Source: Asanoa hainanensis
GTDB taxonomy: Bacteria; Actinomycetota; Actinomycetes; Mycobacteriales; Micromonosporaceae
Direction: 5' to 3'
Assembly (NCBI RefSeq): GCF_900188485.1
Contig: NZ_FZPH01000013.1
Span: forward strand, 62,001 to 126,000
DNA length: 64,000 nt
Position numbers and translations under genes: made by a program. This document shows, in pieces, positions 1 to 64,000 of the stretch (position 1 is its first letter; every line of letters begins with the position of its first letter). The notes beneath the pieces were generated by a model. That model had not been told where the DNA came from and searched no databases. It saw only the letters and a list, made by a program, of their open reading frames with translations.

Positions 1-112
1 CGACATCGTCTCGCCCGAGGCACGCGAGCTCGCCACGGAGGCCGGCCTCGACTACGTCGAAGACCGCTGCCTGGCCGTCGAGCGCGCGGTCGGCGCCCTC
101 ACCCGCATCTAG
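1..112 (+). CDS. C-terminal end of a CoA-binding domain protein (partial)
   Basis: The window opens inside a gene whose last 36 codons read in frame from base 2 to a TAG stop at 110-112. The visible tail contains EAGLDYVEDRC-like residues (AGLDYVEDRC), followed by a short helix. This resembles the end of small Rossmann-fold CoA-binding proteins (YccU type), where a DRC motif closes the domain; the match is from memory of the family. The N-terminal nucleotide-binding part lies outside the window, so the assignment is tentative. A composite palindrome begins two bases after the stop and may terminate its transcript. Confidence 0.5.
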   Translation, partial: DIVSPEARELATEAGLDYVEDRCLAVERAVGALTRI

Positions 113-113
113 C

Positions 114-190
114 GCATTTGCTCTGCTTACATCGGCGCATCACCCGTAGCCGGCCTACCGGTGATGCGTCCGTGGAGGCAGAGCAAATGC
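114..190. repeat. Composite palindrome, copy A
   Basis: Outer arms GCATTTGCTCTGC (114-126) and GCAGAGCAAATGC (178-190) are perfect 13-base inverted repeats. Inside them a second pair, CGCATCACC (136-144) and GGTGATGCG (160-168), is also perfect. The RNA would fold as two stacked stems. The outer ends TTTGCTCTGC and GCAGAGCAAATGCGGT recur in the palindrome at 40610-40697 although the cores differ. It lies between two same-strand genes and could act as a terminator, but it has no T-tract. A dispersed palindromic element is the alternative. Confidence 0.75.
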
Positions 191-227
191 GGTCGCGAGG
201 TGGCAGGCGGGGAGCTACCGTCCGAGC

Positions 228-1106
228 ATGCTGACGGTGCGGCGGGCCGGGAACGACGACGACTACGCGCTCGTACGCCAGGTGCGGATGGCCGTCATCC
301 CTTACGAGCGGGCGCCCACCGTCGCCGAGATGCGGGCGTCGTTGACCCGCGACTCGCTCGTGCTCGTGGTCGAAGACGACGGCAAGCTGATCGGCAGCGG
401 TTCGGCCGACCACTCCAGCATCTCGGGCGCCGCGGTGGTGACGCCGCGGGTGCTGCCCGAGTTCCGCCGGCAGGGTGTCGGCACCCGGGTGCTGTCCCAC
501 CTCTGGGCGCACGCCGTCACGCTGGGCGTCGAGCACGTACTCGCCCACGCCGACGACGAGGGCTCCCGGGCGTTCGCCGAGCGGCACGGCTTCACCGAGG
601 TCGACCGCCAGGTCGAGCAGGTGCGCGCCGTCGGCGCCGAGCCGTCTCCCCCGCCCCGCACCGACGTCGAGGTGGTCACCGTCGCGCAGCGGCCGGACCT
701 GTGGGACCTCGCCTACGAGACGCTCGCCGCACAGGCGTTCGAGGACATGGCGCTGATCGCCCCGATGCACGCGTCCATCGACGAGTGGCGGACGAGCTGG
801 ATCGGCGACCCGACAGCGATGTTCCTGGCCGTCGAGGGCGGCGAGCCGGTCGCGCTGGCCGGCCTGATCGCCGACGCGGACAACCCGCACCGGGCCGAGA
901 ACGCGCTGACCGTGGTCCGCCGCGACTGGCGCGGTCGGGGCGTGGCGGCCTACCTCAAGCGGATCGCCCTCGCGCACGCCGCCGTCACCGGGATCACCGA
1001 GGTCTACACCTGGACCCAGCGGGGCAACGCCGACATGCGGCGGCTCAACGAGCACCTCGGCTACGCGACCCGGCTACAGAGCTTCACCATGCGCCGGCCG
1101 GTGTAG
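228..1106 (+). CDS. Tandem GNAT-family N-acetyltransferase
   Basis: 292 residues with two GNAT folds. The first spans about residues 1-140 and carries the acetyl-CoA loop region FRRQGVGTRVL near residue 85. The second spans about 150-290 and has WRGRGVAAYLK near residue 235, the R/Q-x-x-G-x-G/A motif. GNAT enzymes move an acetyl group from acetyl-CoA to an amine; the substrate cannot be told. Tandem GNAT proteins of this size include mycothiol synthase, but the diagnostic regions were not recognised, so it is left generic. ATG at 228 is the first in-frame start after the palindrome. The 3' end overlaps the converging MFS remnant by 33 bases. Confidence 0.8.
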   Translation: MLTVRRAGNDDDYALVRQVRMAVIPYERAPTVAEMRASLTRDSLVLVVEDDGKLIGSGSADHSSISGAAVVTPRVLPEFRRQGVGTRVLSHLWAHAVTLGVEHVLAHADDEGSRAFAERHGFTEVDRQVEQVRAVGAEPSPPPRTDVEVVTVAQRPDLWDLAYETLAAQAFEDMALIAPMHASIDEWRTSWIGDPTAMFLAVEGGEPVALAGLIADADNPHRAENALTVVRRDWRGRGVAAYLKRIALAHAAVTGITEVYTWTQRGNADMRRLNEHLGYATRLQSFTMRRPV

Positions 1107-2142
1107 CGAGGGTGCCCGTGTCCGCAGCGGCGAGAACGCGGCGATCAGGGCAACAAAGCCCAGGCCAAGACCGAGAACCAGCATCACCGCGGGTACGCCG
1201 GCCCGCGCCGCCGCGAACGTGACCAGCGGTGCGCCGAGCGGGCCCGGGAGGTAGTGGACGGTCCAGAACGCCGACGTGACCCGACCGAGCAGGTGGTCCG
1301 GGGTGATCTCCTGGCGCAGCGACATCGAGCAGGTGCCGGCCACGCCCTGGCAGAACAGGATCAGCGCGACCAGGCCGGCCAGGACCGGCACCACCGTCGC
1401 GCTTCCGGCGGCGGCCAGGGCGACCGCGTCAGGGCGTACGCGCCGATCCAACAGGCACCGAAGCCGAGCCGGCGGCGGAGCACGGCGACCACCGTCCCGG
1501 CCACGACCGTGCCCGCCGCGCCGACCGCGAAGACCACGCCGACCGCGCCGGTGCCCTGGCCGAGGTCCGCCCGCAGCCGATAGACAAGCAGGTCGTCCAT
1601 CGTGTACGTGAGGAGGATGACGCCGCACAGCAACAGCGTGATCGTGCGCAGCACCGGGTGCCCCCAGAGGAACCGCAGGCCGGTGACGAAGCCGCGGATC
1701 GGCGACTCCCGCGACGGCGCGCTCTCCCGGGGCCGCAGCCGCACGAACGACATCGCGATCGCCGACAGCCCGAAGCTGACCGCGTCGATCCCGATCACCC
1801 ACGCCGGGTCGAGCACCGCGAACAGCGCGCCGGCGATCGCCGGGCCGGTGATGCCCGCGACCGCGAACGAGGCCGAGAGCAGGCCGTTGGCCTGGGTGAT
1901 CTGCTCCTTGCCGACCAACGCCGGCACCGCGGTGATGTAGCCGACCTGGTAGAGCATCCCGGCCGCGGCGCCGAGCGGCATCGCGACGTAGAGCACCCAG
2001 ACGTGCGGCTCGACCAGCCAAACCAGCGGCCAGGCCGTAGAGCCACCACCGGCACCGCGAGGGTGGTCAGCGAGTCACCGGCGACCGAGACGGTCTGCAG
2101 GACCCAGAAGAGCAGGAAGTTCCGGTCCTGGCGTAACGACAC
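1074..2142 (-). pseudogene. MFS exporter remnant with two frameshifts and an internal deletion
   Basis: Three reading frames must be joined to recover one MFS_3-type (EntS-like) drug exporter. The N-terminus starts with GTG at 2142 (MSLRQDRNFLLFW, then TTLAVPVVAL). It then shifts near 2030-2045 to the frame with LYVAMPLGAAAG, ANGLL and GPAIAGALF. It shifts again near 1425-1445 to the frame with LAAAGSATVV and ends at 1074. Between VVAL and LYVAM the usual helix 2-3 segment, about 60 residues including the loop motif after helix 2, is missing. Two shifts plus a deletion argue for real decay rather than a single sequencing error. The remnant converges on and overlaps the GNAT gene. Confidence 0.8.
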
Positions 2143-2151
2143 GCGCCGAGC

Positions 2152-3357
2152 CTAGATGCGGTACTCCTTCAGCAGGCCCCGCGAGATGATCGTTTTTTGG
2201 ATCTCCGACGTGCCCTCGCCGATGAGCAGGAACGGCGCCTCGCGCATCAGGCGCTCGATCTCGTATTCGGCGGAGTAGCCGTAGCCGCCGTGGATCCGGA
2301 ACGCCTCCTGCACCACCTCGGCGCAGTATTCCGAGGCGAGCAGCTTGGCCATCCCCGCTTCGACGTCGTTGCGGGCGCCGGCGTCCTTGAGCCGGGCCGC
2401 GTTGACCATCAGCGCGTGCGCCGCCTCGATCTTCGTGGCCATCTCGGCGAGCTTGAACGCGATCGCCTGGTGGCCGGCGAGCGGCTCGCCGAACGTGTGG
2501 CGTTGCTGCGCGTACGCGATGGCCAGCTCGAACGCCCTGATCGAGATGCCGCACGCGCGCGCGGCCACGTTGACCCGGCCGACCTCGATGCCGTCCATCA
2601 TCTGGTAGAAGCCGCGGCCGAGCTGGTCGGGGCCGCCGAGCACGGCCGACTCCGGCACCGCGTGCCCGTCGAGGATCATCTCGGTGGTCTCGACGCCCTT
2701 GTAACCCATCTTCGCGATCTTCCCGGGAATGGTCAGCCCGGGCGCGGTCTCGCCGAAGCCGGGCTCCTTCTCCAGCAGGAAGCACGTCATGTTGCCGTAG
2801 ACACTGTCGGCACCGACGTCGGTGCGCACGAGGGTGGCCACCACCGACGAGTAGGCGCCGTTGGTCAGCCACATCTTCTGGCCGTCGAGGACGTACGCGT
2901 CGCCGTCGCGCCGGGCTGTCGACCGGATCGCGGCCACGTCCGAGCCGCAGCCGGGTTCCGACATCGAGAACGCGCCGCGCACCTCGCCCGTCGCCATCTT
3001 CGGCAGCAGGGTCGCGCGTTGCTCGTCCGAGCCGTGGTGCGCGATCAGGTACGCGACGATGAAGTGGGTGTTGACGATCCCGGAGATCGACATCCAACCC
3101 CGGGAAAGCTCCTCGACCACCAGCGCGTACGTGAGCAGCGACTCACCCAGGCCGCCGTGCTCCTCGTCGATGGTCAGTCCGAAAAGGCCCATCTCGCGCA
3201 TGCCGTCGACGATGTCGGCCGGGTACTCGTCGGCATGCTCGAGCCGTTGCGCGTGCGGAATGATCTCTTTGTCGACGAACTCCCGCACCGTCTCGAGGAT
3301 CGACGTTTGCACGTCGGTGAGGTTCGGTGTCTGGGCCAGGCGCGCCATGACCCACAT
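2152..3357 (-). CDS. Acyl-CoA dehydrogenase (candidate methylsuccinyl-CoA dehydrogenase)
   Basis: 401 residues, the normal length for the family. It has an N-terminal helical domain (LTDVQTSILETVREFVD), the FAD/substrate strand motif SMSEPGCGSDVAAI, the WLTNG motif, and the C-terminal IGEGTSEIQKTIISRGLL segment, in which Glu381 is the expected catalytic base. The enzyme alpha,beta-dehydrogenates an acyl-CoA and passes electrons to ETF. With the CoA-ester lyase at 5333-6289 it recalls the mcd and mcl genes of the ethylmalonyl-CoA pathway; this is inference. ATG 3357 gives MWVMARL. ATG 3348 is better spaced from the GAGGGA ribosome-binding site and may be the true start. Confidence 0.85.
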   Translation of the reverse strand: MWVMARLAQTPNLTDVQTSILETVREFVDKEIIPHAQRLEHADEYPADIVDGMREMGLFGLTIDEEHGGLGESLLTYALVVEELSRGWMSISGIVNTHFIVAYLIAHHGSDEQRATLLPKMATGEVRGAFSMSEPGCGSDVAAIRSTARRDGDAYVLDGQKMWLTNGAYSSVVATLVRTDVGADSVYGNMTCFLLEKEPGFGETAPGLTIPGKIAKMGYKGVETTEMILDGHAVPESAVLGGPDQLGRGFYQMMDGIEVGRVNVAARACGISIRAFELAIAYAQQRHTFGEPLAGHQAIAFKLAEMATKIEAAHALMVNAARLKDAGARNDVEAGMAKLLASEYCAEVVQEAFRIHGGYGYSAEYEIERLMREAPFLLIGEGTSEIQKTIISRGLLKEYRI

Positions 3358-3411
3358 CTTCCCTCGTCACGAGGGTGGGCGGGGCGGGAAAGCGTTTAGT
3401 AGCGTGCCGGC

Positions 3412-3876
3412 ATGAGTTACCCCCCGCCGCCGAACCAGCCCGACCCCTACCAGCCCGGTCAGCCGTACGACCCGCAGCAGTCCGCGCCGCCGTCGTACGG
3501 GCCGCCGCCGGTCTCGGGACAGCCCGACCCGTACGGCCAGTACCCGCCGGCTCAGCCCGCTTACGGCGCCGGCTACCCGCAGCAGCAGCCGTACGGCTAC
3601 CCCGCCGGCTACCCGCAGCAGCGCCGCACCAGCGTGATGGCGATCCTGGCGTTGGTCCTCGGCATCCTGATCCCGCCGGCGGGCATCGTGCTCGGCCACA
3701 TCGCCAAGAAGCAGCTGCGCACCTCCGGCGAGGACGGCGCGGGCCTGGCCACCGCCGGCCTGATCATCGGCTACGTGCTGACCGGCCTCTACATCCTCGG
3801 CTGCTGCGGCATCATCGGGCTTGGCATGCTGAGCTCTGACGTCAACACCGGCAGCGTCAGCGACACGGGCTACTAG
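3412..3876 (+). CDS. Tyr/Pro/Gln-rich DUF4190 membrane protein, copy 1
   Basis: 154 residues. Residues 1-75 are a low-complexity tail rich in P, Y, Q and G (repeats like [12 protein letters not shown]). They are followed by the DUF4190 domain with two membrane helices ([20 protein letters not shown] and [14 protein letters not shown]) joined by a basic loop [15 protein letters not shown]. Function is unknown; such proteins are common in actinobacterial membranes and the disordered tail is predicted cytoplasmic (inference). A paralogue with the same plan lies at 4798-5352, with an opposing SDR gene between them. The last four bases overlap the end of that SDR gene. Confidence 0.85.
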
Positions 3877-4667
3877 CGGAACTGGGCCTCGCGCACACTG
3901 TTGCCGCCGTCGACCACCAGCATCTGGCCGGTGATGTACGACGCGGCCGGTGAGCAGAGGAAGGCGATCGCGGCGGCCACCTCGTCGGGGGTGCCCGGGC
4001 GGCCGATCGGTGTGCCGAGACCCTGCTTGATCTCGGTGACCGTGGACGCGGCGGTGTAGATGGTGCCCGGCGCGACCGCGTTGACCGTCACGCCGTCGGC
4101 CACCATCTCCATGGCCAGCGCCCGGGTCAGGCCGATCACACCGGCCTTGGCCGCGGCGTAGGCCGCCTCGGTCGGCAACGCGTTGACGGGGCCGGCCGTG
4201 GCCGAGAGGTTGACGATGCGGCCCCAGCCGCGTTCGGCCATGCCGGCGATGAACGCCCGGCTGCACAGGAACGCGGTGCTGAGGTTGCGGTCGATCTCGG
4301 AGCGCCACTCGTCGAACGTGAGCTGACCGACCGGACGGAGCACCTCCGGGCTGGCCCGGCTCGCCAGGCCGGCGTTGTTGACCAGCACCTCGACGTCGCC
4401 GAGCTGCTCGGCGACCGCGTCGGCCAGCGCGCCGACCTCGGCTTCGTCGGTCAGGTCGGCGACGAACCCGGTGGCGCCGAGCTCGGTCGCGCGGTCGTGG
4501 ATGCGTCGGGTGGTCGACACGATGGCCACCCGGGCGCCGAGCTGACGCAGCCGGCGGGCGGTCGCGTAGCCGATGCCGTCGGGACTGCCGGCCCCCGTGA
4601 CCAGCGCGACCCGGCCGTCGAGGCGCACCGTGGTCAGCCCGTCGTCGGCCTGCGTGTCGATTCCCAT
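3873..4667 (-). CDS. Short-chain dehydrogenase/reductase
   Basis: Classical SDR of 264 residues. It has an expanded cofactor loop [17 protein letters not shown], the NNAG motif ([10 protein letters not shown]), a catalytic serine in NLSATAG, and YAAAKAG (Tyr-x3-Lys). The C-terminal [11 protein letters not shown] is typical of FabG-like members. NAD(P)H-dependent oxidoreduction of an alcohol/ketone pair is expected; the substrate is unknown. The start is placed at ATG 4667 (MGIDTQ). The frame stays open upstream to 4709, but homologues rarely carry that extension. It lies convergent to the preceding DUF4190 gene and divergent from the next one. Confidence 0.85.
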
Positions 4668-4797
4668 GCGTGAGATCCTGCCCGGTCCGCGCAACACCGG
4701 CAACGACACCCCCTGTCGGAGGAGGACACGGGCCGCCGGAGAATGCGTCCGGCCGATACCCTACGGGCGCCAGCCTGGCCCGACCTCGGAGAGCGCG

Positions 4798-5352
4798 ATG
4801 ACCGACCAGAACCCGAACGCACCCTTCGACCCGACCGTGCCGATGGCGGATCCCACGGTGCCGAGCCAGCCGGTCTACCCGGCCCCGGCTCAGCCGGCCT
4901 ACCCGCCGGCCGAGCGCTACCCGGCCGCGCCGGCCTACCCCGCGACACCGGGCTACCCGCCCGCGCCCGGCTATCCGGCTCCGGCGGGCTACCCCGGGTC
5001 CGAATACGCCGCGCCGGTGAGCGCCTACCCCGGCTACGGCTACCCCGCGGCGCCGAAGACCAACGGCCTCGCGATCGCCGCCCTGGTCTGCTCGCTCGCC
5101 GGGCTCGTCACCTGCATCTCGGCCCCGGTCGGCGCGATCCTCGGCCACGTCGCGCGCAAGCAGATCCGCGAGCGCGGCGAGGGCGGCGACGGCATGGCGC
5201 TGGCCGGCATCATCGTCGGCTGGATCCTGACCGCGCTGCTGCTGGGCTATCTCGCGTTCATCATCATCATGGTCATCATCGGCGCCAACGAGGGCATGTT
5301 CGACGACCCGTACGCGTTGATGGGCGCCTTGTTCAGCTCTCCGGTGGGGTGA
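4798..5352 (+). CDS. Tyr/Pro/Ala-rich DUF4190 membrane protein, copy 2
   Basis: 184 residues from ATG 4798 (MTDQNPNAPFD), with GGAGAG just upstream. The first 80 residues repeat AYPATPGYPPAPGYP-like units. The remainder matches DUF4190: helix AIAALVCSLAGLVTC, loop GHVARKQIRERGEGGDGM, then helix IIVGWILTALLLGYLAF. It is longer than copy 1, and its tail uses Ala/Tyr/Pro rather than Gln/Tyr/Pro. The frame stays open further upstream to 4573, but that part antisenses the SDR gene and looks non-coding. Its 3' end overlaps the end of the CoA-ester lyase gene by 20 bases. Confidence 0.85.
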   Translation: MTDQNPNAPFDPTVPMADPTVPSQPVYPAPAQPAYPPAERYPAAPAYPATPGYPPAPGYPAPAGYPGSEYAAPVSAYPGYGYPAAPKTNGLAIAALVCSLAGLVTCISAPVGAILGHVARKQIRERGEGGDGMALAGIIVGWILTALLLGYLAFIIIMVIIGANEGMFDDPYALMGALFSSPVG

Positions 5353-6289
5353 ACCGGGAGGTCCGGGTCAGCCCGGCGGCCCGGCCCTTGGCCGCGATGA
5401 CCAGGGCCATCTTGCGCGACGCCTCGTCGATCATCTCGTCGCCGAGCATGACGGCGCCGAGCTTGCCGCCGGCCTCCGACGTCGCGTGCTCGTACGCGTC
5501 GAGGATGAGCTCCGCCCGGTCGTAGTCGTCCTGCGCCGGGGCGTAGATCTCGTTGGCCGCGTCGATCTGCCCCGGGTGCAGGACCCACTTGCCGTCGAAG
5601 CCGAGCGCGGCGGAGCGCTTGGCCACCTCGCGGAACGCGTCGACGTCGCGGATCTGCAGGAACGGGCCGTCGATCGCCTGCTTGTCGTGCATCCGCGCGG
5701 CCATCAGCAGGCGCATCAGGATGTAGTGGTACGGGTCGCCCGGGTAGTCCGGGATGAGCCCACCGACCACCAGCGACCGCATGTTGATCGACGCCATGAA
5801 GTCGGCCGGACCGAAGATGATCGTCTCGACCCGGGGCGACGCCGACGCGATCGCGTCCACGTTGACCAGACCGGCGGCGTTCTCGATCTGGGCCTCGATG
5901 CCGATGCCGCCGACCGGCAGGCCGACCGCCTTCTCGATCTGGGTAAGCGTGAGATCCAGCCACTCGATGTGCGCCGCCGACTGCACCTTGGGCAGCATCA
6001 CGCAGTCCAGGTTGGCTCCGGCGCCCTCGACCACCTCGACCACGTCGCGGTAGGTCCACTCGGTGGTCAGGTCGTTGACCCGGACGACCCGGGTTTTGGT
6101 GCCCCAGTCGCCCTCGTTGAGCGCCGCGACGACGTTCTTGCGGGCCTCCGGTTTGGCCAGCGGGGCCACCGCGTCCTCGAGATCCAGGAAGACCTGGTCG
6201 GCCGGAAGTCCGCGGGCCTTGTCGAGCATCTTCAGACTGGATCCGGGTACGGCCAAACAGGACCGGCGTGGGCGACCCGCAGCAACCAT
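5333..6289 (-). CDS. HpcH/HpaI-family CoA-ester lyase (citrate lyase beta / Mcl type)
   Basis: 318 residues of a TIM-barrel CitE/Mcl-like lyase. Visible are SCLAVPGSS at the N-terminus, the metal-site motif FLDLEDAV, RVNDL, VMLPKVQ, the second acidic ligand region IEAQIENA, and FGPADFMA. The C-terminal KWVLHPGQID is typical of malyl-CoA lyase-like enzymes. It would cleave or form a 3-hydroxyacyl-CoA such as malyl-CoA or methylmalyl-CoA, giving glyoxylate plus an acyl-CoA. The pathway is inferred from the nearby acyl-CoA dehydrogenase; the ccr, meaA and mch genes of the ethylmalonyl-CoA route are not in the window. It is divergent from the SDR at 6376. Confidence 0.85.
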   Translation of the reverse strand: MVAAGRPRRSCLAVPGSSLKMLDKARGLPADQVFLDLEDAVAPLAKPEARKNVVAALNEGDWGTKTRVVRVNDLTTEWTYRDVVEVVEGAGANLDCVMLPKVQSAAHIEWLDLTLTQIEKAVGLPVGGIGIEAQIENAAGLVNVDAIASASPRVETIIFGPADFMASINMRSLVVGGLIPDYPGDPYHYILMRLLMAARMHDKQAIDGPFLQIRDVDAFREVAKRSAALGFDGKWVLHPGQIDAANEIYAPAQDDYDRAELILDAYEHATSEAGGKLGAVMLGDEMIDEASRKMALVIAAKGRAAGLTRTSRFTPPES

Positions 6290-6375
6290 CGACGTGTCCT
6301 CACGATCGTTATTGTTAGCTCAGCACTGGCTTAACCAGACGGTAACCTCGCGCGAAGACCGAGGAGAACCAAGCT

Positions 6376-7191
6376 GTGGAAGAAGTCACCGGCCGAGTCG
6401 TAGTGATCACCGGGGCCAGCTCCGGCATCGGCCTGTCCGCCGCCGTCGCCCTGGCCGGGCGCGGTGACCAGGTCGTTCTCGTCGGTCGCGACCCGGCCCG
6501 GCTGGCCGCGGCCGCCGCCGAGGTGCGCGACGCCACCGGCACGCTGCCCGCGTCGTTCCGCGCCGACTTCGCCGCTCTCGACGACGTGCGGGAGCTCGCC
6601 GGGCAGTTGCGCGCGGCGTACGACCGGATCGACGTGCTGGCCAACAACGCGGGGGCGATCGTGCTGCACCCGGCGACCACCGTGGATGGTCACGAGCTGA
6701 CCATCCAGGCCAACCACCTGGCCAGCTTCCTGCTCACCGTGCTGCTGCACGACCGGATCGGGCGGATGGTGGTGACGGCGTCGGGAGCACACCGCTGGGG
6801 CAACCTCGACCCGCGCGACCTCAACCGGCCACTGGAGCGCTACGTGCCGTTCCGCGCGTACGGCACGAGCAAGCAGGCCAACATCCTGTTCGCCGGCGAG
6901 GCGGCCCGGCAGTGGCCCGGGATGATGGCCTTCTCGTTCCACCCTGGCGCCGTGCGCACCCGGTTCTACAACGACAACCGGCTGGTCGCCTGGGGCATGA
7001 AGCACTCGCCGCTGCTGCGCAGCCCGGAGAAGGGCGCCGAGACGCTGGTCTACCTGGCCACGGCCGACCCGGCGCGCCTGGTCAACGGCGCCTACTACGT
7101 CGACAAGAAGCCACGCCGGGTCGGCCGCAAGGCCACCGACCCGGCCATGGCCGCCGCCTTGTGGAAGGCCAGCGAACAGGCGATCAGCTAG
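6376..7191 (+). CDS. Short-chain dehydrogenase, retinol-dehydrogenase-like
   Basis: 271 residues from a GTG start at 6376, preceded by GAGGAG. Motifs are TGASSGIGLSAA (cofactor loop), VLANNAGAIV, a serine in VTASGAH and YGTSKQAN (Tyr-x3-Lys). The FHPGAVRTRF segment and the lack of a VDGG tail place it with retinol-dehydrogenase/oxidoreductase-like SDRs rather than FabG. The substrate is unknown. The 86-base gap to the divergent lyase gene contains the dyad CTGGCTTAACCAG and presumably both promoters. Its stop abuts the stop of the converging transporter gene with no gap. Confidence 0.85.
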   Translation: MEEVTGRVVVITGASSGIGLSAAVALAGRGDQVVLVGRDPARLAAAAAEVRDATGTLPASFRADFAALDDVRELAGQLRAAYDRIDVLANNAGAIVLHPATTVDGHELTIQANHLASFLLTVLLHDRIGRMVVTASGAHRWGNLDPRDLNRPLERYVPFRAYGTSKQANILFAGEAARQWPGMMAFSFHPGAVRTRFYNDNRLVAWGMKHSPLLRSPEKGAETLVYLATADPARLVNGAYYVDKKPRRVGRKATDPAMAAALWKASEQAIS

Positions 7192-8121
7192 TCAGGGCAG
7201 GGTGCCGGCGGTCTCGACCTCGAGGGCGCGAGCCCGGCGGCCGGCGTGCGCGCCGCCCAGCACCACGATCAGGACGCCGACCATCAGCAGGGCGAGCCCG
7301 GCCAAGGACTCGGCCGGCGGCACCTGGTCGAGCCAGAGCCAGGCGATCAGGCCGGCGCCCGGCACCTCCAGCAGGATCAGCACGCTGATCGTGGTGGCCG
7401 AGACCCGCCGCAGCGCGTAGTTGAACATCGTGTGGCCCAGCAGCTGGGCGCCGGCGACCAGGCCCAGGATGGCCAGCCAGGTCGTGGCCGGGTAGCCGCC
7501 CAGCGACTGGCCCGACGCGACGCAGATGACCAGCAGGAGCACCGCGCAGACCGAATAGCAGATGGTCGTGTACGTGGTCGTGCTGAGCGTGACCCGGGCC
7601 CGCTCGCCGAACGCGGTGTAGGCCGCCGCCATCATCGCGCCCAGCACGGCCAGCAGGTCGCCCAGCACCGCGCGGGACGAGACGCCGAAGTCGGCGCCGG
7701 TAGCCAGCACCGCACCGAGCACCGCGACGCCGATGCCGGCCCAGGTGACCGTGCGGAGCCGGCGGCCCTGGGCGACCGAGATCAGCCCCTGCCAGACCGG
7801 CTGGGTGGCGACCAGGGCGGTGGACGCCGCCACGGTGGTGAACCGGATGCTCGGCATCCAGGCCGCGAAGTGGGCCGCGAGGGCTACCCCGGCCAGCACG
7901 CAGAACGCGGCTTCGCGGCGGGCCAGGTTGGCGTACTCGGCGCGGCGCGCGAACAGCGAGATCGGGCCGAGCACGCCGACCGCCAGCGCGTTGCGCCAGA
8001 ACGCGATGGCCAGCGCCGGCGCGGCCGTGGCGAACGCGATCAGCGGGCCCGAGGTGGACACGGCGAGGACCGCGACGACGAGCGCCATGGACGCGGCCGG
8101 GTCGAGTGCGGGGCGGGGCAC
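7192..8121 (-). CDS. EamA/DMT-superfamily exporter
   Basis: 309 residues with about ten hydrophobic helices arranged as two EamA repeats. The first runs from ALVVAVLAVSTSGPLI. The second starts near DFGVSSRAVLGDLLAVLGAM and contains the conserved-type segment ATTISVLILLEVPGAGLIAW. Members export amino acids or other metabolites from the cytoplasm; the cargo cannot be deduced. The C-terminus is a short basic cytoplasmic tail. The start ATG at 8121 faces the HAD gene across a 139-base divergent region that includes a small dyad. Confidence 0.85.
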   Translation of the reverse strand: MPRPALDPAASMALVVAVLAVSTSGPLIAFATAAPALAIAFWRNALAVGVLGPISLFARRAEYANLARREAAFCVLAGVALAAHFAAWMPSIRFTTVAASTALVATQPVWQGLISVAQGRRLRTVTWAGIGVAVLGAVLATGADFGVSSRAVLGDLLAVLGAMMAAAYTAFGERARVTLSTTTYTTICYSVCAVLLLVICVASGQSLGGYPATTWLAILGLVAGAQLLGHTMFNYALRRVSATTISVLILLEVPGAGLIAWLWLDQVPPAESLAGLALLMVGVLIVVLGGAHAGRRARALEVETAGTLP

Positions 8122-8190
8122 AGTGAACCATCCTCACAAATCACTTACTGCGGCTATCCGACTACTCTCGGTCGATCAGCCGATAGGGTG

Positions 8191-8206
8191 CGACGGTCAA
8201 CCGTCG
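8191..8206. promoter_or_regulatory. Dyad in divergent region
   Basis: CGACGG-TCAA-CCGTCG is a perfect 6-base inverted repeat in the gap between the exporter and the HAD hydrolase. It is flanked by two direct CGATAGG motifs. It could be an operator or a small hairpin; no regulator is tied to it. Confidence 0.25.
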
Positions 8207-8260
8207 ATAGGCTCGCCCGGTCTTGCCAGCTACTGCCCCCAGGTCATGCCATGGAGGCTG

Positions 8261-8974
8261 ATGTTGCCCGCATTACGCGCCGTCGTGTTCGACTTCTTCG
8301 GCACTCTCACCCGGTCCGTCCACCGCGGCCCCGAGCACCTCGAGATCGCCCGCATCCTGGGATGCGATCCCCGGGTCATGATCTCGCTGCTGGACGCCAC
8401 GTACTACCGCCGGGCCAGCGGCGATCTCGGCTCGGCGGAGGACACCCTGCGCTGGATCGCCGTCCGCGCCGGGGCCGACCCGTCCGACGACGCGGTCCGG
8501 GCGGCGCTCGACTGTCGCCTGCACGCGCTGCGCCGCGACACGGAACTGCGCGACGAGGCCGTGCCCGTGCTCTGGGCCCTGCGGCTGCGCGGGCTGCGGA
8601 CGGCGCTGATCAGCGACTGCACCCACGAACTGCCGGTGATGCTGCCGGGCCTCGCGGTCGCACCGCTGCTCGACGCCGCGGTGTTCTCCGTCGAGGAGGG
8701 GGTCTGCAAGCCCGACCCGAGCATCTACCTGGCGGCCTGCCAGCAGCTCCACGTGGCGCCCGCCGAATGCCTGTACGTCGGTGACGGCGGCAGCCACGAG
8801 CTGACCGGCGCCGCCGAGGTCGGCATGACCGCGATCCGGCTGGCCGCCCCCGACCTGGCCGACCACCTGGTCTTCGCGGCCGACCGCGACTGGTCCGGCC
8901 GGTCGGTCACCCACCTCGTCGGCGTCCTCGACGAGGTGGACCGTGGCGCACCCGCCGCCCTCCCGGCAGGATGA
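8261..8974 (+). CDS. HAD-superfamily hydrolase
   Basis: 237 residues from ATG 8261. HAD motif I is VFDFFGTLT (nucleophile and acid/base positions D-F-F-G-T), motif II is ALISDCTHE, the lysine motif is CKPDPSIYL, and motif IV is YVGDGGSHELTGA. This is a typical phosphatase-like subfamily with an alpha-helical cap at about residues 20-95. The substrate is unknown. GGAGG lies only three bases before this ATG, so ATG 8246 is an alternative start. The stop overlaps the next gene in an ATGA junction, which implies translational coupling. Confidence 0.8.
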   Translation: MLPALRAVVFDFFGTLTRSVHRGPEHLEIARILGCDPRVMISLLDATYYRRASGDLGSAEDTLRWIAVRAGADPSDDAVRAALDCRLHALRRDTELRDEAVPVLWALRLRGLRTALISDCTHELPVMLPGLAVAPLLDAAVFSVEEGVCKPDPSIYLAACQQLHVAPAECLYVGDGGSHELTGAAEVGMTAIRLAAPDLADHLVFAADRDWSGRSVTHLVGVLDEVDRGAPAALPAG

Positions 8975-9474
8975 GAGCCATGACGGACGCCGTGGTGGAA
9001 GAGGCGATCAAGAAAGCGGCCATTGCCTGGGTGTCCGTCGACGGCGGCCCGGCACGCGGCCTGTGGTGCGTGCCGGTCGACGGTGCTCTCTACGTCGTCA
9101 CCGGCATCGGTGAGCAGCAGCTGGCCGGGCTGGCCGGGGCCGGCACGGCCGAGGTGACGCTGCGCGGCGACCACGGCGGCCGGATCGTCACCTGGACGGC
9201 CGACGTGCGCCGCGTGCAGCCGGGCGACGACGAGTGGAACACGGTCGCCCCTCAGGTCGGCGGCAAGCGGCTCAACGCGCCGGGCCCGACCGACAAGCTG
9301 ATCGAACGCTGGGCGATGGACTGCACGCTGAGCTGCCTGAGCCCGGCGGCGGGCGGGCCTGTGGTGACCCGGCCCGACCTGCCGGACGGCAGCCTCGCCG
9401 AGGTGCCCCGTGACACCCCGGCGACCCGGCCCGTCCGCAAGCCGTTCCGCCTGCACAAGGTGCGCAAGCGCTAG
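8971..9474 (+). CDS. Uncharacterised protein, possible flavin-binding split barrel
   Basis: 167 residues, coupled to the HAD gene by an ATGA overlap (ATG 8971; ATG 8980 is an alternative). The sequence reads as a small beta barrel (AIAWVSVDGGP, GLWCVPVDGALYVVTG, AEVTLRGDHGGRIVTW) and resembles pyridoxamine-phosphate-oxidase-like split barrels. No cofactor motif was identified with confidence. It ends in a basic tail (RKPFRLHKVRKR) that could bind nucleic acid or the membrane. The four terminal bases overlap the converging membrane-protein gene. Confidence 0.6.
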   Translation: MRAMTDAVVEEAIKKAAIAWVSVDGGPARGLWCVPVDGALYVVTGIGEQQLAGLAGAGTAEVTLRGDHGGRIVTWTADVRRVQPGDDEWNTVAPQVGGKRLNAPGPTDKLIERWAMDCTLSCLSPAAGGPVVTRPDLPDGSLAEVPRDTPATRPVRKPFRLHKVRKR

Positions 9475-10775
9475 TCCCGGAACCACAGTGCGGCGTCGCC
9501 GCCGTACGGGGTCAGCAGCAGCGCCGGCAGGACGACGGCGGAGATCGCGGCGGCCAGCAGGACCCGCCAGGCCAGGGGGCTGACCCGGCGCCGGCCGATT
9601 CCCAGCAGCGGCATCGAGACGAACAGCAGCAGCGGGGAGAGCACGACGCCGGCGTACGAGAACACCATGACCGCCGCGTACAGGGGCAGTGGCAACACGT
9701 CCTTGGGGTCGTGCGCGCCGCTGAGCATGGCGACGCGGTCGGCTCCGGTGGCCACCATGCGCACCGTGAAGCTGACCAGGACGGTCGCGATCGCGGCGCC
9801 GAACGCGAGGTGGGCCGCCGTGACGGCACGGACACCCACGCGCACCAGGTCGGTCGGCGGGCGCGGGGGCGCGGCCGCGTCGGCGGGCGGCAGGACCGCC
9901 GCGAGCAGCAGGGTCAGCGCCAGGGCGGCCAGACCCATCCCTTCGGGGAGCGTGCCGGTGAACAGGGTCGGACCCGACACGTCGAGTTCGGCGGCGGTGC
10001 TGACCGCGACCGCGCCGACGAGCAGCAGGCCCGAGGCGCCGGTCAGCGCGATCAGGAGCTGCCCGGCCGGCGTGCGGGACCGGAACCGCCGCAACGTCCA
10101 GGCTCCGGCCAACCAGCCGGCCAGGGCGCCGAGGAGGACGGCGACGATGCCGACGGGCAGGAGCGCGGCGGGCCAGGGGTACCGCGTGTGGAAGGACGCT
10201 CCGAGCTCGGGTTCGGCCGGCACACCGCCCGCGACCGTGACGACCAGCGTGCGGCCGTCGCGTTCGAGGGTGAACCGGTGCGCGTCGATCGGGTCCACCG
10301 CCCACCCCTCGGCGACTGCCCGGTCACGCACCAGGACGGCCAGGTCGTCGAGGGACTGCGATCGCGTCGCGAAGGTGAGCTCGACCTCGGTCGGGCCACC
10401 GAATGTCGTCAACATCCGCTCCTGGTCGCCGACCAGGGGCGCGTCGTGCGGCAGCAGCGCCGCGGAGGCCAGAAACAGCGAGTCCTTGCTGTTCTCGGAC
10501 GCGGTGGTGAGCCGGATCGCCGCACCGAGCGCGAGGTAGGCCACCGCGGCCGCGCAGAGGAGCGCGACCAGGGCGTAGCCGCGCCCGTGGGGCGGCGCGA
10601 ACCGCTGGCGCAGGCCACCACGGACCAGGTCCCACACGTCGCCGACCGGCGGCCGAGCGCGGCCGGGTGGAACGGCCTCCAGCAGCGTCGTGACGATCTC
10701 GTCGCCCCGGGCCCGCCGGTAGGCGCGCGGGTAGGCCAGCAGCAGCCGCCGGTAGTCGCGTTCGAGCCCGGTCAC
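9471..10775 (-). CDS. Multi-pass membrane protein of PadR operon
   Basis: 434 residues. It starts with a short cytoplasmic helix (ERDYRRLLLAYPRAYRR), the signature start of actinobacterial membrane proteins encoded beside PadR regulators. A helix near residue 65, an extracytoplasmic region to about residue 190 and several C-terminal helices follow. No catalytic motif was seen. The gene overlaps the upstream padR-like gene by four bases (ATGA), so the two are cotranscribed and probably coregulated. The product may be a stress- or drug-responsive membrane component; this is inference from position only. Confidence 0.75.
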   Translation of the reverse strand: MTGLERDYRRLLLAYPRAYRRARGDEIVTTLLEAVPPGRARPPVGDVWDLVRGGLRQRFAPPHGRGYALVALLCAAAVAYLALGAAIRLTTASENSKDSLFLASAALLPHDAPLVGDQERMLTTFGGPTEVELTFATRSQSLDDLAVLVRDRAVAEGWAVDPIDAHRFTLERDGRTLVVTVAGGVPAEPELGASFHTRYPWPAALLPVGIVAVLLGALAGWLAGAWTLRRFRSRTPAGQLLIALTGASGLLLVGAVAVSTAAELDVSGPTLFTGTLPEGMGLAALALTLLLAAVLPPADAAAPPRPPTDLVRVGVRAVTAAHLAFGAAIATVLVSFTVRMVATGADRVAMLSGAHDPKDVLPLPLYAAVMVFSYAGVVLSPLLLFVSMPLLGIGRRRVSPLAWRVLLAAAISAVVLPALLLTPYGGDAALWFRD

Positions 10776-11110
10776 GATGCCGCGCCGAACGCGAGCCGGG
10801 TCGTGCGGCGCAGCCGGGCGGCCGCCAGGGCCGCGTTGGCCCGGAGGCGGTCGACCTCGGCGGACAGCGCCGCCCCGCCGTCGTCGGTCAGCCGGTAGTA
10901 GCGGCGCAGCCGGCCGTCGACGGCTTCCTCCCGGTCGACGACCAGCAGCCCTTCCTCGGTGAGCCGGTCGAGTGCGGCGTAGAGCGTGCCCGCGCGCAGC
11001 GTGATCCGCCCGCCGGAGAGGTCGTTGACGGCCTGGATCACTCCGTAGCCGTGCAACGGCTGCTCGGCGAGCGCCGTGAGAATGAAGAAGGTCGGTTCCT
11101 GCATGGCCAT
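10772..11110 (-). CDS. PadR-family transcriptional regulator
   Basis: 112 residues. It has the PadR winged-helix opening FFILTALAEQPLHGYGVI, then the recognition region RAGTLYAALDRLTEEGLL and the wing RRYYRLTDDG. The C-terminal helix after residue 80 (ALSAEVDRLRANAALAAARL) is the usual dimerisation arm. PadR proteins repress their own operon and release DNA on ligand binding. The downstream overlapping membrane protein is therefore the likely target. The 41-base gap to phzF leaves little room for a separate promoter. Confidence 0.9.
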   Translation of the reverse strand: MAMQEPTFFILTALAEQPLHGYGVIQAVNDLSGGRITLRAGTLYAALDRLTEEGLLVVDREEAVDGRLRRYYRLTDDGGAALSAEVDRLRANAALAAARLRRTTRLAFGAAS

Positions 11111-11151
11111 GCGGGGATGCTACCGACCATCGGCATATACCGCCAGCCTGA

Positions 11152-12027
11152 CTATCCGACGAACGGCGGCACCGCCATCTCGCCGCGGGCGATCGGCACC
11201 ACGCTGCCGGTCACCCGGGCCGTGGTCACGGCGCCGGACGCGGCCGTCACCACACACTCCAGTACGGACGGTCGGTGCAGCTCGAGGCCCTGGTGCACCA
11301 CGTAGCCGCTCTCGCCGTCGGCCGGCAGCAGGCCGCTGGTGACCAGCCAGACACCGAGGCCGAGGGCGGCCGAGCCGGTCGCCGGGTCCTCGGGCACGGA
11401 CAGCCCGGGCACGAACACCCGCACGTGCGCGGTGCGGCTCTGCGGATCCCAGGAGAAGACGTCGATGCTGTGTGCCGCCACCCCGTCGGCCGCACCGGTG
11501 TCGAGCCGGGCCCGGGCCACGGCGTCCGCGCGTACCGGCAGATAGGGGAACTCCAGACCACAACCGGCGATCCGGGGCGGCCCGGCGGGGTCGAGGTCGT
11601 CGGCCGTCAGCCCGACCGCGGCCAGCAGCGGAGCGGGGTCGAGCGGCTCGCCGACCGTGGCGGTGCCGCCGGTCAGCGTCGCGGTCGACCCGGAGACCAC
11701 GACCGGAAGTAATCCCGCGCCGCACTCCTGGACGACCGCACCCGCGGCGAACATCCCGCGCGCGCTCGCGGTCACCGCGGCGCCGACGCTCGGGTGCCCT
11801 GCGAACGGAAGCTCGCTGTTGGGAGTGAAGATCCGCGCGCGATAGGTGGCCGCGGCGCCGGGCGTCGGCGGCAGCACGAACACCGTCTCGGACAGGTTGA
11901 ACTCGCGGGCCAGCTCCTGCATCTGGCTGCCGGCCAGGTCCTCGGCGCCGAACACCACGGCCAGGGGATTGCCGGTGAACGGCCGGTCGGTGAAGACGTC
12001 GACGATCTCGTACGCCACGCTAGACAT
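11152..12027 (-). CDS. PhzF-family isomerase/epimerase-like protein
   Basis: 291 residues, the standard PhzF length. It has the N-terminal DVFTDRPFTGNPLAVVF, the catalytic glutamate in FNLSETVFV (about residue 47), RIFTPNSELPFAGHP with GHP-S/T-G-like substrate loop GHPSVGAA, and the second-domain motif EDPATGSAA. PhzF proteins have the diaminopimelate-epimerase fold and isomerise small carboxylic acids. Outside phenazine clusters the substrate is unknown, and no phz genes are nearby. It is divergent from the MgtE-N gene with only 31 bases between them. Confidence 0.9.
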   Translation of the reverse strand: MSSVAYEIVDVFTDRPFTGNPLAVVFGAEDLAGSQMQELAREFNLSETVFVLPPTPGAAATYRARIFTPNSELPFAGHPSVGAAVTASARGMFAAGAVVQECGAGLLPVVVSGSTATLTGGTATVGEPLDPAPLLAAVGLTADDLDPAGPPRIAGCGLEFPYLPVRADAVARARLDTGAADGVAAHSIDVFSWDPQSRTAHVRVFVPGLSVPEDPATGSAALGLGVWLVTSGLLPADGESGYVVHQGLELHRPSVLECVVTAASGAVTTARVTGSVVPIARGEMAVPPFVG

Positions 12028-12058
12028 GCGAGACAGCCTAGGGAATTAGTCTTGGGTA

Positions 12059-13363
12059 GTGACGACGGCGCGGGTTTATATCGCCAGGCTCGCGGGCCTG
12101 CCGGTCTACGACCCCAACGGGGACCAGGTCGGTCGGATCCGTGACGCCGTGGCCCGCCTGCGCACCACCAACCGCCCGCCCCAGGTCGTCGGCCTGGTCG
12201 CGGAGATGACGGTCCGCCGCCGGATCTTCCTGCCGATGGGCCGGTTCACCTCGATCGACGCGGACGCGGTCGTGCTCAGCACCGGCACGCTCAACCTGCG
12301 CCGGTTCGAGAAGCGCCCCAACGAGCTGCTGGTCCTCGAAGACCTGCTGGACCGCCGGGTGACGATCCTGCCCGAGGAGACCCCGGGCGTGGTCGTCGAC
12401 CTGGCGATGGAGACCAACCGCACCGGTGAGTGGTCGCTGGTCAAGGTCGCCGTCCGCCAGCCGAGCCGCCGGCTCACCCGGCGTGGCCAGCTGGTCGAGC
12501 TGGAGTGGGATCGCGTACGCGGGCTGATCGGGCTCACCGACACCCAGGGCACCGCCGGGCTGCTCGCCGTGCTGGAACAGATGCGCCCGGCCGACGTCGC
12601 CAACGCGCTGCAGGAGATGTCCGACACCCGGCGCAACGAGGTCGCCGCGGCGCTCGACGACGAGCGGCTCGCCGACGTGCTCAGCGAGCTTCCCGAGCAC
12701 GACCAGGTGGAGATCCTGGCCGTGCTCGACCAGGAGCGCGCGGCGGACATCCTCGAGGAGATGGACGCCGACGACGCGGCCGACCTGCTCGGCGAGCTGT
12801 CCGGCCCGGACCGGCAGGCGCTGCTCGACCTGATGGAGCCCGACGAGGCCGAGCCGGTGCGGCAGTTGCTCAAATACACGGCTGGCACGGCCGGCAGCGT
12901 GATGACCTCCGAGCCGGTGATCCTCACCCCGGACGCCACGGTCGCCGACGCGCTGGCCCGCATCCGCGAGCCGCAGCTGCCCCCGGCGGTGGCGGCCCAG
13001 GTGTTCGTCGCCCGGGCGCCGATGGCCACGCCGACCGGGCGCTACCTCGGCATGGTGCACTTCCAGAAGCTGCTCCGGGAGCCACCCTCGGAGATCATCG
13101 GCGGCGTGGTCGACAGCGGCATCAACCCGCTGCGCCCGGAGACCCCGCTGATCGAGGTCACCCGCCGGATGGCCATGTACGACCTGGTCGCGATGCCGGT
13201 CGTCGACGCCAACAACCGCCTGGTCGGCGCCGTGACCGTCGACGACGTGCTCGACCACTCGCTCCCGCCGGACTGGCGCGACCGCGACGTACCCGACGAG
13301 CCGGGCGTGCCCGTACCCGCGCCGCCACACGTCGTGCCACCGAGGGACCGCACCGATGGCTGA
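12059..13363 (+). CDS. PRC-barrel / MgtE-N / CBS protein lacking a transport domain
   Basis: 434 residues from GTG 12059. It begins with a PRC-barrel-like segment (residues 5-60, VYIARLAGLPVYDPNG). A helical MgtE N-domain follows (about 150-280, with repeats such as RADVLSELPEHD-like helices and DADDAADLLGEL). A CBS pair comes next (about 285-410, SVMTSEPVILTPDATV and AMYDLVAMPVVD), then a Pro-rich tail. In MgtE these domains sense Mg2+ in front of a membrane channel. Here no membrane segment follows, so it is a soluble sensor-like protein. It forms an operon with DUF1003 (8-base overlap) and mrp. Confidence 0.85.
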   Translation: MTTARVYIARLAGLPVYDPNGDQVGRIRDAVARLRTTNRPPQVVGLVAEMTVRRRIFLPMGRFTSIDADAVVLSTGTLNLRRFEKRPNELLVLEDLLDRRVTILPEETPGVVVDLAMETNRTGEWSLVKVAVRQPSRRLTRRGQLVELEWDRVRGLIGLTDTQGTAGLLAVLEQMRPADVANALQEMSDTRRNEVAAALDDERLADVLSELPEHDQVEILAVLDQERAADILEEMDADDAADLLGELSGPDRQALLDLMEPDEAEPVRQLLKYTAGTAGSVMTSEPVILTPDATVADALARIREPQLPPAVAAQVFVARAPMATPTGRYLGMVHFQKLLREPPSEIIGGVVDSGINPLRPETPLIEVTRRMAMYDLVAMPVVDANNRLVGAVTVDDVLDHSLPPDWRDRDVPDEPGVPVPAPPHVVPPRDRTDG

Positions 13364-13901
13364 GCCACGCCCGCCCGCGCGGCTGGACCAACCGCGCGAG
13401 CCCCGCCGGCTGGCCATGCCCCGGTTCGACCCGGAGTCCTTCGGCCGCTGGTCGGAGGCGATCGCCCGGGCGCTCGGCACGGCGAAGTTCCTCGTCTACA
13501 TGACCATCGTGATCCTGCTGTGGGTGGGCTGGAACACACTGGCGCCGTCGGGCTGGCGCTTCGACCCGTACACCTTCACGTTCCTGACCTTGATCCTCTC
13601 CTTGCAGGCGTCGTACGCCGCGCCGCTGATCCTGCTCGCGCAGAACCGGCAGGCCGACCGCGACCGCCTCGCGCTGGAGGAGGACCGGCGGCGCGCCGCG
13701 GCGCAGAAGGCCGACACGGAATACCTGACGCGCGAGATCGCCTCGCTGCGGCTCGCGATCGGCGAGGTCGCCACCCGCGACTTCCTGCGCTCGGAGCTGG
13801 GCCGACTCGCCGAGGATCTCGACGAGCTCCAGCGCCGCCGCAAGCGCAAGTCGAAGCAGAGCCTCGCCGAGCCGGACGACCACGCGGACACCGACGCCTG
13901 A
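13356..13901 (+). CDS. DUF1003 membrane protein
   Basis: 181 residues. Two transmembrane helices (FLVYMTIVILLWVGWNTL at about residues 45-62, and FTFLTLILSLQASYAAPLIL at about 73-92) carry the DUF1003 pattern, ending in APLILLAQNRQADRDR. A charged coiled-coil tail rich in R, K and E follows (about residues 95-175). DUF1003 proteins are linked by neighbourhood to MgtE-like proteins in actinobacteria, but their activity is unknown. The start overlaps the preceding gene by eight bases, indicating coupled translation. Confidence 0.9.
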   Translation: MAEPRPPARLDQPREPRRLAMPRFDPESFGRWSEAIARALGTAKFLVYMTIVILLWVGWNTLAPSGWRFDPYTFTFLTLILSLQASYAAPLILLAQNRQADRDRLALEEDRRRAAAQKADTEYLTREIASLRLAIGEVATRDFLRSELGRLAEDLDELQRRRKRKSKQSLAEPDDHADTDA

Positions 13902-13922
13902 CAGCCGGCATACAGTTGCAGC

Positions 13923-15068
13923 ATGTCTGCGCCTGCCACGTCTCGTGAGGAAGCCATCCAGGCCGCCCTCGCCACCGTCGACGACCCGGAGATTCGCCGC
14001 CCGATCACCGATCTGGGCATGGTCAAATCGTTCACGATCGACGAAGACGGGCTCGTGCGCGTCGAGCTGTTGCTGACCGTCTCCGGTTGCCCCTTGCGCG
14101 ACAAGCTCAACAACGACATCACCAGCGCCGTGAGTGCCGTGCCCGGCGTCAGCGGCGTGCTGGTCGACTTCGGCGTGATGAGCAAGGAGCAGCGCCAGGA
14201 CCTGCAGACCCGACTGCGCGGTGGTGGCGGCGCCGAGCCGGTCATCCCGTTCGCCGAGCCGGGTTCCCGCACCCGGGTGTACGCGATCGCCAGCGGCAAG
14301 GGCGGCGTCGGCAAGTCGAGCGTCACGGTCAACCTGGCCGCCGCACTGGCCGCGCGCGGCCTGTCCGTCGGCGTGGTCGACGCCGACATCTACGGCCACT
14401 CGGTGCCGCGGATGCTCGGTGCCGCCGGCAAACCCACCCGGGTCGAAGACATGATCATGCCGCCCGAGTCGCACGGCGTGAAGGTGATCTCGATCGGCAT
14501 GTTCACCGCCCAGAACGCGGCGGTGGTCTGGCGCGGCCCGATGCTGCACCGGGCCCTCCAGCAGTTCCTCGCCGACGTCTACTGGGGCGACCTCGACGTG
14601 CTGCTGCTCGACCTGCCGCCGGGCACCGGCGACGTGGCGATCTCCCTGGCCCAGCTGCTGCCCAACGCGGAGATCCTGGTGGTCACCACCCCGCAGACCG
14701 CCGCGGCCGAGGTCGCCGAGCGGGCCGGAGCCATCTCGCTGCAGACCCACCAGCGCCTGGTCGGCGTCGTCGAGAACATGTCGTGGCTCGAGCTGCCGAC
14801 CGGCGAGCGGATGGAGATCTTCGGCTCCGGCGGCGGCCAGGTGGTCGCCGAGAAGCTGAGCCGCACGCTGGGTGCCGAGGTGCCGCTGCTGGGTCAGATC
14901 CCGCTGGACACCCGGGTCCGCGAGGCCGGCGACGCCGGCCTGCCGATCGTGCTCGCCGAGCCGACCGCCCCGGCCGCCCAGGCCATCACGGCGGTGGCCG
15001 ACCGGCTGGCCGTGCGCCGCGAGTCGCTGGTCGGCAAGCCCCTGGGCCTGAAGCCGGCCGGCCGGTAA
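13923..15068 (+). CDS. mrp: Mrp/ApbC-type P-loop ATPase, iron-sulfur carrier family
   Basis: 381 residues. It has an N-terminal MIP18/DUF59 domain (about residues 8-90, with VSGCPLRDKLNNDI) and a MinD-like ATPase (about 115-350) with deviant Walker A SGKGGVGKSSVTVNLA, then DADIYGHSVPRM and LLLDLPPGTGDVAISLAQ. Mrp proteins carry Fe-S clusters to apo-targets. The classical C-terminal CxxC cluster ligand after the ENMS motif is absent (ENMSWLELPTGE), as in several actinobacterial members, so cluster binding may use other residues. Third gene of the MgtE-N/DUF1003/mrp operon; convergent with tatB. Confidence 0.9.
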   Translation: MSAPATSREEAIQAALATVDDPEIRRPITDLGMVKSFTIDEDGLVRVELLLTVSGCPLRDKLNNDITSAVSAVPGVSGVLVDFGVMSKEQRQDLQTRLRGGGGAEPVIPFAEPGSRTRVYAIASGKGGVGKSSVTVNLAAALAARGLSVGVVDADIYGHSVPRMLGAAGKPTRVEDMIMPPESHGVKVISIGMFTAQNAAVVWRGPMLHRALQQFLADVYWGDLDVLLLDLPPGTGDVAISLAQLLPNAEILVVTTPQTAAAEVAERAGAISLQTHQRLVGVVENMSWLELPTGERMEIFGSGGGQVVAEKLSRTLGAEVPLLGQIPLDTRVREAGDAGLPIVLAEPTAPAAQAITAVADRLAVRRESLVGKPLGLKPAGR

Positions 15069-15072
15069 CGCT

Positions 15073-15483
15073 TTACGTGTAGTCGTCGAACGAGCGACGG
15101 GCCGGCGGGGCAGGAGTGCTGGCCGTGCCCGTCGCCGGGCTCTTGACGTCGGCCGCCTTCGCGACGTCCTTGAGGTCCTGGTGCACCCCGGACAGGTCGG
15201 ACTTGGCGTCGTCGAACATCTTCTGCAGCGGCTTGCGCAGCGACTCCTGCTCCTCCTCGCTCATCAGGTGCTTGCGGATGAACGCCTTCGGGTGCAGGTC
15301 TTCGAGCTGGATGTCGGTGCCGAGCTCGCGGCTCAGGTCACCGGTCGCGTTGCTGGCCATCTTGCGCAGGTTGCGGACCATGCGCAGGCCGTCGGTGATC
15401 ACGTTGGGCAGCTTGTCGCCGAAGATCAACAGAGCGACCAGCACGAGCAGGCCGATTTCCCACCAGTTCAAGTTGTCGAGCAA
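15073..15483 (-). CDS. tatB: Sec-independent protein translocase subunit TatB
   Basis: 136 residues. The N-terminal membrane helix MLDNLNWWEIGLLVLVALLI is followed by the FGDKLPNVI hinge (the F-G-x-x-x-L/I-P signature), then an amphipathic helix (GLRMVRNLRKMASNATGDL) and an acidic/basic tail. TatB recruits twin-arginine signal peptides to TatC. The length and the neighbouring htrA match the conserved actinobacterial htrA-tatB arrangement. tatA and tatC are elsewhere. Its stop is five bases from the mrp stop, with no clear terminator hairpin between. Confidence 0.92.
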   Translation of the reverse strand: MLDNLNWWEIGLLVLVALLIFGDKLPNVITDGLRMVRNLRKMASNATGDLSRELGTDIQLEDLHPKAFIRKHLMSEEEQESLRKPLQKMFDDAKSDLSGVHQDLKDVAKAADVKSPATGTASTPAPPARRSFDDYT

Positions 15484-15552
15484 CAGGGCCTCCCTCGTGC
15501 GTTCCCCGGCGCAACCATACGCGCGGCCCGAGCGGGAAGGGAACGGCCGAGG

Positions 15553-16830
15553 CTACTGGGCGTCTGCGGCCAACGTCACCGACGCGGTCTGCGTCTCCGT
15601 GCCGCGCCGGTATTCCACCGTGACGACCGCGCCCGGCGCGTATTTGCGGACCAGGGCGATCAGGTCGGTCGACTCCTCCAGCGGGTGCCGGTCGATCCTG
15701 GTCACGACGTCGCCGGCGCGCAGGCCGGCCGCCTGGGCCGGGCCGCCCGGCTCGACGGTGTCGAGGCGGACCCCGGTGCCCGTCGTGCGCCCGTTGGTCA
15801 CCTTGGCGCCGATCACCGTGCGGCGGGCCTTGCCGGTGTCGATGATGTCCTGCGCGACCCGTTTCGCCTGGTTGATCGGGATCGCGAAGGCCAGGCCGAT
15901 GTTGCCTGCGGTGGTGTCGTCGGCGGACACCGACTTGATCACCGCGTTGACCCCGATCACCCGGCCGCCGCCGTCGACCAGCGGGCCGCCCGAGTTGCCC
16001 TGGTTGACGGCCGCGTCGGTCTGGATCGCGGCGTAGTAGCGGACCGGCCCGCCCGGGTCGCCGGCCTGGATCGTCCGGTCGACCGCGCTGACGATGCCGG
16101 AGGTGACCGTGTTGGCCAGTGCCAGCGGCGAGCCGATGGCGAGCACCGGGTCACCGACCGCGATCGTGTCGGAGTCGCCGAACTCGATCGGCGTCAGGCC
16201 CTCGCGGGCCAACTTGATCACCGCGATGTCGGACTCCGGGTCTTGGCCGACCAGCTTGGCCGAGGCGACGCTGCCGTCGCTGAAGACCGCCGTGTACGTC
16301 CTCGTGCCGCTGCCCTCGACCACGTGGTCGTTGGTGATGACGTAGCCGTCGGCCGAGACCACGAAGCCGGAACCGAGGCTGGAGCCCTCGCTGGAGGCCA
16401 CCCGCACGGTGACCACGCTCGGCAGCAGGCGCGCGGCAACGCCGGCCACCGAGTCCGGCGGGCGGTTGGCCGCCGCCGGTGGTGTGGCGCCGTTGCCGCC
16501 GAGCACGGTGCGCCCGCCGACCCCGCTACGAGCGGCGAACGCGTAGCCGAGGGAACCACCGAGCAGGCCCGCGAGCAGGGCCGACACCACGGCGACGACC
16601 AGCACCGAGCGGTTGCCGGGCGGGCGCGGCGCGTTCGGGTCGACCACGGGCTCGGGCTCCGCGGCGCCGGTCGGGCCGGGCGGGAGCACGACCGCGGCCG
16701 GTGCGTGCGGGTCGCGCCAGGGGTCGCCCAACGCGTCGGACCACCACGGGCTGGCCGGCACCGAGCTCGTCGGTGGCGGGCCAGCGGGCCGGCCACCACC
16801 GGGCTGATACCCGTTCCAGCCGTCGGTCAC
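15553..16830 (-). CDS. HtrA/DegP-like membrane-anchored serine protease with PDZ domain
   Basis: 425 residues from GTG 16830, chosen because GGGAGG sits just upstream; an open frame continues to 16866. It has a cytoplasmic Pro-rich N-terminus, a single membrane helix (SVLVVAVVSALLAGLLGGSL), and an extracytoplasmic trypsin-like domain with the triad His in VITNDHVV, Asp in ESDIAVIKL and Ser in GNSGGPLV. One PDZ domain follows (RLDTVEPGGPAQAAGLRAGD). It is expected to degrade misfolded exported proteins. In related genomes an ECF sigma/anti-sigma pair precedes it; here the next gene is a divergent methyltransferase. Confidence 0.9.
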   Translation of the reverse strand: MTDGWNGYQPGGGRPAGPPPTSSVPASPWWSDALGDPWRDPHAPAAVVLPPGPTGAAEPEPVVDPNAPRPPGNRSVLVVAVVSALLAGLLGGSLGYAFAARSGVGGRTVLGGNGATPPAAANRPPDSVAGVAARLLPSVVTVRVASSEGSSLGSGFVVSADGYVITNDHVVEGSGTRTYTAVFSDGSVASAKLVGQDPESDIAVIKLAREGLTPIEFGDSDTIAVGDPVLAIGSPLALANTVTSGIVSAVDRTIQAGDPGGPVRYYAAIQTDAAVNQGNSGGPLVDGGGRVIGVNAVIKSVSADDTTAGNIGLAFAIPINQAKRVAQDIIDTGKARRTVIGAKVTNGRTTGTGVRLDTVEPGGPAQAAGLRAGDVVTRIDRHPLEESTDLIALVRKYAPGAVVTVEYRRGTETQTASVTLAADAQ

Positions 16831-17001
16831 GTCGCCTCCCGGTCGCCGCCCAGTACCCCGACTCAAGGATTACATGGATACCTGAAGAGCATTCAGTAGT
16901 TGCCGAACGCCTTCCGGGCACCGCCCGTCCATCCAACACCGACGGTGCGCTCTACGCTCATACCCGGTCCCCCCGCTTCCCCCTCGCACGGAGGTTCACC
17001 C

Positions 17002-17643
17002 ATGGGCACCGCCGGCCCGGCGTCAGCGCAGGCGCTGCAGTTCGCCGACGCGTACCCGCCCGAGGACCTGGTGCTGCAGACGGCGCGCCGGCTCGCCGAC
17101 GAGGTCGGGCTCGCATGCGTGACACCCGGTGCCGGAGCGGCGCTGCGCCTGCTGGCCGCCGCGGGCAACGCCCGGTCGCTGGTCGAGATCGGCACCGGCA
17201 CCGGAGTGAGCGGTGTCTGGCTGCTGCGGGGCATGCGCCGCGACGGCGTGCTCACCACGATCGACGTCGAGAACGAACACCAGCGGGTGGCCCGGCGGAT
17301 CTTCCAGGAGGCCGGTTTCGCGCCGTCGCGTACGCGGATCATCACCGGGCGTGCCCTCGACGTGCTGCCGCGGCTCACCGACGGCGGATACGACCTGGTG
17401 TTCGTCGACGCGGACCCGACCGAGTACGCGGCCTGCGTCGCCGCCGCCCGCCGGCTCCTGCGCGTCGGCGGCGTGCTCGCGGTCAACAACGCCCTGGCCG
17501 GCGGCCGGATCGGCGACCCGGCCGCCCGCGACCCGGAGACGGTGCTCATTCGCGAGGTGGTCAAGGACCTGCGCGACTCCGACGACTGGGTGCCCGCGCT
17601 GCTGCCCACCGGTGCCGGCCTGCTCACCGCGGTCCGCCGCTAA
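17002..17643 (+). CDS. SAM-dependent O-methyltransferase
   Basis: 213 residues from ATG 17002, with GGAGG eight bases upstream. Rossmann SAM site LVEIGTGTGVSGVWLLRGM, acidic ribose ligand region TTIDVENEHQ, DLVFVDADPTEY and the metal-ligand-like VNNALAGGRI match the class I cation-dependent (COMT-like) family. The substrate is unknown. Its orthologue in mycobacteria (Rv1220c) sits divergent to sigE; here the divergent neighbour is htrA itself. The last four bases overlap the converging pepA gene. Confidence 0.88.
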   Translation: MGTAGPASAQALQFADAYPPEDLVLQTARRLADEVGLACVTPGAGAALRLLAAAGNARSLVEIGTGTGVSGVWLLRGMRRDGVLTTIDVENEHQRVARRIFQEAGFAPSRTRIITGRALDVLPRLTDGGYDLVFVDADPTEYAACVAAARRLLRVGGVLAVNNALAGGRIGDPAARDPETVLIREVVKDLRDSDDWVPALLPTGAGLLTAVRR

Positions 17644-19088
17644 AGGGTCGCCAGCCAGCGCAGGAGGGTGCGTACGCCCCAGCCGGTCGCGCCCTTGGAC
17701 AGTTCGGAACTGTCGGACTCGATCCAGGACGGGGCTGACATGTCGATGTGCACCCACCGGTCACGCAGCGGCCCGGTGAACTCGGCCAGGTAGAGCGCGG
17801 CCATCACCGAGCCCGCGCCGCCCTCCGAGGCGATGCTGCTCAGGTCGGCCAGGTCGCTGCTGAGGAAGTCGCGGTAGTCGGTCGTCAGCGGCATCCGCCA
17901 GACCTGCTCGCCCGCGTCGGTGGCGGCCTCGGTGAACGACTTGGCCAGCCCGTCGTTGTCGCTGTAGAGCGCCGCGGTGCGCTTGCCGAGCGCGACCGCG
18001 TTGGCCCCGGTCAGCGTGGCCAGGTCGACGATCACGTCGGGCTCCAGCCGGTCGACGGCGTAGGCCAGCGCGTCGGCCAGCACCAGCCGGCCCTCGGCGT
18101 CGCTGTTGTTGCTCTCGCTGGTGCGGCCGCCGTAGTGCCGGATCACGTCGCCGGGCCGGAAGGCCGAGCCGCTGACCAGGTTCTCCGCGAGCGGGGCGAG
18201 CGCGGTCACCCGAACGGGGAGGCGCAGCGCGGCGGCGGCGATCGTCGCGGCCACGATGGCGGCCGCGCCGCCCATGTCCTTGCGCATGAGCTTCATCGCG
18301 TCGCGCGGCTTGATCGAGATGCCGCCGGTGTCGAACGTGATGCCCTTGCCGACCAGCACGACGTGCTGAGTCGCCTCCGCAGGCGACCCATCGAGCCCAG
18401 TCGCGCCTGCGGGCGCGTAGGTGAGCTCGACCAGGCGCGGCCCGCGGGACGAGCCGCCACCGACGGCCAGGATGCCCCCGAAGCCCTCGGCGGCGAGCTG
18501 CTGCGGATCACGGACCGAGATGGTCAGTCCGTCGTACGCCGCCGCGGCTGCACTGACCCGCTCGGCGAACCATTCCGGCGTCTTGCGGTCGGACGGCATG
18601 TTGGTCAGGTCGCGGGCCAGCGTGGTGGCCTCGGCGGTGGCCCGGGCGACGGTCAGCGCTTCCTCGTCGGGCGGGCCGGCCAGCAGCACCTCGTCGAGCG
18701 CCGGCGGCGCGTCGGGGCGTGGCGCGCCGAGCCGGAAGCGGTAGGAACCGAGCAGGACGCCTTCGGCGAACGCGCGGAGGTCGATGTCGTCGGCGGTCGG
18801 GAGGGCGACCGTGACGGTGCTGGTGCGAGCCGCGGACCGGGCCAGGCCGGCACCGGCGGCGCGCCACCCGCTGGCCCCGCCGTCGCCGACGCCGACCAGC
18901 AGCACCTTCGACGGCCGCTGGCCCGGCCGGGGCAGCACCTCGACGACGCCGCCCTTCCCGCTGTGGTCGGCGGCCAGCGCGACCACGTCAGCGGGCAGCC
19001 CCGCCCGCAGCGGCTCGCCGGCCCGGGTGGGCACGACGAGCGTCTCGGCGGCTACGTCTGCCGGGTCGATAAAACGAAATGTGGGCAC
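17640..19088 (-). CDS. pepA: Leucyl aminopeptidase (M17)
   Basis: 482 residues. Divergent N-terminal domain (about 1-170). The catalytic domain carries VLVGKGITFDTGGISIKP (catalytic Lys and metal Asp), MRKDMGGAA, and the M17 signature as NSDAEGRL (Ser replacing the usual Thr), with the bicarbonate-site Arg. It removes N-terminal residues from peptides in the cytoplasm using two metal ions. Just before the first motif there is a short insertion encoded by hairpin-forming DNA (18370-18387 and following). ATG 19088 follows no strong ribosome-binding site. Confidence 0.92.
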   Translation of the reverse strand: MPTFRFIDPADVAAETLVVPTRAGEPLRAGLPADVVALAADHSGKGGVVEVLPRPGQRPSKVLLVGVGDGGASGWRAAGAGLARSAARTSTVTVALPTADDIDLRAFAEGVLLGSYRFRLGAPRPDAPPALDEVLLAGPPDEEALTVARATAEATTLARDLTNMPSDRKTPEWFAERVSAAAAAYDGLTISVRDPQQLAAEGFGGILAVGGGSSRGPRLVELTYAPAGATGLDGSPAEATQHVVLVGKGITFDTGGISIKPRDAMKLMRKDMGGAAAIVAATIAAAALRLPVRVTALAPLAENLVSGSAFRPGDVIRHYGGRTSESNNSDAEGRLVLADALAYAVDRLEPDVIVDLATLTGANAVALGKRTAALYSDNDGLAKSFTEAATDAGEQVWRMPLTTDYRDFLSSDLADLSSIASEGGAGSVMAALYLAEFTGPLRDRWVHIDMSAPSWIESDSSELSKGATGWGVRTLLRWLATL

Positions 19089-19191
19089 GCCGGCCTCCGG
19101 GTTGTGCTGAGCTGTCCTGCGCGGGCTGTCCTTGCGACAAGGAGCCCGCCGGCAGCCCGGGCGGGGCGTGCCGGCGGGCGCGGTTCGGACG

Positions 19192-19359
19192 TCAGCCGGC
19201 AGCGGTCTTCAGTGCGTCACCGAGCGCGTTGGCCTCGTCAGGGGTCATCTCAACGACGAGCCGCCCTCCGCCTTCCAGCGGAACCCGCATCACGATGCCC
19301 CGGCCCTCCTTGGTGACCTCCAGCGGACCATCGCCCGTCCGCGGCTTCATCGCCGCCAT
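19192..19359 (-). CDS. DUF3117 small conserved protein
   Basis: 55 residues, starting MAAMKPRTGDGPLEVTKEG and ending DEANALGDALKTAAG. ATG at 19359 follows the ribosome-binding site GGGGAG with ideal spacing. This tiny protein is nearly invariant across actinobacteria (DUF3117). It looks like a compact beta-rich fold with a central RGIVMRVPLEGGGRLVVEM strand pair. Its role is unknown. It stands alone between pepA and the divergent PaaX gene. Confidence 0.93.
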   Translation of the reverse strand: MAAMKPRTGDGPLEVTKEGRGIVMRVPLEGGGRLVVEMTPDEANALGDALKTAAG

Positions 19360-19528
19360 GTTGTCTCCCCTCAGACTCGCCAGGGTGGTGGGTTATCCCA
19401 CAGCCTCTTCGTACCGGCGGCACCACGCTACGGCCCGTGGCACCGTATTACCCGAGGGCGCCTCGCAGGGCGCCGACCAATGATTTTCCCTGATAACCAC
19501 CGCTGGGCCCAAACCGAGCCGGTATTGA

Positions 19529-19567
19529 TGTGACAGCATCTAGCTTATCTTGAAAGTGGCTGTCACA
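19529..19567. promoter_or_regulatory. Inverted repeat before the PaaX-family gene, likely operator
   Basis: TGTGACAGC (19529-19537) and GCTGTCACA (19559-19567) are perfect 9-base inverted repeats separated by 21 bases, about two helical turns. They end 10 bases before the ATG of the PaaX-family regulator. The position and dyad symmetry fit autoregulation; the intervening bases are unusually A+T-rich and may hold the -10 element. An RNA hairpin over the ribosome-binding region is the alternative. Confidence 0.5.
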
Positions 19568-19577
19568 ATGTGCGGTC

Positions 19578-20396
19578 ATGCAGGCACGGTCGGCACTCTT
19601 CGACCTCTACGGTGACTACCTGCGCCCCCGCGGCGGCAGGGCACCCGTGGCGGCGTTGGTTCGCCTGCTCGCACCCCTCGGCATCGCACCGCCCGCGGTC
19701 CGCACCGCCGTGTCCCGCATGGTGCGACAAGGCTGGCTGCACCCCCTGCGGCTGGCCGCCGGACCGGGCTATCTGATCACGTCGAAGGCCGCGCGCCGGC
19801 TCGACGAGGCCGCCGCCCGGATCTACCGCACCAACCGGCCGGGCTGGGACGGGCGCTTCGACCTGATCGTGCTGGAGGCACCGGCGGCGCGTCGGGAACG
19901 CCAACGCCTCGGTGCGAACCTCAGCTATCTCGGCTACGGCATGCTCGACGAGCGCACCTGGGTCGCCACCCGGCCCGGCCTCGACGTCGACGCGCTGCTC
20001 GTCGAGACCGGCATCGGCTACGAGCGGTTCACCGCGACCCACGCCGCCGGCTCGTCCGGTGCGATGGCGGTGGTGCGGCGCGCCTGGGATCTGGCCGAGA
20101 TCGGCAACGCGTACGAGGCCTTCGTCGCCGAACAACGCCCGTTGCTGTCGCACGTGACACCGCGCAGCGAGGACGAGCACGCGTACGCGGCCAGGTTCCG
20201 GCTCGTGCACGCCTGGCGCACGTTCCTGTTCCGCGACCCGCAGCTTCCGCCGGCCCTGCTGCCCGAGCGCTGGGCGGGCACCAACGCGGCCGCGTTCTTC
20301 GACCGGCACGCCACGCGGCTGCGCCCGGCCGCGGACCGCTACGTGGAAAGCTGTCTCGAAGCGGGCCTGCGGGCCGCCCGATCGAAAGGTTCCTGA
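19578..20396 (+). CDS. PaaX-family transcriptional regulator
   Basis: 272 residues. N-terminal winged helix (ALFDLYGDYLRPRG, then VRTAVSRMVRQGWLHPLR) matches the PaaX N domain. The middle and C-terminal parts (WDGRFDLIVLEAP, LGYGMLDERTWVATRP, FRLVHAWRTFLFRDPQLPPALLPERWAG) match the PaaX C domain. PaaX represses phenylacetate catabolic genes and responds to acyl-CoA ligands. Here it is followed after three bases by an enoyl-CoA hydratase gene, so it probably controls that gene and itself through the upstream inverted repeat. Confidence 0.9.
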   Translation: MQARSALFDLYGDYLRPRGGRAPVAALVRLLAPLGIAPPAVRTAVSRMVRQGWLHPLRLAAGPGYLITSKAARRLDEAAARIYRTNRPGWDGRFDLIVLEAPAARRERQRLGANLSYLGYGMLDERTWVATRPGLDVDALLVETGIGYERFTATHAAGSSGAMAVVRRAWDLAEIGNAYEAFVAEQRPLLSHVTPRSEDEHAYAARFRLVHAWRTFLFRDPQLPPALLPERWAGTNAAAFFDRHATRLRPAADRYVESCLEAGLRAARSKGS

Positions 20397-20399
20397 CAC

Positions 20400-21191
20400 G
20401 TGAGTGACGTGCTGCTCGTCGACCGCACCGACGCCGTGGTGACGCTGACCCTCAACCGGCCCGAGGCGATGAACGCGCTCGACGTGCCGCTCAAGGAAGC
20501 GCTCCGGGACGCCCTCGCGGCGCTGGAGACCGACCGCTCCTGCCGCGCCGTGGTGCTGGCCGGTGCGGGCCGGGCGTTCTGCGCCGGCCAGGATCTCCGC
20601 GAGCACGTCGGCGTGTTGGAGTCCGGGGCCGCGGACTCGCTCGACACGGTCCGCCGCCACTACAACCCGATCGCGTCCAAGCTCGGCAGCATGCCCAAGC
20701 CGGTGATCGCCGCGGTCGGTGGCATGGCCGCCGGGGCCGGTGCCGGCCTCGCGCTGCTGGCCGACTTCCGCATCGGCGGCCCGAGCACGTCGTTCCTGAT
20801 GGCGTTCGCCAACGTCGGCCTGGCCGCCGACACCGGATTGTCCTGGTCGCTGCCCCGGCTCGTCGGCCACGCGAAGGCGATCGAGCTGCTGATGCTGGCC
20901 GAGCAGGTCAAGGCCGACGAGGCGCACCGGCTCGGCCTGCTGACCCGGGTGACCGACAACGACGCCGACGTCCTGTCGACGGCGCAGGAGCTGGCCGCCC
21001 GGCTCGCCGCCGGCCCGACGGTGGCCTACGCGGCGATCAAGCGCGAGCTCTCCGTCGGCGACGCCGGCACACTGCAGGACGCGCTGTCCGCGGAGGCACA
21101 GGCCCAGTCGATCAGCGGCGCCACCGCCGACCACCGCAACGCCACGACCGCCTTTGTCGAAAAGCGGAAGCCCACCTTCGAAGGGCGCTAG
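20400..21191 (+). CDS. Enoyl-CoA hydratase/isomerase family protein (PaaG-like)
   Basis: 263 residues from GTG 20400. Crotonase fold: VVTLTLNRPEAMNALD, oxyanion-hole strand AVVLAGAGRAFCAGQDL, and the second oxyanion segment AAVGGMAAGAGAGLALLADF, with the acidic region VGLAADTGLSWSLPRLVG. The Asp/Ser pattern at that site resembles PaaG/PaaB isomerases of phenylacetate degradation more than classical hydratases (inference). It is cotranscribed with the PaaX-family regulator. Its TAG stop directly abuts the converging gene at 21192. Confidence 0.88.
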   Translation: MSDVLLVDRTDAVVTLTLNRPEAMNALDVPLKEALRDALAALETDRSCRAVVLAGAGRAFCAGQDLREHVGVLESGAADSLDTVRRHYNPIASKLGSMPKPVIAAVGGMAAGAGAGLALLADFRIGGPSTSFLMAFANVGLAADTGLSWSLPRLVGHAKAIELLMLAEQVKADEAHRLGLLTRVTDNDADVLSTAQELAARLAAGPTVAYAAIKRELSVGDAGTLQDALSAEAQAQSISGATADHRNATTAFVEKRKPTFEGR

Positions 21192-21764
21192 CTAGTCCTC
21201 TTCCTCCGGGTCCTGGTTGGCTTCCTCGCCCAGGACGAAGGCCTGCATGGCCAGCTCGTCGTCGGATGGGGCCACGTAGGTGGGTAGCTCGCGGGGGCCG
21301 AGCTCCATCACGTAGGACCAGAAGAGGCGGACCGCCTCGGCCGGGGTGGGTGCTTCGATCGGCAGGTCGAGGCTCACCAGCCAGGTGCGGTTGTCGACGG
21401 CGGGCGTGACCCGGGCCGAGAGGGCCGCGAAGGTCGGTGCGTCGACCGGCGTCAGCGGGCCGGCCAGGGTCAGCTCAGCGGCGTCGGCCGGCTCGTCGAA
21501 GAAGCGGCGCGTGTAGGTGACCACCACCGGGCCGCCGGGTGCGACGTCGGCGTTGTCCGGGTCGTCGTCGGCGCGGCCGGCACCCGCCGTGATGCGGCCG
21601 AGCGCCACCACCCGCGGCGCCGGCTCCTCGGCGACGACCAGCACCTGGTCGCCCTCGACCGGGCCGGGGACGTCACCTCCGTCGGACAGCTCGAGCGTCT
21701 CGTGGTGGAAGAGCCGCTCGCTTGCCAACCTCGCCTCGGGGATGACGACCGCCCACTGTGCCAT
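21192..21764 (-). CDS. Uncharacterised acidic protein
   Basis: 190 residues if started at ATG 21764 (MAQWAVVIPEARLASERLF); a start at 21773 adds three residues. Strands such as DQVLVVAEEPAPRVVALGRI and GPVVVTYTRRFFDEP suggest a PUA/EVE-like beta barrel in the first half. The second half contains VDNRTWLVSLDLPIEA and ends in a very acidic tail (ANQDPEEED). No catalytic motif was recognised. It precedes the DNA glycosylase gene's end by 31 bases on the same strand, so the two may share a transcript. Confidence 0.65.
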   Translation of the reverse strand: MAQWAVVIPEARLASERLFHHETLELSDGGDVPGPVEGDQVLVVAEEPAPRVVALGRITAGAGRADDDPDNADVAPGGPVVVTYTRRFFDEPADAAELTLAGPLTPVDAPTFAALSARVTPAVDNRTWLVSLDLPIEAPTPAEAVRLFWSYVMELGPRELPTYVAPSDDELAMQAFVLGEEANQDPEEED

Positions 21765-21795
21765 GCCGACCATCCCACCACAGGGCCTCGCCAGG

Positions 21796-22365
21796 TCAGT
21801 GCGGCGGCACGTGGCAGCCCTCCAGATGGTCGTCGACCATGCCGGTCGCCTGCATCAGCGCGTAGGCCGTGGTCGGGCCGACGAACCGGAACCCGCGCTT
21901 CTTGAGGTCTTTGGCCATCGCGGTCGACTCGGGCGTGGTGGCCGGGACCTCGGCGCCACCGCGCGGGCGGTGGGGCCGGGGCGGCGGCGCGTAGGACCAC
22001 AGCAGCTTGCTCAGGCCACCGGGCAGCTCGAGCGCGGCGCGGGCGTTGGCGATCGCGGCGTCGACCTTCTGCCGGTTGCGCACGATCCCCACGTCGGCCA
22101 TCAGGCGGGCGACGTCACCGGCGTCGTACGCGGCCACCTTTTTGATCTTGAAGTGGTCGAAGGCAGCCCGGAAGTTTTCCCTCTTGCGCAGGATGGTCAG
22201 CCAGGACAGGCCCGACTGGAACGCCTCCAGCGTCATCCGCTCGTAGAGATGGTCGTCACCGCGCAGCGGCTGCCCCCACTCGGTGTCGTGGTAGGCGAGG
22301 TAGTCGGTGCTGCTGCCCCACGGGCAGCGCGCCTTGCCGTCGGCGCCGATCACGAGGTCTGTCAC
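21796..22365 (-). CDS. tag: DNA-3-methyladenine glycosylase I
   Basis: 189 residues, the usual Tag length. Zn-snap N-terminus (RCPWGSSTDYLAYHDTEWG), the conserved EAFQSGLSWLTILRKRENFR, the catalytic-region Glu of YERMTLEAFQ, RNRQKVDAAIANARA, and a C-terminal GFRFVGPTTAYALMQATGMVDDH with the last zinc ligand His/Cys in EGCHVPPH. It excises 3-methyladenine from alkylated DNA. It lies upstream of the uncharacterised acidic protein and downstream of the SRPBCC gene on the same strand. Confidence 0.93.
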   Translation of the reverse strand: MTDLVIGADGKARCPWGSSTDYLAYHDTEWGQPLRGDDHLYERMTLEAFQSGLSWLTILRKRENFRAAFDHFKIKKVAAYDAGDVARLMADVGIVRNRQKVDAAIANARAALELPGGLSKLLWSYAPPPRPHRPRGGAEVPATTPESTAMAKDLKKRGFRFVGPTTAYALMQATGMVDDHLEGCHVPPH

Positions 22366-22398
22366 GAGCCCGAGCCTATGAGCCGGGTACGACAGTAT

Positions 22399-22884
22399 TT
22401 ACGGCAGCCGACCGGCCTCGACCAGGCGCGCGAAGCGCTTGAGGGCCTGGGTCAGGCTGAGCTTCGAACCCGGCCACAGCACCGGCCAGGCGACCCGGCC
22501 CGCGGCGCCGCCGGGCAGGTGGAACCACTCGTGCCAGACGACCTGGGTGCGATCCTGGCCCATCGGGGTGCAGCGCAGCACGCCCGGGCCGCGCAGCAGC
22601 CGGCCCTGGTGGATGACCCGCACCTCGTACGGCGGGTCCAGCCGCGCCACCCGGAACTCGTCCCGGAGGACGGCGGGACCCAGCGCGGTGACCGCCTCGA
22701 TCACCGAGCCCTCACCGCCGTCGCCGGAGATCACCCGAACGGTGGTGAACGGGATCCACTCGCCCTGCCGGCGCCAGGCAGTGAACGCCTCGTACACCTG
22801 CTTCGCGGGCGCGCGGACGATGACCGTCGCGGTGACCTCGCCGGCACCGGGCTGGGCGGCCTCCCGCAGGTCCTCCTCCCTCAT
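22399..22884 (-). CDS. SRPBCC (polyketide cyclase/START-like) protein
   Basis: 161 residues with the SRPBCC helix-grip pattern: VTATVIVRAPAKQVYEAFTAW, then WIPFTTV, RDEFRVARLDPPYEVRV and QVVWHEWF strands, ending in the long helix LTQALKRFARLVEAG. Such proteins bind hydrophobic ligands in a central cavity; neither ligand nor catalysis can be assigned. The start overlaps the preceding DivIVA-like gene by four bases (ATGA), so they are translated together. Confidence 0.8.
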   Translation of the reverse strand: MREEDLREAAQPGAGEVTATVIVRAPAKQVYEAFTAWRRQGEWIPFTTVRVISGDGGEGSVIEAVTALGPAVLRDEFRVARLDPPYEVRVIHQGRLLRGPGVLRCTPMGQDRTQVVWHEWFHLPGGAAGRVAWPVLWPGSKLSLTQALKRFARLVEAGRLP

Positions 22885-23903
22885 CGGCGCGCCGATTCGG
22901 CGTCTTCCGCCGGAGTCGGGACTTCTGAGGTTTCCGACGCGATGGCCGATTTCCTGATTGGCGCGCCTTCCGGCGAAACGCCCGGGCCTTCGGTGTCGGT
23001 CGGCTCCGCGGCCTCGGTCGGCTCCGCCACGGCGGCCGCGGCCCGCTTGCTCGGGCGCGAGGTGCGGGTCGTGGCGGTCCGCCTGGTGCGCGGCTTGGTC
23101 GCCGCGGCCGGCTCGGTGACGCTGAGCTGCTCGGACGCCGCAGCCGGCTCAGCTGCGGACGACTCAGCTGCGGACGACTCAGCTGCGGACGACTCAGCTG
23201 CGGGCGGCTCGGTCGCGGCCGGCTCGGCTGCGGGCGGCCCGGCTGCGGGCTGCTCGGTCGCCGCCGTCGCACCGGCCGACTCGACCTTGGGGGCCGGCTC
23301 CGGCTCGGGCTCCGCGACCGCGGCGACCGCGGTCGAGTCCTGCCCGTCGACCGCCGGTTCGGCCTGGTCAGGCGACACCTCGGCGGCTTCGGAGACCGAC
23401 CCGGACGAGGCCTCCAGGGCCGGCTCCTCGGCTGCGGCAGCCTCCGTGGCCGCGTCGGCGATTTCGGCAGAGTCAGCCGGGCGGGTGAACTCGGTCCACC
23501 CCGGCTTGCCCGGTTCGGTCGCCGCGGGCGCGGGCGGCGGCGGGGCCTGGGCGGCCTCGCGGGCCCGGCGCAGCGCGTCGGCGTCCAGGGTCCGGCCCTC
23601 GCGAAGCGCGTTGACCTCGGCCTCCAGGACCCCGATCAGCTCGTCCTTGTAGCCGATGTCGTAGGCCGCGCGCCGCAGCGCCTGGTCGACCTGGGACATC
23701 CGGTAGCCCCGGGTGGCCAGGTCGAAGCGCACGTCGCCGAGGTCGGACTCCAGCAGTGGCCGGGTGGTGGGCAGCGGCAACGCCCGCCCGTCGGGCTCGG
23801 CGGGCGACAGGCCCGGGTCGCGTCCGCTGACCAGCACGGTCACGCCGAACACGACCGCCGCGACCGTGACCGCGACGACCACAATAAGGAGTAGCTGACC
23901 CAT
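22881..23903 (-). CDS. Membrane protein with DivIVA-like domain and Ala/Glu/Pro-rich tail
   Basis: 340 residues from ATG 23903. One N-terminal membrane helix (LLLIVVVAVTVAAVVFGVTV) precedes a short DivIVA-like motif, FDLATRGYRMSQVDQALRRA, and a coiled coil (ELIGVLEAEVNALREG). The last 200 residues are low-complexity Ala/Glu/Pro/Ser, including AAESS repeats, with basic clusters near the end. It may localise to curved or septal membrane as DivIVA/Wag31 relatives do (inference). It is coupled to the SRPBCC gene and divergent from the folP-like gene. Confidence 0.8.
   Translation of the reverse strand: MGQLLLIVVVAVTVAAVVFGVTVLVSGRDPGLSPAEPDGRALPLPTTRPLLESDLGDVRFDLATRGYRMSQVDQALRRAAYDIGYKDELIGVLEAEVNALREGRTLDADALRRAREAAQAPPPPAPAATEPGKPGWTEFTRPADSAEIADAATEAAAAEEPALEASSGSVSEAAEVSPDQAEPAVDGQDSTAVAAVAEPEPEPAPKVESAGATAATEQPAAGPPAAEPAATEPPAAESSAAESSAAESSAAEPAAASEQLSVTEPAAATKPRTRRTATTRTSRPSKRAAAAVAEPTEAAEPTDTEGPGVSPEGAPIRKSAIASETSEVPTPAEDAESARR
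23148..23201. repeat. 15-base tandem repeat inside the DivIVA-like gene
   Basis: Three perfect copies of CTCAGCTGCGGACGA (from 23148, 23163 and 23178) and a partial fourth encode AAESS units on the minus strand. A degenerate 15-base period continues to about 23260. Such an array can vary in copy number by slippage without breaking the frame. Confidence 0.9.
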
Positions 23904-24012
23904 ACGCCCGATCGTGGCATGTCGCGCCGAGAGGGTCGACCCCGCCACCCCGTCGTCCACCTTCGCGGGCAAGGATCAAGCCAGTGGTACGACGGCGGCA
24001 GGAGGAATCGAT

Positions 24013-24882
24013 ATGTCGGGCGAGTTGCGGCTGGGTCCGCGTACGTTCGGCCCGACCGACCTCGTGGTCATGGCGATCGTGAACCGGACACCCGACTCGT
24101 TCTTCGACCGGGGCGCGACATATGCCGCCGACGCCGCCCTGCGCGCGGTCGAGGCAGCGGTCCGGGACGGCGCCGACGTCATCGACATCGGCGGTGTGAA
24201 GGCTGGCCCGGGCGACCACGTCGACCCCGCCGAGGAGATCGCCCGCACGGTCGCCACCGTGGCCACGGTGCGCGCGGCCTTCCCGGACACGGTCATCTCG
24301 ATCGACACCTGGCGGGCCGAGGTCGCCACCGAGGCGGTCGCGGCCGGCGCGGACCTGATCAACGACACCTGGGCCGGCGCCGACCCGCACCTGGCCGAGG
24401 TCGCCGCCGCGACGGGTGCGGGACTGGTCTGCACCCACGCGGGCGGCCTGCGGCCGCGCACCCGCCCGCACCGGGCCGCGTTCACCGACGTGGTCACCGA
24501 CGCCGTCGACACGGTCACCGCGCTGGCCCGACGGGCGGAGGCGCTGGGCGTGCGCAAGGACGGCATCGTCGTCGACCCCGCGCACGACTTCGGCAAGAAC
24601 ACCCGGCACTCGCTGGAGCTCACCCGGCGGCTGGGCGACCTGGTGGCCACCGGCTGGCCGGTGCTGGTCGCGCTGTCCAACAAGGACTTCATCGGCGAGA
24701 CGCTCGACCTGCCGGTGGCGGAGCGGCTGGAGGGCACCCTCGCGGCGACCGCCGTCTCGGCCTGGCTGGGCGCCCGGCTGTTCCGGGCCCACCAGGTGCG
24801 CGAGACCCGCCGGGTGCTCGACACGGTGGCGTCGATCCGCGGCGACCGCCCGCCGGCCGTCTCCCGCCGCGGCCTCGCCTGA
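24013..24882 (+). CDS. FolP2-like dihydropteroate synthase homologue
   Basis: 289 residues from ATG 24013, directly after AGGAGG. TIM-barrel DHPS fold, with motif I as MAIVNRTPDSFFDRG (canonical form NVTPDSFSDGG), motif II as DIGGVKAGPG in place of D-x-G-G-E-S-T-R-P, LINDTWAG, and SNKDFIGET in place of the usual S-R/K-K. Changed pterin- and pABA-site residues match the actinobacterial FolP2 group; mycobacterial FolP2 does not replace true DHPS (established knowledge). A different substrate is therefore likely. Convergent with nuoA, three bases apart. Confidence 0.82.
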   Translation: MSGELRLGPRTFGPTDLVVMAIVNRTPDSFFDRGATYAADAALRAVEAAVRDGADVIDIGGVKAGPGDHVDPAEEIARTVATVATVRAAFPDTVISIDTWRAEVATEAVAAGADLINDTWAGADPHLAEVAAATGAGLVCTHAGGLRPRTRPHRAAFTDVVTDAVDTVTALARRAEALGVRKDGIVVDPAHDFGKNTRHSLELTRRLGDLVATGWPVLVALSNKDFIGETLDLPVAERLEGTLAATAVSAWLGARLFRAHQVRETRRVLDTVASIRGDRPPAVSRRGLA

Positions 24883-24885
24883 GCG

Positions 24886-25263
24886 TCAGGTCCAGTTGAG
24901 GATCTTCTTGCGCCAGGCGTAGAGGATGCCCAGCGCGAGAACGGCCACGAAGATGGCCATTTCCACCACTGTCGTCGCGCCGAAGCCGGGACGGTCGAAG
25001 ACCACCGCCCACGGAAAGAGAAAAACGGCTTCGACCGCGAAAAGCACGTAAAGGTACGCGTACACGTAATAGCGGATCTGCATTTGTGCCCAGTCGCCAC
25101 CGACCGGGTCGACGCCGCTCTCGTAGGTCGCGCGCTTGCCCGCGGGCTCGGCCGGGTTGGCCGGGCTGAGCAGCCGGTTGGCGGTGAACGCCCCGACAAA
25201 GATCAGCACGCTCGCCAACAGGAGGAGCCCCAGCGTCGCGTACGACCCGAGGTAACCCGTCAT
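24886..25263 (-). CDS. nuoA: NADH-quinone oxidoreductase subunit A (orphan)
   Basis: 125 residues from ATG 25263. Three membrane helices; the conserved loop KRATYESGVDPVGGDWAQMQIRYYVYAYLYVLFAVEAVFLFPWA contains the family's Y/F-ESG and D/E signature (shown here as YESGVDPVG and VEAVFLFPWA). NuoA is a proton-path subunit of complex I, normally followed by nuoB-N. Here no other nuo gene is present on either side within the window. The neighbouring korAB recalls the second, partial nuo cluster next to kor genes in Streptomyces, so this may be its reduced remnant. Confidence 0.9.
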   Translation of the reverse strand: MTGYLGSYATLGLLLLASVLIFVGAFTANRLLSPANPAEPAGKRATYESGVDPVGGDWAQMQIRYYVYAYLYVLFAVEAVFLFPWAVVFDRPGFGATTVVEMAIFVAVLALGILYAWRKKILNWT

Positions 25264-25419
25264 GGCCGGGACTCTACCGCCGTTCGGGCGATTCGAGTCG
25301 GCCGATGATCTCGGGTCGTCCGGCGAAGGGCAGGAGTTACGGTTCTGTTTCCGACCGAACGGGTGTCCAGCGGCAAGTAACGCCGAATAATGAGGCACCC
25401 AACGACGGTCGGAGGAGCC

Positions 25420-26844
25420 ATGGCGAACAGCCGGCGCGCGCACGCGATGCGGCGCGCGGCCGTCGCCGGCCTGATCGCGGCCGGCCTCACGGCCCTCATC
25501 GTTACCGTCCCGTCGATGGGAGCCGGCGCGGCCGGCCCGGTCGGCGGCACAAGGGTCCTCGACCCCGTTGGCGACACGGCCACCAACCCGGGCGACCCCG
25601 ACACCGGCGCGACCGGCGCGACCGAGCCGGACCCGCCGCCGACCAACCCGATGTCGAGCAGCGACCCGACGACGCCGGATCCGACCGCTTCGCCGACCAC
25701 CGACCCGCAGCCGACCACCGACCCACAGCCGACCGCCGACCCGCCGAGCCGGCCGCCGGTCCTGCAGCCGTCGGTCAAAGTGGACCGTCCGACGGCGCAG
25801 CCGCCCGAACCGCCCGGCCCGGTGCTCCCCGGTGAGCCGCGGCTCGGCGCCACGATCTCGACCGGCGACATCGGGCTGGGCTGGTCCTACTGGTCCCGGT
25901 CCAGCAGCCCGGCCACCCTCCGGGTGGTGATCCGCAACACGGGCTCGATCGTCGAGCGGATGACCCTGCGATACACGCTGCCGGCCGGGGTGACCGACGC
26001 CGGCACGCCGGGCTGCACGCTCGCCGGCGGGCGCTCGTACGTGTGCGGCTCCTGGGTCGTCGGGCCGGGCCAGCGCTTCGAGACCGCGGTCCGCGTCCAG
26101 GTGGCCGGCGACGCCTGGCTGCGGATGCCGCTGGGTGGCTCGGTCGACATCACCGCGGCCGCGGTCGCCCGGCCCGACCTCGGCACGGTCGTCGACAACC
26201 AGGGCTTCGCGGTGCTCTTCCCGCCCGGGCCGCCGGTCGCCGGGATCGGGCTCACGGCCGCCGAGGTCAACTTCGCCGCGGTCGACGGCCCCGCCAACCT
26301 GCGGGTCGAGCTGACCAACACCGGCGACGACACCTCGACGGGTGCCATCGAGGTGCTGCTGCCCGACGGCGTGACGGTCGACGGCCAGCCCGACGGCTGC
26401 GCGCCCAACGGCGAGCGCTACCGGTGCGAGCTGGGTCAGCTGGCCGTGGGCCAGACGGTCACGACCACGCTAGCGCTGCTCGCGACGGCCGAGGCACAAC
26501 GGCTGGCACCGCTGTCCGGTGCGGCGTTCGGCATGCTGACCTCGGGCGGCCGCACCAAGCAGGTGCAGATGAGCTTCCGGATCACCGCCGCCGCGGCCAC
26601 CGCCACGCCGGCGGCCAGCCCGGTCGCCGTCGTCGGCCCGACGGCCTCCCAGGGCGTGATCGGTGGCCTCGTGCCGGTCGCCGACAGCAGCGGCGGGCTG
26701 ACCACCGTGCAGAAGACCGCGCTCGCCCTGGTGATCGTCTCGGTACTCCTCGTGGTCTTGGCGGTCGCTCTCGCCACGTCGTCGCTACGGCGCCGTATAG
26801 AAGACGACACCACCGCGGCCCTCGATATGGGGAGCCGAGACTAG
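25420..26844 (+). CDS. Secreted, membrane-anchored surface protein with DUF11-like repeats
   Basis: 474 residues from ATG 25420, with GGAGG six bases upstream. Signal peptide: RRAAVAGLIAAGLTALIVTV with a cleavage region around GAGAAGP. A Pro/Thr/Asp-rich linker spans about residues 45-140 (repeats such as TTDPQPT). Two immunoglobulin-like DUF11-type domains follow, each with a Cys pair (GCTLAGGRSYVCGSW and GCAPNGERYRCELG). The C-terminus is a membrane helix (TALALVIVSVLLVVLAVALA) and a short basic tail. No sortase motif precedes the helix. It is probably a cell-envelope adhesin or scaffold; the function is unknown. Confidence 0.8.
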   Translation: MANSRRAHAMRRAAVAGLIAAGLTALIVTVPSMGAGAAGPVGGTRVLDPVGDTATNPGDPDTGATGATEPDPPPTNPMSSSDPTTPDPTASPTTDPQPTTDPQPTADPPSRPPVLQPSVKVDRPTAQPPEPPGPVLPGEPRLGATISTGDIGLGWSYWSRSSSPATLRVVIRNTGSIVERMTLRYTLPAGVTDAGTPGCTLAGGRSYVCGSWVVGPGQRFETAVRVQVAGDAWLRMPLGGSVDITAAAVARPDLGTVVDNQGFAVLFPPGPPVAGIGLTAAEVNFAAVDGPANLRVELTNTGDDTSTGAIEVLLPDGVTVDGQPDGCAPNGERYRCELGQLAVGQTVTTTLALLATAEAQRLAPLSGAAFGMLTSGGRTKQVQMSFRITAAAATATPAASPVAVVGPTASQGVIGGLVPVADSSGGLTTVQKTALALVIVSVLLVVLAVALATSSLRRRIEDDTTAALDMGSRD

Positions 26845-27038
26845 GCCCGCGAGCAGTGCTTTCGCTCACAAGTAAGGCAACCCTGACCCCGCCATGAGAA
26901 GGTCGTCTCACCGGGCGGGACCCGGTACGTGGAAAGGCTGTTCCCGGGACGTACGCTTTTCCAAGACACAACATGGAGCGGGACGGCCCAACGACGCGCG
27001 ACCCCGCCGCCGCCGTCCGGCAAGGAGGTCAGCTTCTC

Positions 27039-28886
27039 GTGGCCAAACAGGTCCGTCAACTGGATCGCGTGGTCATCCGCTTCGCTGGCGACTCCGGCGA
27101 CGGCATGCAGCTCACCGGCGATCGGTTCACGTCGGAGACCGCCCAGCTCGGCAACGACATCTCGACGCTTCCCAACTTCCCCGCGGAGATCCGGGCGCCC
27201 GCCGGCACCCTGCCCGGGGTCTCAAGCTTCCAGGTGCACTTCGCCGACTACGACATCCTCACGCCGGGCGACGCGCCCAACGTGCTGGTCGCGATGAACC
27301 CGGCGGCGCTCAAGGCCAACCTGGGTGACCTGCCGCGCGGGGCCGACATCATCGTCAACACCGACGAGTTCACGAAGCGCAACCTCACCAAGGTGGGTTA
27401 CACGGCGAACCCGCTCGAAGACGGCTCGCTCGACGGCTACTCGCTGCATCCGGTCGCGCTGACCGCGATGACGATCGGCGCCCTCGCCGACCACGACGTG
27501 TCGAAGAAAGACGCCGAGCGCGCGAAGAACATGTTCGCCCTCGGCCTGCTCTCGTGGATGTACTCGCGGCCGTACGACTCGACGATCCGCTTCCTGGAGC
27601 GCAAGTTCGCCGCCCGCCCGGAACTCGTCGCGGCCAACATCGCGGCGTTCAAGGCCGGCTGGAACTTCGGCGAGACGACCGAGGACTTCGGCGTCCGCTA
27701 CGAGGTCAAGCCGGCCAAGATGAGCCCCGGGACCTACCGCAACATCACCGGCAACCAGGCGCTGTCGCTGGGCCTCGTGGCCGCCGGCGTGCGCTCGGGC
27801 CTGCCGGTGTTCCTGGGTGCCTACCCGATCACCCCGGCGTCCGACATCCTGCACGAGCTGAGCAAGCACAAGCGGTTCGGCGTCACCACCATGCAGGCCG
27901 AGGACGAGATCGCCGCGATCGGTGCCGCGCTCGGCGCCTCGTACGGCGGCAGCCTGGGCATCACCACCACCTCCGGCCCGGGCGTCGCGCTCAAGGGCGA
28001 GACCATCTCGCTGGCGGTCGCGCTGGAGCTGCCGCTGGTGATCATCGACGTGCAGCGGGCCGGCCCGTCGACCGGTATGCCGACCAAGACCGAGCAGGCC
28101 GACCTCAACATGGCGCTGTTCGGCCGGCACGGCGAGGCGCCGGTCGCCGTCGTCGCGCCGCGGTCGCCGTCCGACTGCTTCTTCGCCGCGCTCGAGGCCG
28201 CTCGGATCGCCCTGACCTACCGCACGCCGGTGATCCTGCTGTCCGACAACTACGTCGCCAACGGCTCGGAGCCCTGGCTGCTGCCCGAGGTCGACTCGCT
28301 GCCCGACCTGCGGGTCGACTTCGCGACCGAGCCCAACGGCGAAGACGGCAAGACGTTCCTTCCCTACCTGCGCGACCCGGTCACGATGGCCCGGCCGTGG
28401 GCGATCCCCGGCACGCCGGGGTTGGAGCACCGGATCGGCGGTCTGGAGAAGGCCGACAAGACGGGCGACATCTCGTACGACCCGGCCAACCACGACTTCA
28501 TGGTGCGCACCCGGGCCGCCCGGATCGAGGGCATTCCGGTGCCTGACGTCGAGGTGGAAGACCCCGACGGCGACGCACGGACGCTGGTGCTGGGCTGGGG
28601 CTCGACCTACGGCCCGATCGGCGCCGCCTGCCGGGCGCTGCGCCACCGCGGCCTGCCGATCGCGCAGGCCCACCTGCGGCACCTCTCGCCGCTGCCGGCC
28701 AACCTCGGCGAGGTGCTGCGCGCGTACGACCGGGTGGTCGTCCCCGAGATGAACCTGGGCCAGCTCGCCCACGTCATCCGGGGCCGTTACCTGGTCGACG
28801 CCATCCCTTACAACCAGGTCAGCGGCCTGCCGTTCACGGCCGCGAAGCTTGAGTCGATGCTCGAGGAAGTCGTGAAGAATGGCTAA
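27039..28886 (+). CDS. korA: 2-oxoacid:ferredoxin oxidoreductase, alpha (fused gamma-alpha) subunit
   Basis: 615 residues from GTG 27039, selected because AAGGAGG lies ten bases upstream; ATG 26973 is an in-frame alternative. The N-terminal gamma-type domain starts VVIRFAGDSGDGMQLTGDRF. The alpha domain has the FLGAYPITPASDILHEL motif, TTSGPGVALKGETISLA and the RAGPSTGMPTKTEQADL loop. With KorB it forms a heterodimer that oxidatively decarboxylates 2-oxoglutarate to succinyl-CoA and reduces ferredoxin, as in the mycobacterial and streptomycete enzymes. Overlaps korB by eight bases. Confidence 0.93.
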   Translation: MAKQVRQLDRVVIRFAGDSGDGMQLTGDRFTSETAQLGNDISTLPNFPAEIRAPAGTLPGVSSFQVHFADYDILTPGDAPNVLVAMNPAALKANLGDLPRGADIIVNTDEFTKRNLTKVGYTANPLEDGSLDGYSLHPVALTAMTIGALADHDVSKKDAERAKNMFALGLLSWMYSRPYDSTIRFLERKFAARPELVAANIAAFKAGWNFGETTEDFGVRYEVKPAKMSPGTYRNITGNQALSLGLVAAGVRSGLPVFLGAYPITPASDILHELSKHKRFGVTTMQAEDEIAAIGAALGASYGGSLGITTTSGPGVALKGETISLAVALELPLVIIDVQRAGPSTGMPTKTEQADLNMALFGRHGEAPVAVVAPRSPSDCFFAALEAARIALTYRTPVILLSDNYVANGSEPWLLPEVDSLPDLRVDFATEPNGEDGKTFLPYLRDPVTMARPWAIPGTPGLEHRIGGLEKADKTGDISYDPANHDFMVRTRAARIEGIPVPDVEVEDPDGDARTLVLGWGSTYGPIGAACRALRHRGLPIAQAHLRHLSPLPANLGEVLRAYDRVVVPEMNLGQLAHVIRGRYLVDAIPYNQVSGLPFTAAKLESMLEEVVKNG

Positions 28887-29913
28887 TCCCGTCGCAGTGA
28901 AGCTGACCCAGAAGGACTTCAAGTCCGACCAGGAGGTTCGCTGGTGTCCCGGGTGCGGTGACTACGCGATCCTCGCCGCCGTCCAGTCGTTCATGCCCGA
29001 GCTGCAGATCCCGCGCGAGCGCACCGTGTTCGTGTCCGGCATCGGCTGCTCGTCGCGCTTCCCGTACTACATGAACACGTACGGCATGCACTCGATCCAC
29101 GGCCGCGCGCCGGCGATCGCGACCGGCCTGTCGGTCAGCCGCCCCGACCTGTCGGTCTGGGTGGTCACCGGCGACGGCGACGCGCTCTCGATCGGCGGCA
29201 ACCACCTGATCCACGCGCTGCGCCGCAACGTCAACCTGAAGATCCTGCTGTTCAACAACCGGATCTACGGGCTGACCAAGGGGCAGTACTCGCCGACGTC
29301 CGAGATCGGCAAGATCACCAAGTCGACGCCGGTCGGCTCGGCGGACTCGCCGTTCAACCCGCTCTCGCTGGCGTTGGGCGCCGAGGCCACCTTCGTCGCA
29401 CGGACCCTCGACTCCGACCGCAAGCACCTCCAGTCGGTGCTGCGCGCCGCGGCCGAGCACAACGGTTCCGCGTTCGTCGAGATCTACCAGAACTGCAACA
29501 TCTTCAACGACGGCGCGTTCGAGACCCTCAAGGACCCGGCCACCCGCGACGAATACCTGATCCGGCTCGAGCACGGCCAGCCGATCACCTTCGGCGCCGA
29601 CGGCCAGCGCTGCGTGGTGCACCCGCCGGGCGGCTTCGGCCTCGAGGTGCGCGACACGGCGTCGGTGGACCCGGCCGACATCGTCGTGCACGACGCCACG
29701 GTTTCCGAGCCGGCGTACGCGTTCGCGCTGTCCCGCCTGCCCGGGCTCGACCTGCGCAACACGCCGATCGGGGTGTTCCGCAAGGTGGACCGGCCGTCCT
29801 ACGACGAGCTGGTGGTGTCGCAGGTCGAGACCGCGAAGGCGAAGGCGACCGGCACGCCCGAGGACCAGCTCGCCGGGCTGCTCACCGCCGGCGACACCTG
29901 GACGATTCTGTAA
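28879..29913 (+). CDS. korB: 2-oxoacid:ferredoxin oxidoreductase, beta subunit
   Basis: 344 residues. Cys ligands of the [4Fe-4S] cluster are visible in RWCPGCGDYAIL and SGIGCSSRFPYYM. The thiamine-diphosphate motif is VTGDGDALSIGGNHLIHALRR-like (GDGDALSIGGNH), with the following NNRIYGLTKGQYSPTS. KorB carries the catalytic cofactor and cluster and completes the KorAB enzyme, an oxygen-tolerant alternative to 2-oxoglutarate dehydrogenase. The start lies within the last codons of korA, so the subunits are made in fixed ratio. Confidence 0.95.
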   Translation: MANPVAVKLTQKDFKSDQEVRWCPGCGDYAILAAVQSFMPELQIPRERTVFVSGIGCSSRFPYYMNTYGMHSIHGRAPAIATGLSVSRPDLSVWVVTGDGDALSIGGNHLIHALRRNVNLKILLFNNRIYGLTKGQYSPTSEIGKITKSTPVGSADSPFNPLSLALGAEATFVARTLDSDRKHLQSVLRAAAEHNGSAFVEIYQNCNIFNDGAFETLKDPATRDEYLIRLEHGQPITFGADGQRCVVHPPGGFGLEVRDTASVDPADIVVHDATVSEPAYAFALSRLPGLDLRNTPIGVFRKVDRPSYDELVVSQVETAKAKATGTPEDQLAGLLTAGDTWTIL

Positions 29914-29919
29914 CTGCTC

Positions 29920-30936
29920 CTACCGGCCCTCGGCCAGCGCCGAGGGTCGGTCGTCGCGGACGTAGACCAGCATGTCGCCGGTCTCGATCGTGAGGCCGGC
30001 CGGCTCGGCCAGCGAGACGACCTTGCCCCGCCGCACCAGGGCGATGACCAGCGGTTCCAGGTCGCGCGGCGCCGAGCCGACCTCGCGGCGTTCGGCGGAG
30101 CGGATCGCCAGCGCCATGCCCTGGCCCGGGGTCAGCAGGTCCTCGACCACCTCGATCAGCGGCGGCGCCGAGGTCGACAGTCCGAGCAGCCGGCCGGCGG
30201 TGGACGCCGAGACGATCACGTGGTGCGCGCCGCTCTGCCGCAGCAGGGGCGCGTTCTCGGCCTCGCGGGCCGCCGCGATGATCCGCACCTTGCCGGCGGT
30301 GAGCTGGCGCACCGTCAGCGTCACCAGCACCGCCGCGTCGTCGCTGTGGGTGGCGATGATCACTGACTTGGCGTCTTTGACGTGCGCCTCCAGCAGCGTC
30401 GCCGACCGGGTCGCGGAGCCTTCGATGCCGACCAGCCCGTTGGCGATCGCCGACCGCAGGGCGGTGGGATCCTTCTCGACCACCACGATCTTGCGCTTGT
30501 CCAGGCCGTCTTCCAGCAGCACGTTGACGGCGCTGCGGCCCTTCGTCCCGTACCCGCAGATGATCACGTGGTCTTTCACTTTCTTCCTCCACCGCGTCAG
30601 CCGCAGGTTGGTGCGGTACTGCTCGGTCAGCACCTCGAGGGTGGTGCCGACCAGGATGATCAGGAAGAGCACGCGGGCCGGCGTGATCACGAAGACGTTG
30701 ACCAGGCGGGCCGACTCACTGATCGGCGTGATGTCGCCGTAGCCGGTCGTCGAGAGCGTCACCACCGCGTAGTACGCGCTGTCCAGCAGCGTCAGCGGGG
30801 TCTCGGTGATGTCGCGGTAGCCGTCGCGGTCGACGTAGACGATCAGCACGACCACCAGGACCAGCGCGACGGCAGCCAACAGCCGCACGCCGAGCGCGCG
30901 CAGAGGACTCTGGCGTACCCGGGGAAAATGGATCAC
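29920..30936 (-). CDS. Two-helix potassium channel with RCK (TrkA-N/C) domains
   Basis: 338 residues. Helix 1 (LLAAVALVLVVVLIVYV), the pore helix and selectivity filter LSTTGYGDITPIS, and helix 2 (ITPARVLFLIILVGTTLEVL) form a KcsA/MthK-like pore. A Rossmann RCK domain follows, starting DHVIICGYGTKGRSAVNVLL with VVVEKDP, and then a TrkA-C domain. It should conduct K+ under control of a nucleotide or ion bound to RCK. It converges on korB with a six-base gap. Confidence 0.93.
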   Translation of the reverse strand: MIHFPRVRQSPLRALGVRLLAAVALVLVVVLIVYVDRDGYRDITETPLTLLDSAYYAVVTLSTTGYGDITPISESARLVNVFVITPARVLFLIILVGTTLEVLTEQYRTNLRLTRWRKKVKDHVIICGYGTKGRSAVNVLLEDGLDKRKIVVVEKDPTALRSAIANGLVGIEGSATRSATLLEAHVKDAKSVIIATHSDDAAVLVTLTVRQLTAGKVRIIAAAREAENAPLLRQSGAHHVIVSASTAGRLLGLSTSAPPLIEVVEDLLTPGQGMALAIRSAERREVGSAPRDLEPLVIALVRRGKVVSLAEPAGLTIETGDMLVYVRDDRPSALAEGR

Positions 30937-30993
30937 GCCGTCTCCCGCACGCCCACACCTTAAACGAGGCGCGCGAGACCCGACGCCCGGGAA

Positions 30994-33981
30994 TCAGGCC
31001 TTGTCCGACTCGGCGTCTCCGATCAGCGCACCTCGATAGGTGCGGGAGCGCCGGGGATGCGGTGGCTGCGGCTCGACGCCGCCACGGTTGGGGCGCGGCT
31101 CGTGGATGACGACCGTGGTGTTGTCGTCGCCGTCGCGGTCGGCCCGGTGCCGGGCGGCGGTCACCGGCTCCGCGGCGAACCGGCTGGAGCCGGCGGCCAG
31201 GTCCGGGTGCTCGACCGCGAGCGCCATCCCGGCCGCCTGCTCGAGCGTGAGTTCCGCGCCACCCGCGTAGGCCGCGTCGAACGCCGCGTCGCCGAGCACC
31301 GACCGGATGGCCGCCTGCTCCTGCGACCAGTAGGCCGCGAACAGGCTGCCCCCGCCGCGCTGCGTCGTGCGGGTCGCCTGCGCCGCGCCGAACAGCCGGG
31401 CGGCGGTCTTCGGGTCACCGCCCTGCGCGCACCGGACGGCCACCGCGTTGAGGCTGTCGCAGGCCCTGCTGCGGAACCCGTACGCCATCCGCGAGCGCAG
31501 CGCGACGACCAGGTGGTCGTGCGCCGCCACCAGGTCGCCGCGGGCGAGCGCGACCATGCCGAGCAGCATGTCGACGGTGCGCCGGCCGCGCTCGGCCGGC
31601 CGGGCGGCCTCCAGCGGGCGGGCGGCGCCGAGCAGTTCGGCGGCCTCGTCGAGGGCACCCCGTTGCCACAGCAGCTCGGCCAGGCTCAACACCGCGACCA
31701 GCGCCTCGCTCGCGACGCCGTTGTCCGTGGCCCACTCCATCACGTCGCGGCTGGCCCGCTCGGCCTCGGTCAGCCGGCCCATGTCGATCAGCGGGCCGGC
31801 GCGGCCGGCGATCACCCGGGCCAGCAGACCGGCGTCGCCCGCCTGCTGGGCGGCGGCCTCGGCGCGCTGGGCGAACCGCAGCTCCTCGGCGAACTCGCCG
31901 TCGGCGGCCGCGTGCTGCGAGTGCATGTGGTACGCCGCCGCGAGCTCGGCGTCCGGGATCGGCTCACCGGTCTCGGCGATGCGGCCGTACAGGCGGAACA
32001 GCCAGAGCCGGCCCTCGCGGGCCAACCCGCGCTCGCGCCACCACTGGTCGAGTCCGCCGGCCAGGCGCAGACCCATCCGCGCGCTGCCGCCGGTGGCCGT
32101 CCAGCGCAGTGCGGCGCGCAGCTCGTCGGCCAGCGGGTCGAGCGTGGCCAACGAGAGCGTCACCGGTCGGCCCTCGGCGTCGTGGAACACCCGCGCCAGC
32201 GCGTGCGCGCACCACGCGACGTGCCGGTCGCGGGCGCCCTGCTCCTCACCGGCGTCGACCAGGCGGCGGGCCGCGTACGCCCGGATCGGGTCGAGGATCC
32301 GGTAGGTGCTCGCCGCTCCGTGCGGCTCGACCTGGATCATCGACTTGTCGACCAGCACGGCGAGCGGGTCGAGCGGGTCGTCGTCGAGCAACCACTCCAC
32401 AGTGGCCAGATCGACCGGGCCCGCGAAGACGGCCAGCCAGCGCAACAGGCGGGCGGCGCGGGGGCCGAGCGTGCGGTACGACCACGTGACGGTCGCCTGC
32501 ATGGTGGCGTGGCGTTGGGTCGCCGAGCGCAACGCGGCCCGGGTCTGCGCGCTGCGCGCCCCACCCAGTGCCGCCGCGTTGAGGTCGACCGTGTCTTCCT
32601 GTTGGCCGCCCGCGTACTCCGTCGACGGGTAGCCGGGGCCGCTCTCGGCGGAGTCCTCCCGGCCGGCGTCGAGCGTGCCCAGCACGTCGTCCAGGCGCTC
32701 GGCGAGCTGGCTCGCGGAGAGCACCCGGAGCCGGGCCGCGGCGAGCTCGATGGCCAGCGGCAGGCCGTCGAGGCGGGCCACCACGCGGTGGAGCTCGCTG
32801 GACTCGGTCAGACCACCACGCCGCCCGCCACGGGCTGCCGCGGTGCGGTCGAGCAGCAGCGCCATCGCGTCGCTCGGCCCGCCGTTGGGGCCCGGCTCCG
32901 TCGACAGCGGAGGGATTCGCCACACGACCTCACCGGGCAGCCCGAACGGCTCCCGGCTGGTGGCCAGCACCCGCAGTGCGTTGCCACCGGTGAGCAGCCG
33001 GGAGATGGCCTCGGCGGACGCACCCGGCTGAGCGTCACAGGTGTCGAGCATGAGCAGCATGCGCCGGCCGGCGGCGTAGTCGACCAGGGTGTCGATCATC
33101 GGGCGGCCGGGCTCGGGGCGCAGGCCGAAGACCGCGGCGACCGCGAAGGCGACCAGGCCCGGGTCGGTGACGGTGGCGATGTCGACGAACCACACACCGT
33201 CCGGATAGGAGTCGACGAGCGTGCCGGCCACCTCGACGGCGACCCGGGTCTTGCCGGCACCGCCGGCGCCGACGACCGTCACGAGCCGGTTGTCGCGCAA
33301 CAGGGCCGACAGCTCGGCGCGCTCCGTCTGCCGGCCGACGAACGACGTCACCTGGGTCGGCAGGTTGTGCGCGGCCTCGTCGACGGTGCGCGGGCGCGGG
33401 AACTCCCGCGCCAGGCCCGGTGCGACGAGTTGGAAGAGGCGTTCGCGGTCGTCGAAGCCGCGCAGGCGGTGCAGCCCCAGGTCGATCAGCGAGGCGTCGG
33501 CCGGCAGCGGTGCCGCGTGGTGTGCGGTCGACGCGGAGAGCAGCACCTGGCCGCCGTGCGCCGCGGCCGCGATCCGGGCCGCCCGGTGCACCTCGGGACT
33601 CGCGTACTCACCGGCGAGCGGGACCGCGTGTCCGGTGTGCAGGCCCATCCGGACCCGGGGCATGGCCTCGGGGGTTGGCCACTCGTGGTCGGCCAGTGCC
33701 CGCTGCGCGGTGACACAGGCGTCGAGGGCCGCGGCGGCGTCGTCGAACGCGATGAAGAACGAGTCGCCCTCGGTGAACAGCTCGACGCCGTGGCTGGCCG
33801 CGAGGGTGGCGCGCAACAGTCGCCGATGCTCGGTGAGCACCGGCCGGTAACCCGCACCGAGCATCTGGGCAAGTCGTGTCGAGCCCTCGATGTCGGTGAA
33901 CAAGAAAGTCACCAGCCCACTGGGAAGGTGAACTCGTCCCGGCACGCCTGAAACCTCCGCCCCCCTGGAAGTCGGGTCCAT
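30994..33981 (-). CDS. Class III cyclase / STAND ATPase / TPR multidomain protein
   Basis: 995 residues. An adenylate/guanylate cyclase domain (about 22-190) has metal Asp in FTDIEGST, the second acidic segment ELFTEGDSFFIAF and the AARIAAAAHGGQ helix. A NB-ARC-like ATPase follows (about 215-500) with Walker A VVGAGGAGKTRVA and RVLATSREPFGLPGE, then a winged-helix region and helical TPR-like repeats to about 950. The C-terminus is basic and disordered. No LuxR DNA-binding domain is present. Such proteins are common actinobacterial signalling ATPases; whether the cyclase domain is active or only senses nucleotides is unknown. Confidence 0.85.
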   Translation of the reverse strand: MDPTSRGAEVSGVPGRVHLPSGLVTFLFTDIEGSTRLAQMLGAGYRPVLTEHRRLLRATLAASHGVELFTEGDSFFIAFDDAAAALDACVTAQRALADHEWPTPEAMPRVRMGLHTGHAVPLAGEYASPEVHRAARIAAAAHGGQVLLSASTAHHAAPLPADASLIDLGLHRLRGFDDRERLFQLVAPGLAREFPRPRTVDEAAHNLPTQVTSFVGRQTERAELSALLRDNRLVTVVGAGGAGKTRVAVEVAGTLVDSYPDGVWFVDIATVTDPGLVAFAVAAVFGLRPEPGRPMIDTLVDYAAGRRMLLMLDTCDAQPGASAEAISRLLTGGNALRVLATSREPFGLPGEVVWRIPPLSTEPGPNGGPSDAMALLLDRTAAARGGRRGGLTESSELHRVVARLDGLPLAIELAAARLRVLSASQLAERLDDVLGTLDAGREDSAESGPGYPSTEYAGGQQEDTVDLNAAALGGARSAQTRAALRSATQRHATMQATVTWSYRTLGPRAARLLRWLAVFAGPVDLATVEWLLDDDPLDPLAVLVDKSMIQVEPHGAASTYRILDPIRAYAARRLVDAGEEQGARDRHVAWCAHALARVFHDAEGRPVTLSLATLDPLADELRAALRWTATGGSARMGLRLAGGLDQWWRERGLAREGRLWLFRLYGRIAETGEPIPDAELAAAYHMHSQHAAADGEFAEELRFAQRAEAAAQQAGDAGLLARVIAGRAGPLIDMGRLTEAERASRDVMEWATDNGVASEALVAVLSLAELLWQRGALDEAAELLGAARPLEAARPAERGRRTVDMLLGMVALARGDLVAAHDHLVVALRSRMAYGFRSRACDSLNAVAVRCAQGGDPKTAARLFGAAQATRTTQRGGGSLFAAYWSQEQAAIRSVLGDAAFDAAYAGGAELTLEQAAGMALAVEHPDLAAGSSRFAAEPVTAARHRADRDGDDNTTVVIHEPRPNRGGVEPQPPHPRRSRTYRGALIGDAESDKA

Positions 33982-34209
33982 GCTGCCGCACTCCGGACTG
34001 CCGGCGCATCGTAGGTTCGGCTGGCCCGGCCGGGCTCAAGGTCGAAAACCCGCTCCTACCTGGAGCAACGTGCCACGCCGGGGTTAACCGCGGGTGTCCG
34101 GCCCGTGGTTACACGGCTGAGTAACGAGGTGTTCCGAGGGTGGATGCGGCACCCTCGGCCAAGCTTCCCGGCCCAAAGGATGATCGACAGGCGGGTCGGC
34201 GAGCGGAGG

Positions 34210-34425
34210 TCAACAGCCGCAAGCGCCGCCGCAGCAACCACCGCCGCCACCCGCGGCCGGCGCGGAGGCCGCACCACCGCGACCGCCGACCGAGACGGCG
34301 GAGAGGAGCTTGACGGTGTCGCCGTGGCCGTCCGGGCACTGCGCCGGAGCGGACGCTTCGGCCATCGGACGGTTGACCTCGAAGGTGCTCCCGCAAGCGC
34401 GGCAGCGGAACTCATACCGGGGCAT
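34210..34425 (-). CDS. FmdB-type zinc-ribbon protein
   Basis: 71 residues. Opens MPRYEFRCRACGSTFEV and continues to CPDGH, giving a CxxC...CxxxH-type ribbon, followed by a Gly/Ala-rich linker and a Cys-rich end GGCCGGACGC. FmdB-family regulators typically have CxxC twice; the second knuckle here has His in place of the final Cys. It is probably a zinc-binding adaptor or regulator; the target is unknown. The 228-base gap to the upstream-coded cyclase gene shows no further gene. Confidence 0.8.
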   Translation of the reverse strand: MPRYEFRCRACGSTFEVNRPMAEASAPAQCPDGHGDTVKLLSAVSVGGRGGAASAPAAGGGGGCCGGACGC

Positions 34426-34487
34426 GCCAGACAGGGTACGGCCTCCGCGTTGCGGAAACCCTCACCCGGATCGGTAGGCTCGCTGTC

Positions 34488-35609
34488 GTGGGTGCCGGGG
34501 AGGAGTCACCGACGGCTGCGGGGAAGCTGCGCGCTTCCGTGCCTGACCAGCGACCGCCGGGCGATACGCCGGCCGGTCCGGAGCCGCCATCGCCGCCATC
34601 GCCCGCGAGCCCACCCACCAAAGTCGACATCGACCTCGACAAGGAGTGGGACCCGGCGAAGCGTCCGCCGCCCGGCATCGAGCGTCCGGCCGCCCGCGGT
34701 GTCCCGGGTGTCGCGGCGGTCCGGTCGGGTGCCACGGCCGTCGGCGCCTGGGCCCGCCGTCCGAGCGGCCGCCTGGTCCTGCCGGGTGTGCTGCTGTTCG
34801 CGCTGGTCACCCTGACCGCCGTAGCGGGAGCCGTCGTGCTGCCGGCCAACGCGCCGCCCGCCGCGCATCCGAGTCCGGCGACCAACCCATCGGTCGACCC
34901 GTCCGCCGGCGTCCAGCCCGACAGCGGCTTCCCGACGGGGCTGCCGACGGGCGACCCGGGCTTCCCGACCGCGTTCCCGACCAACAGCCCGTCCACCGGC
35001 GTGGGCCTGCCGCCGGTCGCGGGTGGCGGGTACGGGCAGCCGGCCGACGTCATCAACTCCTGGGCGCAGCAGGTCTCCACGAAGACGGGCATCAGCGCGA
35101 CCGCGGTGCGGGCGTACGGCTACGCCGAGCTCGTCGTCGGCCAGAAGACGCCGTCCTGCCACCTCACCTGGACCACGCTCGCCGCGATCGGCAAGGTCGA
35201 GTCGGCGCACGGCACCGCCAACGGCGCCACGCTCACGGCGAGCGGGCAGTCGCTGCCGCACATCATCGGGCTGCCGCTCGACGGCCAGGGCGGCCGCCAG
35301 CGGATCACCGACACCGACAACGGCGCGATGGACGGCGATCCGACGTACGACCGCGCGGTCGGTCCGATGCAGTTCATCCCGTCCACCTGGGCGAACGCCG
35401 GCGAGGATGCGGACAACGACGGCATCAAGGACCCGCACGACATCGACGACGCAGCCCTCGCAGCGGCTAACTATCTGTGCCGTAACGGCCGGGACCTGCA
35501 GAACCCGCAGCACTGGTGGGGAGCCATCCTCAGCTACAACGACGTGCGGCGATACGCCGAGGACGTGTTCGCGGCGGCCAACGAGTACGGCACCAAGAGC
35601 CGCACGTAG
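34488..35609 (+). CDS. Membrane-anchored lytic transglycosylase (SLT_2/MltB-like)
   Basis: 373 residues. A Pro-rich cytoplasmic part (1-95) is followed by a membrane helix (97-118, LVLPGVLLFALVTLTAVAGA), an extracytoplasmic Pro/Ser linker (about 120-185) and a C-terminal goose-lysozyme-like domain. Glu238 in AAIGKVESAHG is the likely catalytic acid. YDRAVGPMQFIPSTWANAG and NYLCRNGRDL are family motifs. It would cleave glycan strands of peptidoglycan to 1,6-anhydromuropeptides. The GTG start at 34488 follows no clear ribosome-binding site. Confidence 0.88.
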   Translation: MGAGEESPTAAGKLRASVPDQRPPGDTPAGPEPPSPPSPASPPTKVDIDLDKEWDPAKRPPPGIERPAARGVPGVAAVRSGATAVGAWARRPSGRLVLPGVLLFALVTLTAVAGAVVLPANAPPAAHPSPATNPSVDPSAGVQPDSGFPTGLPTGDPGFPTAFPTNSPSTGVGLPPVAGGGYGQPADVINSWAQQVSTKTGISATAVRAYGYAELVVGQKTPSCHLTWTTLAAIGKVESAHGTANGATLTASGQSLPHIIGLPLDGQGGRQRITDTDNGAMDGDPTYDRAVGPMQFIPSTWANAGEDADNDGIKDPHDIDDAALAAANYLCRNGRDLQNPQHWWGAILSYNDVRRYAEDVFAAANEYGTKSRT

Positions 35610-35678
35610 CGTAGCCGCATCGGCACTTTGGAGAACTAAGGCCTTTCGCGTCGGACCCGTTAGCGGCAAGCTAGACAG

Positions 35679-36686
35679 GTGATGGTGCGCGAGTGGGATC
35701 CGAAAACCGCCTCCGCCGATGAACTCCGTTCGATGCTGGACAGCCTCAATGCGGTGCTCATGGCGGACCTCCCGGATGACCCACTGTGGCAAGAGAGTTA
35801 TCTCCGTGAATACCTTGCGGAGACGATGCCCGGTGAGCGACGCATTTCCTGGCTCGCCGAAGAGCCCGCCGGCCGGGTCGTCGGGCACGCCAACGTGCTG
35901 CTCCTCGGCGATATCGGCGTGGTCGAGCTGCTGATCCACCCCAAGGCGCGGCGCGCCGGCCTCGCCCGGGAAATGCTCGCCCAGGCCGCCCGCAAGACGT
36001 ATCACGAAGGCTTCTCCGTTATCGGTGCCGAGGTCGTCGGCGGCACCCCCGCTGTCACTTTCTTCGAGTCGGTGGGATTCGTCCGCGAATACACCGAGAC
36101 CCGCAGCGTGCTCCGGCTCAACTCGGTCGACTGGCTGGCGCTGGGCGAGATGGCCCGCGGCATCGGGGCCGGCTACCGCATCGAGTTCTGCCCGGGCGGC
36201 CCGCCCGACGAGCTGCTCGAGGCCTACGCGAAGGCCAAGGCGGAGCTCCGCGAGATCGACGACGGCGACCTTGACCTGCGGCCCAGCTCCTACGACCCCC
36301 AGCGACTACGGGCGAGCCTCGACTGCCTGCACCGGCGGGGCATGCAGCCGTACATCGTGCTCGCGATCCACGACAAGACCGGCGACGTGGCAGGCCTCAC
36401 CGAGGTCGTCGTCCCGGCCCAACACCCCACCCGCGCCGACCAGTACGACACGATCGTCGCCCAGGACCACCGGGGCTACGGCATCGACCGCGCCATCAAG
36501 GCCCGGATGCTCTTCGAGTTGCGTTCGGCCGAGCCCAAACTGGCCGAGGTGCAGACCTGGAACGCACAGGCCAACGAGTCGATGCTCAAGGTCAACGCCG
36601 AGCTCGGCTTCCAGGCTGACCGCGAATGGTACGAATACGGCGCTGATGTCGCCGACGTCCTCCGACACCTTGAGCACGGCGTTTAG
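35679..36686 (+). CDS. Tandem GNAT-family acetyltransferase
   Basis: 335 residues with two GNAT domains. In the first, VVELLIHPKARRAGLAREML carries the acetyl-CoA loop and FFESVGFVREY the C-terminal strand. The second has YDTIVAQDHRGYGIDRAIKARML and ML-K-V-N-AELGF (NESMLKVNAELGFQ). The layout resembles antibiotic- or metabolite-modifying tandem GNATs, but the substrate is unknown. GTG 35679 and ATG 35682 are adjacent candidate starts. Its first 300 bases are slightly less G+C-rich than its neighbours. Confidence 0.82.
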   Translation: MMVREWDPKTASADELRSMLDSLNAVLMADLPDDPLWQESYLREYLAETMPGERRISWLAEEPAGRVVGHANVLLLGDIGVVELLIHPKARRAGLAREMLAQAARKTYHEGFSVIGAEVVGGTPAVTFFESVGFVREYTETRSVLRLNSVDWLALGEMARGIGAGYRIEFCPGGPPDELLEAYAKAKAELREIDDGDLDLRPSSYDPQRLRASLDCLHRRGMQPYIVLAIHDKTGDVAGLTEVVVPAQHPTRADQYDTIVAQDHRGYGIDRAIKARMLFELRSAEPKLAEVQTWNAQANESMLKVNAELGFQADREWYEYGADVADVLRHLEHGV

Positions 36687-36710
36687 CTAGCCGACACTGG
36701 ATCGCCTTAC

Positions 36711-36729
36711 GGGGCTGTTACACAGCCCC
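36711..36729. terminator. Stem-loop after the GNAT gene
   Basis: GGGGCTGT-TAC-ACAGCCCC is a perfect 8-base stem with a 3-base loop, 25 bases after the GNAT stop and 48 bases before the nuclease start. No T-tract follows, as is common for actinobacterial terminators. An operator or mRNA leader element for the nuclease is the alternative. Confidence 0.55.
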
Positions 36730-36776
36730 TGACTGCTCAACCCCTCGTTACGCCCCCACCACCCCTGGAGGCTTCC

Positions 36777-39700
36777 TTGCGCTCGTTGCGCGCGCCCGCG
36801 TTGCTGGCTGCCGCGACCCTCACGACGACCGCCACATTGTTCGGCGTGTCCACTGGGGCCTACGCGGCACCAACCGATCTGATCATTTCCGAGTACGTCG
36901 AAGGCTCGTCCAACAACAAGGCGGTCGAGCTCTACAACGGCACCGGCGCCCCGGTCGACCTGACCGCTTACCAACTGTCGGTCTACTTCAACGGCTCCAC
37001 CACCGCCACGTTCAACCAGTCGCTGACGGGCACGGTCGCCGCCGGCGACGTCTTCGTGTTCGCGCACTCGGCCTCCGTCCCGGCCATCCTGGCCCAGGCC
37101 GACCTCACCAGCGGCTCCGGGCTGTGGAACGGCGACGACGCGATCGTCCTCCGCAAGGGCGCCGCGGTCGTCGACTCGATCGGCCAGGTCGGAGTCGACC
37201 CGGGCACCGAGTGGGGCTCGGGGCTGACCAGCACGGCCGACAACACGCTGCGTCGCAAGTCGACGGTCGAGGCGGGCGACACCGATCCGAACGACGCCTT
37301 CGACCCGGCCGCGCAGTGGGACGGCTTCGCCATCGACACCTTCGACGGGCTCGGCAGCCACTCCACCGGCGGCGGCCCCGTCGACGCACCCGCGGTGCTC
37401 ACCTGCGGCAGCGCGCTGACCACCGCCGAAGGCACCGCGGCGAGCCGTGACGTCACCGCGGTCGACGCGGACGACACGATCACCGACCTCGCGGTCACCA
37501 GCGTCACACCGGCACCGGCCTCGGGCACCATCAGCCGCACGGCGTTCACCGCGGCCACGGGCCCGGGCGCGACGGCCACGGCGACGGTCACCGTCAGCGC
37601 CGAGGTGCCGGCCGGCAGCTACACGGTCGGGATCACGTCGACCGACGACACGGGCACCACCGCGACGTGCACGCTGGCCGTCCAGGTCAACGGCGTGCTC
37701 TCCGTCGGTGCGGTGCAGGGCCAGACCACCGACGCCGAGCAGGGCAAGCTCGACCGCTCGCCCCTGGCGCCGGCCAGCGGCAACAGCCAAGCGCTCTACG
37801 ACGTGCGCGGCGTGGTCACCCAGCGGACCCTGTCCCGCACCTCGGCCGGCGCGCTGCAGTACGGGTTCTTCCTGCAGAGCCGCCCCGGCACCGAGGACGG
37901 CGACCCGCTGACCTCCGACGGCATCTTCGTCTACACCAGCACGTTCCAGACGCTGATCGGCGGCTACCTGCCGGTGGTCGGCGACGAGATCGTCGTCCGC
38001 GCCCGGGTCACCGAGTTCTTCAACCTGAGCCAGCTCGCCAGCGTCTCGCTCGTGTCCAAGCTGGCCAGCGGCGTGCAGGTCCCGGCCACCGACGCGGTCC
38101 CGCCGGTCGACCTGGCCAGCGCCGACCGGTTCTGGGAGCGGCACGAGGGCATGCAGATGCGCGTGCGGGCCGGCGCCCAGGCCGTCAGCGGGCGCGACGT
38201 GTTCGCCAGCACCGCGGACTCCGAGGTGTGGGTGGTCGACAAGGACGACCCGCTGCTCGACCGGGCCGACCCGTACGCCCGGCGGGTCTTCCGCGACTCG
38301 CACCCGCTCGACAACGACCCGGCCCGGTTCGACGACGAGAACGGCAACCGGATCATGTTCGGCTCGATGGGCGTCAAGGACAGCTCGGGCGACAGCTTCA
38401 CGCTGCTCCCGCCGGCCCACACCTTCGACACCCTGACCAGCGACGCCACCGGTGGTCTGTACTTCTCGTTCGACAAGTACGGCATCCAGGCGGGCCAGGT
38501 CACCTTCGCGGGCGGCGCCGACCCGTCGAAGAACAACCCCCCGAAGGCCGCCAACCGCAACACGGAGTACGCGGTCGCCACGTACAACGTCGAGAATCTC
38601 TATGACTTCCGCGACGACCCGTTCGACGGCTGCGACTTCCTCGGCAACACGGGTTGCCCGGGTGTCAGCCCGCCGTTCGACTACGTGCCGGTGGACCAGG
38701 CCGACTACGACAACCAACTGGCCGCGCTGGCCGACCAGGTCACCAACGACCTGCACAGCCCCGACGTGATCCTCGTGCAGGAAGCCGAGGACCAGGACAT
38801 CTGCACCGTCGCGGGCAACGCCCTGTCCTGCGGCACCACCGACAACGCCGACGGCGCGCCCGACACCATCCAGGAACTGGCGCTGACCATCAAAGCCAAG
38901 GGCGGTCCGGCGTACGCGGCAGCCTATGACCGTGACGGCGCCGACGACCGAGGCATCACCGCGGCGTTCCTCTACCGCGCGGACCGGGTCACCCTGGCCC
39001 CCGTCGACGCGGCGGACACGGTGCTGGGCGCGACCCCCACGGTCTCGTACCGGGCGCCGGGCCTGCCGTACAACACGGACGTCCAGAACCCGAAGTCGCT
39101 CAACGCCGACCTGCCCAGCGACGTCGACACGTCGACGGGCGTGGATGGCTCGGACGTCTTCACCCGCGCGCCCCAGGTAGCGAAGTTCCTGGTAGCCGCA
39201 ACTCCGGGCGGCAACGAGAAGTCGGTCCTGTGGGCGGTGAGCAACCACTACTCGTCGACCCCCGACGGCCGCGTGGGCCAACGCCGCGAACAGGCCCGCT
39301 ACGGCGCCGCCATCGTCACGGCGATCGAGCAGTCGGACCCGAACGCGCGGGTCGTCTACGGCGGTGACCTCAACGTCTTCCCACGCCCGGACGACCCGGT
39401 ACAGAACAACCCGGGCGACCAGCTGGCCCCGCTGTACGACGCGGGCCTGCACAACCTGTGGGAGGACCTGGTCCACGACGTCCCGGCGAGCGCGTACTCG
39501 TACAGCTTCGAAGGACAGGCCCAAACGCTGGACCACCTGTTCGTCAACAACCCGCTGCACGCGGACCTGGTTGAGATGCGCGCGGCGCACATCAACGCGG
39601 ACTGGGCGGCGAACTACGCGGGAGACGGCTCGAGGGGCTCCAGCGACCACGACCCACAGGTAGCCCGCTTCAACTCGAGGGCAGAACTGAAGGTCTCGGA

Positions 39701-40013
39701 CGCCACGGTGACCGAAGGCAACACAGGCACGACAAAGCTCACGTTCACGGTGTCGGTCTCCCGCCCGCTGAGCCAGCCGGTCCTCCTGTGCGGCACCACG
39801 TTGGGCCTGACAGCCAGAGCGGGAAGCGACTACGACCCGGTGATCGGCTGCCGCACCCTAGCGGCAGGAGCCACGTCGACAACGGTGGACGTAACGGTCA
39901 AGGGCGACCGCCAACGCGAACCGAACGAAACCCTGACGCTGATAGTGGCCGGCATCCCCGGCCTGGTCCTAACAGACCCGATCGGCGTAGGCACAATCCG
40001 CAACGACGACTAA
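36777..40013 (+). CDS. Large secreted nuclease (ExeM/NucH-like) with LTD and Calx-beta domains
   Basis: 1078 residues from TTG 36777, with GGAGG six bases upstream. Signal peptide ALLAAATLTTTATLFGVSTG with cleavage near AYAAP. A lamin-tail domain (about 33-200) begins DLIISEYVEGSSNNKAVELY. Middle segments follow, including an OB-like region. An endonuclease/exonuclease/phosphatase domain spans about 600-960, with ATYNVENLYDF, HSPDVILVQEAE, YGGDLNVF and SSDHDPQVA. A Calx-beta-like domain lies at 970-1078 (VTEGNTGTTKLTFTVSVS). It is expected to degrade extracellular DNA for phosphate or nitrogen. The last 150 codons change to A-ending codons, part of a strand-composition anomaly. Confidence 0.9.
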   Translation: MRSLRAPALLAAATLTTTATLFGVSTGAYAAPTDLIISEYVEGSSNNKAVELYNGTGAPVDLTAYQLSVYFNGSTTATFNQSLTGTVAAGDVFVFAHSASVPAILAQADLTSGSGLWNGDDAIVLRKGAAVVDSIGQVGVDPGTEWGSGLTSTADNTLRRKSTVEAGDTDPNDAFDPAAQWDGFAIDTFDGLGSHSTGGGPVDAPAVLTCGSALTTAEGTAASRDVTAVDADDTITDLAVTSVTPAPASGTISRTAFTAATGPGATATATVTVSAEVPAGSYTVGITSTDDTGTTATCTLAVQVNGVLSVGAVQGQTTDAEQGKLDRSPLAPASGNSQALYDVRGVVTQRTLSRTSAGALQYGFFLQSRPGTEDGDPLTSDGIFVYTSTFQTLIGGYLPVVGDEIVVRARVTEFFNLSQLASVSLVSKLASGVQVPATDAVPPVDLASADRFWERHEGMQMRVRAGAQAVSGRDVFASTADSEVWVVDKDDPLLDRADPYARRVFRDSHPLDNDPARFDDENGNRIMFGSMGVKDSSGDSFTLLPPAHTFDTLTSDATGGLYFSFDKYGIQAGQVTFAGGADPSKNNPPKAANRNTEYAVATYNVENLYDFRDDPFDGCDFLGNTGCPGVSPPFDYVPVDQADYDNQLAALADQVTNDLHSPDVILVQEAEDQDICTVAGNALSCGTTDNADGAPDTIQELALTIKAKGGPAYAAAYDRDGADDRGITAAFLYRADRVTLAPVDAADTVLGATPTVSYRAPGLPYNTDVQNPKSLNADLPSDVDTSTGVDGSDVFTRAPQVAKFLVAATPGGNEKSVLWAVSNHYSSTPDGRVGQRREQARYGAAIVTAIEQSDPNARVVYGGDLNVFPRPDDPVQNNPGDQLAPLYDAGLHNLWEDLVHDVPASAYSYSFEGQAQTLDHLFVNNPLHADLVEMRAAHINADWAANYAGDGSRGSSDHDPQVARFNSRAELKVSDATVTEGNTGTTKLTFTVSVSRPLSQPVLLCGTTLGLTARAGSDYDPVIGCRTLAAGATSTTVDVTVKGDRQREPNETLTLIVAGIPGLVLTDPIGVGTIRNDD

Positions 40014-40021
40014 CCAGCGGA

Positions 40022-40064
40022 ACGCGAGAAGCGGCCCGGCCCCAACGGCCGGGCCGTTTCGCGT
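40022..40064. terminator. Bidirectional terminator-like hairpin
   Basis: CGGCCCGGCC (40032-40041) and GGCCGGGCCG (40047-40056) form a perfect 10-base stem with loop CCAAC, extended by ACGCGA/TCGCGT further out. TTTC follows on the + strand. It lies between the converging nuclease and XRE genes and can serve both. Confidence 0.8.
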
Positions 40065-40065
40065 C

Positions 40066-40551
40066 TCACCCGCCGTAGTACTCGAGAAGCGTAGGAGGCG
40101 GCGGCAGCCAACGCTGCTGCTTGACCCGAACCTCCCACTGACTGCGCCGCCGCTGCCGATCCCGCTTACCCCGATCGCGATAAAACGTCTCAGGCGGCCG
40201 CGCGAGCCCGTAGATGTCGCCCCACCACTCCCCCGGCAACGGATCAAGAATCACGTCAAGATGAGCCGGAAACCGCCGCCGAGCGCCGTCGAGCGTGTTG
40301 TCACTGTCAGCCATAGGCCGCAAGCTCCGCCGCCCCTGATCGACCACCAAGAACCGATACCCACAAGCGGCCAGCAGCTTCTCCATCATGGCCAAACTAG
40401 GAGCCAACCCACCGGCCTCAATCCGGCTGATCGTCCCGTGACTAGCCCCACTCTTAGCCGCCAACTGCCGCTGACTGAGATCAGCCTGCCGACGAGCAGC
40501 CCGCAAAAGCCCCGAAACCGAAAGCGCCAGCCCACCCATAACGAAAAGCAT
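40066..40551 (-). CDS. XRE-family HTH regulator
   Basis: 161 residues from ATG 40551 (MLFVMGG). An N-terminal Cro/CI-type HTH (ARRQADLSQRQLAAKSGASHGTISRIE) occupies about residues 10-70. A 90-residue basic C-terminal part of unknown fold follows, rich in Arg and aromatic residues (GEWWGDIYGLARPPETFYRDRG). The frame stays open upstream into the palindrome at 40610, but that part looks non-coding. Its coding strand is rich in T-ending codons, opposite to hemB on the same strand. Confidence 0.75.
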   Translation of the reverse strand: MLFVMGGLALSVSGLLRAARRQADLSQRQLAAKSGASHGTISRIEAGGLAPSLAMMEKLLAACGYRFLVVDQGRRSLRPMADSDNTLDGARRRFPAHLDVILDPLPGEWWGDIYGLARPPETFYRDRGKRDRQRRRSQWEVRVKQQRWLPPPPTLLEYYGG

Positions 40552-40590
40552 GCTCGCCCGGAGCCCACCCCAACACCCCAACCCAGAACC

Positions 40591-40599
40591 TGTGGATAA
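40591..40599 (-). other. Single DnaA-box-like nonamer
   Basis: The minus strand reads TTATCCACA, the classical DnaA box. It lies 11 bases left of the large palindrome and within the promoter region of the XRE gene. Only one copy was found nearby and no dnaA or dnaN gene is in the window, so it is not a chromosomal origin; a chance match or local DnaA binding are both possible. Confidence 0.3.
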
Positions 40600-40609
40600 C
40601 TCCAGCGAC

Positions 40610-40697
40610 TTTGCTCTGCACCCACATACGCACCGGCCCCCCGCGCGCACGCCGGCGCGCCCTGCGCGGGGTGGTGCGTATATGGGTGCAGAGCAAA
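40610..40697. repeat. Composite palindrome, copy B
   Basis: Left arm 40610-40634 and right arm 40673-40697 pair over 25 bases with one mismatch (outer end TTTGCTCTGC, inner end CGCACC). Inside, CCCCGCGC (40639-40646) and GCGCGGGG (40664-40671) pair perfectly. The outer 10 bases plus the flank GCAGAGCAAATGCGGT are the same as in copy A at 114-190. It lies between the start of the XRE gene and the end of hemB and could terminate hemB transcripts. It also marks the point where strand composition inverts. Confidence 0.85.
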
Positions 40698-40737
40698 TGC
40701 GGTGAAACAGGGGGTGGGGTGGTGGGGCCGGTGATCT

Positions 40738-41721
40738 TTAGTAGCGCGAGCGGAGGAGGGCTGCTGCTTCTGTGGCCCAGTACGTCAGGATGATTTGGGC
40801 TCCGGCTCGGCGGATTGAGGTCAGGGTTTCCAGCAGGGCTCGTTCGCGGTCTACCCAGCCGTTCGCGGCTGCTGCTTCGACCATCGCGTACTCGCCGGAG
40901 ATTTGGTACGCGGCTACCGGGATCGTTACCGCTGCTCGGACTGCGGCTATTACGTCCAGGTTTGTTAGGGCTGGTTTGACCATCACTATGTCCGCGCCCT
41001 CTTCGACGTCCAGCGCTACCTCGCGTAGGGCGTCTCGGAAGTTGGCTGGGTCCTGTTGGTACGTGCGGCGGTCGCCTTCCAAGGACGACTCCACCGCTTC
41101 GCGGAACGGGCCGTAGAACGCCGATGCGTACTTTGCCGCGTACGCCAGGATTCCTACGTCCTGGTAGCCCGCTGCGTCCAGGGACTGGCGGATTACGCCT
41201 ACCTGGCCGTCCATCATTCCGGACGGGCCCACCATGTGTACGCCGGCGTCTGCCTGGGCTACCGCCATCGTGGCGTAGGACTCCAGGGTCGCGTCGTTGT
41301 CTACTCGGCCCTGGGCGTCCAGGACTCCGCAGTGGCCGTGTGAGGTGAACTCGTCCAGGCAGAGGTCGCCCATGACTACTGTGGCGTCGCCTACCTCTGA
41401 GATCACGTCTCTGATCGCTACGTTGAGGATGCCGTTCTCGTCCAGGCCGCCTGAGCCTTCTGGGTCCTTCTCCAGCGGCACGCCGAAGAGCATGATGCCG
41501 CCTACGCCTGCTCGGACCGCTTCCGCCGCGGCTTTGCGTAGCGACTCTCTCGAGTGCTGCACTACGCCGGGCATCGCCGACAGGGGGCGTGGTTCGGTCA
41601 GGCCCTCTTTGACGAACATCGGGAGTACGAGCTCCGACGGCGCCAGTTTCGTCTCTTCTACCAGGCGGCGGACCGCCTGGTTGACGCGTAGGCGGCGCGG
41701 GCGGTCCGTGGGGAAAGCCAT
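40738..41721 (-). CDS. hemB: Delta-aminolevulinic acid dehydratase (porphobilinogen synthase)
   Basis: 327 residues from ATG 41721. It condenses two 5-aminolevulinate molecules to porphobilinogen. The Schiff-base lysines lie in [15 protein letters not shown] and [14 protein letters not shown]. The metal loop [14 protein letters not shown] keeps two Cys of the zinc type but has Asp where zinc enzymes have the middle Cys. ATG overlaps the hemD stop as TGATG, so translation is coupled. Codons ending in A are far more frequent than in hemD (7 of 20 in one stretch near 40830), part of the local strand anomaly. Confidence 0.95.
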
Positions 41722-43301
41722 CAGCGGAACCGCAGTGCTGTCGGACCCTGCACCTTCGAGCCGCGGCGCTGCTTCGCCGGCATCGCCGCCAGTTTTTCGC
41801 GCAGTTCCACCGCGTACGAGGCCAGGGCTTCGACCAGGTCCGGTACCGAGGCGTGGGCCGGCTGGACGTCGACCCGCAGGCCGAACTCCGTCGCCGTCTC
41901 CGCCGTCTTCGGGCCGATGACCGCGACCACCGTGCGGGTGTGCGGCTTGCCGGCGATGCCGACCAGGTTGCGGACCGTGGACGAGCTCGTGAAGAGCACC
42001 GCGTCGAAGCCGCCCGACTTGATCGCGTCGCGGATCTCGGCCGGCGGCGGGGCCGCGCGGACCGTGCGGTACGCCGTCACGTCGTCGACCTCCCAGCCCA
42101 GCTCGGTGAGGCCTGCGGCGAGCGTCTCCGTCGCGATGTCGGCGCGCGGGAGCAGCACCCGACCCACCGGGTCGAGCACCTCGTCGTGCGGCGAGAACTC
42201 GGCCAGGAGGCCCTCCGACGACTGCTCGCCGGCCGGGACCAGCTCGGGCTGGATGCCGAAGGCACGGACCGCGTCGGCCGTCGCTTCTCCTATGCAGGCG
42301 ATCTTCACACCGCCGAAGTGGCGGGCGTCGAGGCCGTGCTCGCCGAACTTCTCCCAGACCGCGCGGACCGCGTTGACCGAGGTGAACAGCACCCAGGCGT
42401 AGCGGCCGTCGACCAGGCCCTTGACCGCGCGCTCCATCTGCGCCGGCGTGCGGGGCGGCTCGACCGCGATCGTCGGCACCTCGCACGGGATCGCGCCGTA
42501 GGCCCGCAGCCGGGCGCTCATCGCGCCGGCCTGCTCCTTCGTCCGCGGGACCAGCACCTTCCAGCCGTACAGCGGTCGGTTCTCCCACCAGCTCAGCTTG
42601 TCGCGGTGCGCGACGCCCGCGCCCAGGGTGAGCACCACGCGGCCGGTGAAGCCGAGGGCGGCGGCGACGAAGCTGTCGACGGTCGACGTCGTGGTGAACT
42701 GGGTCTCGCCGGTGCCGTCGCCGGTCACCCCGACCGGGGTGGTGCCGTCGAGGCCGGCGGCGAGCAGACCGTCGCGGAGGGCGGCCAGGTCACCGGCGTC
42801 GACCGCGAGGGCCAGCGAGTCGCGGGCGACCGCGGTGGCCAGCGCCTCGAAGTCCAGCGACGAGACGTCGTCGACGTCGGCCGCGGTGCGCAGCCCGGGG
42901 AGCGGAACGCCCGCGTACGTGGCCACGCCCTCGGCCTGGCCGACTCCCGGCACGACCTCGAAGTGGACGGCGGTGCGGGCGACGGCCTGCACCTCCTTGA
43001 CCACCGACTCGTGCCCGAACGGGTCGCCGGCCACGAGGTGCACGGCGGAGAGTCCGGAGCGCGCGGCCGAGATCAGCACCTTGGCCACGTCGCCGGTGGT
43101 GCCCTCGGCGGGGGTGAACTGGGCGTCGTCCTTGGCCTCGGCGCGGATCGCCGCGAGCAGCGACTCCGGCACGCCGCGGTCGTAGACCACCTGGTCGGCC
43201 TCGACCAGCGCGTCGTGCGCCCGGCGGGTCAGCAGGCCCGGGTCGCCGGGTCCCGCCCCGACGAACGAGATGTGGCCTGCGGGCTTACGGGTGCGGGTCA
43301 T
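41721..43301 (-). CDS. hemD: Fused uroporphyrinogen methyltransferase-like / uroporphyrinogen-III synthase
   Basis: 526 residues. Residues 1-250 have the tetrapyrrole methylase fold ([51 protein letters not shown]). Residues 255-500 are the HemD U3S domain ([47 protein letters not shown]). HemD closes hydroxymethylbilane to uroporphyrinogen III. In the methylase half the usual FGRGGEE-type motif after GDP and the P-L-T-H-R motif are missing, so SAM-dependent methylation at C2/C7 is doubtful. It overlaps hemC by four bases and hemB by one. Confidence 0.92.
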
Positions 43302-44224
43302 TCTGTGCTCCCAAACAAGGTATCGGCGCCACGGTCGAGGAGCTCGGCGGCGAGTGCCTTGCCGATCTCCGCGGCGGCGCTGGGCGTTCCGGTGCGCGAA
43401 AGCCGGATGGCGCGTTCGCCATCCGCGCTGATCACCGCACCGCGCAGGTAAATCTCATCGCCGTCCTCACCCTCCGCGAGCTCCGCGTAGGCGGCGACCG
43501 GGGCACTGCACCCGGCCTCCAGTGTGGCCAGCAACGCCCGTTCCGCGGTGACCGCGGCCCGGGTCGGTCCGTCGTCGAGCGCTCCGAGCTCCGCGACCAG
43601 GTCGTGGTCGTCGTGGCGGCACTCCACCGCAAGCGCACCCTGTGCCGGTGCGGGCAGCATCAGCATGGGGTCGAGCGTTTCGGTGATCTCGTCTGCCCGC
43701 CCGAGCCGGACCACTCCGGCGCGGGCGACGACGACGGCGTCAAGGTCGGCCTCCGGGCCGGTGACCCGCCTGATCCGGGTGTCGACGTTCCCCCGGATCG
43801 GTGTCACCCGCAGCGGCAGCCGCAGCGCGTTGAGCTGAGCGATCCGGCGCATCGCGCCGGTGCCGACCGTCGCGCCCTCGGGCAGGTCGGTCAGCATCCG
43901 GCCGTCACGCGCGATGAGCGCGTCGCGCGGGTCCTCCCGCAGCGGGATGGCCGCGATGTGCAGCGCGCCCGGCTGGGCCGACGGCAGGTCTTTGTAGGAG
44001 TGCACCGCGAAGTCGATCCGGCGCTCGGTGAGCGCGTCGCGCAGCGCCGACACGAACACACCGACGCCGAGCTGGGCGACCGGAGCGGACGACCGGTCGC
44101 CGGCGGTGCTTATCTCCACCAGCTCCACCGGACGGCCGGTGGCCGCAGTCACCGCTTCGGCGACGAGGCGGGACTGGGCCAGCGCGAGCTTGCTGCCCCG
44201 GGTGCCGAGGCGCAGGGAGGTCAT
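43298..44224 (-). CDS. hemC: Porphobilinogen deaminase
   Basis: 308 residues, normal length. LGTRGSKLALAQSRLVAEAV, HSYKDLPS, GTGAMRRIAQL and RGNVDTRI are conserved. The Cys carrying the dipyrromethane cofactor lies in LEAGCSAPVAAYAE. It polymerises four porphobilinogen units to hydroxymethylbilane for HemD. Overlaps hemA and hemD by four bases each, indicating a tightly coupled polycistron. Confidence 0.95.
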   Translation of the reverse strand: MTSLRLGTRGSKLALAQSRLVAEAVTAATGRPVELVEISTAGDRSSAPVAQLGVGVFVSALRDALTERRIDFAVHSYKDLPSAQPGALHIAAIPLREDPRDALIARDGRMLTDLPEGATVGTGAMRRIAQLNALRLPLRVTPIRGNVDTRIRRVTGPEADLDAVVVARAGVVRLGRADEITETLDPMLMLPAPAQGALAVECRHDDHDLVAELGALDDGPTRAAVTAERALLATLEAGCSAPVAAYAELAEGEDGDEIYLRGAVISADGERAIRLSRTGTPSAAAEIGKALAAELLDRGADTLFGSTE

Positions 44225-45528
44225 CTGGGTTCTCCCAACGGGGGGACGTCATCCGCCAGCGCGGTCTGCGGCACTTCGAGGTCGAAGAGCTGACGCATCA
44301 GCGCGGCGTACTGGTCGCCACCGGGCTCGGCGGCGAGTTGCCGGACCCGGACGGTCGGCGAGTGCAGGAGGCGGCGGACCACCCGGTGCACGGCATGTGC
44401 CACCTCGGCCCGCTGCTCCTCGGTCAGCTCCGGACGGCGCTGCCGGAGGCGGCCCAGCTCGGCGGCGACGACCTCGTCGGCCCGGGTGCGCAGCGCAGCC
44501 ACGGTCGGTGCCACGTCGGCACCGCGCAGCCAGCCGACGAACGCCTCGACCTCGGTCTCGACGATGTCCTGCACGGCCGCCTCGTCGGCGGCGTGCTGGC
44601 CGGAGCGCAGCTCGGCGGCGAGGGTGTCGATGTCGACCACGACGACGCCGGGCAGGCCCGCGACCTCGGGCTCGACGTCGCGCGGCACGGCCAGGTCGAG
44701 CAGGACGAGCGGCGTGCTGCGACCGGGCAGGGCGGCTTCGACGGTCGCGCGGGTGAGCACCGGCTCGGTGGACGCGGTCGCGGCGATCACCAGGTCGGCC
44801 TCGGACAGCAGCCGGGGCAGGTCGGCGATCGGCGCCGCGGTCGCGCCGTAGGCGGCGGCGAGCCGGTTCGCGCGGTCGGCGCCCCGGTTGGTCACCGACA
44901 CGGGGCCGACACCGAGCCGGGACAGCGTGGCCACGGAGAGGGCACCCATCGCACCGGCACCGACGACCAGCGCCGGCCGGTCGGTGAGGCCACCGGCGAA
45001 GTGGGAGGCGGCGATGTCGAGGGCCGCGGTCACCACGCTCTGGCCGGCCCGGTCGATGCCGGTCTCGGCGTGCGCCCGCTTGCCGACCCGCAGCGCCTGC
45101 TGCATGAGCTCGTGCAGGGTGCGGCCGGCGGTGTCGGACTCGGTAGCGGCGTGGTACGCGTCGCGGAGCTGGCCGAGGATCTGCGCCTCGCCGATCACCA
45201 TCGAGTCGAGCCCGGTGGCGACCCGGAACGCGTGCTCGACCGCGGCGGCGTCGTGGTGCACGTAGAGGTGGTTGGCCAGCTCGGCCGGGGCGCGACCGGC
45301 GCGCTCGCCGAGCACCGAGCAGATGTCGGTGAGGCCGCCGTGGAACCCGCTGACCGCGGCGTAGATCTCCACGCGGTTGCAGGTCGAGACGATGACCGCC
45401 TCGCGTACGTAGGGCTGTGCGACCAGCTGGTCGAGCGTGTTGGTGAGGTCGGCCGCCGGGACCGCCAGCGTCTCCAGCATCGCGACCGGCGTCGTCTTGT
45501 ACGAAGCGCCCACCACGATCAGGTTCAC
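44221..45528 (-). CDS. hemA: Glutamyl-tRNA reductase
   Basis: 435 residues. The N-terminal catalytic domain starts NLIVVGASYKTTPVAMLE and has the active-site Cys in IVSTCNRVEIYA. The NADPH domain is VVGAGAMGALSVATL, and the C-terminal helix dimerises the enzyme. It reduces glutamyl-tRNA to glutamate-1-semialdehyde, the committed C5-pathway step. It overlaps rex by four bases, so its expression is set by the Rex-controlled promoter. Confidence 0.95.
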   Translation of the reverse strand: MNLIVVGASYKTTPVAMLETLAVPAADLTNTLDQLVAQPYVREAVIVSTCNRVEIYAAVSGFHGGLTDICSVLGERAGRAPAELANHLYVHHDAAAVEHAFRVATGLDSMVIGEAQILGQLRDAYHAATESDTAGRTLHELMQQALRVGKRAHAETGIDRAGQSVVTAALDIAASHFAGGLTDRPALVVGAGAMGALSVATLSRLGVGPVSVTNRGADRANRLAAAYGATAAPIADLPRLLSEADLVIAATASTEPVLTRATVEAALPGRSTPLVLLDLAVPRDVEPEVAGLPGVVVVDIDTLAAELRSGQHAADEAAVQDIVETEVEAFVGWLRGADVAPTVAALRTRADEVVAAELGRLRQRRPELTEEQRAEVAHAVHRVVRRLLHSPTVRVRQLAAEPGGDQYAALMRQLFDLEVPQTALADDVPPLGEPR

Positions 45529-46250
45529 GTGCCCACCGCCTCTTCTGCAAGACCGCCCGGTAGGGAGGTCAACGCCGACTTACGGTGCTCGTGGAACGAC
45601 AGGATCTGCAACTCGATCGCCAGGTCGACTTTGCGGACGTCCACCCCTTCGGGTACCGAAAGTACGCAAGGCGCGAAGTTGAGGATGCTGGTGACGCCGG
45701 CCGCGACGAGAGCGTCGGCGACGTCCTGGGCCGCGGCGGCGGGAGTGGCGATGACGCCGATCGCGATCGACTCGGCGGCGGCCACCTCGGCCAGCTCGGA
45801 GATGTGTCGCACGTCCAGGCCGTTGATCGGCTCACCCACCCGCGCCTGGTCGGCGTCGAAGAGGGCGGCGATGCGGAACCCGCGGCTCGCGAAGCCCGCG
45901 TAGCCGGCCAGCGCGTGACCGAGATTACCGACGCCGACGAGCGCGACCGCGCGGCGCTGGTCGAGCCCGAGGGTGAACTCGATCTGGTCGATGAGCAGCG
46001 CCACGTCATAACCAACCCCACGCGTCCCGTACGAACCGAGGTGGGAAAGGTCTTTTCGAAGCTTTGCCGAGTTGACCCCGGCCGCCGCGGCGAGCCCCTC
46101 GCTCGAAATGGTGTCGTTGCCCGTTTCGGCGATGTGGTGCAACGCACGAAGATATTCGGGCAGGCGGGCCACCGTCGCCTCGGGCAGGTCCGGGAGGGCG
46201 GGTACGCCGCCGGGCCGTCCGTTGGGGCCTGTCGGGCGGTGCTGGCTCAT
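45525..46250 (-). CDS. rex: Redox-sensing transcriptional repressor Rex
   Basis: 241 residues from ATG 46250 (MSQHRPTGPNG). Winged helix with ATVARLPEYLRALHHIAETG and NSAKLRKDLSHLGSYGTRGVGYDV. Rossmann NADH site VALVGVGNLGHALAGY, then FDADQARVGEPINGL. The C-terminus has the domain-swap helix. Rex binds DNA at low NADH/NAD+ and releases it when NADH rises, derepressing respiratory and heme genes. A near-consensus Rex operator lies at 46371-46388, so rex and the four heme genes should be autoregulated by redox state. The frame is open to 46592, but that part lacks homology. Confidence 0.95.
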   Translation of the reverse strand: MSQHRPTGPNGRPGGVPALPDLPEATVARLPEYLRALHHIAETGNDTISSEGLAAAAGVNSAKLRKDLSHLGSYGTRGVGYDVALLIDQIEFTLGLDQRRAVALVGVGNLGHALAGYAGFASRGFRIAALFDADQARVGEPINGLDVRHISELAEVAAAESIAIGVIATPAAAAQDVADALVAAGVTSILNFAPCVLSVPEGVDVRKVDLAIELQILSFHEHRKSALTSLPGGLAEEAVGT

Positions 46251-46370
46251 GCGACTCCGTTTTGCGATCGTCCGGCTGCCCGCGAGCGGGGCCCGCGGCA
46301 ATGCCGCCCCGACCCAATGCGCGAAGACCGGCTGTGTTAACGGGATTCGTCGGGAACACAGACTAGGCGC

Positions 46371-46388
46371 TTGTGAACTCGTGCACAA
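46371..46388. promoter_or_regulatory. Rex operator (ROP) of the rex-hemACDB operon
   Basis: TTGTGAACTCGTGCACAA matches the streptomycete Rex operator TTGTGAANNNNTTCACAA with a single mismatch in the right arm. It lies 120 bases upstream of the rex start, in the region shared with the divergent histidine-kinase gene. Redox control of both directions is possible. Confidence 0.85.
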
Positions 46389-46533
46389 ATCGCGATCTTG
46401 GTCGCCGTTCCTGCTCACGATTATTGCGTAAATGGGACCCATACCACCAATCGCGAGTCGCGGGTACGGGGGTGAGGTACGGCCAGCCCTACCCTGAAGA
46501 GGCAAGCCGACGGGATGGGGGTAAACAGGGCCG

Positions 46534-47856
46534 ATGCCTAGCGTCGATGGCATGACAACAGCCGTCGTTTCCAGCCCCACCCCGAGCACCACGGCTCACC
46601 GTGGCATCGTGCGTCAACTGATGACCGACTCGGCGTACGTGATCGTGGGCTTTCCGCTGGCGATCGCCGGTTTCGTCGCGGTCCTGGTCGGGCTGGTGCT
46701 CAGCGCCGGTCTGATCGTCACGGGCATCGGCCTGCCGGTGATGGCGGGAGCGCTGCTGCTCGCCCGGATCTTCGCCGACCTCGACCGGCTCGCGATCGGC
46801 CGGATCCTGCGGCTGCCCCGGGTGCGCCCCGAGTACCGCACCGCCGCACCCGACGCGGGCCTGTTCAAGCGCGTCATCGCTGTCATCGGCGACAGCCAGT
46901 CCTGGCTCGACGCCGTACACGCACTCGTCAAGTTCGTCCTGTCGATCTTCGGCTTCGTGGTCACGGTCACCTGGTGGGCCGGCGCGATCTTCGGCGCGTT
47001 CTACTGGGCCTACGACTGGGCGATCCCCCGCGGCGACGACGAGGTCGACCTCAACACGCTGCTCGGCCTGGGCGACGGCACCGGCCCGCGCCTGCTGCTG
47101 TACACCGCCATCGGGGTGTTCTTCCTGCTCAGCCTGCCGATCGTGGTGCGCGGCGTGGCCCTGCTCCAGGCCAACTTCAGCAAGGCGATGCTGACCGGCG
47201 TGGCCGAGATGCGCAGCAAGATCACCACGCTCGAAGGGCAGCGGCGCGCGGCGGTGTCGGCCGAGGCGACCGCCCTGCGCAAGCTGGAGCGCGACATCCA
47301 CGACGGCCCGCAGCAACGCCTGGTCCGGCTCGCGATGGACCTCGGCCGCGCGCAGCAGCAGTTCGACCAGGACCCCGAGGCGGCCCGCCGGACCATCGAA
47401 GAGGCGCTGACCCAGACCCGGGAGACCCTCGACGAGCTCCGCTCGCTGTCCCGGGGCATCGCACCGCCGATCCTGGTCGACCGTGGCCTGCCCAGCGCGC
47501 TGGCCGCCCTCGCCGGTCGCGGTGTGATCCCGATCGACCTCTCGATAGACCAGAGCCTCGGCACCGCCGGCGGCCGGCTCGACCCGGCGCTGGAGAGCGC
47601 GGCCTACTTCGTGGTCGCCGAGTCGCTGACCAACGTCGCCAAGCACAGCCGGGCGGAGATCTGCCGGATCGCGGTCTCCCGCGAGGGCAACGACCTGCGG
47701 GTGGAGATCTCCGACGACGGCGAGGGCGGGGCGCACGTCTCCAAGGGCCACGGCCTGGCCGGCCTGGCCGACCGGGTGCACGCGGCCGGCGGGCGGCTCA
47801 CCGTCACGAGCCCGGCCGGCGGTCCGACCCTGATTCAGGCCACCCTCCCGATCTGA
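46534..47856 (+). CDS. Sensor histidine kinase (NarL-type two-component system)
   Basis: 440 residues from ATG 46534 (46552 is an alternative). The N-terminus is a sensor with about four membrane helices (VIVGFPLAIAGFVAVLVGLV, FGFVVTVTWWAGAIFGAFYW, LLLYTAIGVFFLLSLPIVV). HisKA_3 contains the phospho-acceptor in RDIHDGPQQRLV, and the HATPase has FVVAESLTNVAKHS, ISDDGEGG and GLAGLADRV. It autophosphorylates and passes phosphate to the regulator 22 bases downstream. The signal is unknown; the shared upstream region holds the Rex operator. Confidence 0.9.
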   Translation: MPSVDGMTTAVVSSPTPSTTAHRGIVRQLMTDSAYVIVGFPLAIAGFVAVLVGLVLSAGLIVTGIGLPVMAGALLLARIFADLDRLAIGRILRLPRVRPEYRTAAPDAGLFKRVIAVIGDSQSWLDAVHALVKFVLSIFGFVVTVTWWAGAIFGAFYWAYDWAIPRGDDEVDLNTLLGLGDGTGPRLLLYTAIGVFFLLSLPIVVRGVALLQANFSKAMLTGVAEMRSKITTLEGQRRAAVSAEATALRKLERDIHDGPQQRLVRLAMDLGRAQQQFDQDPEAARRTIEEALTQTRETLDELRSLSRGIAPPILVDRGLPSALAALAGRGVIPIDLSIDQSLGTAGGRLDPALESAAYFVVAESLTNVAKHSRAEICRIAVSREGNDLRVEISDDGEGGAHVSKGHGLAGLADRVHAAGGRLTVTSPAGGPTLIQATLPI

Positions 47857-47878
47857 GCGTTTCCACTACGCTCGACCG

Positions 47879-48523
47879 GTGCGCATAGTGATCGCTGACG
47901 ACGCCGTGCTCCTCCGCGAGGGCCTGGTCCGGCTCGTGACCGAGCACGGCCACGAGGTGGCGGCCGCGGTCGGCGACGGTCCGAGCCTGGTCGAGGCCAT
48001 CGTGCGGGAACGGCCCGACGTCTCGATCGTCGACGTGCGGATGCCGCCGTCACACACCGACGAGGGGCTCAAGGCGGCCGTCGAGGCGCGCCGCCTGGTG
48101 CCGGGGACCCCGGTGCTGGTGCTCTCGCAGTACGTCGAGGTGTCGTACGCCGACGACCTGCTCGCCGACCGGGCCGGCGCGGTCGGCTACCTGCTCAAGG
48201 ACCGGGTGGCGGCGATCACCGAGTTCCTGGACGCGCTCGGCCGGGTGGCCGGCGGTGGCACGGTGCTCGACCCCGAGGTGGTCGCCCAGCTCCTCGTCCG
48301 GCGCCGGCGCGACGACCCGCTGCGCGAGCTGACCGCCCGCGAGCGCGAGGTGCTCGGGTTGATGGCCGAGGGCATGTCGAACACCGCGATCGCCCGCAAG
48401 CTGGTGGTCAGCGACGGCGCCGTCGAGAAGCACGTGCGCAACATCTTCACCAAGCTCCAGCTGCCGCCCGACGAGGAGCAGCACCGCCGGGTGCTCGCGG
48501 TGCTGACCTACCTACGCGGTTAG
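47879..48523 (+). CDS. NarL/LuxR-type response regulator
   Basis: 214 residues from GTG 47879. The receiver domain has the acidic pair in IADDAVLLREG, phospho-Asp in VSIVDVRMPP, and K in VGYLLKDRV. The C-terminal LuxR HTH is LTAREREVLGLMAEGMSNTAIARKL and VSDGAVEKHVRNIF. It is the partner of the preceding kinase. The last 12 bases overlap the converging HAD gene. Confidence 0.93.
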   Translation: MRIVIADDAVLLREGLVRLVTEHGHEVAAAVGDGPSLVEAIVRERPDVSIVDVRMPPSHTDEGLKAAVEARRLVPGTPVLVLSQYVEVSYADDLLADRAGAVGYLLKDRVAAITEFLDALGRVAGGGTVLDPEVVAQLLVRRRRDDPLRELTAREREVLGLMAEGMSNTAIARKLVVSDGAVEKHVRNIFTKLQLPPDEEQHRRVLAVLTYLRG

Positions 48524-49159
48524 GGCGAGCGCGACGGCCTCCGAAAGCGACCCGGCGACCGGGTGCCCCGAGGCGCGCAGCCGGGCCTCGTCGGTGAACC
48601 CGCCGGTGTAGAGCACGCACCCGGCGCCCACCGAGGTGGCGGCGTCGGCATCGTCGAGCGAGTCGCCGATCAGCACCACCGACCCACCGTCGACTTCGAG
48701 CGCGTCGATGTGCCGCGCGAGATGGCCCGCCTTGAACGCGCGGTCGCCCCCGAGCGCCACCTGGACCCCGTCGACCCGCTGGAACCGCCCGTCGAGCCCG
48801 AACGCCGTCACGGCCGGCACCAGGTCCTCGTGGAACCACATGGACAGCAGCGACTGGCTGCCGCCCCAGGAGCGCATCGCGTTGACGGCGTCGTCGGCGA
48901 GCGCGCACGTCGTCAGCCCGGCCCGGTACGCGTCGTGGAAGATCTCGTCGAGCCGGTCGAACTCGTCGGCGTCGACGGCCCGCCCGAGCACCATCGCGTA
49001 GTAGTCGGCGACCGGCCGGATGAAGTGCCGCCGGTGGTGGTCGGCCGTCACGGCCGGGCCACCGACCGTCGCGAGCGCGTGGTTGGTCGCCCGTAGGACC
49101 AGCTCGAAGTCGTTGAGCAGGGTGCCGTTCCAGTCCCAGACCAGGTGAGTGCGCTTCAC
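48512..49159 (-). CDS. HAD-superfamily phosphatase (phosphoglycolate-phosphatase-like)
   Basis: 215 residues. Motif I is LVWDWNGTLLND, with Asn in place of Asp/Ser after the second residue; this variant is found in one HAD phosphatase subgroup. Motif III is AFKAGHLARH and motif IV VVLIGDSLDDADAATSVG. A helical cap lies between residues 15 and 85. The substrate is unknown. It is the last gene of a minus-strand operon with the glutaredoxin-like and acyl-CoA ligase genes, nine bases after the former. Confidence 0.82.
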   Translation of the reverse strand: MKRTHLVWDWNGTLLNDFELVLRATNHALATVGGPAVTADHHRRHFIRPVADYYAMVLGRAVDADEFDRLDEIFHDAYRAGLTTCALADDAVNAMRSWGGSQSLLSMWFHEDLVPAVTAFGLDGRFQRVDGVQVALGGDRAFKAGHLARHIDALEVDGGSVVLIGDSLDDADAATSVGAGCVLYTGGFTDEARLRASGHPVAGSLSEAVALALTA

Positions 49160-49168
49160 GGGCCGACT

Positions 49169-49405
49169 CTACCCACCTAGATCGACGGCCAGCCGGTCCT
49201 CCTCGACCCGCCAGTAGCCGTGCTCCTTGCCGTCGAGCAGCACCACCGGCAGCCGGTCGCCGTAGTCGCGCTCGAGCTCGAGGTCGTCGTCGACGGACAG
49301 CTCGGTCCACGCCTCGCCGGTGCGCGCCGCCACCCGGTCCAGCGCCGATCGGGCCGCGTCGCACAGGTGGCAGTCGGCCCGGGTGAGCAACGTGACCCTA
49401 GGCAT
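49169..49405 (-). CDS. Glutaredoxin-like protein (DUF836 type)
   Basis: 78 residues. Thioredoxin-fold start VTLLTRADCHLCDAARSAL with a CxxC active site (CHLC), then the cis-Pro loop RLPVVLLDGKEHG and a final helix. Actinobacterial members sit beside hemA (Rv0508 in mycobacteria). It probably carries out thiol-disulfide exchange; the partner is unknown. Its ATG overlaps the stop of the upstream acyl-CoA ligase by eight bases. Confidence 0.88.
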   Translation of the reverse strand: MPRVTLLTRADCHLCDAARSALDRVAARTGEAWTELSVDDDLELERDYGDRLPVVLLDGKEHGYWRVEEDRLAVDLGG

Positions 49406-50960
49406 CCCGCAGCTCCGCCTTGCGCACCTTGCCGATCGCCGAGTGCGGCAGCTCGGCCACGAACTCCAGCGCGGTCGGCGTCTTGAAGCGAGCGAGGTTC
49501 GCCTCGGCGTGCGAGAGCAGCTCGTCGGGGTCGACGTCGGTGCCGGGAGCGCGCACGACGAAGGCCTTGACCGTCTGCCCGGTGTACGGGTGCGGCACGC
49601 CGATCACCGCCGCCTCGGCCACGCCGGGATGGGCTTCCAGGACCTGTTCCACCTCGCGAGGGTAGACGTTGAAGCCGTTGACGATGATCAGCTCACCCCG
49701 GCGGTCGACGATGAACAGGTCACCGTCGGCATCGGCGTACGCGATGTCGCCCGTGGCCCACCAACCGTCGGCGTCGGGACCGCCACGTCCGTCGGGCCAG
49801 TAGCCGTCGAACAGGTTGGCGCCGCGAACCACGATCTCGCCGGGGTCGGTCTCCGGTGGCCCGACCTCGAGGTCGAACTCGTCACCGTCCAGATCGGACA
49901 CCTCGGAGACCGGGCTGCCGTCCGGCGCGACCAGCCGCAACTCGACACCGGGAATCGCCCGCCCGATCGAGCCCGGTTTCGGCTCCGGGCTCGCCAGTGT
50001 CGAGGTGACCGCCGGTGCGGTCTCGGTCAGCCCGTACCCGACGAAGACCGGAAGCGACGTCACCTGGGTGAACCGCGTCGCGGTCTCGGGGTCCAGCGGC
50101 GCGGCGCCGCACACCGCGACCCGGACCGTCGACATCGCCGCGCCGGCGTCCGGCAACAGCGACCACGCCTGGTACATCGAGGGAACGCCGACGAGGCCGG
50201 TGACGCCGTGGCGGGCGATCAGGGCGAGCGAGTCGGCCGGATCGAAGCGGTCGACCAGCACGCCCGTGGCACCGTGATAGGCGACCGCGCCGAGCGACGA
50301 GTTGAGCCCGTAGGCGTGGAACAGCGGCAACGCGAGCAACAGGGTGTCGTCCGGGCCGACCACCGTTGGCGAGATGCCGTCGATCTGCGCGTGGTTGGCC
50401 ATCAGCGCCCGGTGGCTGAGCATCGCGCCCTTGGGCGCACCTTCGGTGCCGGACGTGTAGAGCAGCACCGCGAGGTCGCCCGGCTCGACCCGGGAGCCGG
50501 CCGGACCGTCGTCCGGAAGCTTCTCGAGTACGCGCGCCAGCTCGGGCAGATCACCTCGGACGCCCTCGACGACACGCGCGACCTCGGGGCTCGCGACCAG
50601 CAAGGACGCACCCGAGTCGGCCAGCACGTGCCGCAACTCGCGCGCGGTGTACGTCGGGTTCACCGGCACCGCGACCAGGCCCGCGCGCAGGACGGCGAAG
50701 AAGGTCACCGCGTAGCGGGGTGAGTTGGGTAACGCGAGCGCAACCCGAGCGCCCGTTGGCAGGTTGAGCCCGGTGAGCGCGGCCGCGGCGGCATCGACGC
50801 GGCGGTCCAGCTCGCCCCAACGCATGCTCGTGTCGTGCCAGATCAAGGCGGTCTTGTCGGGCGACGCGGCAGCGGCTGCGGCCACCCGGTCGGCAAGTGT
50901 GTCGGAACGGCGGTCCACCACGGTCGCCGAGTCTGGCACAGTGTCGCCGACCGTGGCCAC
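49398..50960 (-). CDS. AMP-forming acyl-CoA ligase (FadD-like)
   Basis: About 520 residues if started at GTG 50960 (MATVGDTVPDSATVV); no strong ribosome-binding site separates this from later GTG candidates. Adenylate-forming motifs: LLYTSGTEGAPKGAMLSH (P-loop-like), VGYGLTETAPAV, WWATGDIAYADADGD, RRGELIIVNGFNVYPREVE, and the terminal lysine in HSAIGKVRKAEL. It activates a carboxylate, probably a medium- or long-chain fatty acid, to its CoA ester. It heads the operon with the glutaredoxin-like and HAD genes. Confidence 0.88.
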   Translation of the reverse strand: MATVGDTVPDSATVVDRRSDTLADRVAAAAAASPDKTALIWHDTSMRWGELDRRVDAAAAALTGLNLPTGARVALALPNSPRYAVTFFAVLRAGLVAVPVNPTYTARELRHVLADSGASLLVASPEVARVVEGVRGDLPELARVLEKLPDDGPAGSRVEPGDLAVLLYTSGTEGAPKGAMLSHRALMANHAQIDGISPTVVGPDDTLLLALPLFHAYGLNSSLGAVAYHGATGVLVDRFDPADSLALIARHGVTGLVGVPSMYQAWSLLPDAGAAMSTVRVAVCGAAPLDPETATRFTQVTSLPVFVGYGLTETAPAVTSTLASPEPKPGSIGRAIPGVELRLVAPDGSPVSEVSDLDGDEFDLEVGPPETDPGEIVVRGANLFDGYWPDGRGGPDADGWWATGDIAYADADGDLFIVDRRGELIIVNGFNVYPREVEQVLEAHPGVAEAAVIGVPHPYTGQTVKAFVVRAPGTDVDPDELLSHAEANLARFKTPTALEFVAELPHSAIGKVRKAELRDA

Positions 50961-51309
50961 GGTTGTCGTCCAGCGCGTTGTGCGAGTGTGCGTCGCGATC
51001 CCACCTACGGGACCGTGCTCACGAACCGACGAGGCACCCGCGTGTCGCCGATCGGCTAGAGCCACCTGTGCATATCGGCGTGTCGCGATTCGGCGTGTCG
51101 CCCGCTTTCCGCAGGTGACAGCCGTCCTCCGGCTAGGTGTCTTAGGTCCGGCAGCGGACAAGATGTGCGACACGTTCAGGTGGTATCGGGAAATACTTCG
51201 GCTCTGTGTAACGGACTCCCCACACGTGGGTGATGTTGGCCCTATCATTCCTGGGTCGGCTCACCCCTTTTGTATGTGAGTCACACCCCTCATCCCCGAG
51301 GAGGCCGCT
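50961..51309. other. 349-base intergenic region upstream of bldN
   Basis: This is the longest gap of the window. It is less G+C-rich than the coding DNA and contains no convincing gene. It holds a direct repeat TCGGCGTGTCGC (51075-51086 and 51090-51101), the dyad CCCAC-AC-GTGGG (51219-51230), and the perfect palindrome TGTGAGTCACA (51275-51285). The density of dyads fits a highly regulated developmental promoter for bldN plus the divergent ligase promoter. Confidence 0.6.
51275..51285. promoter_or_regulatory. Palindrome upstream of bldN, possible regulator site
   Basis: TGTGA-G-TCACA is a perfect palindrome 35 bases before the leader ORF and 109 bases before the bldN start. In Streptomyces bldN is repressed by BldD-c-di-GMP at short inverted repeats containing TNAC-like half-sites; this dyad is a candidate equivalent, on inference only. 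Confidence 0.3.
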
Positions 51310-51387
51310 GTGCCCGTAGACGCGTTGCATGAGCACCTATGTCCCGGTGCCCCCTCGTGGTGGCTCCGGTTGGAGGGCGGCAAGTGA
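51310..51387 (+). CDS. Short leader ORF translationally coupled to bldN
   Basis: A 25-codon ORF starts at GTG 51310, five bases after a strong GAGGAGG ribosome-binding site. It encodes MPVDALHEHLCPGAPSWWLR and five more residues ending GGK. Its TGA (51385-51387) overlaps the GTG start of bldN (51384-51386) as GTGA. Ribosomes finishing the leader could therefore reinitiate on the sigma gene. No similarity to a known peptide was recognised. Coupling, rather than the peptide itself, is the likely function. Confidence 0.5.
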   Translation: MPVDALHEHLCPGAPSWWLRLEGGK

Positions 51388-52373
51388 CGGCGTACAGCTA
51401 TGCCCCCGGCTGCGAGCTCCACGACGTGCCCGCCGCGCTCAGCGCCGGCCTGGCGGCGTTGCGCCGGACGGTGCACGAGATGCGGAGCCTCGACGTCCGA
51501 GGTGACGGATCCACCTGGCGTGGCGACGGTTCCGTCGCCGACGGGGGCGCCCGGCGGACCCGCAACAAGCCGCACACCGACATCCCGGGCCGGCCGGTCG
51601 GCCCGGGCAGCAACTCCAAGCAGGTCAACGGCGGTCGCGTGGGCACACCCAACCGGCCGACCATGCCGGCCCAGCCCGGTGTCGGCCAGAGCCCGGCGGA
51701 GAGCGGCGAGACCGCCGTGCTGCCCGCCGTGCCGTCGATCGCCGAGCAGCGCACCGGCGGCTCCGGCAACGCGCCGACCCAGTACCCCTCGCGCCCCGAC
51801 CCGTCCGACCCGGCGACCGAGGTCTGGACCCTGGTCGAGCGGGCCCAGGCGGGCGAGGCCGAGGCGTTCGGGCTGATCTACGACCGCTACGTCGACACCG
51901 TCTTCCGGTTCGTCTACTTCCGGGTCGGCAACCGCCAGCTCGCCGAAGACCTGACGTCCGACACGTTCCTGCGCGCCCTCAAGCGCATCGGCAGCTTCAC
52001 CTGGCAGGGCCGCGACCTCGGCGCCTGGCTGGTCACGATCGCCCGCAACCTGGTCGCCGACCACTTCAAGTCGGGCCGCTACCGGCTCGAGGTGACCACC
52101 GGCGACGTCCTGGACGCCGACCGCGAGGACCGCGGGCCCGAGGGCAGCCCCGAAGCCGCCGTCGTCGACCACATCACCAACGTCGCCCTGCTCACGGCCG
52201 TCAAGCAACTCAACCCCGAGCAGCAGGAGTGCATCGTGCTCCGGTTCCTCCAGGGCTTCTCGGTGGCCGAGACGGCGCAGGCGATGGGCAAGAACGAGGG
52301 AGCCATCAAGGCGCTGCAATACCGTGCGGTCAGAGCCCTCGCCCGGCTGCTGCCGGACGGGTTCCAACCGTGA
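51384..52373 (+). CDS. bldN: ECF sigma factor BldN
   Basis: 329 residues from GTG 51384 (GGAGG seven to eight bases upstream). The first 145 residues are a Pro/Gly-rich, probably disordered extension; in Streptomyces BldN a shorter N-terminal extension is removed by proteolysis. Sigma region 2 starts EVWTLVERAQAGEAEAFGLI and includes RFVYFRVGNRQLAEDLTSDT and WQGRDLGAWLVTIARNLVAD. Region 4 contains LNPEQQECIVLRFLQGFSV and MGKNEGAIKALQYRAVRAL. These are near-identical to BldN. It directs genes for aerial growth and sporulation. Next comes its rsbN-like partner. Confidence 0.92.
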   Translation: MTAYSYAPGCELHDVPAALSAGLAALRRTVHEMRSLDVRGDGSTWRGDGSVADGGARRTRNKPHTDIPGRPVGPGSNSKQVNGGRVGTPNRPTMPAQPGVGQSPAESGETAVLPAVPSIAEQRTGGSGNAPTQYPSRPDPSDPATEVWTLVERAQAGEAEAFGLIYDRYVDTVFRFVYFRVGNRQLAEDLTSDTFLRALKRIGSFTWQGRDLGAWLVTIARNLVADHFKSGRYRLEVTTGDVLDADREDRGPEGSPEAAVVDHITNVALLTAVKQLNPEQQECIVLRFLQGFSVAETAQAMGKNEGAIKALQYRAVRALARLLPDGFQP

Positions 52374-52389
52374 CCGGTGGGGACCGACC

Positions 52390-52418
52390 CGTAACTTTTC
52401 GTGCCCTACGACAGTTGA
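52390..52418 (+). promoter_or_regulatory. BldN-type promoter in front of the rsbN-like gene
   Basis: CGTAAC (52390-52395) and AGTTGA (52413-52418) are separated by 17 bases. The published BldN consensus is CGTAAC, about 16 bases, CGTTGA (from memory). The -35 is exact and the -10 differs at one position. In Streptomyces rsbN is itself transcribed by BldN, so this fits a conserved feedback loop. Confidence 0.55.
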
Positions 52419-52488
52419 ACTCGATGCGTCCGGTGATGGGTTTCCATCCCGGTTTCACTGTCGTAACCAGCGAAGGGAGGTGCCCGCG

Positions 52489-53598
52489 GTGAACTCCGTC
52501 CTTTTCCACCGGCGGCGCGCCGAGCGCTTCGCCCAGCTTCTCGACGAGGCCCACGGCGGCCGTCGTCACCACGTGCGGTCTCCGGTGGACAACGATCTCG
52601 CCGATGTCGTGGCTGTCGGGCATCGGGTGTCAGCGCTCAAACACTCGGTCGACGTCGACGTCGACCCCGAGTTCCGGATGAGCCTGCGCGCGGCCCTCGT
52701 CGCTGCGGCGGAACGCGAAGGGATCGGCGCGGTCGCCGACACCGGCGCGACCGTCGACCTGCAGGCGTTCCGGGCCGCGGCCAACGCGCCGAAGCAACGG
52801 GCGCGCCGCATCCGTACCCGTGGAGCGATCCTGGCCGGCGTCGCCGTCGGCGCGATCGCCATCTCGGGCATGTCGGCGGCCAGCGAGAACGCGGTGCCGG
52901 GCGACGCCCTCTACGGCGTCAAGCGCTCCACCGAGCGGGCCCAGCTCGCCCTGGCCAGCTCCGACCTGTCGAAGGGCCAGCTGTTCCTGGACTTCGCGCG
53001 CAACCGACTGTCGGAGGCGCGGGCCGTCAGCGACAGCGACGGGTTCGCCCGGGCGCTCGACGACATGGACGCCAACACCACCGAGGGCGTACGGCTGCTC
53101 ACCACGACCGCGACGCAGCGGCACGAGATGGCCGCGCTCGACGCGGTCGACGCGTTCCTCAAGCACCAGCGCACCGAGGTCAGCGGCCTGCTCGGCACGA
53201 CGACGGAGGCCCGCCACGAGCGTGCGCTGTCGTCGGTCGCGCTGCTGCTCTCGGTCGAGAAGCGGGCCGACGAGCTGCGCCGGTCGCTGGAGTGCGGCGG
53301 CGACGCGGCGGCCAGGTCCGACGCGCTGGGTCCGCTGCCGGGTGCCTGCCCGGCGGGCAGCGCACCGGCCGACGGACCGGCCGGCAAGCAGTCCGGCGGC
53401 GACGGTGTGGCCAACGAGTCGCGGCCGGAGAAGACCGACCCGAAGCCGGCCCCGTCCGGCTCGCCGGCGGCGCCCGGCTCGGCCGACCGCCCGGGTGCCA
53501 GCCCGGCACCGGCCACGCCGACCCCGGCGCCGAGCAACAACAGCAACCTCGTCGAGGATCTCGGCGACCTGCTCGGCGGGCTCGTCCCCGGTTCCTGA
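52489..53598 (+). CDS. rsbN: RsbN-like anti-sigma factor with DUF5667 domain
   Basis: 369 residues from GTG 52489, preceded by GGGAGG at eight bases. The cytoplasmic N-terminus (1-105) would hold BldN. A membrane helix lies at about 111-128 (AILAGVAVGAIAISGM). The extracytoplasmic DUF5667 domain starts ENAVPGDALYGVKRSTERAQ and contains QLFLDFARNRLSEA. The tail is Pro/Ala/Ser-rich. RsbN in Streptomyces binds and inhibits BldN and is encoded directly downstream of it; position, topology and domain all agree here. Confidence 0.85.
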   Translation: MNSVLFHRRRAERFAQLLDEAHGGRRHHVRSPVDNDLADVVAVGHRVSALKHSVDVDVDPEFRMSLRAALVAAAEREGIGAVADTGATVDLQAFRAAANAPKQRARRIRTRGAILAGVAVGAIAISGMSAASENAVPGDALYGVKRSTERAQLALASSDLSKGQLFLDFARNRLSEARAVSDSDGFARALDDMDANTTEGVRLLTTTATQRHEMAALDAVDAFLKHQRTEVSGLLGTTTEARHERALSSVALLLSVEKRADELRRSLECGGDAAARSDALGPLPGACPAGSAPADGPAGKQSGGDGVANESRPEKTDPKPAPSGSPAAPGSADRPGASPAPATPTPAPSNNSNLVEDLGDLLGGLVPGS

Positions 53599-53719
53599 CT
53601 CCTGCCGACCTACCACGATCGGGGCGTTCCTCACCTGGAGGAACGCCTCGATCGCTGAAGCGACGAGTTCGGCCGGATACCCTCGTTGATGGGGCCAAGG
53701 GCGGATCGGAGGCAACTGC

Positions 53720-54598
53720 GTGGCATCGGAGCACCGGCTGACCATCAGCACGGACGCACACGGTCACACGGCGGGTTGGGCGGCGGCCGAGCTCGAAGCG
53801 GCCCTCGAGGTCGACATCGACAAGAGCGCGGCGGCCTTCTTCGACATCGACAACACCATGCTCCAGGGCGCGTCGATCTACTGGATCGCCCGTGGGCTGG
53901 CCGCCCGGCGCTACTTCACCACCACCGACCTGGCCCGGTTCGCCTGGCAGCAGGCCCGCTACCGGCTGCTCGCGGCCGAGCACGCCGGCGACATGTCCAA
54001 CGCCAAGAAGGTGGCGCTGGCGTTCATCGAGGGCTGGCGGGTCGACGACATCGAGCGGCTGACCGAAGAGATCTTCGACGAGCTGATGGCGCCGCGGATC
54101 TGGTCCGGCACCCGCGCGCTCGCGCAATTGCATCTCGACGCCGGCGAGCGGGTGTGGCTGGTCAGCGCCGCGCCGGTGGAGATCGGCCGGGTCATCGCAC
54201 AGCGGCTCGGGCTGACCGGGGCGATCGGCACGGTGGCCGAGGTGATCGACGGTGCCTACACGGGCCGGCTGGTCGGCGACCTGATGCACGGCCCGGCCAA
54301 GGCCGACGCGATCACCCAGCTCGCCAACGTCGAGGGGCTCGACCTGCGGCGATGCACGGCGTACAGCGACTCCGTCAACGACCTGCCGATGCTCTCGGCC
54401 GTCGGCAACGCGGTCGCCGTCAACCCCGACAGCGGGCTGCGCCGGGCCGCCCGCGAGCAGGGCTGGGAGATGCGCGACTTCCGCACCGGCCGCAAGGCCG
54501 CCAAGGTCGCGGTGCCGTCGACACTGGCCGCGGGTCTGCTGGCCGGCGCGATCACGACGGTCCTGGCGGCCCGCCGGCGCCGCCGCGGCCAGTCCTAG
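53720..54598 (+). CDS. HAD-IB phosphatase, SerB-like, with C-terminal membrane helix
   Basis: 292 residues from GTG 53720. Motif I AFFDIDNTMLQGAS, motif II VWLVSAAPVEIG, motif III/IV CTAYSDSVNDLPMLSAVG: the classical HAD-IB set of phosphoserine-phosphatase relatives. A C-terminal hydrophobic stretch (LAAGLLAGAITTVLAA) and Arg-rich tail suggest membrane attachment. The mycobacterial neighbour SerB1 (Rv0505c) occupies the same position. Substrate may be a lipid- or amino-acid phosphate. Converges on the acyltransferase gene. Confidence 0.85.
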   Translation: MASEHRLTISTDAHGHTAGWAAAELEAALEVDIDKSAAAFFDIDNTMLQGASIYWIARGLAARRYFTTTDLARFAWQQARYRLLAAEHAGDMSNAKKVALAFIEGWRVDDIERLTEEIFDELMAPRIWSGTRALAQLHLDAGERVWLVSAAPVEIGRVIAQRLGLTGAIGTVAEVIDGAYTGRLVGDLMHGPAKADAITQLANVEGLDLRRCTAYSDSVNDLPMLSAVGNAVAVNPDSGLRRAAREQGWEMRDFRTGRKAAKVAVPSTLAAGLLAGAITTVLAARRRRRGQS

Positions 54599-54601
54599 CG
54601 C

Positions 54602-55711
54602 CTAGCGCCCGAACGGGTCTGGCCGGCGCTCCAGCAGGGTGTGCAGCGTCTGCTGGATGGTCTCCCGCACCTGGTCGGCCAGGTTGAACACGACCAGCGG
54701 GTCGTCGGCCTGGTCCTGCAGGTGCGTGGTCGGGATCGGCTTCGAGAACTCGATCAGCCACTTGCTCGGCAACGGCAGCATGCCCAGCGGCCCCAGCCAG
54801 GGGAACGTCGGCGTCACCGGGAAGTAGGGCAGGCCGAGCAGCCGGGCCAGCGGCTTGATGTCGGCGAGCATCGGGTAGATCTCCTCGGCGCCGACGATCG
54901 CGGCCGGGACGATCGGAGTGCCCGTGCGCAGCGCCGCCGACACGAACCCGCCGCGCCCGAAGCGCTGGAGCTTGTAGCGCTGCGCGTACTGCTTGCCGAC
55001 GCCCTTGAAGCCCTCGGGAAAGACGCCGACGAGCTCGCCGGTGCTCAGCAGCCGCTCGGCGTCGGGGTTGCAGGCGACCGTGCCGCCGGACTTGCGGGCG
55101 AGCTCGGAGACGATCGGCATCCGGAACACCAGGTCGGCGCCGAGCAGCCGCAGGTGGCGGCGGTTGGGCGTGCGGTCGTTGACGGCCGTGGCCAGCATGA
55201 TCGCGTCGAGCGCGACGGTGCCGGAGTGGTTGCCGACGACCAGCGCCGACCCGTTGGCCGGCAGGTTCTCGACGCCGAAGACCTCGGTGCGGAACCAGTC
55301 GCGGTAGAGCAGGCGCAGCAGCGGCAGGAAGACCTTGTCGGTGAGCTCCGGGTCGAACCCGAACTCGTCGACCTCGTAGTCGCCGCCCAGCCGGCGCCGC
55401 AGGAAGGCCAGCCCCTTGGCGACGCGATCGTCCCAGACGTCACCGGGTTGGTCGGCTACCGACGGCGGCAGCGGTGCTGGCCTGTCGTCGGCGGGGATCG
55501 GAGCACTGCCGTTGGCGGCCGCCGGGCCGCTGCCGTTCGGCATCGGCGGGGTGGTGCCGTTGGACGACGTCGCGTCGATCGTGAAGTCGGTGGCCGGCAC
55601 GCTCCCCCGGCGGGTGGCGCCGTTGGTCTTCTGCGCCGGCGCGCGGCGGGGGGCCGCCTTGCGGGTGCTCTTGCGCGGGGGCCGGTCGGGCCGGCCCGAT
55701 TCCTCAGTCAT
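54602..55711 (-). CDS. Lysophospholipid acyltransferase-family protein (PlsC-like)
   Basis: 369 residues. The first 100 residues are basic and disordered (PPRKSTRKAAPRRAPAQK). The acyltransferase domain has LVVGNHSGTVALDAIM (His and Asp six residues apart, as in its relatives), FPEGFKGVGKQYAQRYKLQRF (the E-G motif), and VPAAIVGAEEIYPML. It transfers an acyl chain to a lipid acceptor at the membrane. It corresponds by position to Rv0502 and overlaps the epimerase gene by four bases, so the two work in one operon. Confidence 0.88.
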   Translation of the reverse strand: MTEESGRPDRPPRKSTRKAAPRRAPAQKTNGATRRGSVPATDFTIDATSSNGTTPPMPNGSGPAAANGSAPIPADDRPAPLPPSVADQPGDVWDDRVAKGLAFLRRRLGGDYEVDEFGFDPELTDKVFLPLLRLLYRDWFRTEVFGVENLPANGSALVVGNHSGTVALDAIMLATAVNDRTPNRRHLRLLGADLVFRMPIVSELARKSGGTVACNPDAERLLSTGELVGVFPEGFKGVGKQYAQRYKLQRFGRGGFVSAALRTGTPIVPAAIVGAEEIYPMLADIKPLARLLGLPYFPVTPTFPWLGPLGMLPLPSKWLIEFSKPIPTTHLQDQADDPLVVFNLADQVRETIQQTLHTLLERRPDPFGR

Positions 55712-56769
55712 GCCTTCTCCTGCACGGTCGCGCGGGCCTGCCGGATCCCGTCGAGGATGGCCTGCTCGGCCAGGGCCAACTGCTCCCTGCGCAGCACCGC
55801 CCCACCGCGGTGGCCCGCGACGAAGTCGTCGAACGCGTCGGCGGTGCTCCGCGGGCTCCAGCCGAACTCGCCGACCAGCTTGGTCGTGTCGACCACCCGG
55901 CCGTGCACGAACAGGTCGACCTGGTCGAGCCCGTAGCCGCTGCGGCCGAGGTTGCGCACCAGGTTGGAGGCGGCGGACAGGCCCGGCTCGAGGACCGGCA
56001 CCGGGATGCGGCCGGCGCGGCGGATCGCCTGCGACAGCGAGAGCACCCCGGCCCCCGCGACGTTGAACGTGCCGGCGTGGTCGTCGACCACCGACCGGTG
56101 GATGATCTCCAGCGCGTCGTCGATGTGCAGGAACTGCAGGCGCGGGTCGCGGCCGAGCACGGTGGGCACCACCGGGCGGGCGAAGTAGCGGGTCAGCGTG
56201 GTGTCGGCGCTGGAGCCGATGAACGGCGCGAAGCGCAGCACGGTCGCGGTGACGTCGGTCCGGCGGCGCCGGAAGCCACGGACGTAGCCCTCGATGTCGA
56301 GGATGTCCCGGGCGAACCCGCCGCGCGGCACCTCACGCGGCTCGGTGTCCTCGGTGAACACCGCCGGGTCGCGGAAGGACGCGCCGTACGCCGCGGTGGA
56401 CGAGCGCATCACCAGCTTGCGCAGCCGCGGGGCCTGTTGGCAGGCGGCGAGCAGGTGCATGGTGCCGATGACGTTCTGCTCTTTCATCGCCGCCCGGCCG
56501 CCGTGCTGCGGGTCGGGAGCGGTGGCCAGCGCGAGGTGGACCACCGCCTCGGCCTCGAGGTCGGCGATCACGGTGCTGGCGGAGCCGGCGTCGCCGCGCA
56601 CCTGCTCGACACCGTCGAGCAGGTGGGCGAACTCCGCTGGTGGCGCGTGCGGGTCGAGCCCGACCACGCGGCCGATCCGGTCGTCGGCGGCGAGCCGGGC
56701 GGCCACGTGGGCGCCCAGAAACCGGCTGACGCCGGTGACGACAACCGAGCCTGTTGGTCGCGACCTCAC
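55708..56769 (-). CDS. NAD-dependent epimerase/dehydratase (GalE2-like extended SDR)
   Basis: 353 residues. N-terminal cofactor loop VVTGVSRFLGAHVAARL, the Asp-binding region VVGLDPHAP, VVHLALATAPD, and an extended SDR active site in which Ser/Thr of MRSSTAAYG precedes the usual Tyr region. LQFLHIDDALEII and FNVAGAGVLSLSQAI are typical of nucleotide-sugar epimerases. The classical YxxxK is not clear, so catalysis is uncertain. It is coupled to the acyltransferase and follows the bS22 gene, as in mycobacteria (Rv0501). Confidence 0.85.
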   Translation of the reverse strand: MRSRPTGSVVVTGVSRFLGAHVAARLAADDRIGRVVGLDPHAPPAEFAHLLDGVEQVRGDAGSASTVIADLEAEAVVHLALATAPDPQHGGRAAMKEQNVIGTMHLLAACQQAPRLRKLVMRSSTAAYGASFRDPAVFTEDTEPREVPRGGFARDILDIEGYVRGFRRRRTDVTATVLRFAPFIGSSADTTLTRYFARPVVPTVLGRDPRLQFLHIDDALEIIHRSVVDDHAGTFNVAGAGVLSLSQAIRRAGRIPVPVLEPGLSAASNLVRNLGRSGYGLDQVDLFVHGRVVDTTKLVGEFGWSPRSTADAFDDFVAGHRGGAVLRREQLALAEQAILDGIRQARATVQEKA

Positions 56770-56882
56770 GTTGGCCTCCGGTCAAAGGATCAGGAGGGTG
56801 CCGCGCGGACGCGCCGGGCCACCGGCACTGACGTCAGACCCGAGCCGCCGGCCCAGGAGTGGACCTCAGGCTCGGGCCGGCG

Positions 56883-56984
56883 TCACTTGCCGAGACGGCG
56901 ACGCTGGACGCGGGTCTTGCGCAGCAGCTTGCGGTGCTTCTTCTTGGCCATACGCTTGCGGCGCTTCTTGACCACCGAGCCCAT
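56883..56984 (-). CDS. Small ribosomal protein bS22
   Basis: 33 residues beginning [20 protein letters not shown] and ending RRRLGK. Almost entirely basic, this AURKAIP1/COX24-like protein sits in the 30S subunit of actinobacteria (bS22, Rv0500B in mycobacteria). ATG 56984 is preceded by GGGAGAGG at a normal distance. Upstream lies the excisionase-like HTH gene (Rv0500A equivalent), 217 bases away with a terminator hairpin between them. Confidence 0.93.
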
Positions 56985-57154
56985 ACGACAGCCCTCTCCC
57001 AGTGAACGTGCGACATGCGCCGGACGTCACGGGGACGTGAAGGCCGACGGCGATCTGACATCGGATCCGACCCGACGGCGGGCGCATTGCACCACAGCGG
57101 GGTGAGAATCGCGATCCAGGGTACGCGTCGACCGTCGGCCCAGCCAAAGCGACC

Positions 57155-57187
57155 CCGGCCGCGGGGCCGTCACAGCCCCGCGGCCGG
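57155..57187. terminator. Strong GC hairpin after the HTH gene
   Basis: Perfect 13-base stem, left arm 57155-57167 (CCGGCCGCGGGGC) and right arm 57175-57187, with loop CGTCACA. It lies 15 bases after the stop of the minus-strand HTH gene. No T-tract follows, as usual in high-GC actinobacteria. Confidence 0.85.
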
Positions 57188-57201
57188 CTCCATGGCCACT
57201 C

Positions 57202-57411
57202 TTATGCGGACTCTTGGAACGCGCCGCGTAAATACTCGTTCACAGCGTGCTCCGGAACCCGGAACGATCGACCGACGCGCACCGCGGTGAGATCACCCGA
57301 ATGCACCAAGCGGTAGACCGTCATCTTTGACACCCGCATCAATGTCGCCACCTCGGCCACCGTGAGGAACTTGACCTCCGACAGCCTGTCGGCTTGTGGT
57401 GATCCTGCCAT
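57202..57411 (-). CDS. Excisionase-type (MerR-like) HTH DNA-binding protein
   Basis: 69 residues. VKFLTVAEVATLMRVSKMTVYRLVHSGDL forms the winged HTH, followed by AVRVGRSFRVPEHAVNEYLR as wing and dimer helix. It is nearly identical over this part to the conserved actinobacterial protein encoded next to bS22 (Rv0500A). It resembles phage excisionases and BldC but is a chromosomal core gene; the regulon is unknown. Promoter must lie in the 175-base gap to 57586, where no clear -10/-35 was found. Confidence 0.9.
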   Translation of the reverse strand: MAGSPQADRLSEVKFLTVAEVATLMRVSKMTVYRLVHSGDLTAVRVGRSFRVPEHAVNEYLRGAFQESA

Positions 57412-57586
57412 GGCTCACCAACCAATCCATCCCCGGCGCGCGCCGTCAGGCGCTCGTGTAACTAGTACGGTAGCGGTGCCGTTGTTACCGGCGCGATCCC
57501 TTCGCGGGTTTGATCATGGTTAGTCAAGGCAACTCACCGAGTTTTCCCGAAATTTACCCCTAAAGGGGACATATCTCGATGGGCGA

Positions 57587-58897
57587 TCAGGCCGCGGCCG
57601 CTCGCACAGCAGCCACACACTGATCATTGAGCACAGACCACGGCTCGCCGAAAACCTCTCGACTGGCCTCGTCGATCGACAACCGGTCATGTGTCAGGGC
57701 CTGCATGAAGGCCAGCACGGCGGGCTCGCCGAACCGCTCCGCGAGCTGCCGGACAGCCAGGTAGCCGATCCCGTACGCGCCGGCGACCTCCCAGTCGGCC
57801 GCGCCATCGGCGATCTTGAGATCCTCCAGCGGGCCGGCCCAGCCACGCTCCTTGACCACCTTGCGCACCTCTTCGATGCCGTCGTACGCCCGCGGAGCCG
57901 CACCGCCGGAGGCGGCGAGCTCGGCGAGCCCCTCGACCAGCCACCAGGCCGACGTGGGGAAGCCGTTCTGCGGCATCTGCGAGGCGTGCGTCATCTCGTG
58001 GCGCAACAGGTCGTCGAGGTTGTTGCGCTGCGGCGCGGCCGCGTTGATCACGACGTCGACCTGCCGCCCGCCGACGGGCAACGCGTAGCCGGCCGTCCAC
58101 GCCGGCCGGTTGCCGCCGAACCACCGCTTCCACTGGTCGGTGCCCGCGTAGAACACCTCGTAGTGGGCCGGGGGCGGTCCACCGACGGCGTACCGGTCGG
58201 CGACCACGGCGGCCTTCTCGGCCTCGGCCAGCACGGTCTTGAGCTGCCCGCGCAGCGCCTTCGTGGTGGCCACGGTGACCCGCTTGCCGTGGGCGACCAC
58301 GAGCTGGTCGACCTCCCACGGGCGGGGGCCGTCGTACGTCGACATCGACGGCTCGACGCCGACCAGCTTGAGCCCGGCCGCGGTGTCGGTCCACACCGTG
58401 CCGTACGTGATGGTCATCGGCTTGCAGTCGGGCTCGACGAAGCAGTGCTCGACCTCGATCAGCGTGCGCCACTTGCGCGGGCCCACCGACGAGGGGATCG
58501 AGTCGGCCGACGGCACCCAGCGGGTGACCTTCATGGCCCGCAACGAGGCGAACTGCGCGGTCAACGTCGCCTGCGCCGGGCTGGCCGGGTCGGCGATCGC
58601 GAGGAAGCCCGCCTGGTCACCGCCGAGCAGCGCGGTGCCCTGTGCAACCAGGGCCGCCCGGATCCGGTCGCGCAACCAGGCGGCGGTGACCCGCTCGGCG
58701 TCGCCCGCGACCGGGCTGCGGGCCGGCTCAGCCTTCGCCGACGGGCTCGCCGGCCAGGCCGGCGAGTCGAGCCCACGGAACACGACGACGCCGACTCCGA
58801 CCGGAGCGACGCACAGCACGAGCGCGGCCACCAGGCCGAGGGAAAGCCACAAGGACCATCGCCGGCGTGGTGCCGGCGCACCTGTCTCCTCAGCCAT
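57587..58897 (-). CDS. Membrane-anchored zinc metalloprotease-like protein
   Basis: 436 residues from ATG 58897 (MAEETGAPAP); an open frame reaches 58921. One membrane helix (LWLSLGLVAALVLCVAPVGV) precedes an extracytoplasmic region. An NTF2-like part (about 75-210) is followed by a gluzincin/peptidase-MA-like domain with LLRHEMTHASQ (HExxH) and the downstream WWLVEGLAELAA, where Glu is the likely third zinc ligand. ERFGEPAVLAFMQAL follows. It may process cell-surface proteins; the substrate is unknown. Downstream of it lies the HTH gene. Confidence 0.8.
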   Translation of the reverse strand: MAEETGAPAPRRRWSLWLSLGLVAALVLCVAPVGVGVVVFRGLDSPAWPASPSAKAEPARSPVAGDAERVTAAWLRDRIRAALVAQGTALLGGDQAGFLAIADPASPAQATLTAQFASLRAMKVTRWVPSADSIPSSVGPRKWRTLIEVEHCFVEPDCKPMTITYGTVWTDTAAGLKLVGVEPSMSTYDGPRPWEVDQLVVAHGKRVTVATTKALRGQLKTVLAEAEKAAVVADRYAVGGPPPAHYEVFYAGTDQWKRWFGGNRPAWTAGYALPVGGRQVDVVINAAAPQRNNLDDLLRHEMTHASQMPQNGFPTSAWWLVEGLAELAASGGAAPRAYDGIEEVRKVVKERGWAGPLEDLKIADGAADWEVAGAYGIGYLAVRQLAERFGEPAVLAFMQALTHDRLSIDEASREVFGEPWSVLNDQCVAAVRAAAA

Positions 58898-58950
58898 CCG
58901 GGCGAGATTAAGGCCGTCCACCCGATCGAGGGATCAGCCGTACGGATGAG

Positions 58951-59871
58951 TTACTTGCGCGATTTCATGGCACGGGCGAAGAACAGCAGGTTCGCCGGAC
59001 GTTCGGCCAGCCGGCGCATCATGTAGCCGTACCAGTCGGTGCCGTAGGGCACGTAGACCCGCACCGTGTAGCCCTCGTTGGCCAGCCGCAGCTGCTCGTC
59101 GGGACGCACGCCGTGCAGGAGCTGGAACTCGAAGGCGTCGGTCGAGCGGTCGAACCAGCGGGCCCGGTCCTCGGCGATCGCGATCAGCCGGGGGTCGTGG
59201 GTGGCCAGCATCGGGTAGCCCTCGCCGGACATCAGGATGTTCATGCAGCGCACGTACGACTTGTCGACGTCGATCGCCGACTGGAAGGCCACCGACTCGG
59301 GCTCCTTGTAAGCGCCCTTGCACAGCCGGACCCGGGAGCCGAGCGTGGCCAGCTCGCGGCAGTCGGCCTCGGTGCGGCGCAGGTAGGCCTGCAGCACGGC
59401 GCCGGTGGTCGGGTAGTCGAGCCGCAGCTTGGCCAGGATCTCCAGCGTGGAGTCCGTGGTGGTGTGGTCCTCCATGTCGAGGGTCACCGTCGTGCCGGCG
59501 TTGGCCGCCGCGGCGCAGATCTGCCGCGTCAGGTCGCACGCGAGCTGCTCGTCGAACTTCTGGCCGAGCGCCGAGAGCTTGACGCTGACCTCGGCGGCCG
59601 GCGTCAGGCCGCCACCACCCAGGGCGCTCAGGACCGCGAGGTACTCGTCCTTGATGGCTGTCGCCTGTGCCGGGTTGACCGTGTCCTCGCCGAGGTAGTC
59701 GAGGGTCACCCGGAGGCCGTCGCCCACCAGGTCGCGGGTCGTGTGCAGAGCGTCATCACCGGTGACGCCGGCGATGAAGCGGTGGACGACGTCGCGGGTG
59801 AGCGGAGCCGTCTCGACGAGCCGCTCGACCCGGGATGACCTGGAGGCGGCGAGGATGACCGAACGGAGCAT
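58951..59871 (-). CDS. Proline dehydrogenase (monofunctional)
   Basis: 306 residues from ATG 59871 (MLRSVILAASRSSR). PRODH TIM barrel: VTLDYLGEDTVNPAQA, VSVKLSALGQKFD, TVTLDMEDHTTTDSTLE, RVRLCKGAYKEPESVAFQ, and the C-terminal EFQLLHGVRPDEQLRLA with YVPYGTDWYGYMMRRLAERP, which binds proline. It oxidises proline to pyrroline-5-carboxylate with FAD at the membrane. The partner P5C dehydrogenase is not in the window. Confidence 0.93.
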   Translation of the reverse strand: MLRSVILAASRSSRVERLVETAPLTRDVVHRFIAGVTGDDALHTTRDLVGDGLRVTLDYLGEDTVNPAQATAIKDEYLAVLSALGGGGLTPAAEVSVKLSALGQKFDEQLACDLTRQICAAAANAGTTVTLDMEDHTTTDSTLEILAKLRLDYPTTGAVLQAYLRRTEADCRELATLGSRVRLCKGAYKEPESVAFQSAIDVDKSYVRCMNILMSGEGYPMLATHDPRLIAIAEDRARWFDRSTDAFEFQLLHGVRPDEQLRLANEGYTVRVYVPYGTDWYGYMMRRLAERPANLLFFARAMKSRK

Positions 59872-60008
59872 GCCCGCAGCGTAGCGCCCGTGGGCGGGGG
59901 CTACTCGGCGAGCTTGGCACACGTTCATGATCGCTTAGCGGAGTGGCTTCGTCGCGGAGTGACCCCACGGACGAGGCACGCGCTTCCCACGTCGTCTACG
60001 GTTGTCGG

Positions 60009-60542
60009 GTGAACTTCGATGCGTACGCGCGCACCGCCGTTGACCTGGTCAACGCCCCGATGGAGGGCATCGACGACCTGCGGGCCGTTTTCATCGCCGA
60101 CAACGCCTGGATGCGCGACGAGGTCACCGAGCGTGATGTGACGACGTTCCGCCGCGCCCAGAAGCGGCTGCGCGACGTCTTCCAGTTCGGCAGCGCCGGC
60201 CGCGACACCGAGGCGGTCAACGAGCTCAACTCCTTGCTGAAGGACCATCCGGTCCAGCCGCGGATCTCCGGGCACGATGCCAGCGACTGGCACATGCACG
60301 TGACCAGCCGCGGCGCCTCGGCCAGCAACGAGTTCCTCGCCGCGGCGGTGTGGGGCCTCGCGGTCTGGCTGACCACCCACGGCAGTGCCCGGTTCGGGGT
60401 CTGCGCCGACGACCGGTGCGGCAACGTCTACCTGGACACGTCGTCCAACAACTGCCGGCGGTTCTGCTCCGAGCGGTGCGCCACCCGCTCGCACGTGGCC
60501 GCGCACCGAGCGCGCAAGAGAGCGACATTGGCCGGCGTCTGA
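60009..60542 (+). CDS. CGNR zinc-finger protein (ABATE domain)
   Basis: 177 residues from GTG 60009 (MNFDAYARTAVDLVN). The N-terminal part (about 1-125) is the ABATE stress-related domain. The C-terminal zinc finger contains CADDRCGNVYLDTSSNN and RRFCSERCATRSHVAAHR, the diagnostic CGNR motif with four Cys. These are presumed DNA- or RNA-binding regulators in actinobacteria. Convergent with the isomerase gene. Confidence 0.9.
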   Translation: MNFDAYARTAVDLVNAPMEGIDDLRAVFIADNAWMRDEVTERDVTTFRRAQKRLRDVFQFGSAGRDTEAVNELNSLLKDHPVQPRISGHDASDWHMHVTSRGASASNEFLAAAVWGLAVWLTTHGSARFGVCADDRCGNVYLDTSSNNCRRFCSERCATRSHVAAHRARKRATLAGV

Positions 60543-60573
60543 GCCGGCTCCGGGCGCACTGCCGGCGGTTTCC

Positions 60574-61374
60574 TCAGACTTTTGCTGGTGTCGGCAGGTG
60601 GGCGCGGGCGAACTCCAGCGCCGCGCCCAGGTCGGCCTCGCGGTCCGCGCGGCTCTTGGCACCCCGGGTGTTGACCTCCACGGCGATCGAGCCGCGGAAG
60701 CCCCGCCCGGCCAGCGACTCGAGCAGCTCGCCGCAGGGCTGGCTGCCGCGCCCGGGCACCAGGTGCTCGTCGCGCCCTTCGCCGCTGCCGTCGCCCAGGT
60801 GCACGTGCCGCAGGCCGTCGCCCATGGCGTCGGCCATGGCCAGCGCGTCCGTGCGGCTCGCGGCGCAGTGCGACAGATCCAGGGTGTACGCGTCGAAGCC
60901 GGACTCGGTCGGGTTCCAGCCCGGCTGGTAGGGCACGAACTCGCGGCCGGCCATGCGCACCGGGAACATGTTCTCGATGGCGAAGGTCAGGTCGCTGTGC
61001 TTGTGCGCGATCCGCTCGAGCCCCGGCTGGAACGACCGGGCGTAGTCGCGCTGCCAGCTGAACGGCGGGTGCACGACCACGGTCGGCGCCTCCACCGACT
61101 CGGCGAGCTCGGCCGCGCGGCGCAGCCGCTCCCACGGGTCCGGGCTCCACACCCGCTGGGTCACCAGCAGGCAGGGCGCGTGGACGCTGAGCACCGGCAC
61201 GCCGTAGTGGGCCGCGAGGCCCTTCAGCGCCCCGGCGTCCTGGCTCACGGCGTCGGTCCAGACCATGACCTCGATGCCGTCGTAGCCCAGCCGCGCGGCC
61301 ATCTCGAAGGCCGCGGCGGTCGGCTCGGGGAAGACCGAAGAGCTTGACAGGATCACGGGGGTGCGCGAGGTCAC
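60574..61374 (-). CDS. Sugar phosphate isomerase/epimerase-like TIM-barrel protein
   Basis: 266 residues if begun at GTG 61374 ([18 protein letters not shown]); the frame is open to 61449 but that would overlap ppx. AP-endonuclease-2-type barrel with [59 protein letters not shown] and IAVEVNTRG, the His/Glu/Asp set that binds metals in this family. Rv0498 occupies the same place in mycobacteria. The substrate is unknown. Confidence 0.85.
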
Positions 61375-61435
61375 GTCAATCAGGGTAGTCCTAGGTGGCA
61401 GTGGCCACCTGGACGAGCCACCCCAAATCCATCGT

Positions 61436-62380
61436 TTATGCCGATTCAAGCTGGTCGAGCCGGCGCAGGATCACGCCTTCGCGGAGGGCCCACGGGCAGA
61501 TGTCCGCCGCGTCGATCTGGAGCCGGCGGAGCACGGCCTCGGCCACCACCGCGCCGGCCAGCAACTGGTGTGAGCGGCTGGCGCTGACGCCTTCGAGCTC
61601 GTAGACCTGGCGCGGCGGGATCAGCCGGATGAAGCCGAGCACCTGGCGCAGACCCGTCGCGGAGAGCGCACGCGGCTCCCACAGCCCCTGCCGGGACGGT
61701 GCCGCGCCGGCGAGGCGGGCCAGCGTGCGGAACGTCTTCGAGGTCGCCACGGCGCGGTCCCAGCGGACGTCGCCCAGCTTGGCCACGGCCGCCTCGAGCT
61801 GCTTCTCCACGTACGCCTGGAGCTCGTCGACGCTCTTCGGCGACGGCGGCGACGAGGTGTCCCGGTCGACACCGAGGCGCTCGCGGCTGAGCCGGCCGGC
61901 ACCCAGCGGCAGCGACATCGCGAGGTCCGGCGTCTCGTCGATGCCGGCCGCGATCTCCAGCGAGCCACCGCCGATGTCGAGCACCAGCAGCCGGCCCGCG
62001 GACCAGCCGAACCAGCGCCGGACGGCGAGGAAGGTGGCCCGGGCCTCGTCGGCGCCGGAGAGCACCTGGAGCCGCACGCCGGTCTCCTTGCGTACCCGGG
62101 CCAGCACCTCTTGCGAGTTCGTCGCGTCCCGGACCGCGGACGTGGCGAACGCCAGCAGGTCGTCGGCCTTCAGCCGGCGTGCGCTGGCCTGCGCGTCGTG
62201 CGCGGCCTTGACCAGCGCGTCCGCGCCCGCCTTGGTGAGCGCGCCGTCGGGGCCGATCTGCTCGGCCAGCCGCAGCACCGCCTTCTCCGAGTGCGCCGGC
62301 CACGGGTGCGCACCGTGGTGCGCGTCGACCAACAGCAGGTGAACGGTGTTGGAACCGACGTCGAGAACGCCCAACCTCAT
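61436..62380 (-). CDS. Ppx/GppA-family exopolyphosphatase
   Basis: 314 residues, the short two-domain form. [20 protein letters not shown] is the actin-like phosphate-1 loop, [18 protein letters not shown] and [14 protein letters not shown] are the family motifs, and GRLSRERLG follows. It hydrolyses polyphosphate or pppGpp; the mycobacterial orthologue by position (Rv0496) prefers short polyphosphates (established knowledge). Divergent from the Cys-rich gene. Confidence 0.92.
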
Positions 62381-62468
62381 GTCCGAACCTTATGGCCCAA
62401 CGCTTATCGCCACCGCGTTGCCGTGCGGCAACGCGGGTGGGCAGCCTATTCGGGCGTAGTCTTGTCGG

Positions 62469-63356
62469 GTGCCAGCACGCAACCAGCTACGCGTTCTCGT
62501 CGATTCGGCCGACGATCCCCGCAGCCGCGAGGTCGACCTGGACTTCCCGCGGGAATGGGTCGAATTCTTCGATCCCGAGGACCCCAAGCACCTCATCCGT
62601 GCCGACCTGACCTGGTTGCTGTCCCGCTGGACGTGCATCTTCGGCAAGGGTTGCCACGGCATCATCGAGGGCCGGGCCGCCGACGGTTGTTGCTCACACG
62701 GCGCGTTCTTCACCGACTCCGACGACGAGTCCCGGGTCCGCGCGGCGGCCAAGAAGCTCACGCCGGAGACCTGGCAGCACTACCGCCGCGGGTTCAAGAA
62801 CTACACCGAGATGGACACCGTCGACGGCAAGACGCCGGCCCGGCGCACCGCCACCCAGAGCGCCGACGGCCCGTGCGTGTTCCTCAACGACGCGGACTTC
62901 CCGGCCGGCGGCGGCTGCGCGCTGCACGCCCAGGCCCTGCGCGACGGGGTGCACCCGCTGGAATACAAGCCGGACGTGTGCTGGCAGCTCCCGGTGCGCC
63001 GCGACCAGGACTGGAACAAGCGCCCCGACGGCACCAAGATCCTGATCACCACGCTGACCGAGTTCGACCGACGCGGCTGGGGCTCGGGCGGCCACGACCT
63101 GCACTGGTGGTGCACGTCGTCCCCGGAGGCCCACGTCGGCAGCGAGGCCATGTGGCAGTCCTACGAGCCGGAGCTGACGGCCCTGATCGGCAAGGCGGCC
63201 TACGCCAAGCTGGCCGAGATGTGCGCCGCCCGCGCCCGCCGCGGCATGGTCGCCCCACACCCCGCGGACCCGAAGCGCCGCCTCCCCCTGACCCGCACGA
63301 AGGACCTCAACGGCGCCGCGGAGCCCGCCGCCCCACCAGCGCCGAAGAAGCGCTAA
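62469..63356 (+). CDS. Conserved Cys-rich protein of unknown function (Rv0495c-like)
   Basis: 295 residues from GTG 62469. At least nine Cys, many in patterns such as [50 protein letters not shown] and WWCTSS, suggesting a metal- or Fe-S-binding site similar to DUF3109/YkgJ-like proteins (inference). A mixed basic tail ends the protein. It is conserved next to ppx in actinobacteria. The DNA of the last 150 bases is C- and A-rich on the coding strand. Its stop overlaps the doc gene by four bases. Confidence 0.75.
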
Positions 63357-63727
63357 CCGATGCAGCTGCGGAGTCCTGCGGCGATTTCGGGAACTTCACG
63401 GATCTTGCCGGAGGCGATTCCGATCGTCAGCTCGTAGGCAAGGTCCTCGTCCAAGGGCTCCGTCGCGATCCCGTTTCGCTCGAGGAAAGCCAGCGCCGCG
63501 ACAAGTCCCGTACGTTTGTTGCCGTCGACAAAGGGATGGTTGGCGACCAGCGAGTGCATGAACGCCGCAGCCTTGTCCCAGATGTCGGTGTAAGCCTCGA
63601 CCCCGAACATCGCTGACTGAGGGCGCACCACAGCCGAACTCAACAGACCAGGATCGCGAAGATCGCCGCCGGCTCCGATCTCGTCCGCGATCGCCAGGAC
63701 ATCCGCAACCGTCAGGTAGTGGATCAT
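63353..63727 (-). CDS. doc: Doc-type toxin of a phd-doc toxin-antitoxin module
   Basis: 124 residues. The Fic/Doc motif [20 protein letters not shown] has the Lys typical of Doc (kinase-type) instead of the Gly of AMP-transferring Fic enzymes. N-terminal [15 protein letters not shown] and the Doc-specific [18 protein letters not shown] are present. Doc proteins phosphorylate EF-Tu and stop translation. The start overlaps the antitoxin gene by four bases. Its 3' end overlaps the neighbouring Cys-rich gene. Confidence 0.92.
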
Positions 63728-63972
63728 TCGGCCAACCGATCGAGCAGCGGCCCATGCCGATCGGCGAACCGCCGCGCGAACGCGCGAGCCTGGTCGCTGG
63801 CCACCTGTTCCGGCAGGTCCGCCGGGACGAGCGCGGCCGCACGCCGACCGTGCCGGCTCAGATAGATCACCTTGCCGGCCTCAGCCTCGTCGACAAGCTC
63901 CGCAAGTCGGGCGCGGGCGTCACTGACGGAGATCTCTAGGTCTTCCGCGGGAGGTAGCGGCTCAGCGCTCAT
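63724..63972 (-). CDS. phd: Phd/YefM-type antitoxin
   Basis: 82 residues. N-terminal ISVSDARARLAELVDEAEAGK and VIYLSRHGRRAAALVPADL form the Phd fold that binds DNA. A C-terminal helix (ARAFARRFADRHG) would wrap the toxin. It neutralises Doc and represses the operon. The ATG lies nine bases from a perfect operator palindrome, typical of conditional cooperativity. Confidence 0.92.
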   Translation of the reverse strand: MSAEPLPPAEDLEISVSDARARLAELVDEAEAGKVIYLSRHGRRAAALVPADLPEQVASDQARAFARRFADRHGPLLDRLAE

Positions 63973-63980
63973 ACCGCAAA

Positions 63981-63999
63981 CTGTACAACGATTGTACAG
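63981..63999. promoter_or_regulatory. Palindromic operator of phd-doc
   Basis: CTGTACAA-CGA-TTGTACAG is a perfect 8-base inverted repeat. On the coding strand it contains TACAAT, a good -10 hexamer about 20 bases before the phd ATG, so Phd binding would block RNA polymerase. The window ends one base further, so the -35 is not visible. Confidence 0.8.
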
Positions 64000-64000
64000 A

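Follow-up and report, generated by a model that had tools for sequence, protein, structure and literature searches.

A dispersed hairpin family of the Micromonosporaceae and its candidate helix-turn-helix partner

Two long palindromes lie 40 kb apart in a stretch of 64,000 nt of Asanoa hainanensis (GCF_900188485.1, NZ_FZPH01000013.1, positions 62,001–126,000), further called the window; the genome as a whole (8.64 Mb) is denoted G000. Their outer ends are common and their cores diverge. What kind of element has fixed ends and changing cores, and which gene, if any, serves it? The features that matter for this question are the following.

117–187, no strand: element copy 1, 71 bp, fixed arms at 117–126 and 178–187, stem extending out to 114–190
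228–1106, plus strand: GNAT acetyltransferase gene (Pfam PF00583), the downstream neighbour of copy 1
40066–40539, minus strand: gene of a helix-turn-helix (HTH) protein of 157 aa, candidate partner of the elements
40610–40697, no strand: element copy 2, 88 bp, fixed arms at 40610–40619 and 40688–40697
40738–41721, minus strand: hemB, delta-aminolevulinic acid dehydratase (Pfam PF00490), neighbour of copy 2

The palindromes and their family

Copy 1 begins 4 bp past a stop codon (TAG, 110–112) and ends 40 bp before the GNAT gene. For copy 2, the distance is 40 bp to the end of hemB on one side and 70 bp to the start codon of the HTH gene, which it precedes, on the other. The intergenic position ascribed to both copies in a sequence-only reading is borne out by these coordinates.

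At no more than one mismatch, TTTGCTCTGC has four matches in the window, the four arms and none besides, with 1.55 expected. Since 8 of 100 shuffled windows also reach four matches, the arm count by itself is weak evidence for the palindromes. Folding is strong evidence for both of them: the z-scores on the two strands are −7.1 and −6.3 for copy 1 and −7.8 and −9.7 for copy 2, and for each strand none of 200 shuffles was as good. The proposed pair of palindromes with common ends is confirmed by this folding and by 15 exact paired-arm matches in G000, the reversed control giving zero. The common ends stand as far as the 10-bp arms are concerned, but the TGCGGT beyond the right arm, also counted as common, is not a family feature, as among 16 distinct copies of the genome it is found in copies 1 and 2 only. 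Similarly, the cores, described as unrelated, do diverge, but both copies retain a CGCA/TGCG inner stem. The tip of copy 2 is 22 bp longer than that of its 66-bp counterpart at this site in the closest relative (G003). A scan of the window and ten loci with Rfam gave no match at the gathering score; the sub-threshold matches near copy 2 are nearly all microRNA hairpins.

When one mismatch per arm is allowed, G000 has 26 paired copies in the 30 stretches examined, plus partial copies. Matches with 2–3 mismatches were at the control level; we used those with 0–1, plus some rows with two mismatches that pair with such a match. Genome counts require exact 10-bp arms with 30–60 bp between them and hence are lower bounds: exact copies occur in all six Asanoa genomes, 9–15 in each, and in 148 of 354 Micromonosporaceae genomes, from 15 of 44 genera. 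With 15 exact copies at home and this spread, the case of just two copies and none in relatives is excluded.

The family is almost confined to the Micromonosporaceae. A class-wide sample of 394 genomes contains three that match, namely G000, one further family member, and an incomplete MAG whose internal repeats are built differently. Among the 80 matches listed, out of at least 120, Micromonospora is the most common genus, accompanied by Asanoa, Actinoplanes, Rhizocola and Rugosimonospora, while those from outside the family are Actinoallomurus and a few MAGs. None of the plasmid records covers 80% of copy 2. Viral contigs as carriers were rejected: the four that match the pattern have other interiors and a GC content of 38–54%. 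A variant arrangement is seen at L316 in the incomplete MAG of the class-wide sample (G427), which is outside the family, where two half-hairpins stand in tandem between the same arms and the internal structure differs.

The typical element is mostly 66–67 bp long and consists of 10-bp arms, TTTGCTCTGC and GCAGAGCAAA, that enclose an inner stem of variable but paired sequence; the fixity of the arms is in part a product of the search pattern, in which exact arms were required. The length is 66 bp in 53 of 69 Asanoa copies and 67 bp in 70 of 118 copies from the named loci. Positions 11–14 and 20–26 vary, yet they pair within each copy. For the 70 copies of 67 bp, 94.4% of the stem cells are paired (83.3% after shuffling), and the stem contains 165 double changes (62 after shuffling). 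Positions 15–19 are mostly paired in Asanoa; in the named-locus set their pairing is poor (0.47–0.59), and hence an internal loop seems to be kept there. The bases directly outside the arms pair better within a copy than across copies.

Gain, loss and overwriting of copies

The neighbourhoods of 30 sites in G000 were compared with 49 stretches of five relatives, which hold 52 of the 60 exact copies in these relatives. Many elements lie between the same genes in different species, with the surrounding spacer diverged. In G003, 11 of the 30 sites share the element, nine have no element with both flanks aligned, and four have diverged; of the other six, three are ambiguous, two have no match and one is outside the query. 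L216 was placed against G003 by one flank only. The site of copy 1 is occupied in G000, G001 and G002 and was apparently lost in G003, where an apparent remnant is seen. The spacer from hemB to the HTH gene, where copy 2 sits, holds an element in at least six loci of the named collection as well, five of them from Micromonospora; in two of these six the element is 1.3–1.9 kb from hemB.

Two copies are private to G000. The insertion at L214 is absent in all five relatives, and a target-site duplication is not clearly visible. At L234 the arm is absent in five relatives, four of them aligned; the element is flanked by a GCGG direct repeat, of which the empty sites give no confirmation. At another site (L210 in G000, L275 in G003) the core orientations are opposite, as judged by eye, as if the core had flipped where it stands or had given way to one in reverse orientation.

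Eleven of 180 classified copies are intragenic. In L217, present in five of six species, and L232 the reading frames are open through the element, the length differing by 84 and 69 bp, respectively, from the empty G003 allele. The frame is likewise open at L225 and its G003 ortholog. In G001 the L232 site (L331) has an intragenic element with a short tandem run of half-elements in front of it, the repeats beginning CCTTGCTCTGCACCC; the array is apparently a minisatellite grown from one arm.

The mean identity of inner arms is 0.83 for different sites within one species (439 pairs), 0.77 for the same site in different species (36 pairs), and 0.73 when both site and species differ (1871 pairs). 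In distant genomes, orthologous copies compare with other copies as 0.58 to 0.61 (G000–G001) and 0.76 to 0.79 (G000–G002), and orthologs there have no clear edge in similarity; copies of one species are closer to one another than such distant orthologs are. In the closest pair, G000–G003, the orthologous copies are more alike than the others, 0.91 versus 0.82, and thus overwriting is not constant. Five copies at unrelated sites of G000 are 0–2 nt apart, and the identity stops 0–7 bp past the arms. The site of one of these five, L219, carries other core types in G002 and G005. Near-identical cores at unrelated sites, together with the core switch at L219, demonstrate that cores are overwritten in place.

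Copies thus arise at new sites, vanish from others, and are replaced in situ by other copies of the same genome, and their pairing is kept throughout. Given the private insertions, losses, in-frame intragenic copies and overwriting, the family is both mobile and subject to concerted evolution, retaining its structure and homogenising itself. The suggestion that fixed ends and diverging but paired cores reflect selection on structure or mobility holds, as copy-specific pairing, insertion, loss and overwriting are all observed.

Gene contexts were counted with our own GC-based caller, which also served for the gap and neighbour-gene counts, and with orthologous copies taken separately. Convergent gaps hold 66 of 169 elements and make up 156 of 985 gaps, an enrichment (p 6e-11); for divergent gaps the figures are 22 of 169 and 222 of 985, a depletion (p 0.004). 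This convergent preference is what one would expect if the elements served as bidirectional terminators or 3'-end hairpins and were retained for this function, recombination homogenising them, with the HTH gene no more than a frequent neighbour. The L220 site agrees with such a role, as there four relatives have other hairpins in place of the G000 element (read by eye, the fifth relative being ambiguous). However, separate strong hairpins are still found in 39–54% of the element-bearing convergent gaps, depending on the cut-off. Selection on RNA would make G-T pairs exceed A-C pairs, and in co-directional contexts no such wobble bias is present (26 G-T, 29 A-C); in convergent contexts G-T exceeds A-C, 33 to 10, despite the arbitrary orientation there. 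Moreover, a terminator role leaves both the intragenic copies and the co-occurrence with the HTH gene, described below, without an account, and we consider it very unlikely as the explanation of the family.

Substitution of elements for terminators was considered separately. At a score of at least 28, other strong hairpins are present in 39% of 54 element gaps versus 53% of 104. The candidate was rejected: other hairpins are somewhat rarer in the element gaps, but these gaps are longer and 39% is not few.

L319 (G004) and L332 (G002) at the L220 site, and L326 (G002), are other bidirectional hairpins built on GGAACGGTCCGTTCC-like repeats. Such hairpins fill spacers where relatives have different hairpins, and possibly form another repeat family.

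The HTH gene downstream of hemB

The HTH protein has an XRE-type helix-turn-helix at approximately residues 11–62, followed by a conserved C-terminal module without known family. The structure prediction is confident for the former and without confidence for the latter. Known families match the helix-turn-helix alone, and nothing points to a catalytic activity. Two residues, E104 and E117, do not vary among 47 family members, and most of 15 paralogs have no acidic residue at these positions; D108 is likewise constant in the family members, with glutamate in its place in seven paralogs; the alignment around E136 is poor. The paralogs (L423–L438) join an XRE helix-turn-helix and the same module to a GNAT domain and occur also in genomes without exact elements; 15 of 16 such stretches were read, and GNAT was confirmed by Pfam in the one tested.

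At the hemB loci of 30 genomes, an HTH gene is downstream in nine of 17 element-bearing genomes and in none of 13 element-free ones, and in six of these nine an element is located between hemB and that gene. A profile search in 354 genomes produced a match at 1e-20 in 147, of which 130 are above 100 bits and 17 have weaker paralogs only; the single strong match in G000 is the window gene. Element and HTH gene occur together in 123 genomes, the element alone in 25, the HTH gene alone in seven, and neither in 199 (p 7e-60 by the Fisher test, which ignores the tree). Outside Micromonospora the respective numbers are 21, 6, 6 and 161. The genus-stratified odds ratio, which adjusts by genus only, is 57, and 10.8 (p 0.003) without Micromonospora. 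Six of the 17 paralog-only genomes have elements. Two of the genomes counted as having the HTH gene alone (G084 and G140) contain an upstream element of another form, missed by the exact pattern. On the other side, G082 with 16 copies and G239 and G340 with 11 each have no strong HTH match. The genomes of 5.1–5.6 Mb within genus g23, eight in number (G148, G164, G179, G204, G209, G259, G292, G297), all have neither an exact element nor a strong HTH match.

Fifty loci were picked by the protein, 30 being the best matches and 20 our own choice, element-free genomes among them; the C-terminal motif is present in 47. An element is upstream of the HTH gene in 38 of these 47 loci and downstream in none, and two further loci, in G245 and G010, show a degenerate copy. 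In 33 of the 47 the HTH gene has hemB within 1.5 kb, and ten of the other 14 have an upstream element. In plasmids and phages no homolog of the window protein was found at 1e-8.

Hence the HTH gene is almost confined to element-bearing genomes and mostly has an element directly upstream. As the co-occurrence is near-constant and the gene is placed beside copy 2, the HTH protein is the likely partner of the elements. The same two facts add weight to the earlier suggestions of a regulator site and a chromosome-organising site, which were made with no mention of the HTH gene.

We tentatively prefer the explanation in which a small mobile REP-like hairpin, represented by the palindromes, and the HTH protein of 40066–40539 together make up a two-part system. 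The protein would recognise the fixed 10-bp arm in the hairpin or cruciform that an extruded palindrome forms, and would promote copying of the element, onto other copies by conversion-like overwriting and, more rarely, into new sites. The HTH gene itself would be controlled by the copy in front of it. Copies would persist mostly between convergent genes, where the hairpin may be least harmful or may act as a terminator. Several observations go against this two-part system: the 25 element-bearing genomes without a strong HTH match, some with many copies; the restriction of the linked element to the upstream side, as with an operator; the paralogs joining the same module to GNAT, which suit a regulator; the C-terminal module, with neither a recognised family nor a confident model nor an indicated catalytic activity; and the G000–G003 orthologs, which show that overwriting is not constant.

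The alternative is an autoregulated HTH protein whose sites are the dispersed elements, organising the chromosome or insulating convergent genes, with spread and homogenisation coming from general recombination and selection and not from the HTH protein. It is a possible, if more doubtful, explanation, and it follows closely after the two-part system because the linked element is upstream only and the one domain that can be recognised is of a regulatory kind. Tens of dispersed sites with one HTH gene, the regulator-like HTH-module-GNAT paralogs, and the fact that site positions can be kept across genera all agree with it. However, duplex operators do not need a covarying hairpin of nearly fixed length, and copies of the element are gained, lost, overwritten, and in some cases located inside genes.

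The elements might also be moved by another enzyme, the HTH gene merely having an element in its promoter and being inherited along. The 25 element-only genomes and the lack of a recognised catalytic domain in the HTH protein fit this, but the HTH gene is rare without elements (the seven genomes given by the exact pattern include G084 and G140, which actually hold one), and the association extends to HTH genes away from hemB. Among the loci compared, no neighbour gene recurs beside elements once orthologous sites, the hemB/HTH site among them, are set aside, and no transposase-like gene recurs among those adjoining elements. The Y1_Tnp domain does not track the elements, being found in 6 of 27 genomes with and 7 of 32 without them. 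We regard another enzyme as improbable.

Returning to the two-part system, we read it as REP-like, with a partner protein of a new kind that, as we infer, binds and mobilises the hairpins. It could even represent a new form of DNA mobility, although we think this unlikely: the XRE helix-turn-helix with its C-terminal module, alone or with host recombination, would act on extruded palindromes without a Y1, DDE or tyrosine-recombinase transposase, so that hairpins home to and overwrite fixed sites and occasionally insert elsewhere, and its own gene would be hairpin-controlled. The hairpin family thereby acquires a concrete candidate partner gene, usually single-copy and amenable to deletion or purification, and among the 354 genomes some have the pair and others do not. 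With its fixed positions, paired stems and genome-wide overwriting, the family is a natural test bed for palindrome copying. If the partner proves architectural, it would define, for antibiotic-producing actinomycetes, a new chromosome system based on dispersed sites.

Comparison with known systems

A literature search, with subscription papers largely outside it, found no description of this hairpin family and its partner. In integron attC sites a paired outer stem is followed by an unpaired central part, a second stem and a variable tip, and the structure is kept while the sequence changes. The element has the same plan of stem, loop, stem and tip, with structure kept over sequence. An integron origin was rejected: the TIGR02249 integrase is over the cut-off in none of 59 genomes, where only weaker tyrosine-recombinase matches occur, and no cassette arrays were seen. 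SbcD was rejected as the determinant of element presence, since it is over the cut-off in all 59. MatP/matS, Noc and SlmA combine tens of palindromic sites with one small DNA-binding protein, the sites being short duplex palindromes. The Asanoa system resembles them in having tens of palindromic sites and one small putative DNA-binding protein; unlike it, their sites have no covarying 66-bp hairpin.

The palindromic elements of Rickettsia are described as about 150 bp long and often intragenic; they are similar in that some copies are in-frame inside genes, whereas the Asanoa-type element is about 66 bp long and mostly intergenic (PMC10969869). The CGTC-tagged REPs are described as REP-like palindromes without a known dedicated transposase; they share this lack with the Asanoa element and differ from it in sequence (PMC3733652). 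In our set, CGTC occurs near the feet of 29–32% of copies versus 19% of control flanks (69 and 118 copies), which is too few copies for CGTC to be a tag.

The sequence-only label of a REP- or MITE-like element is acceptable as an analogy, but two REP features, the GTAG tag and a tracking Y1 transposase, both fail. GTAG within 12 bp of the feet is found in 3–4% of copies, the same as in control flanks (3–4%; 69 and 118 copies). The RAYT/IS200 Y1 transposase (PF01797) was rejected as the partner: G000 has none, and several of the matches counted above are fragments. The REP-like enrichment at 3' ends and between convergent genes is present (66/169 versus 156/985). The family resembles REP/REPIN-RAYT systems in its dispersed palindromes, mostly at gene 3' ends, and in the linked dedicated partner gene; it differs in the longer hairpin, the fixed 10-bp arms, and an HTH partner with the element upstream only. 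Thus it falls outside REP/RAYT by the two features tested, though the system may work in a similar way.
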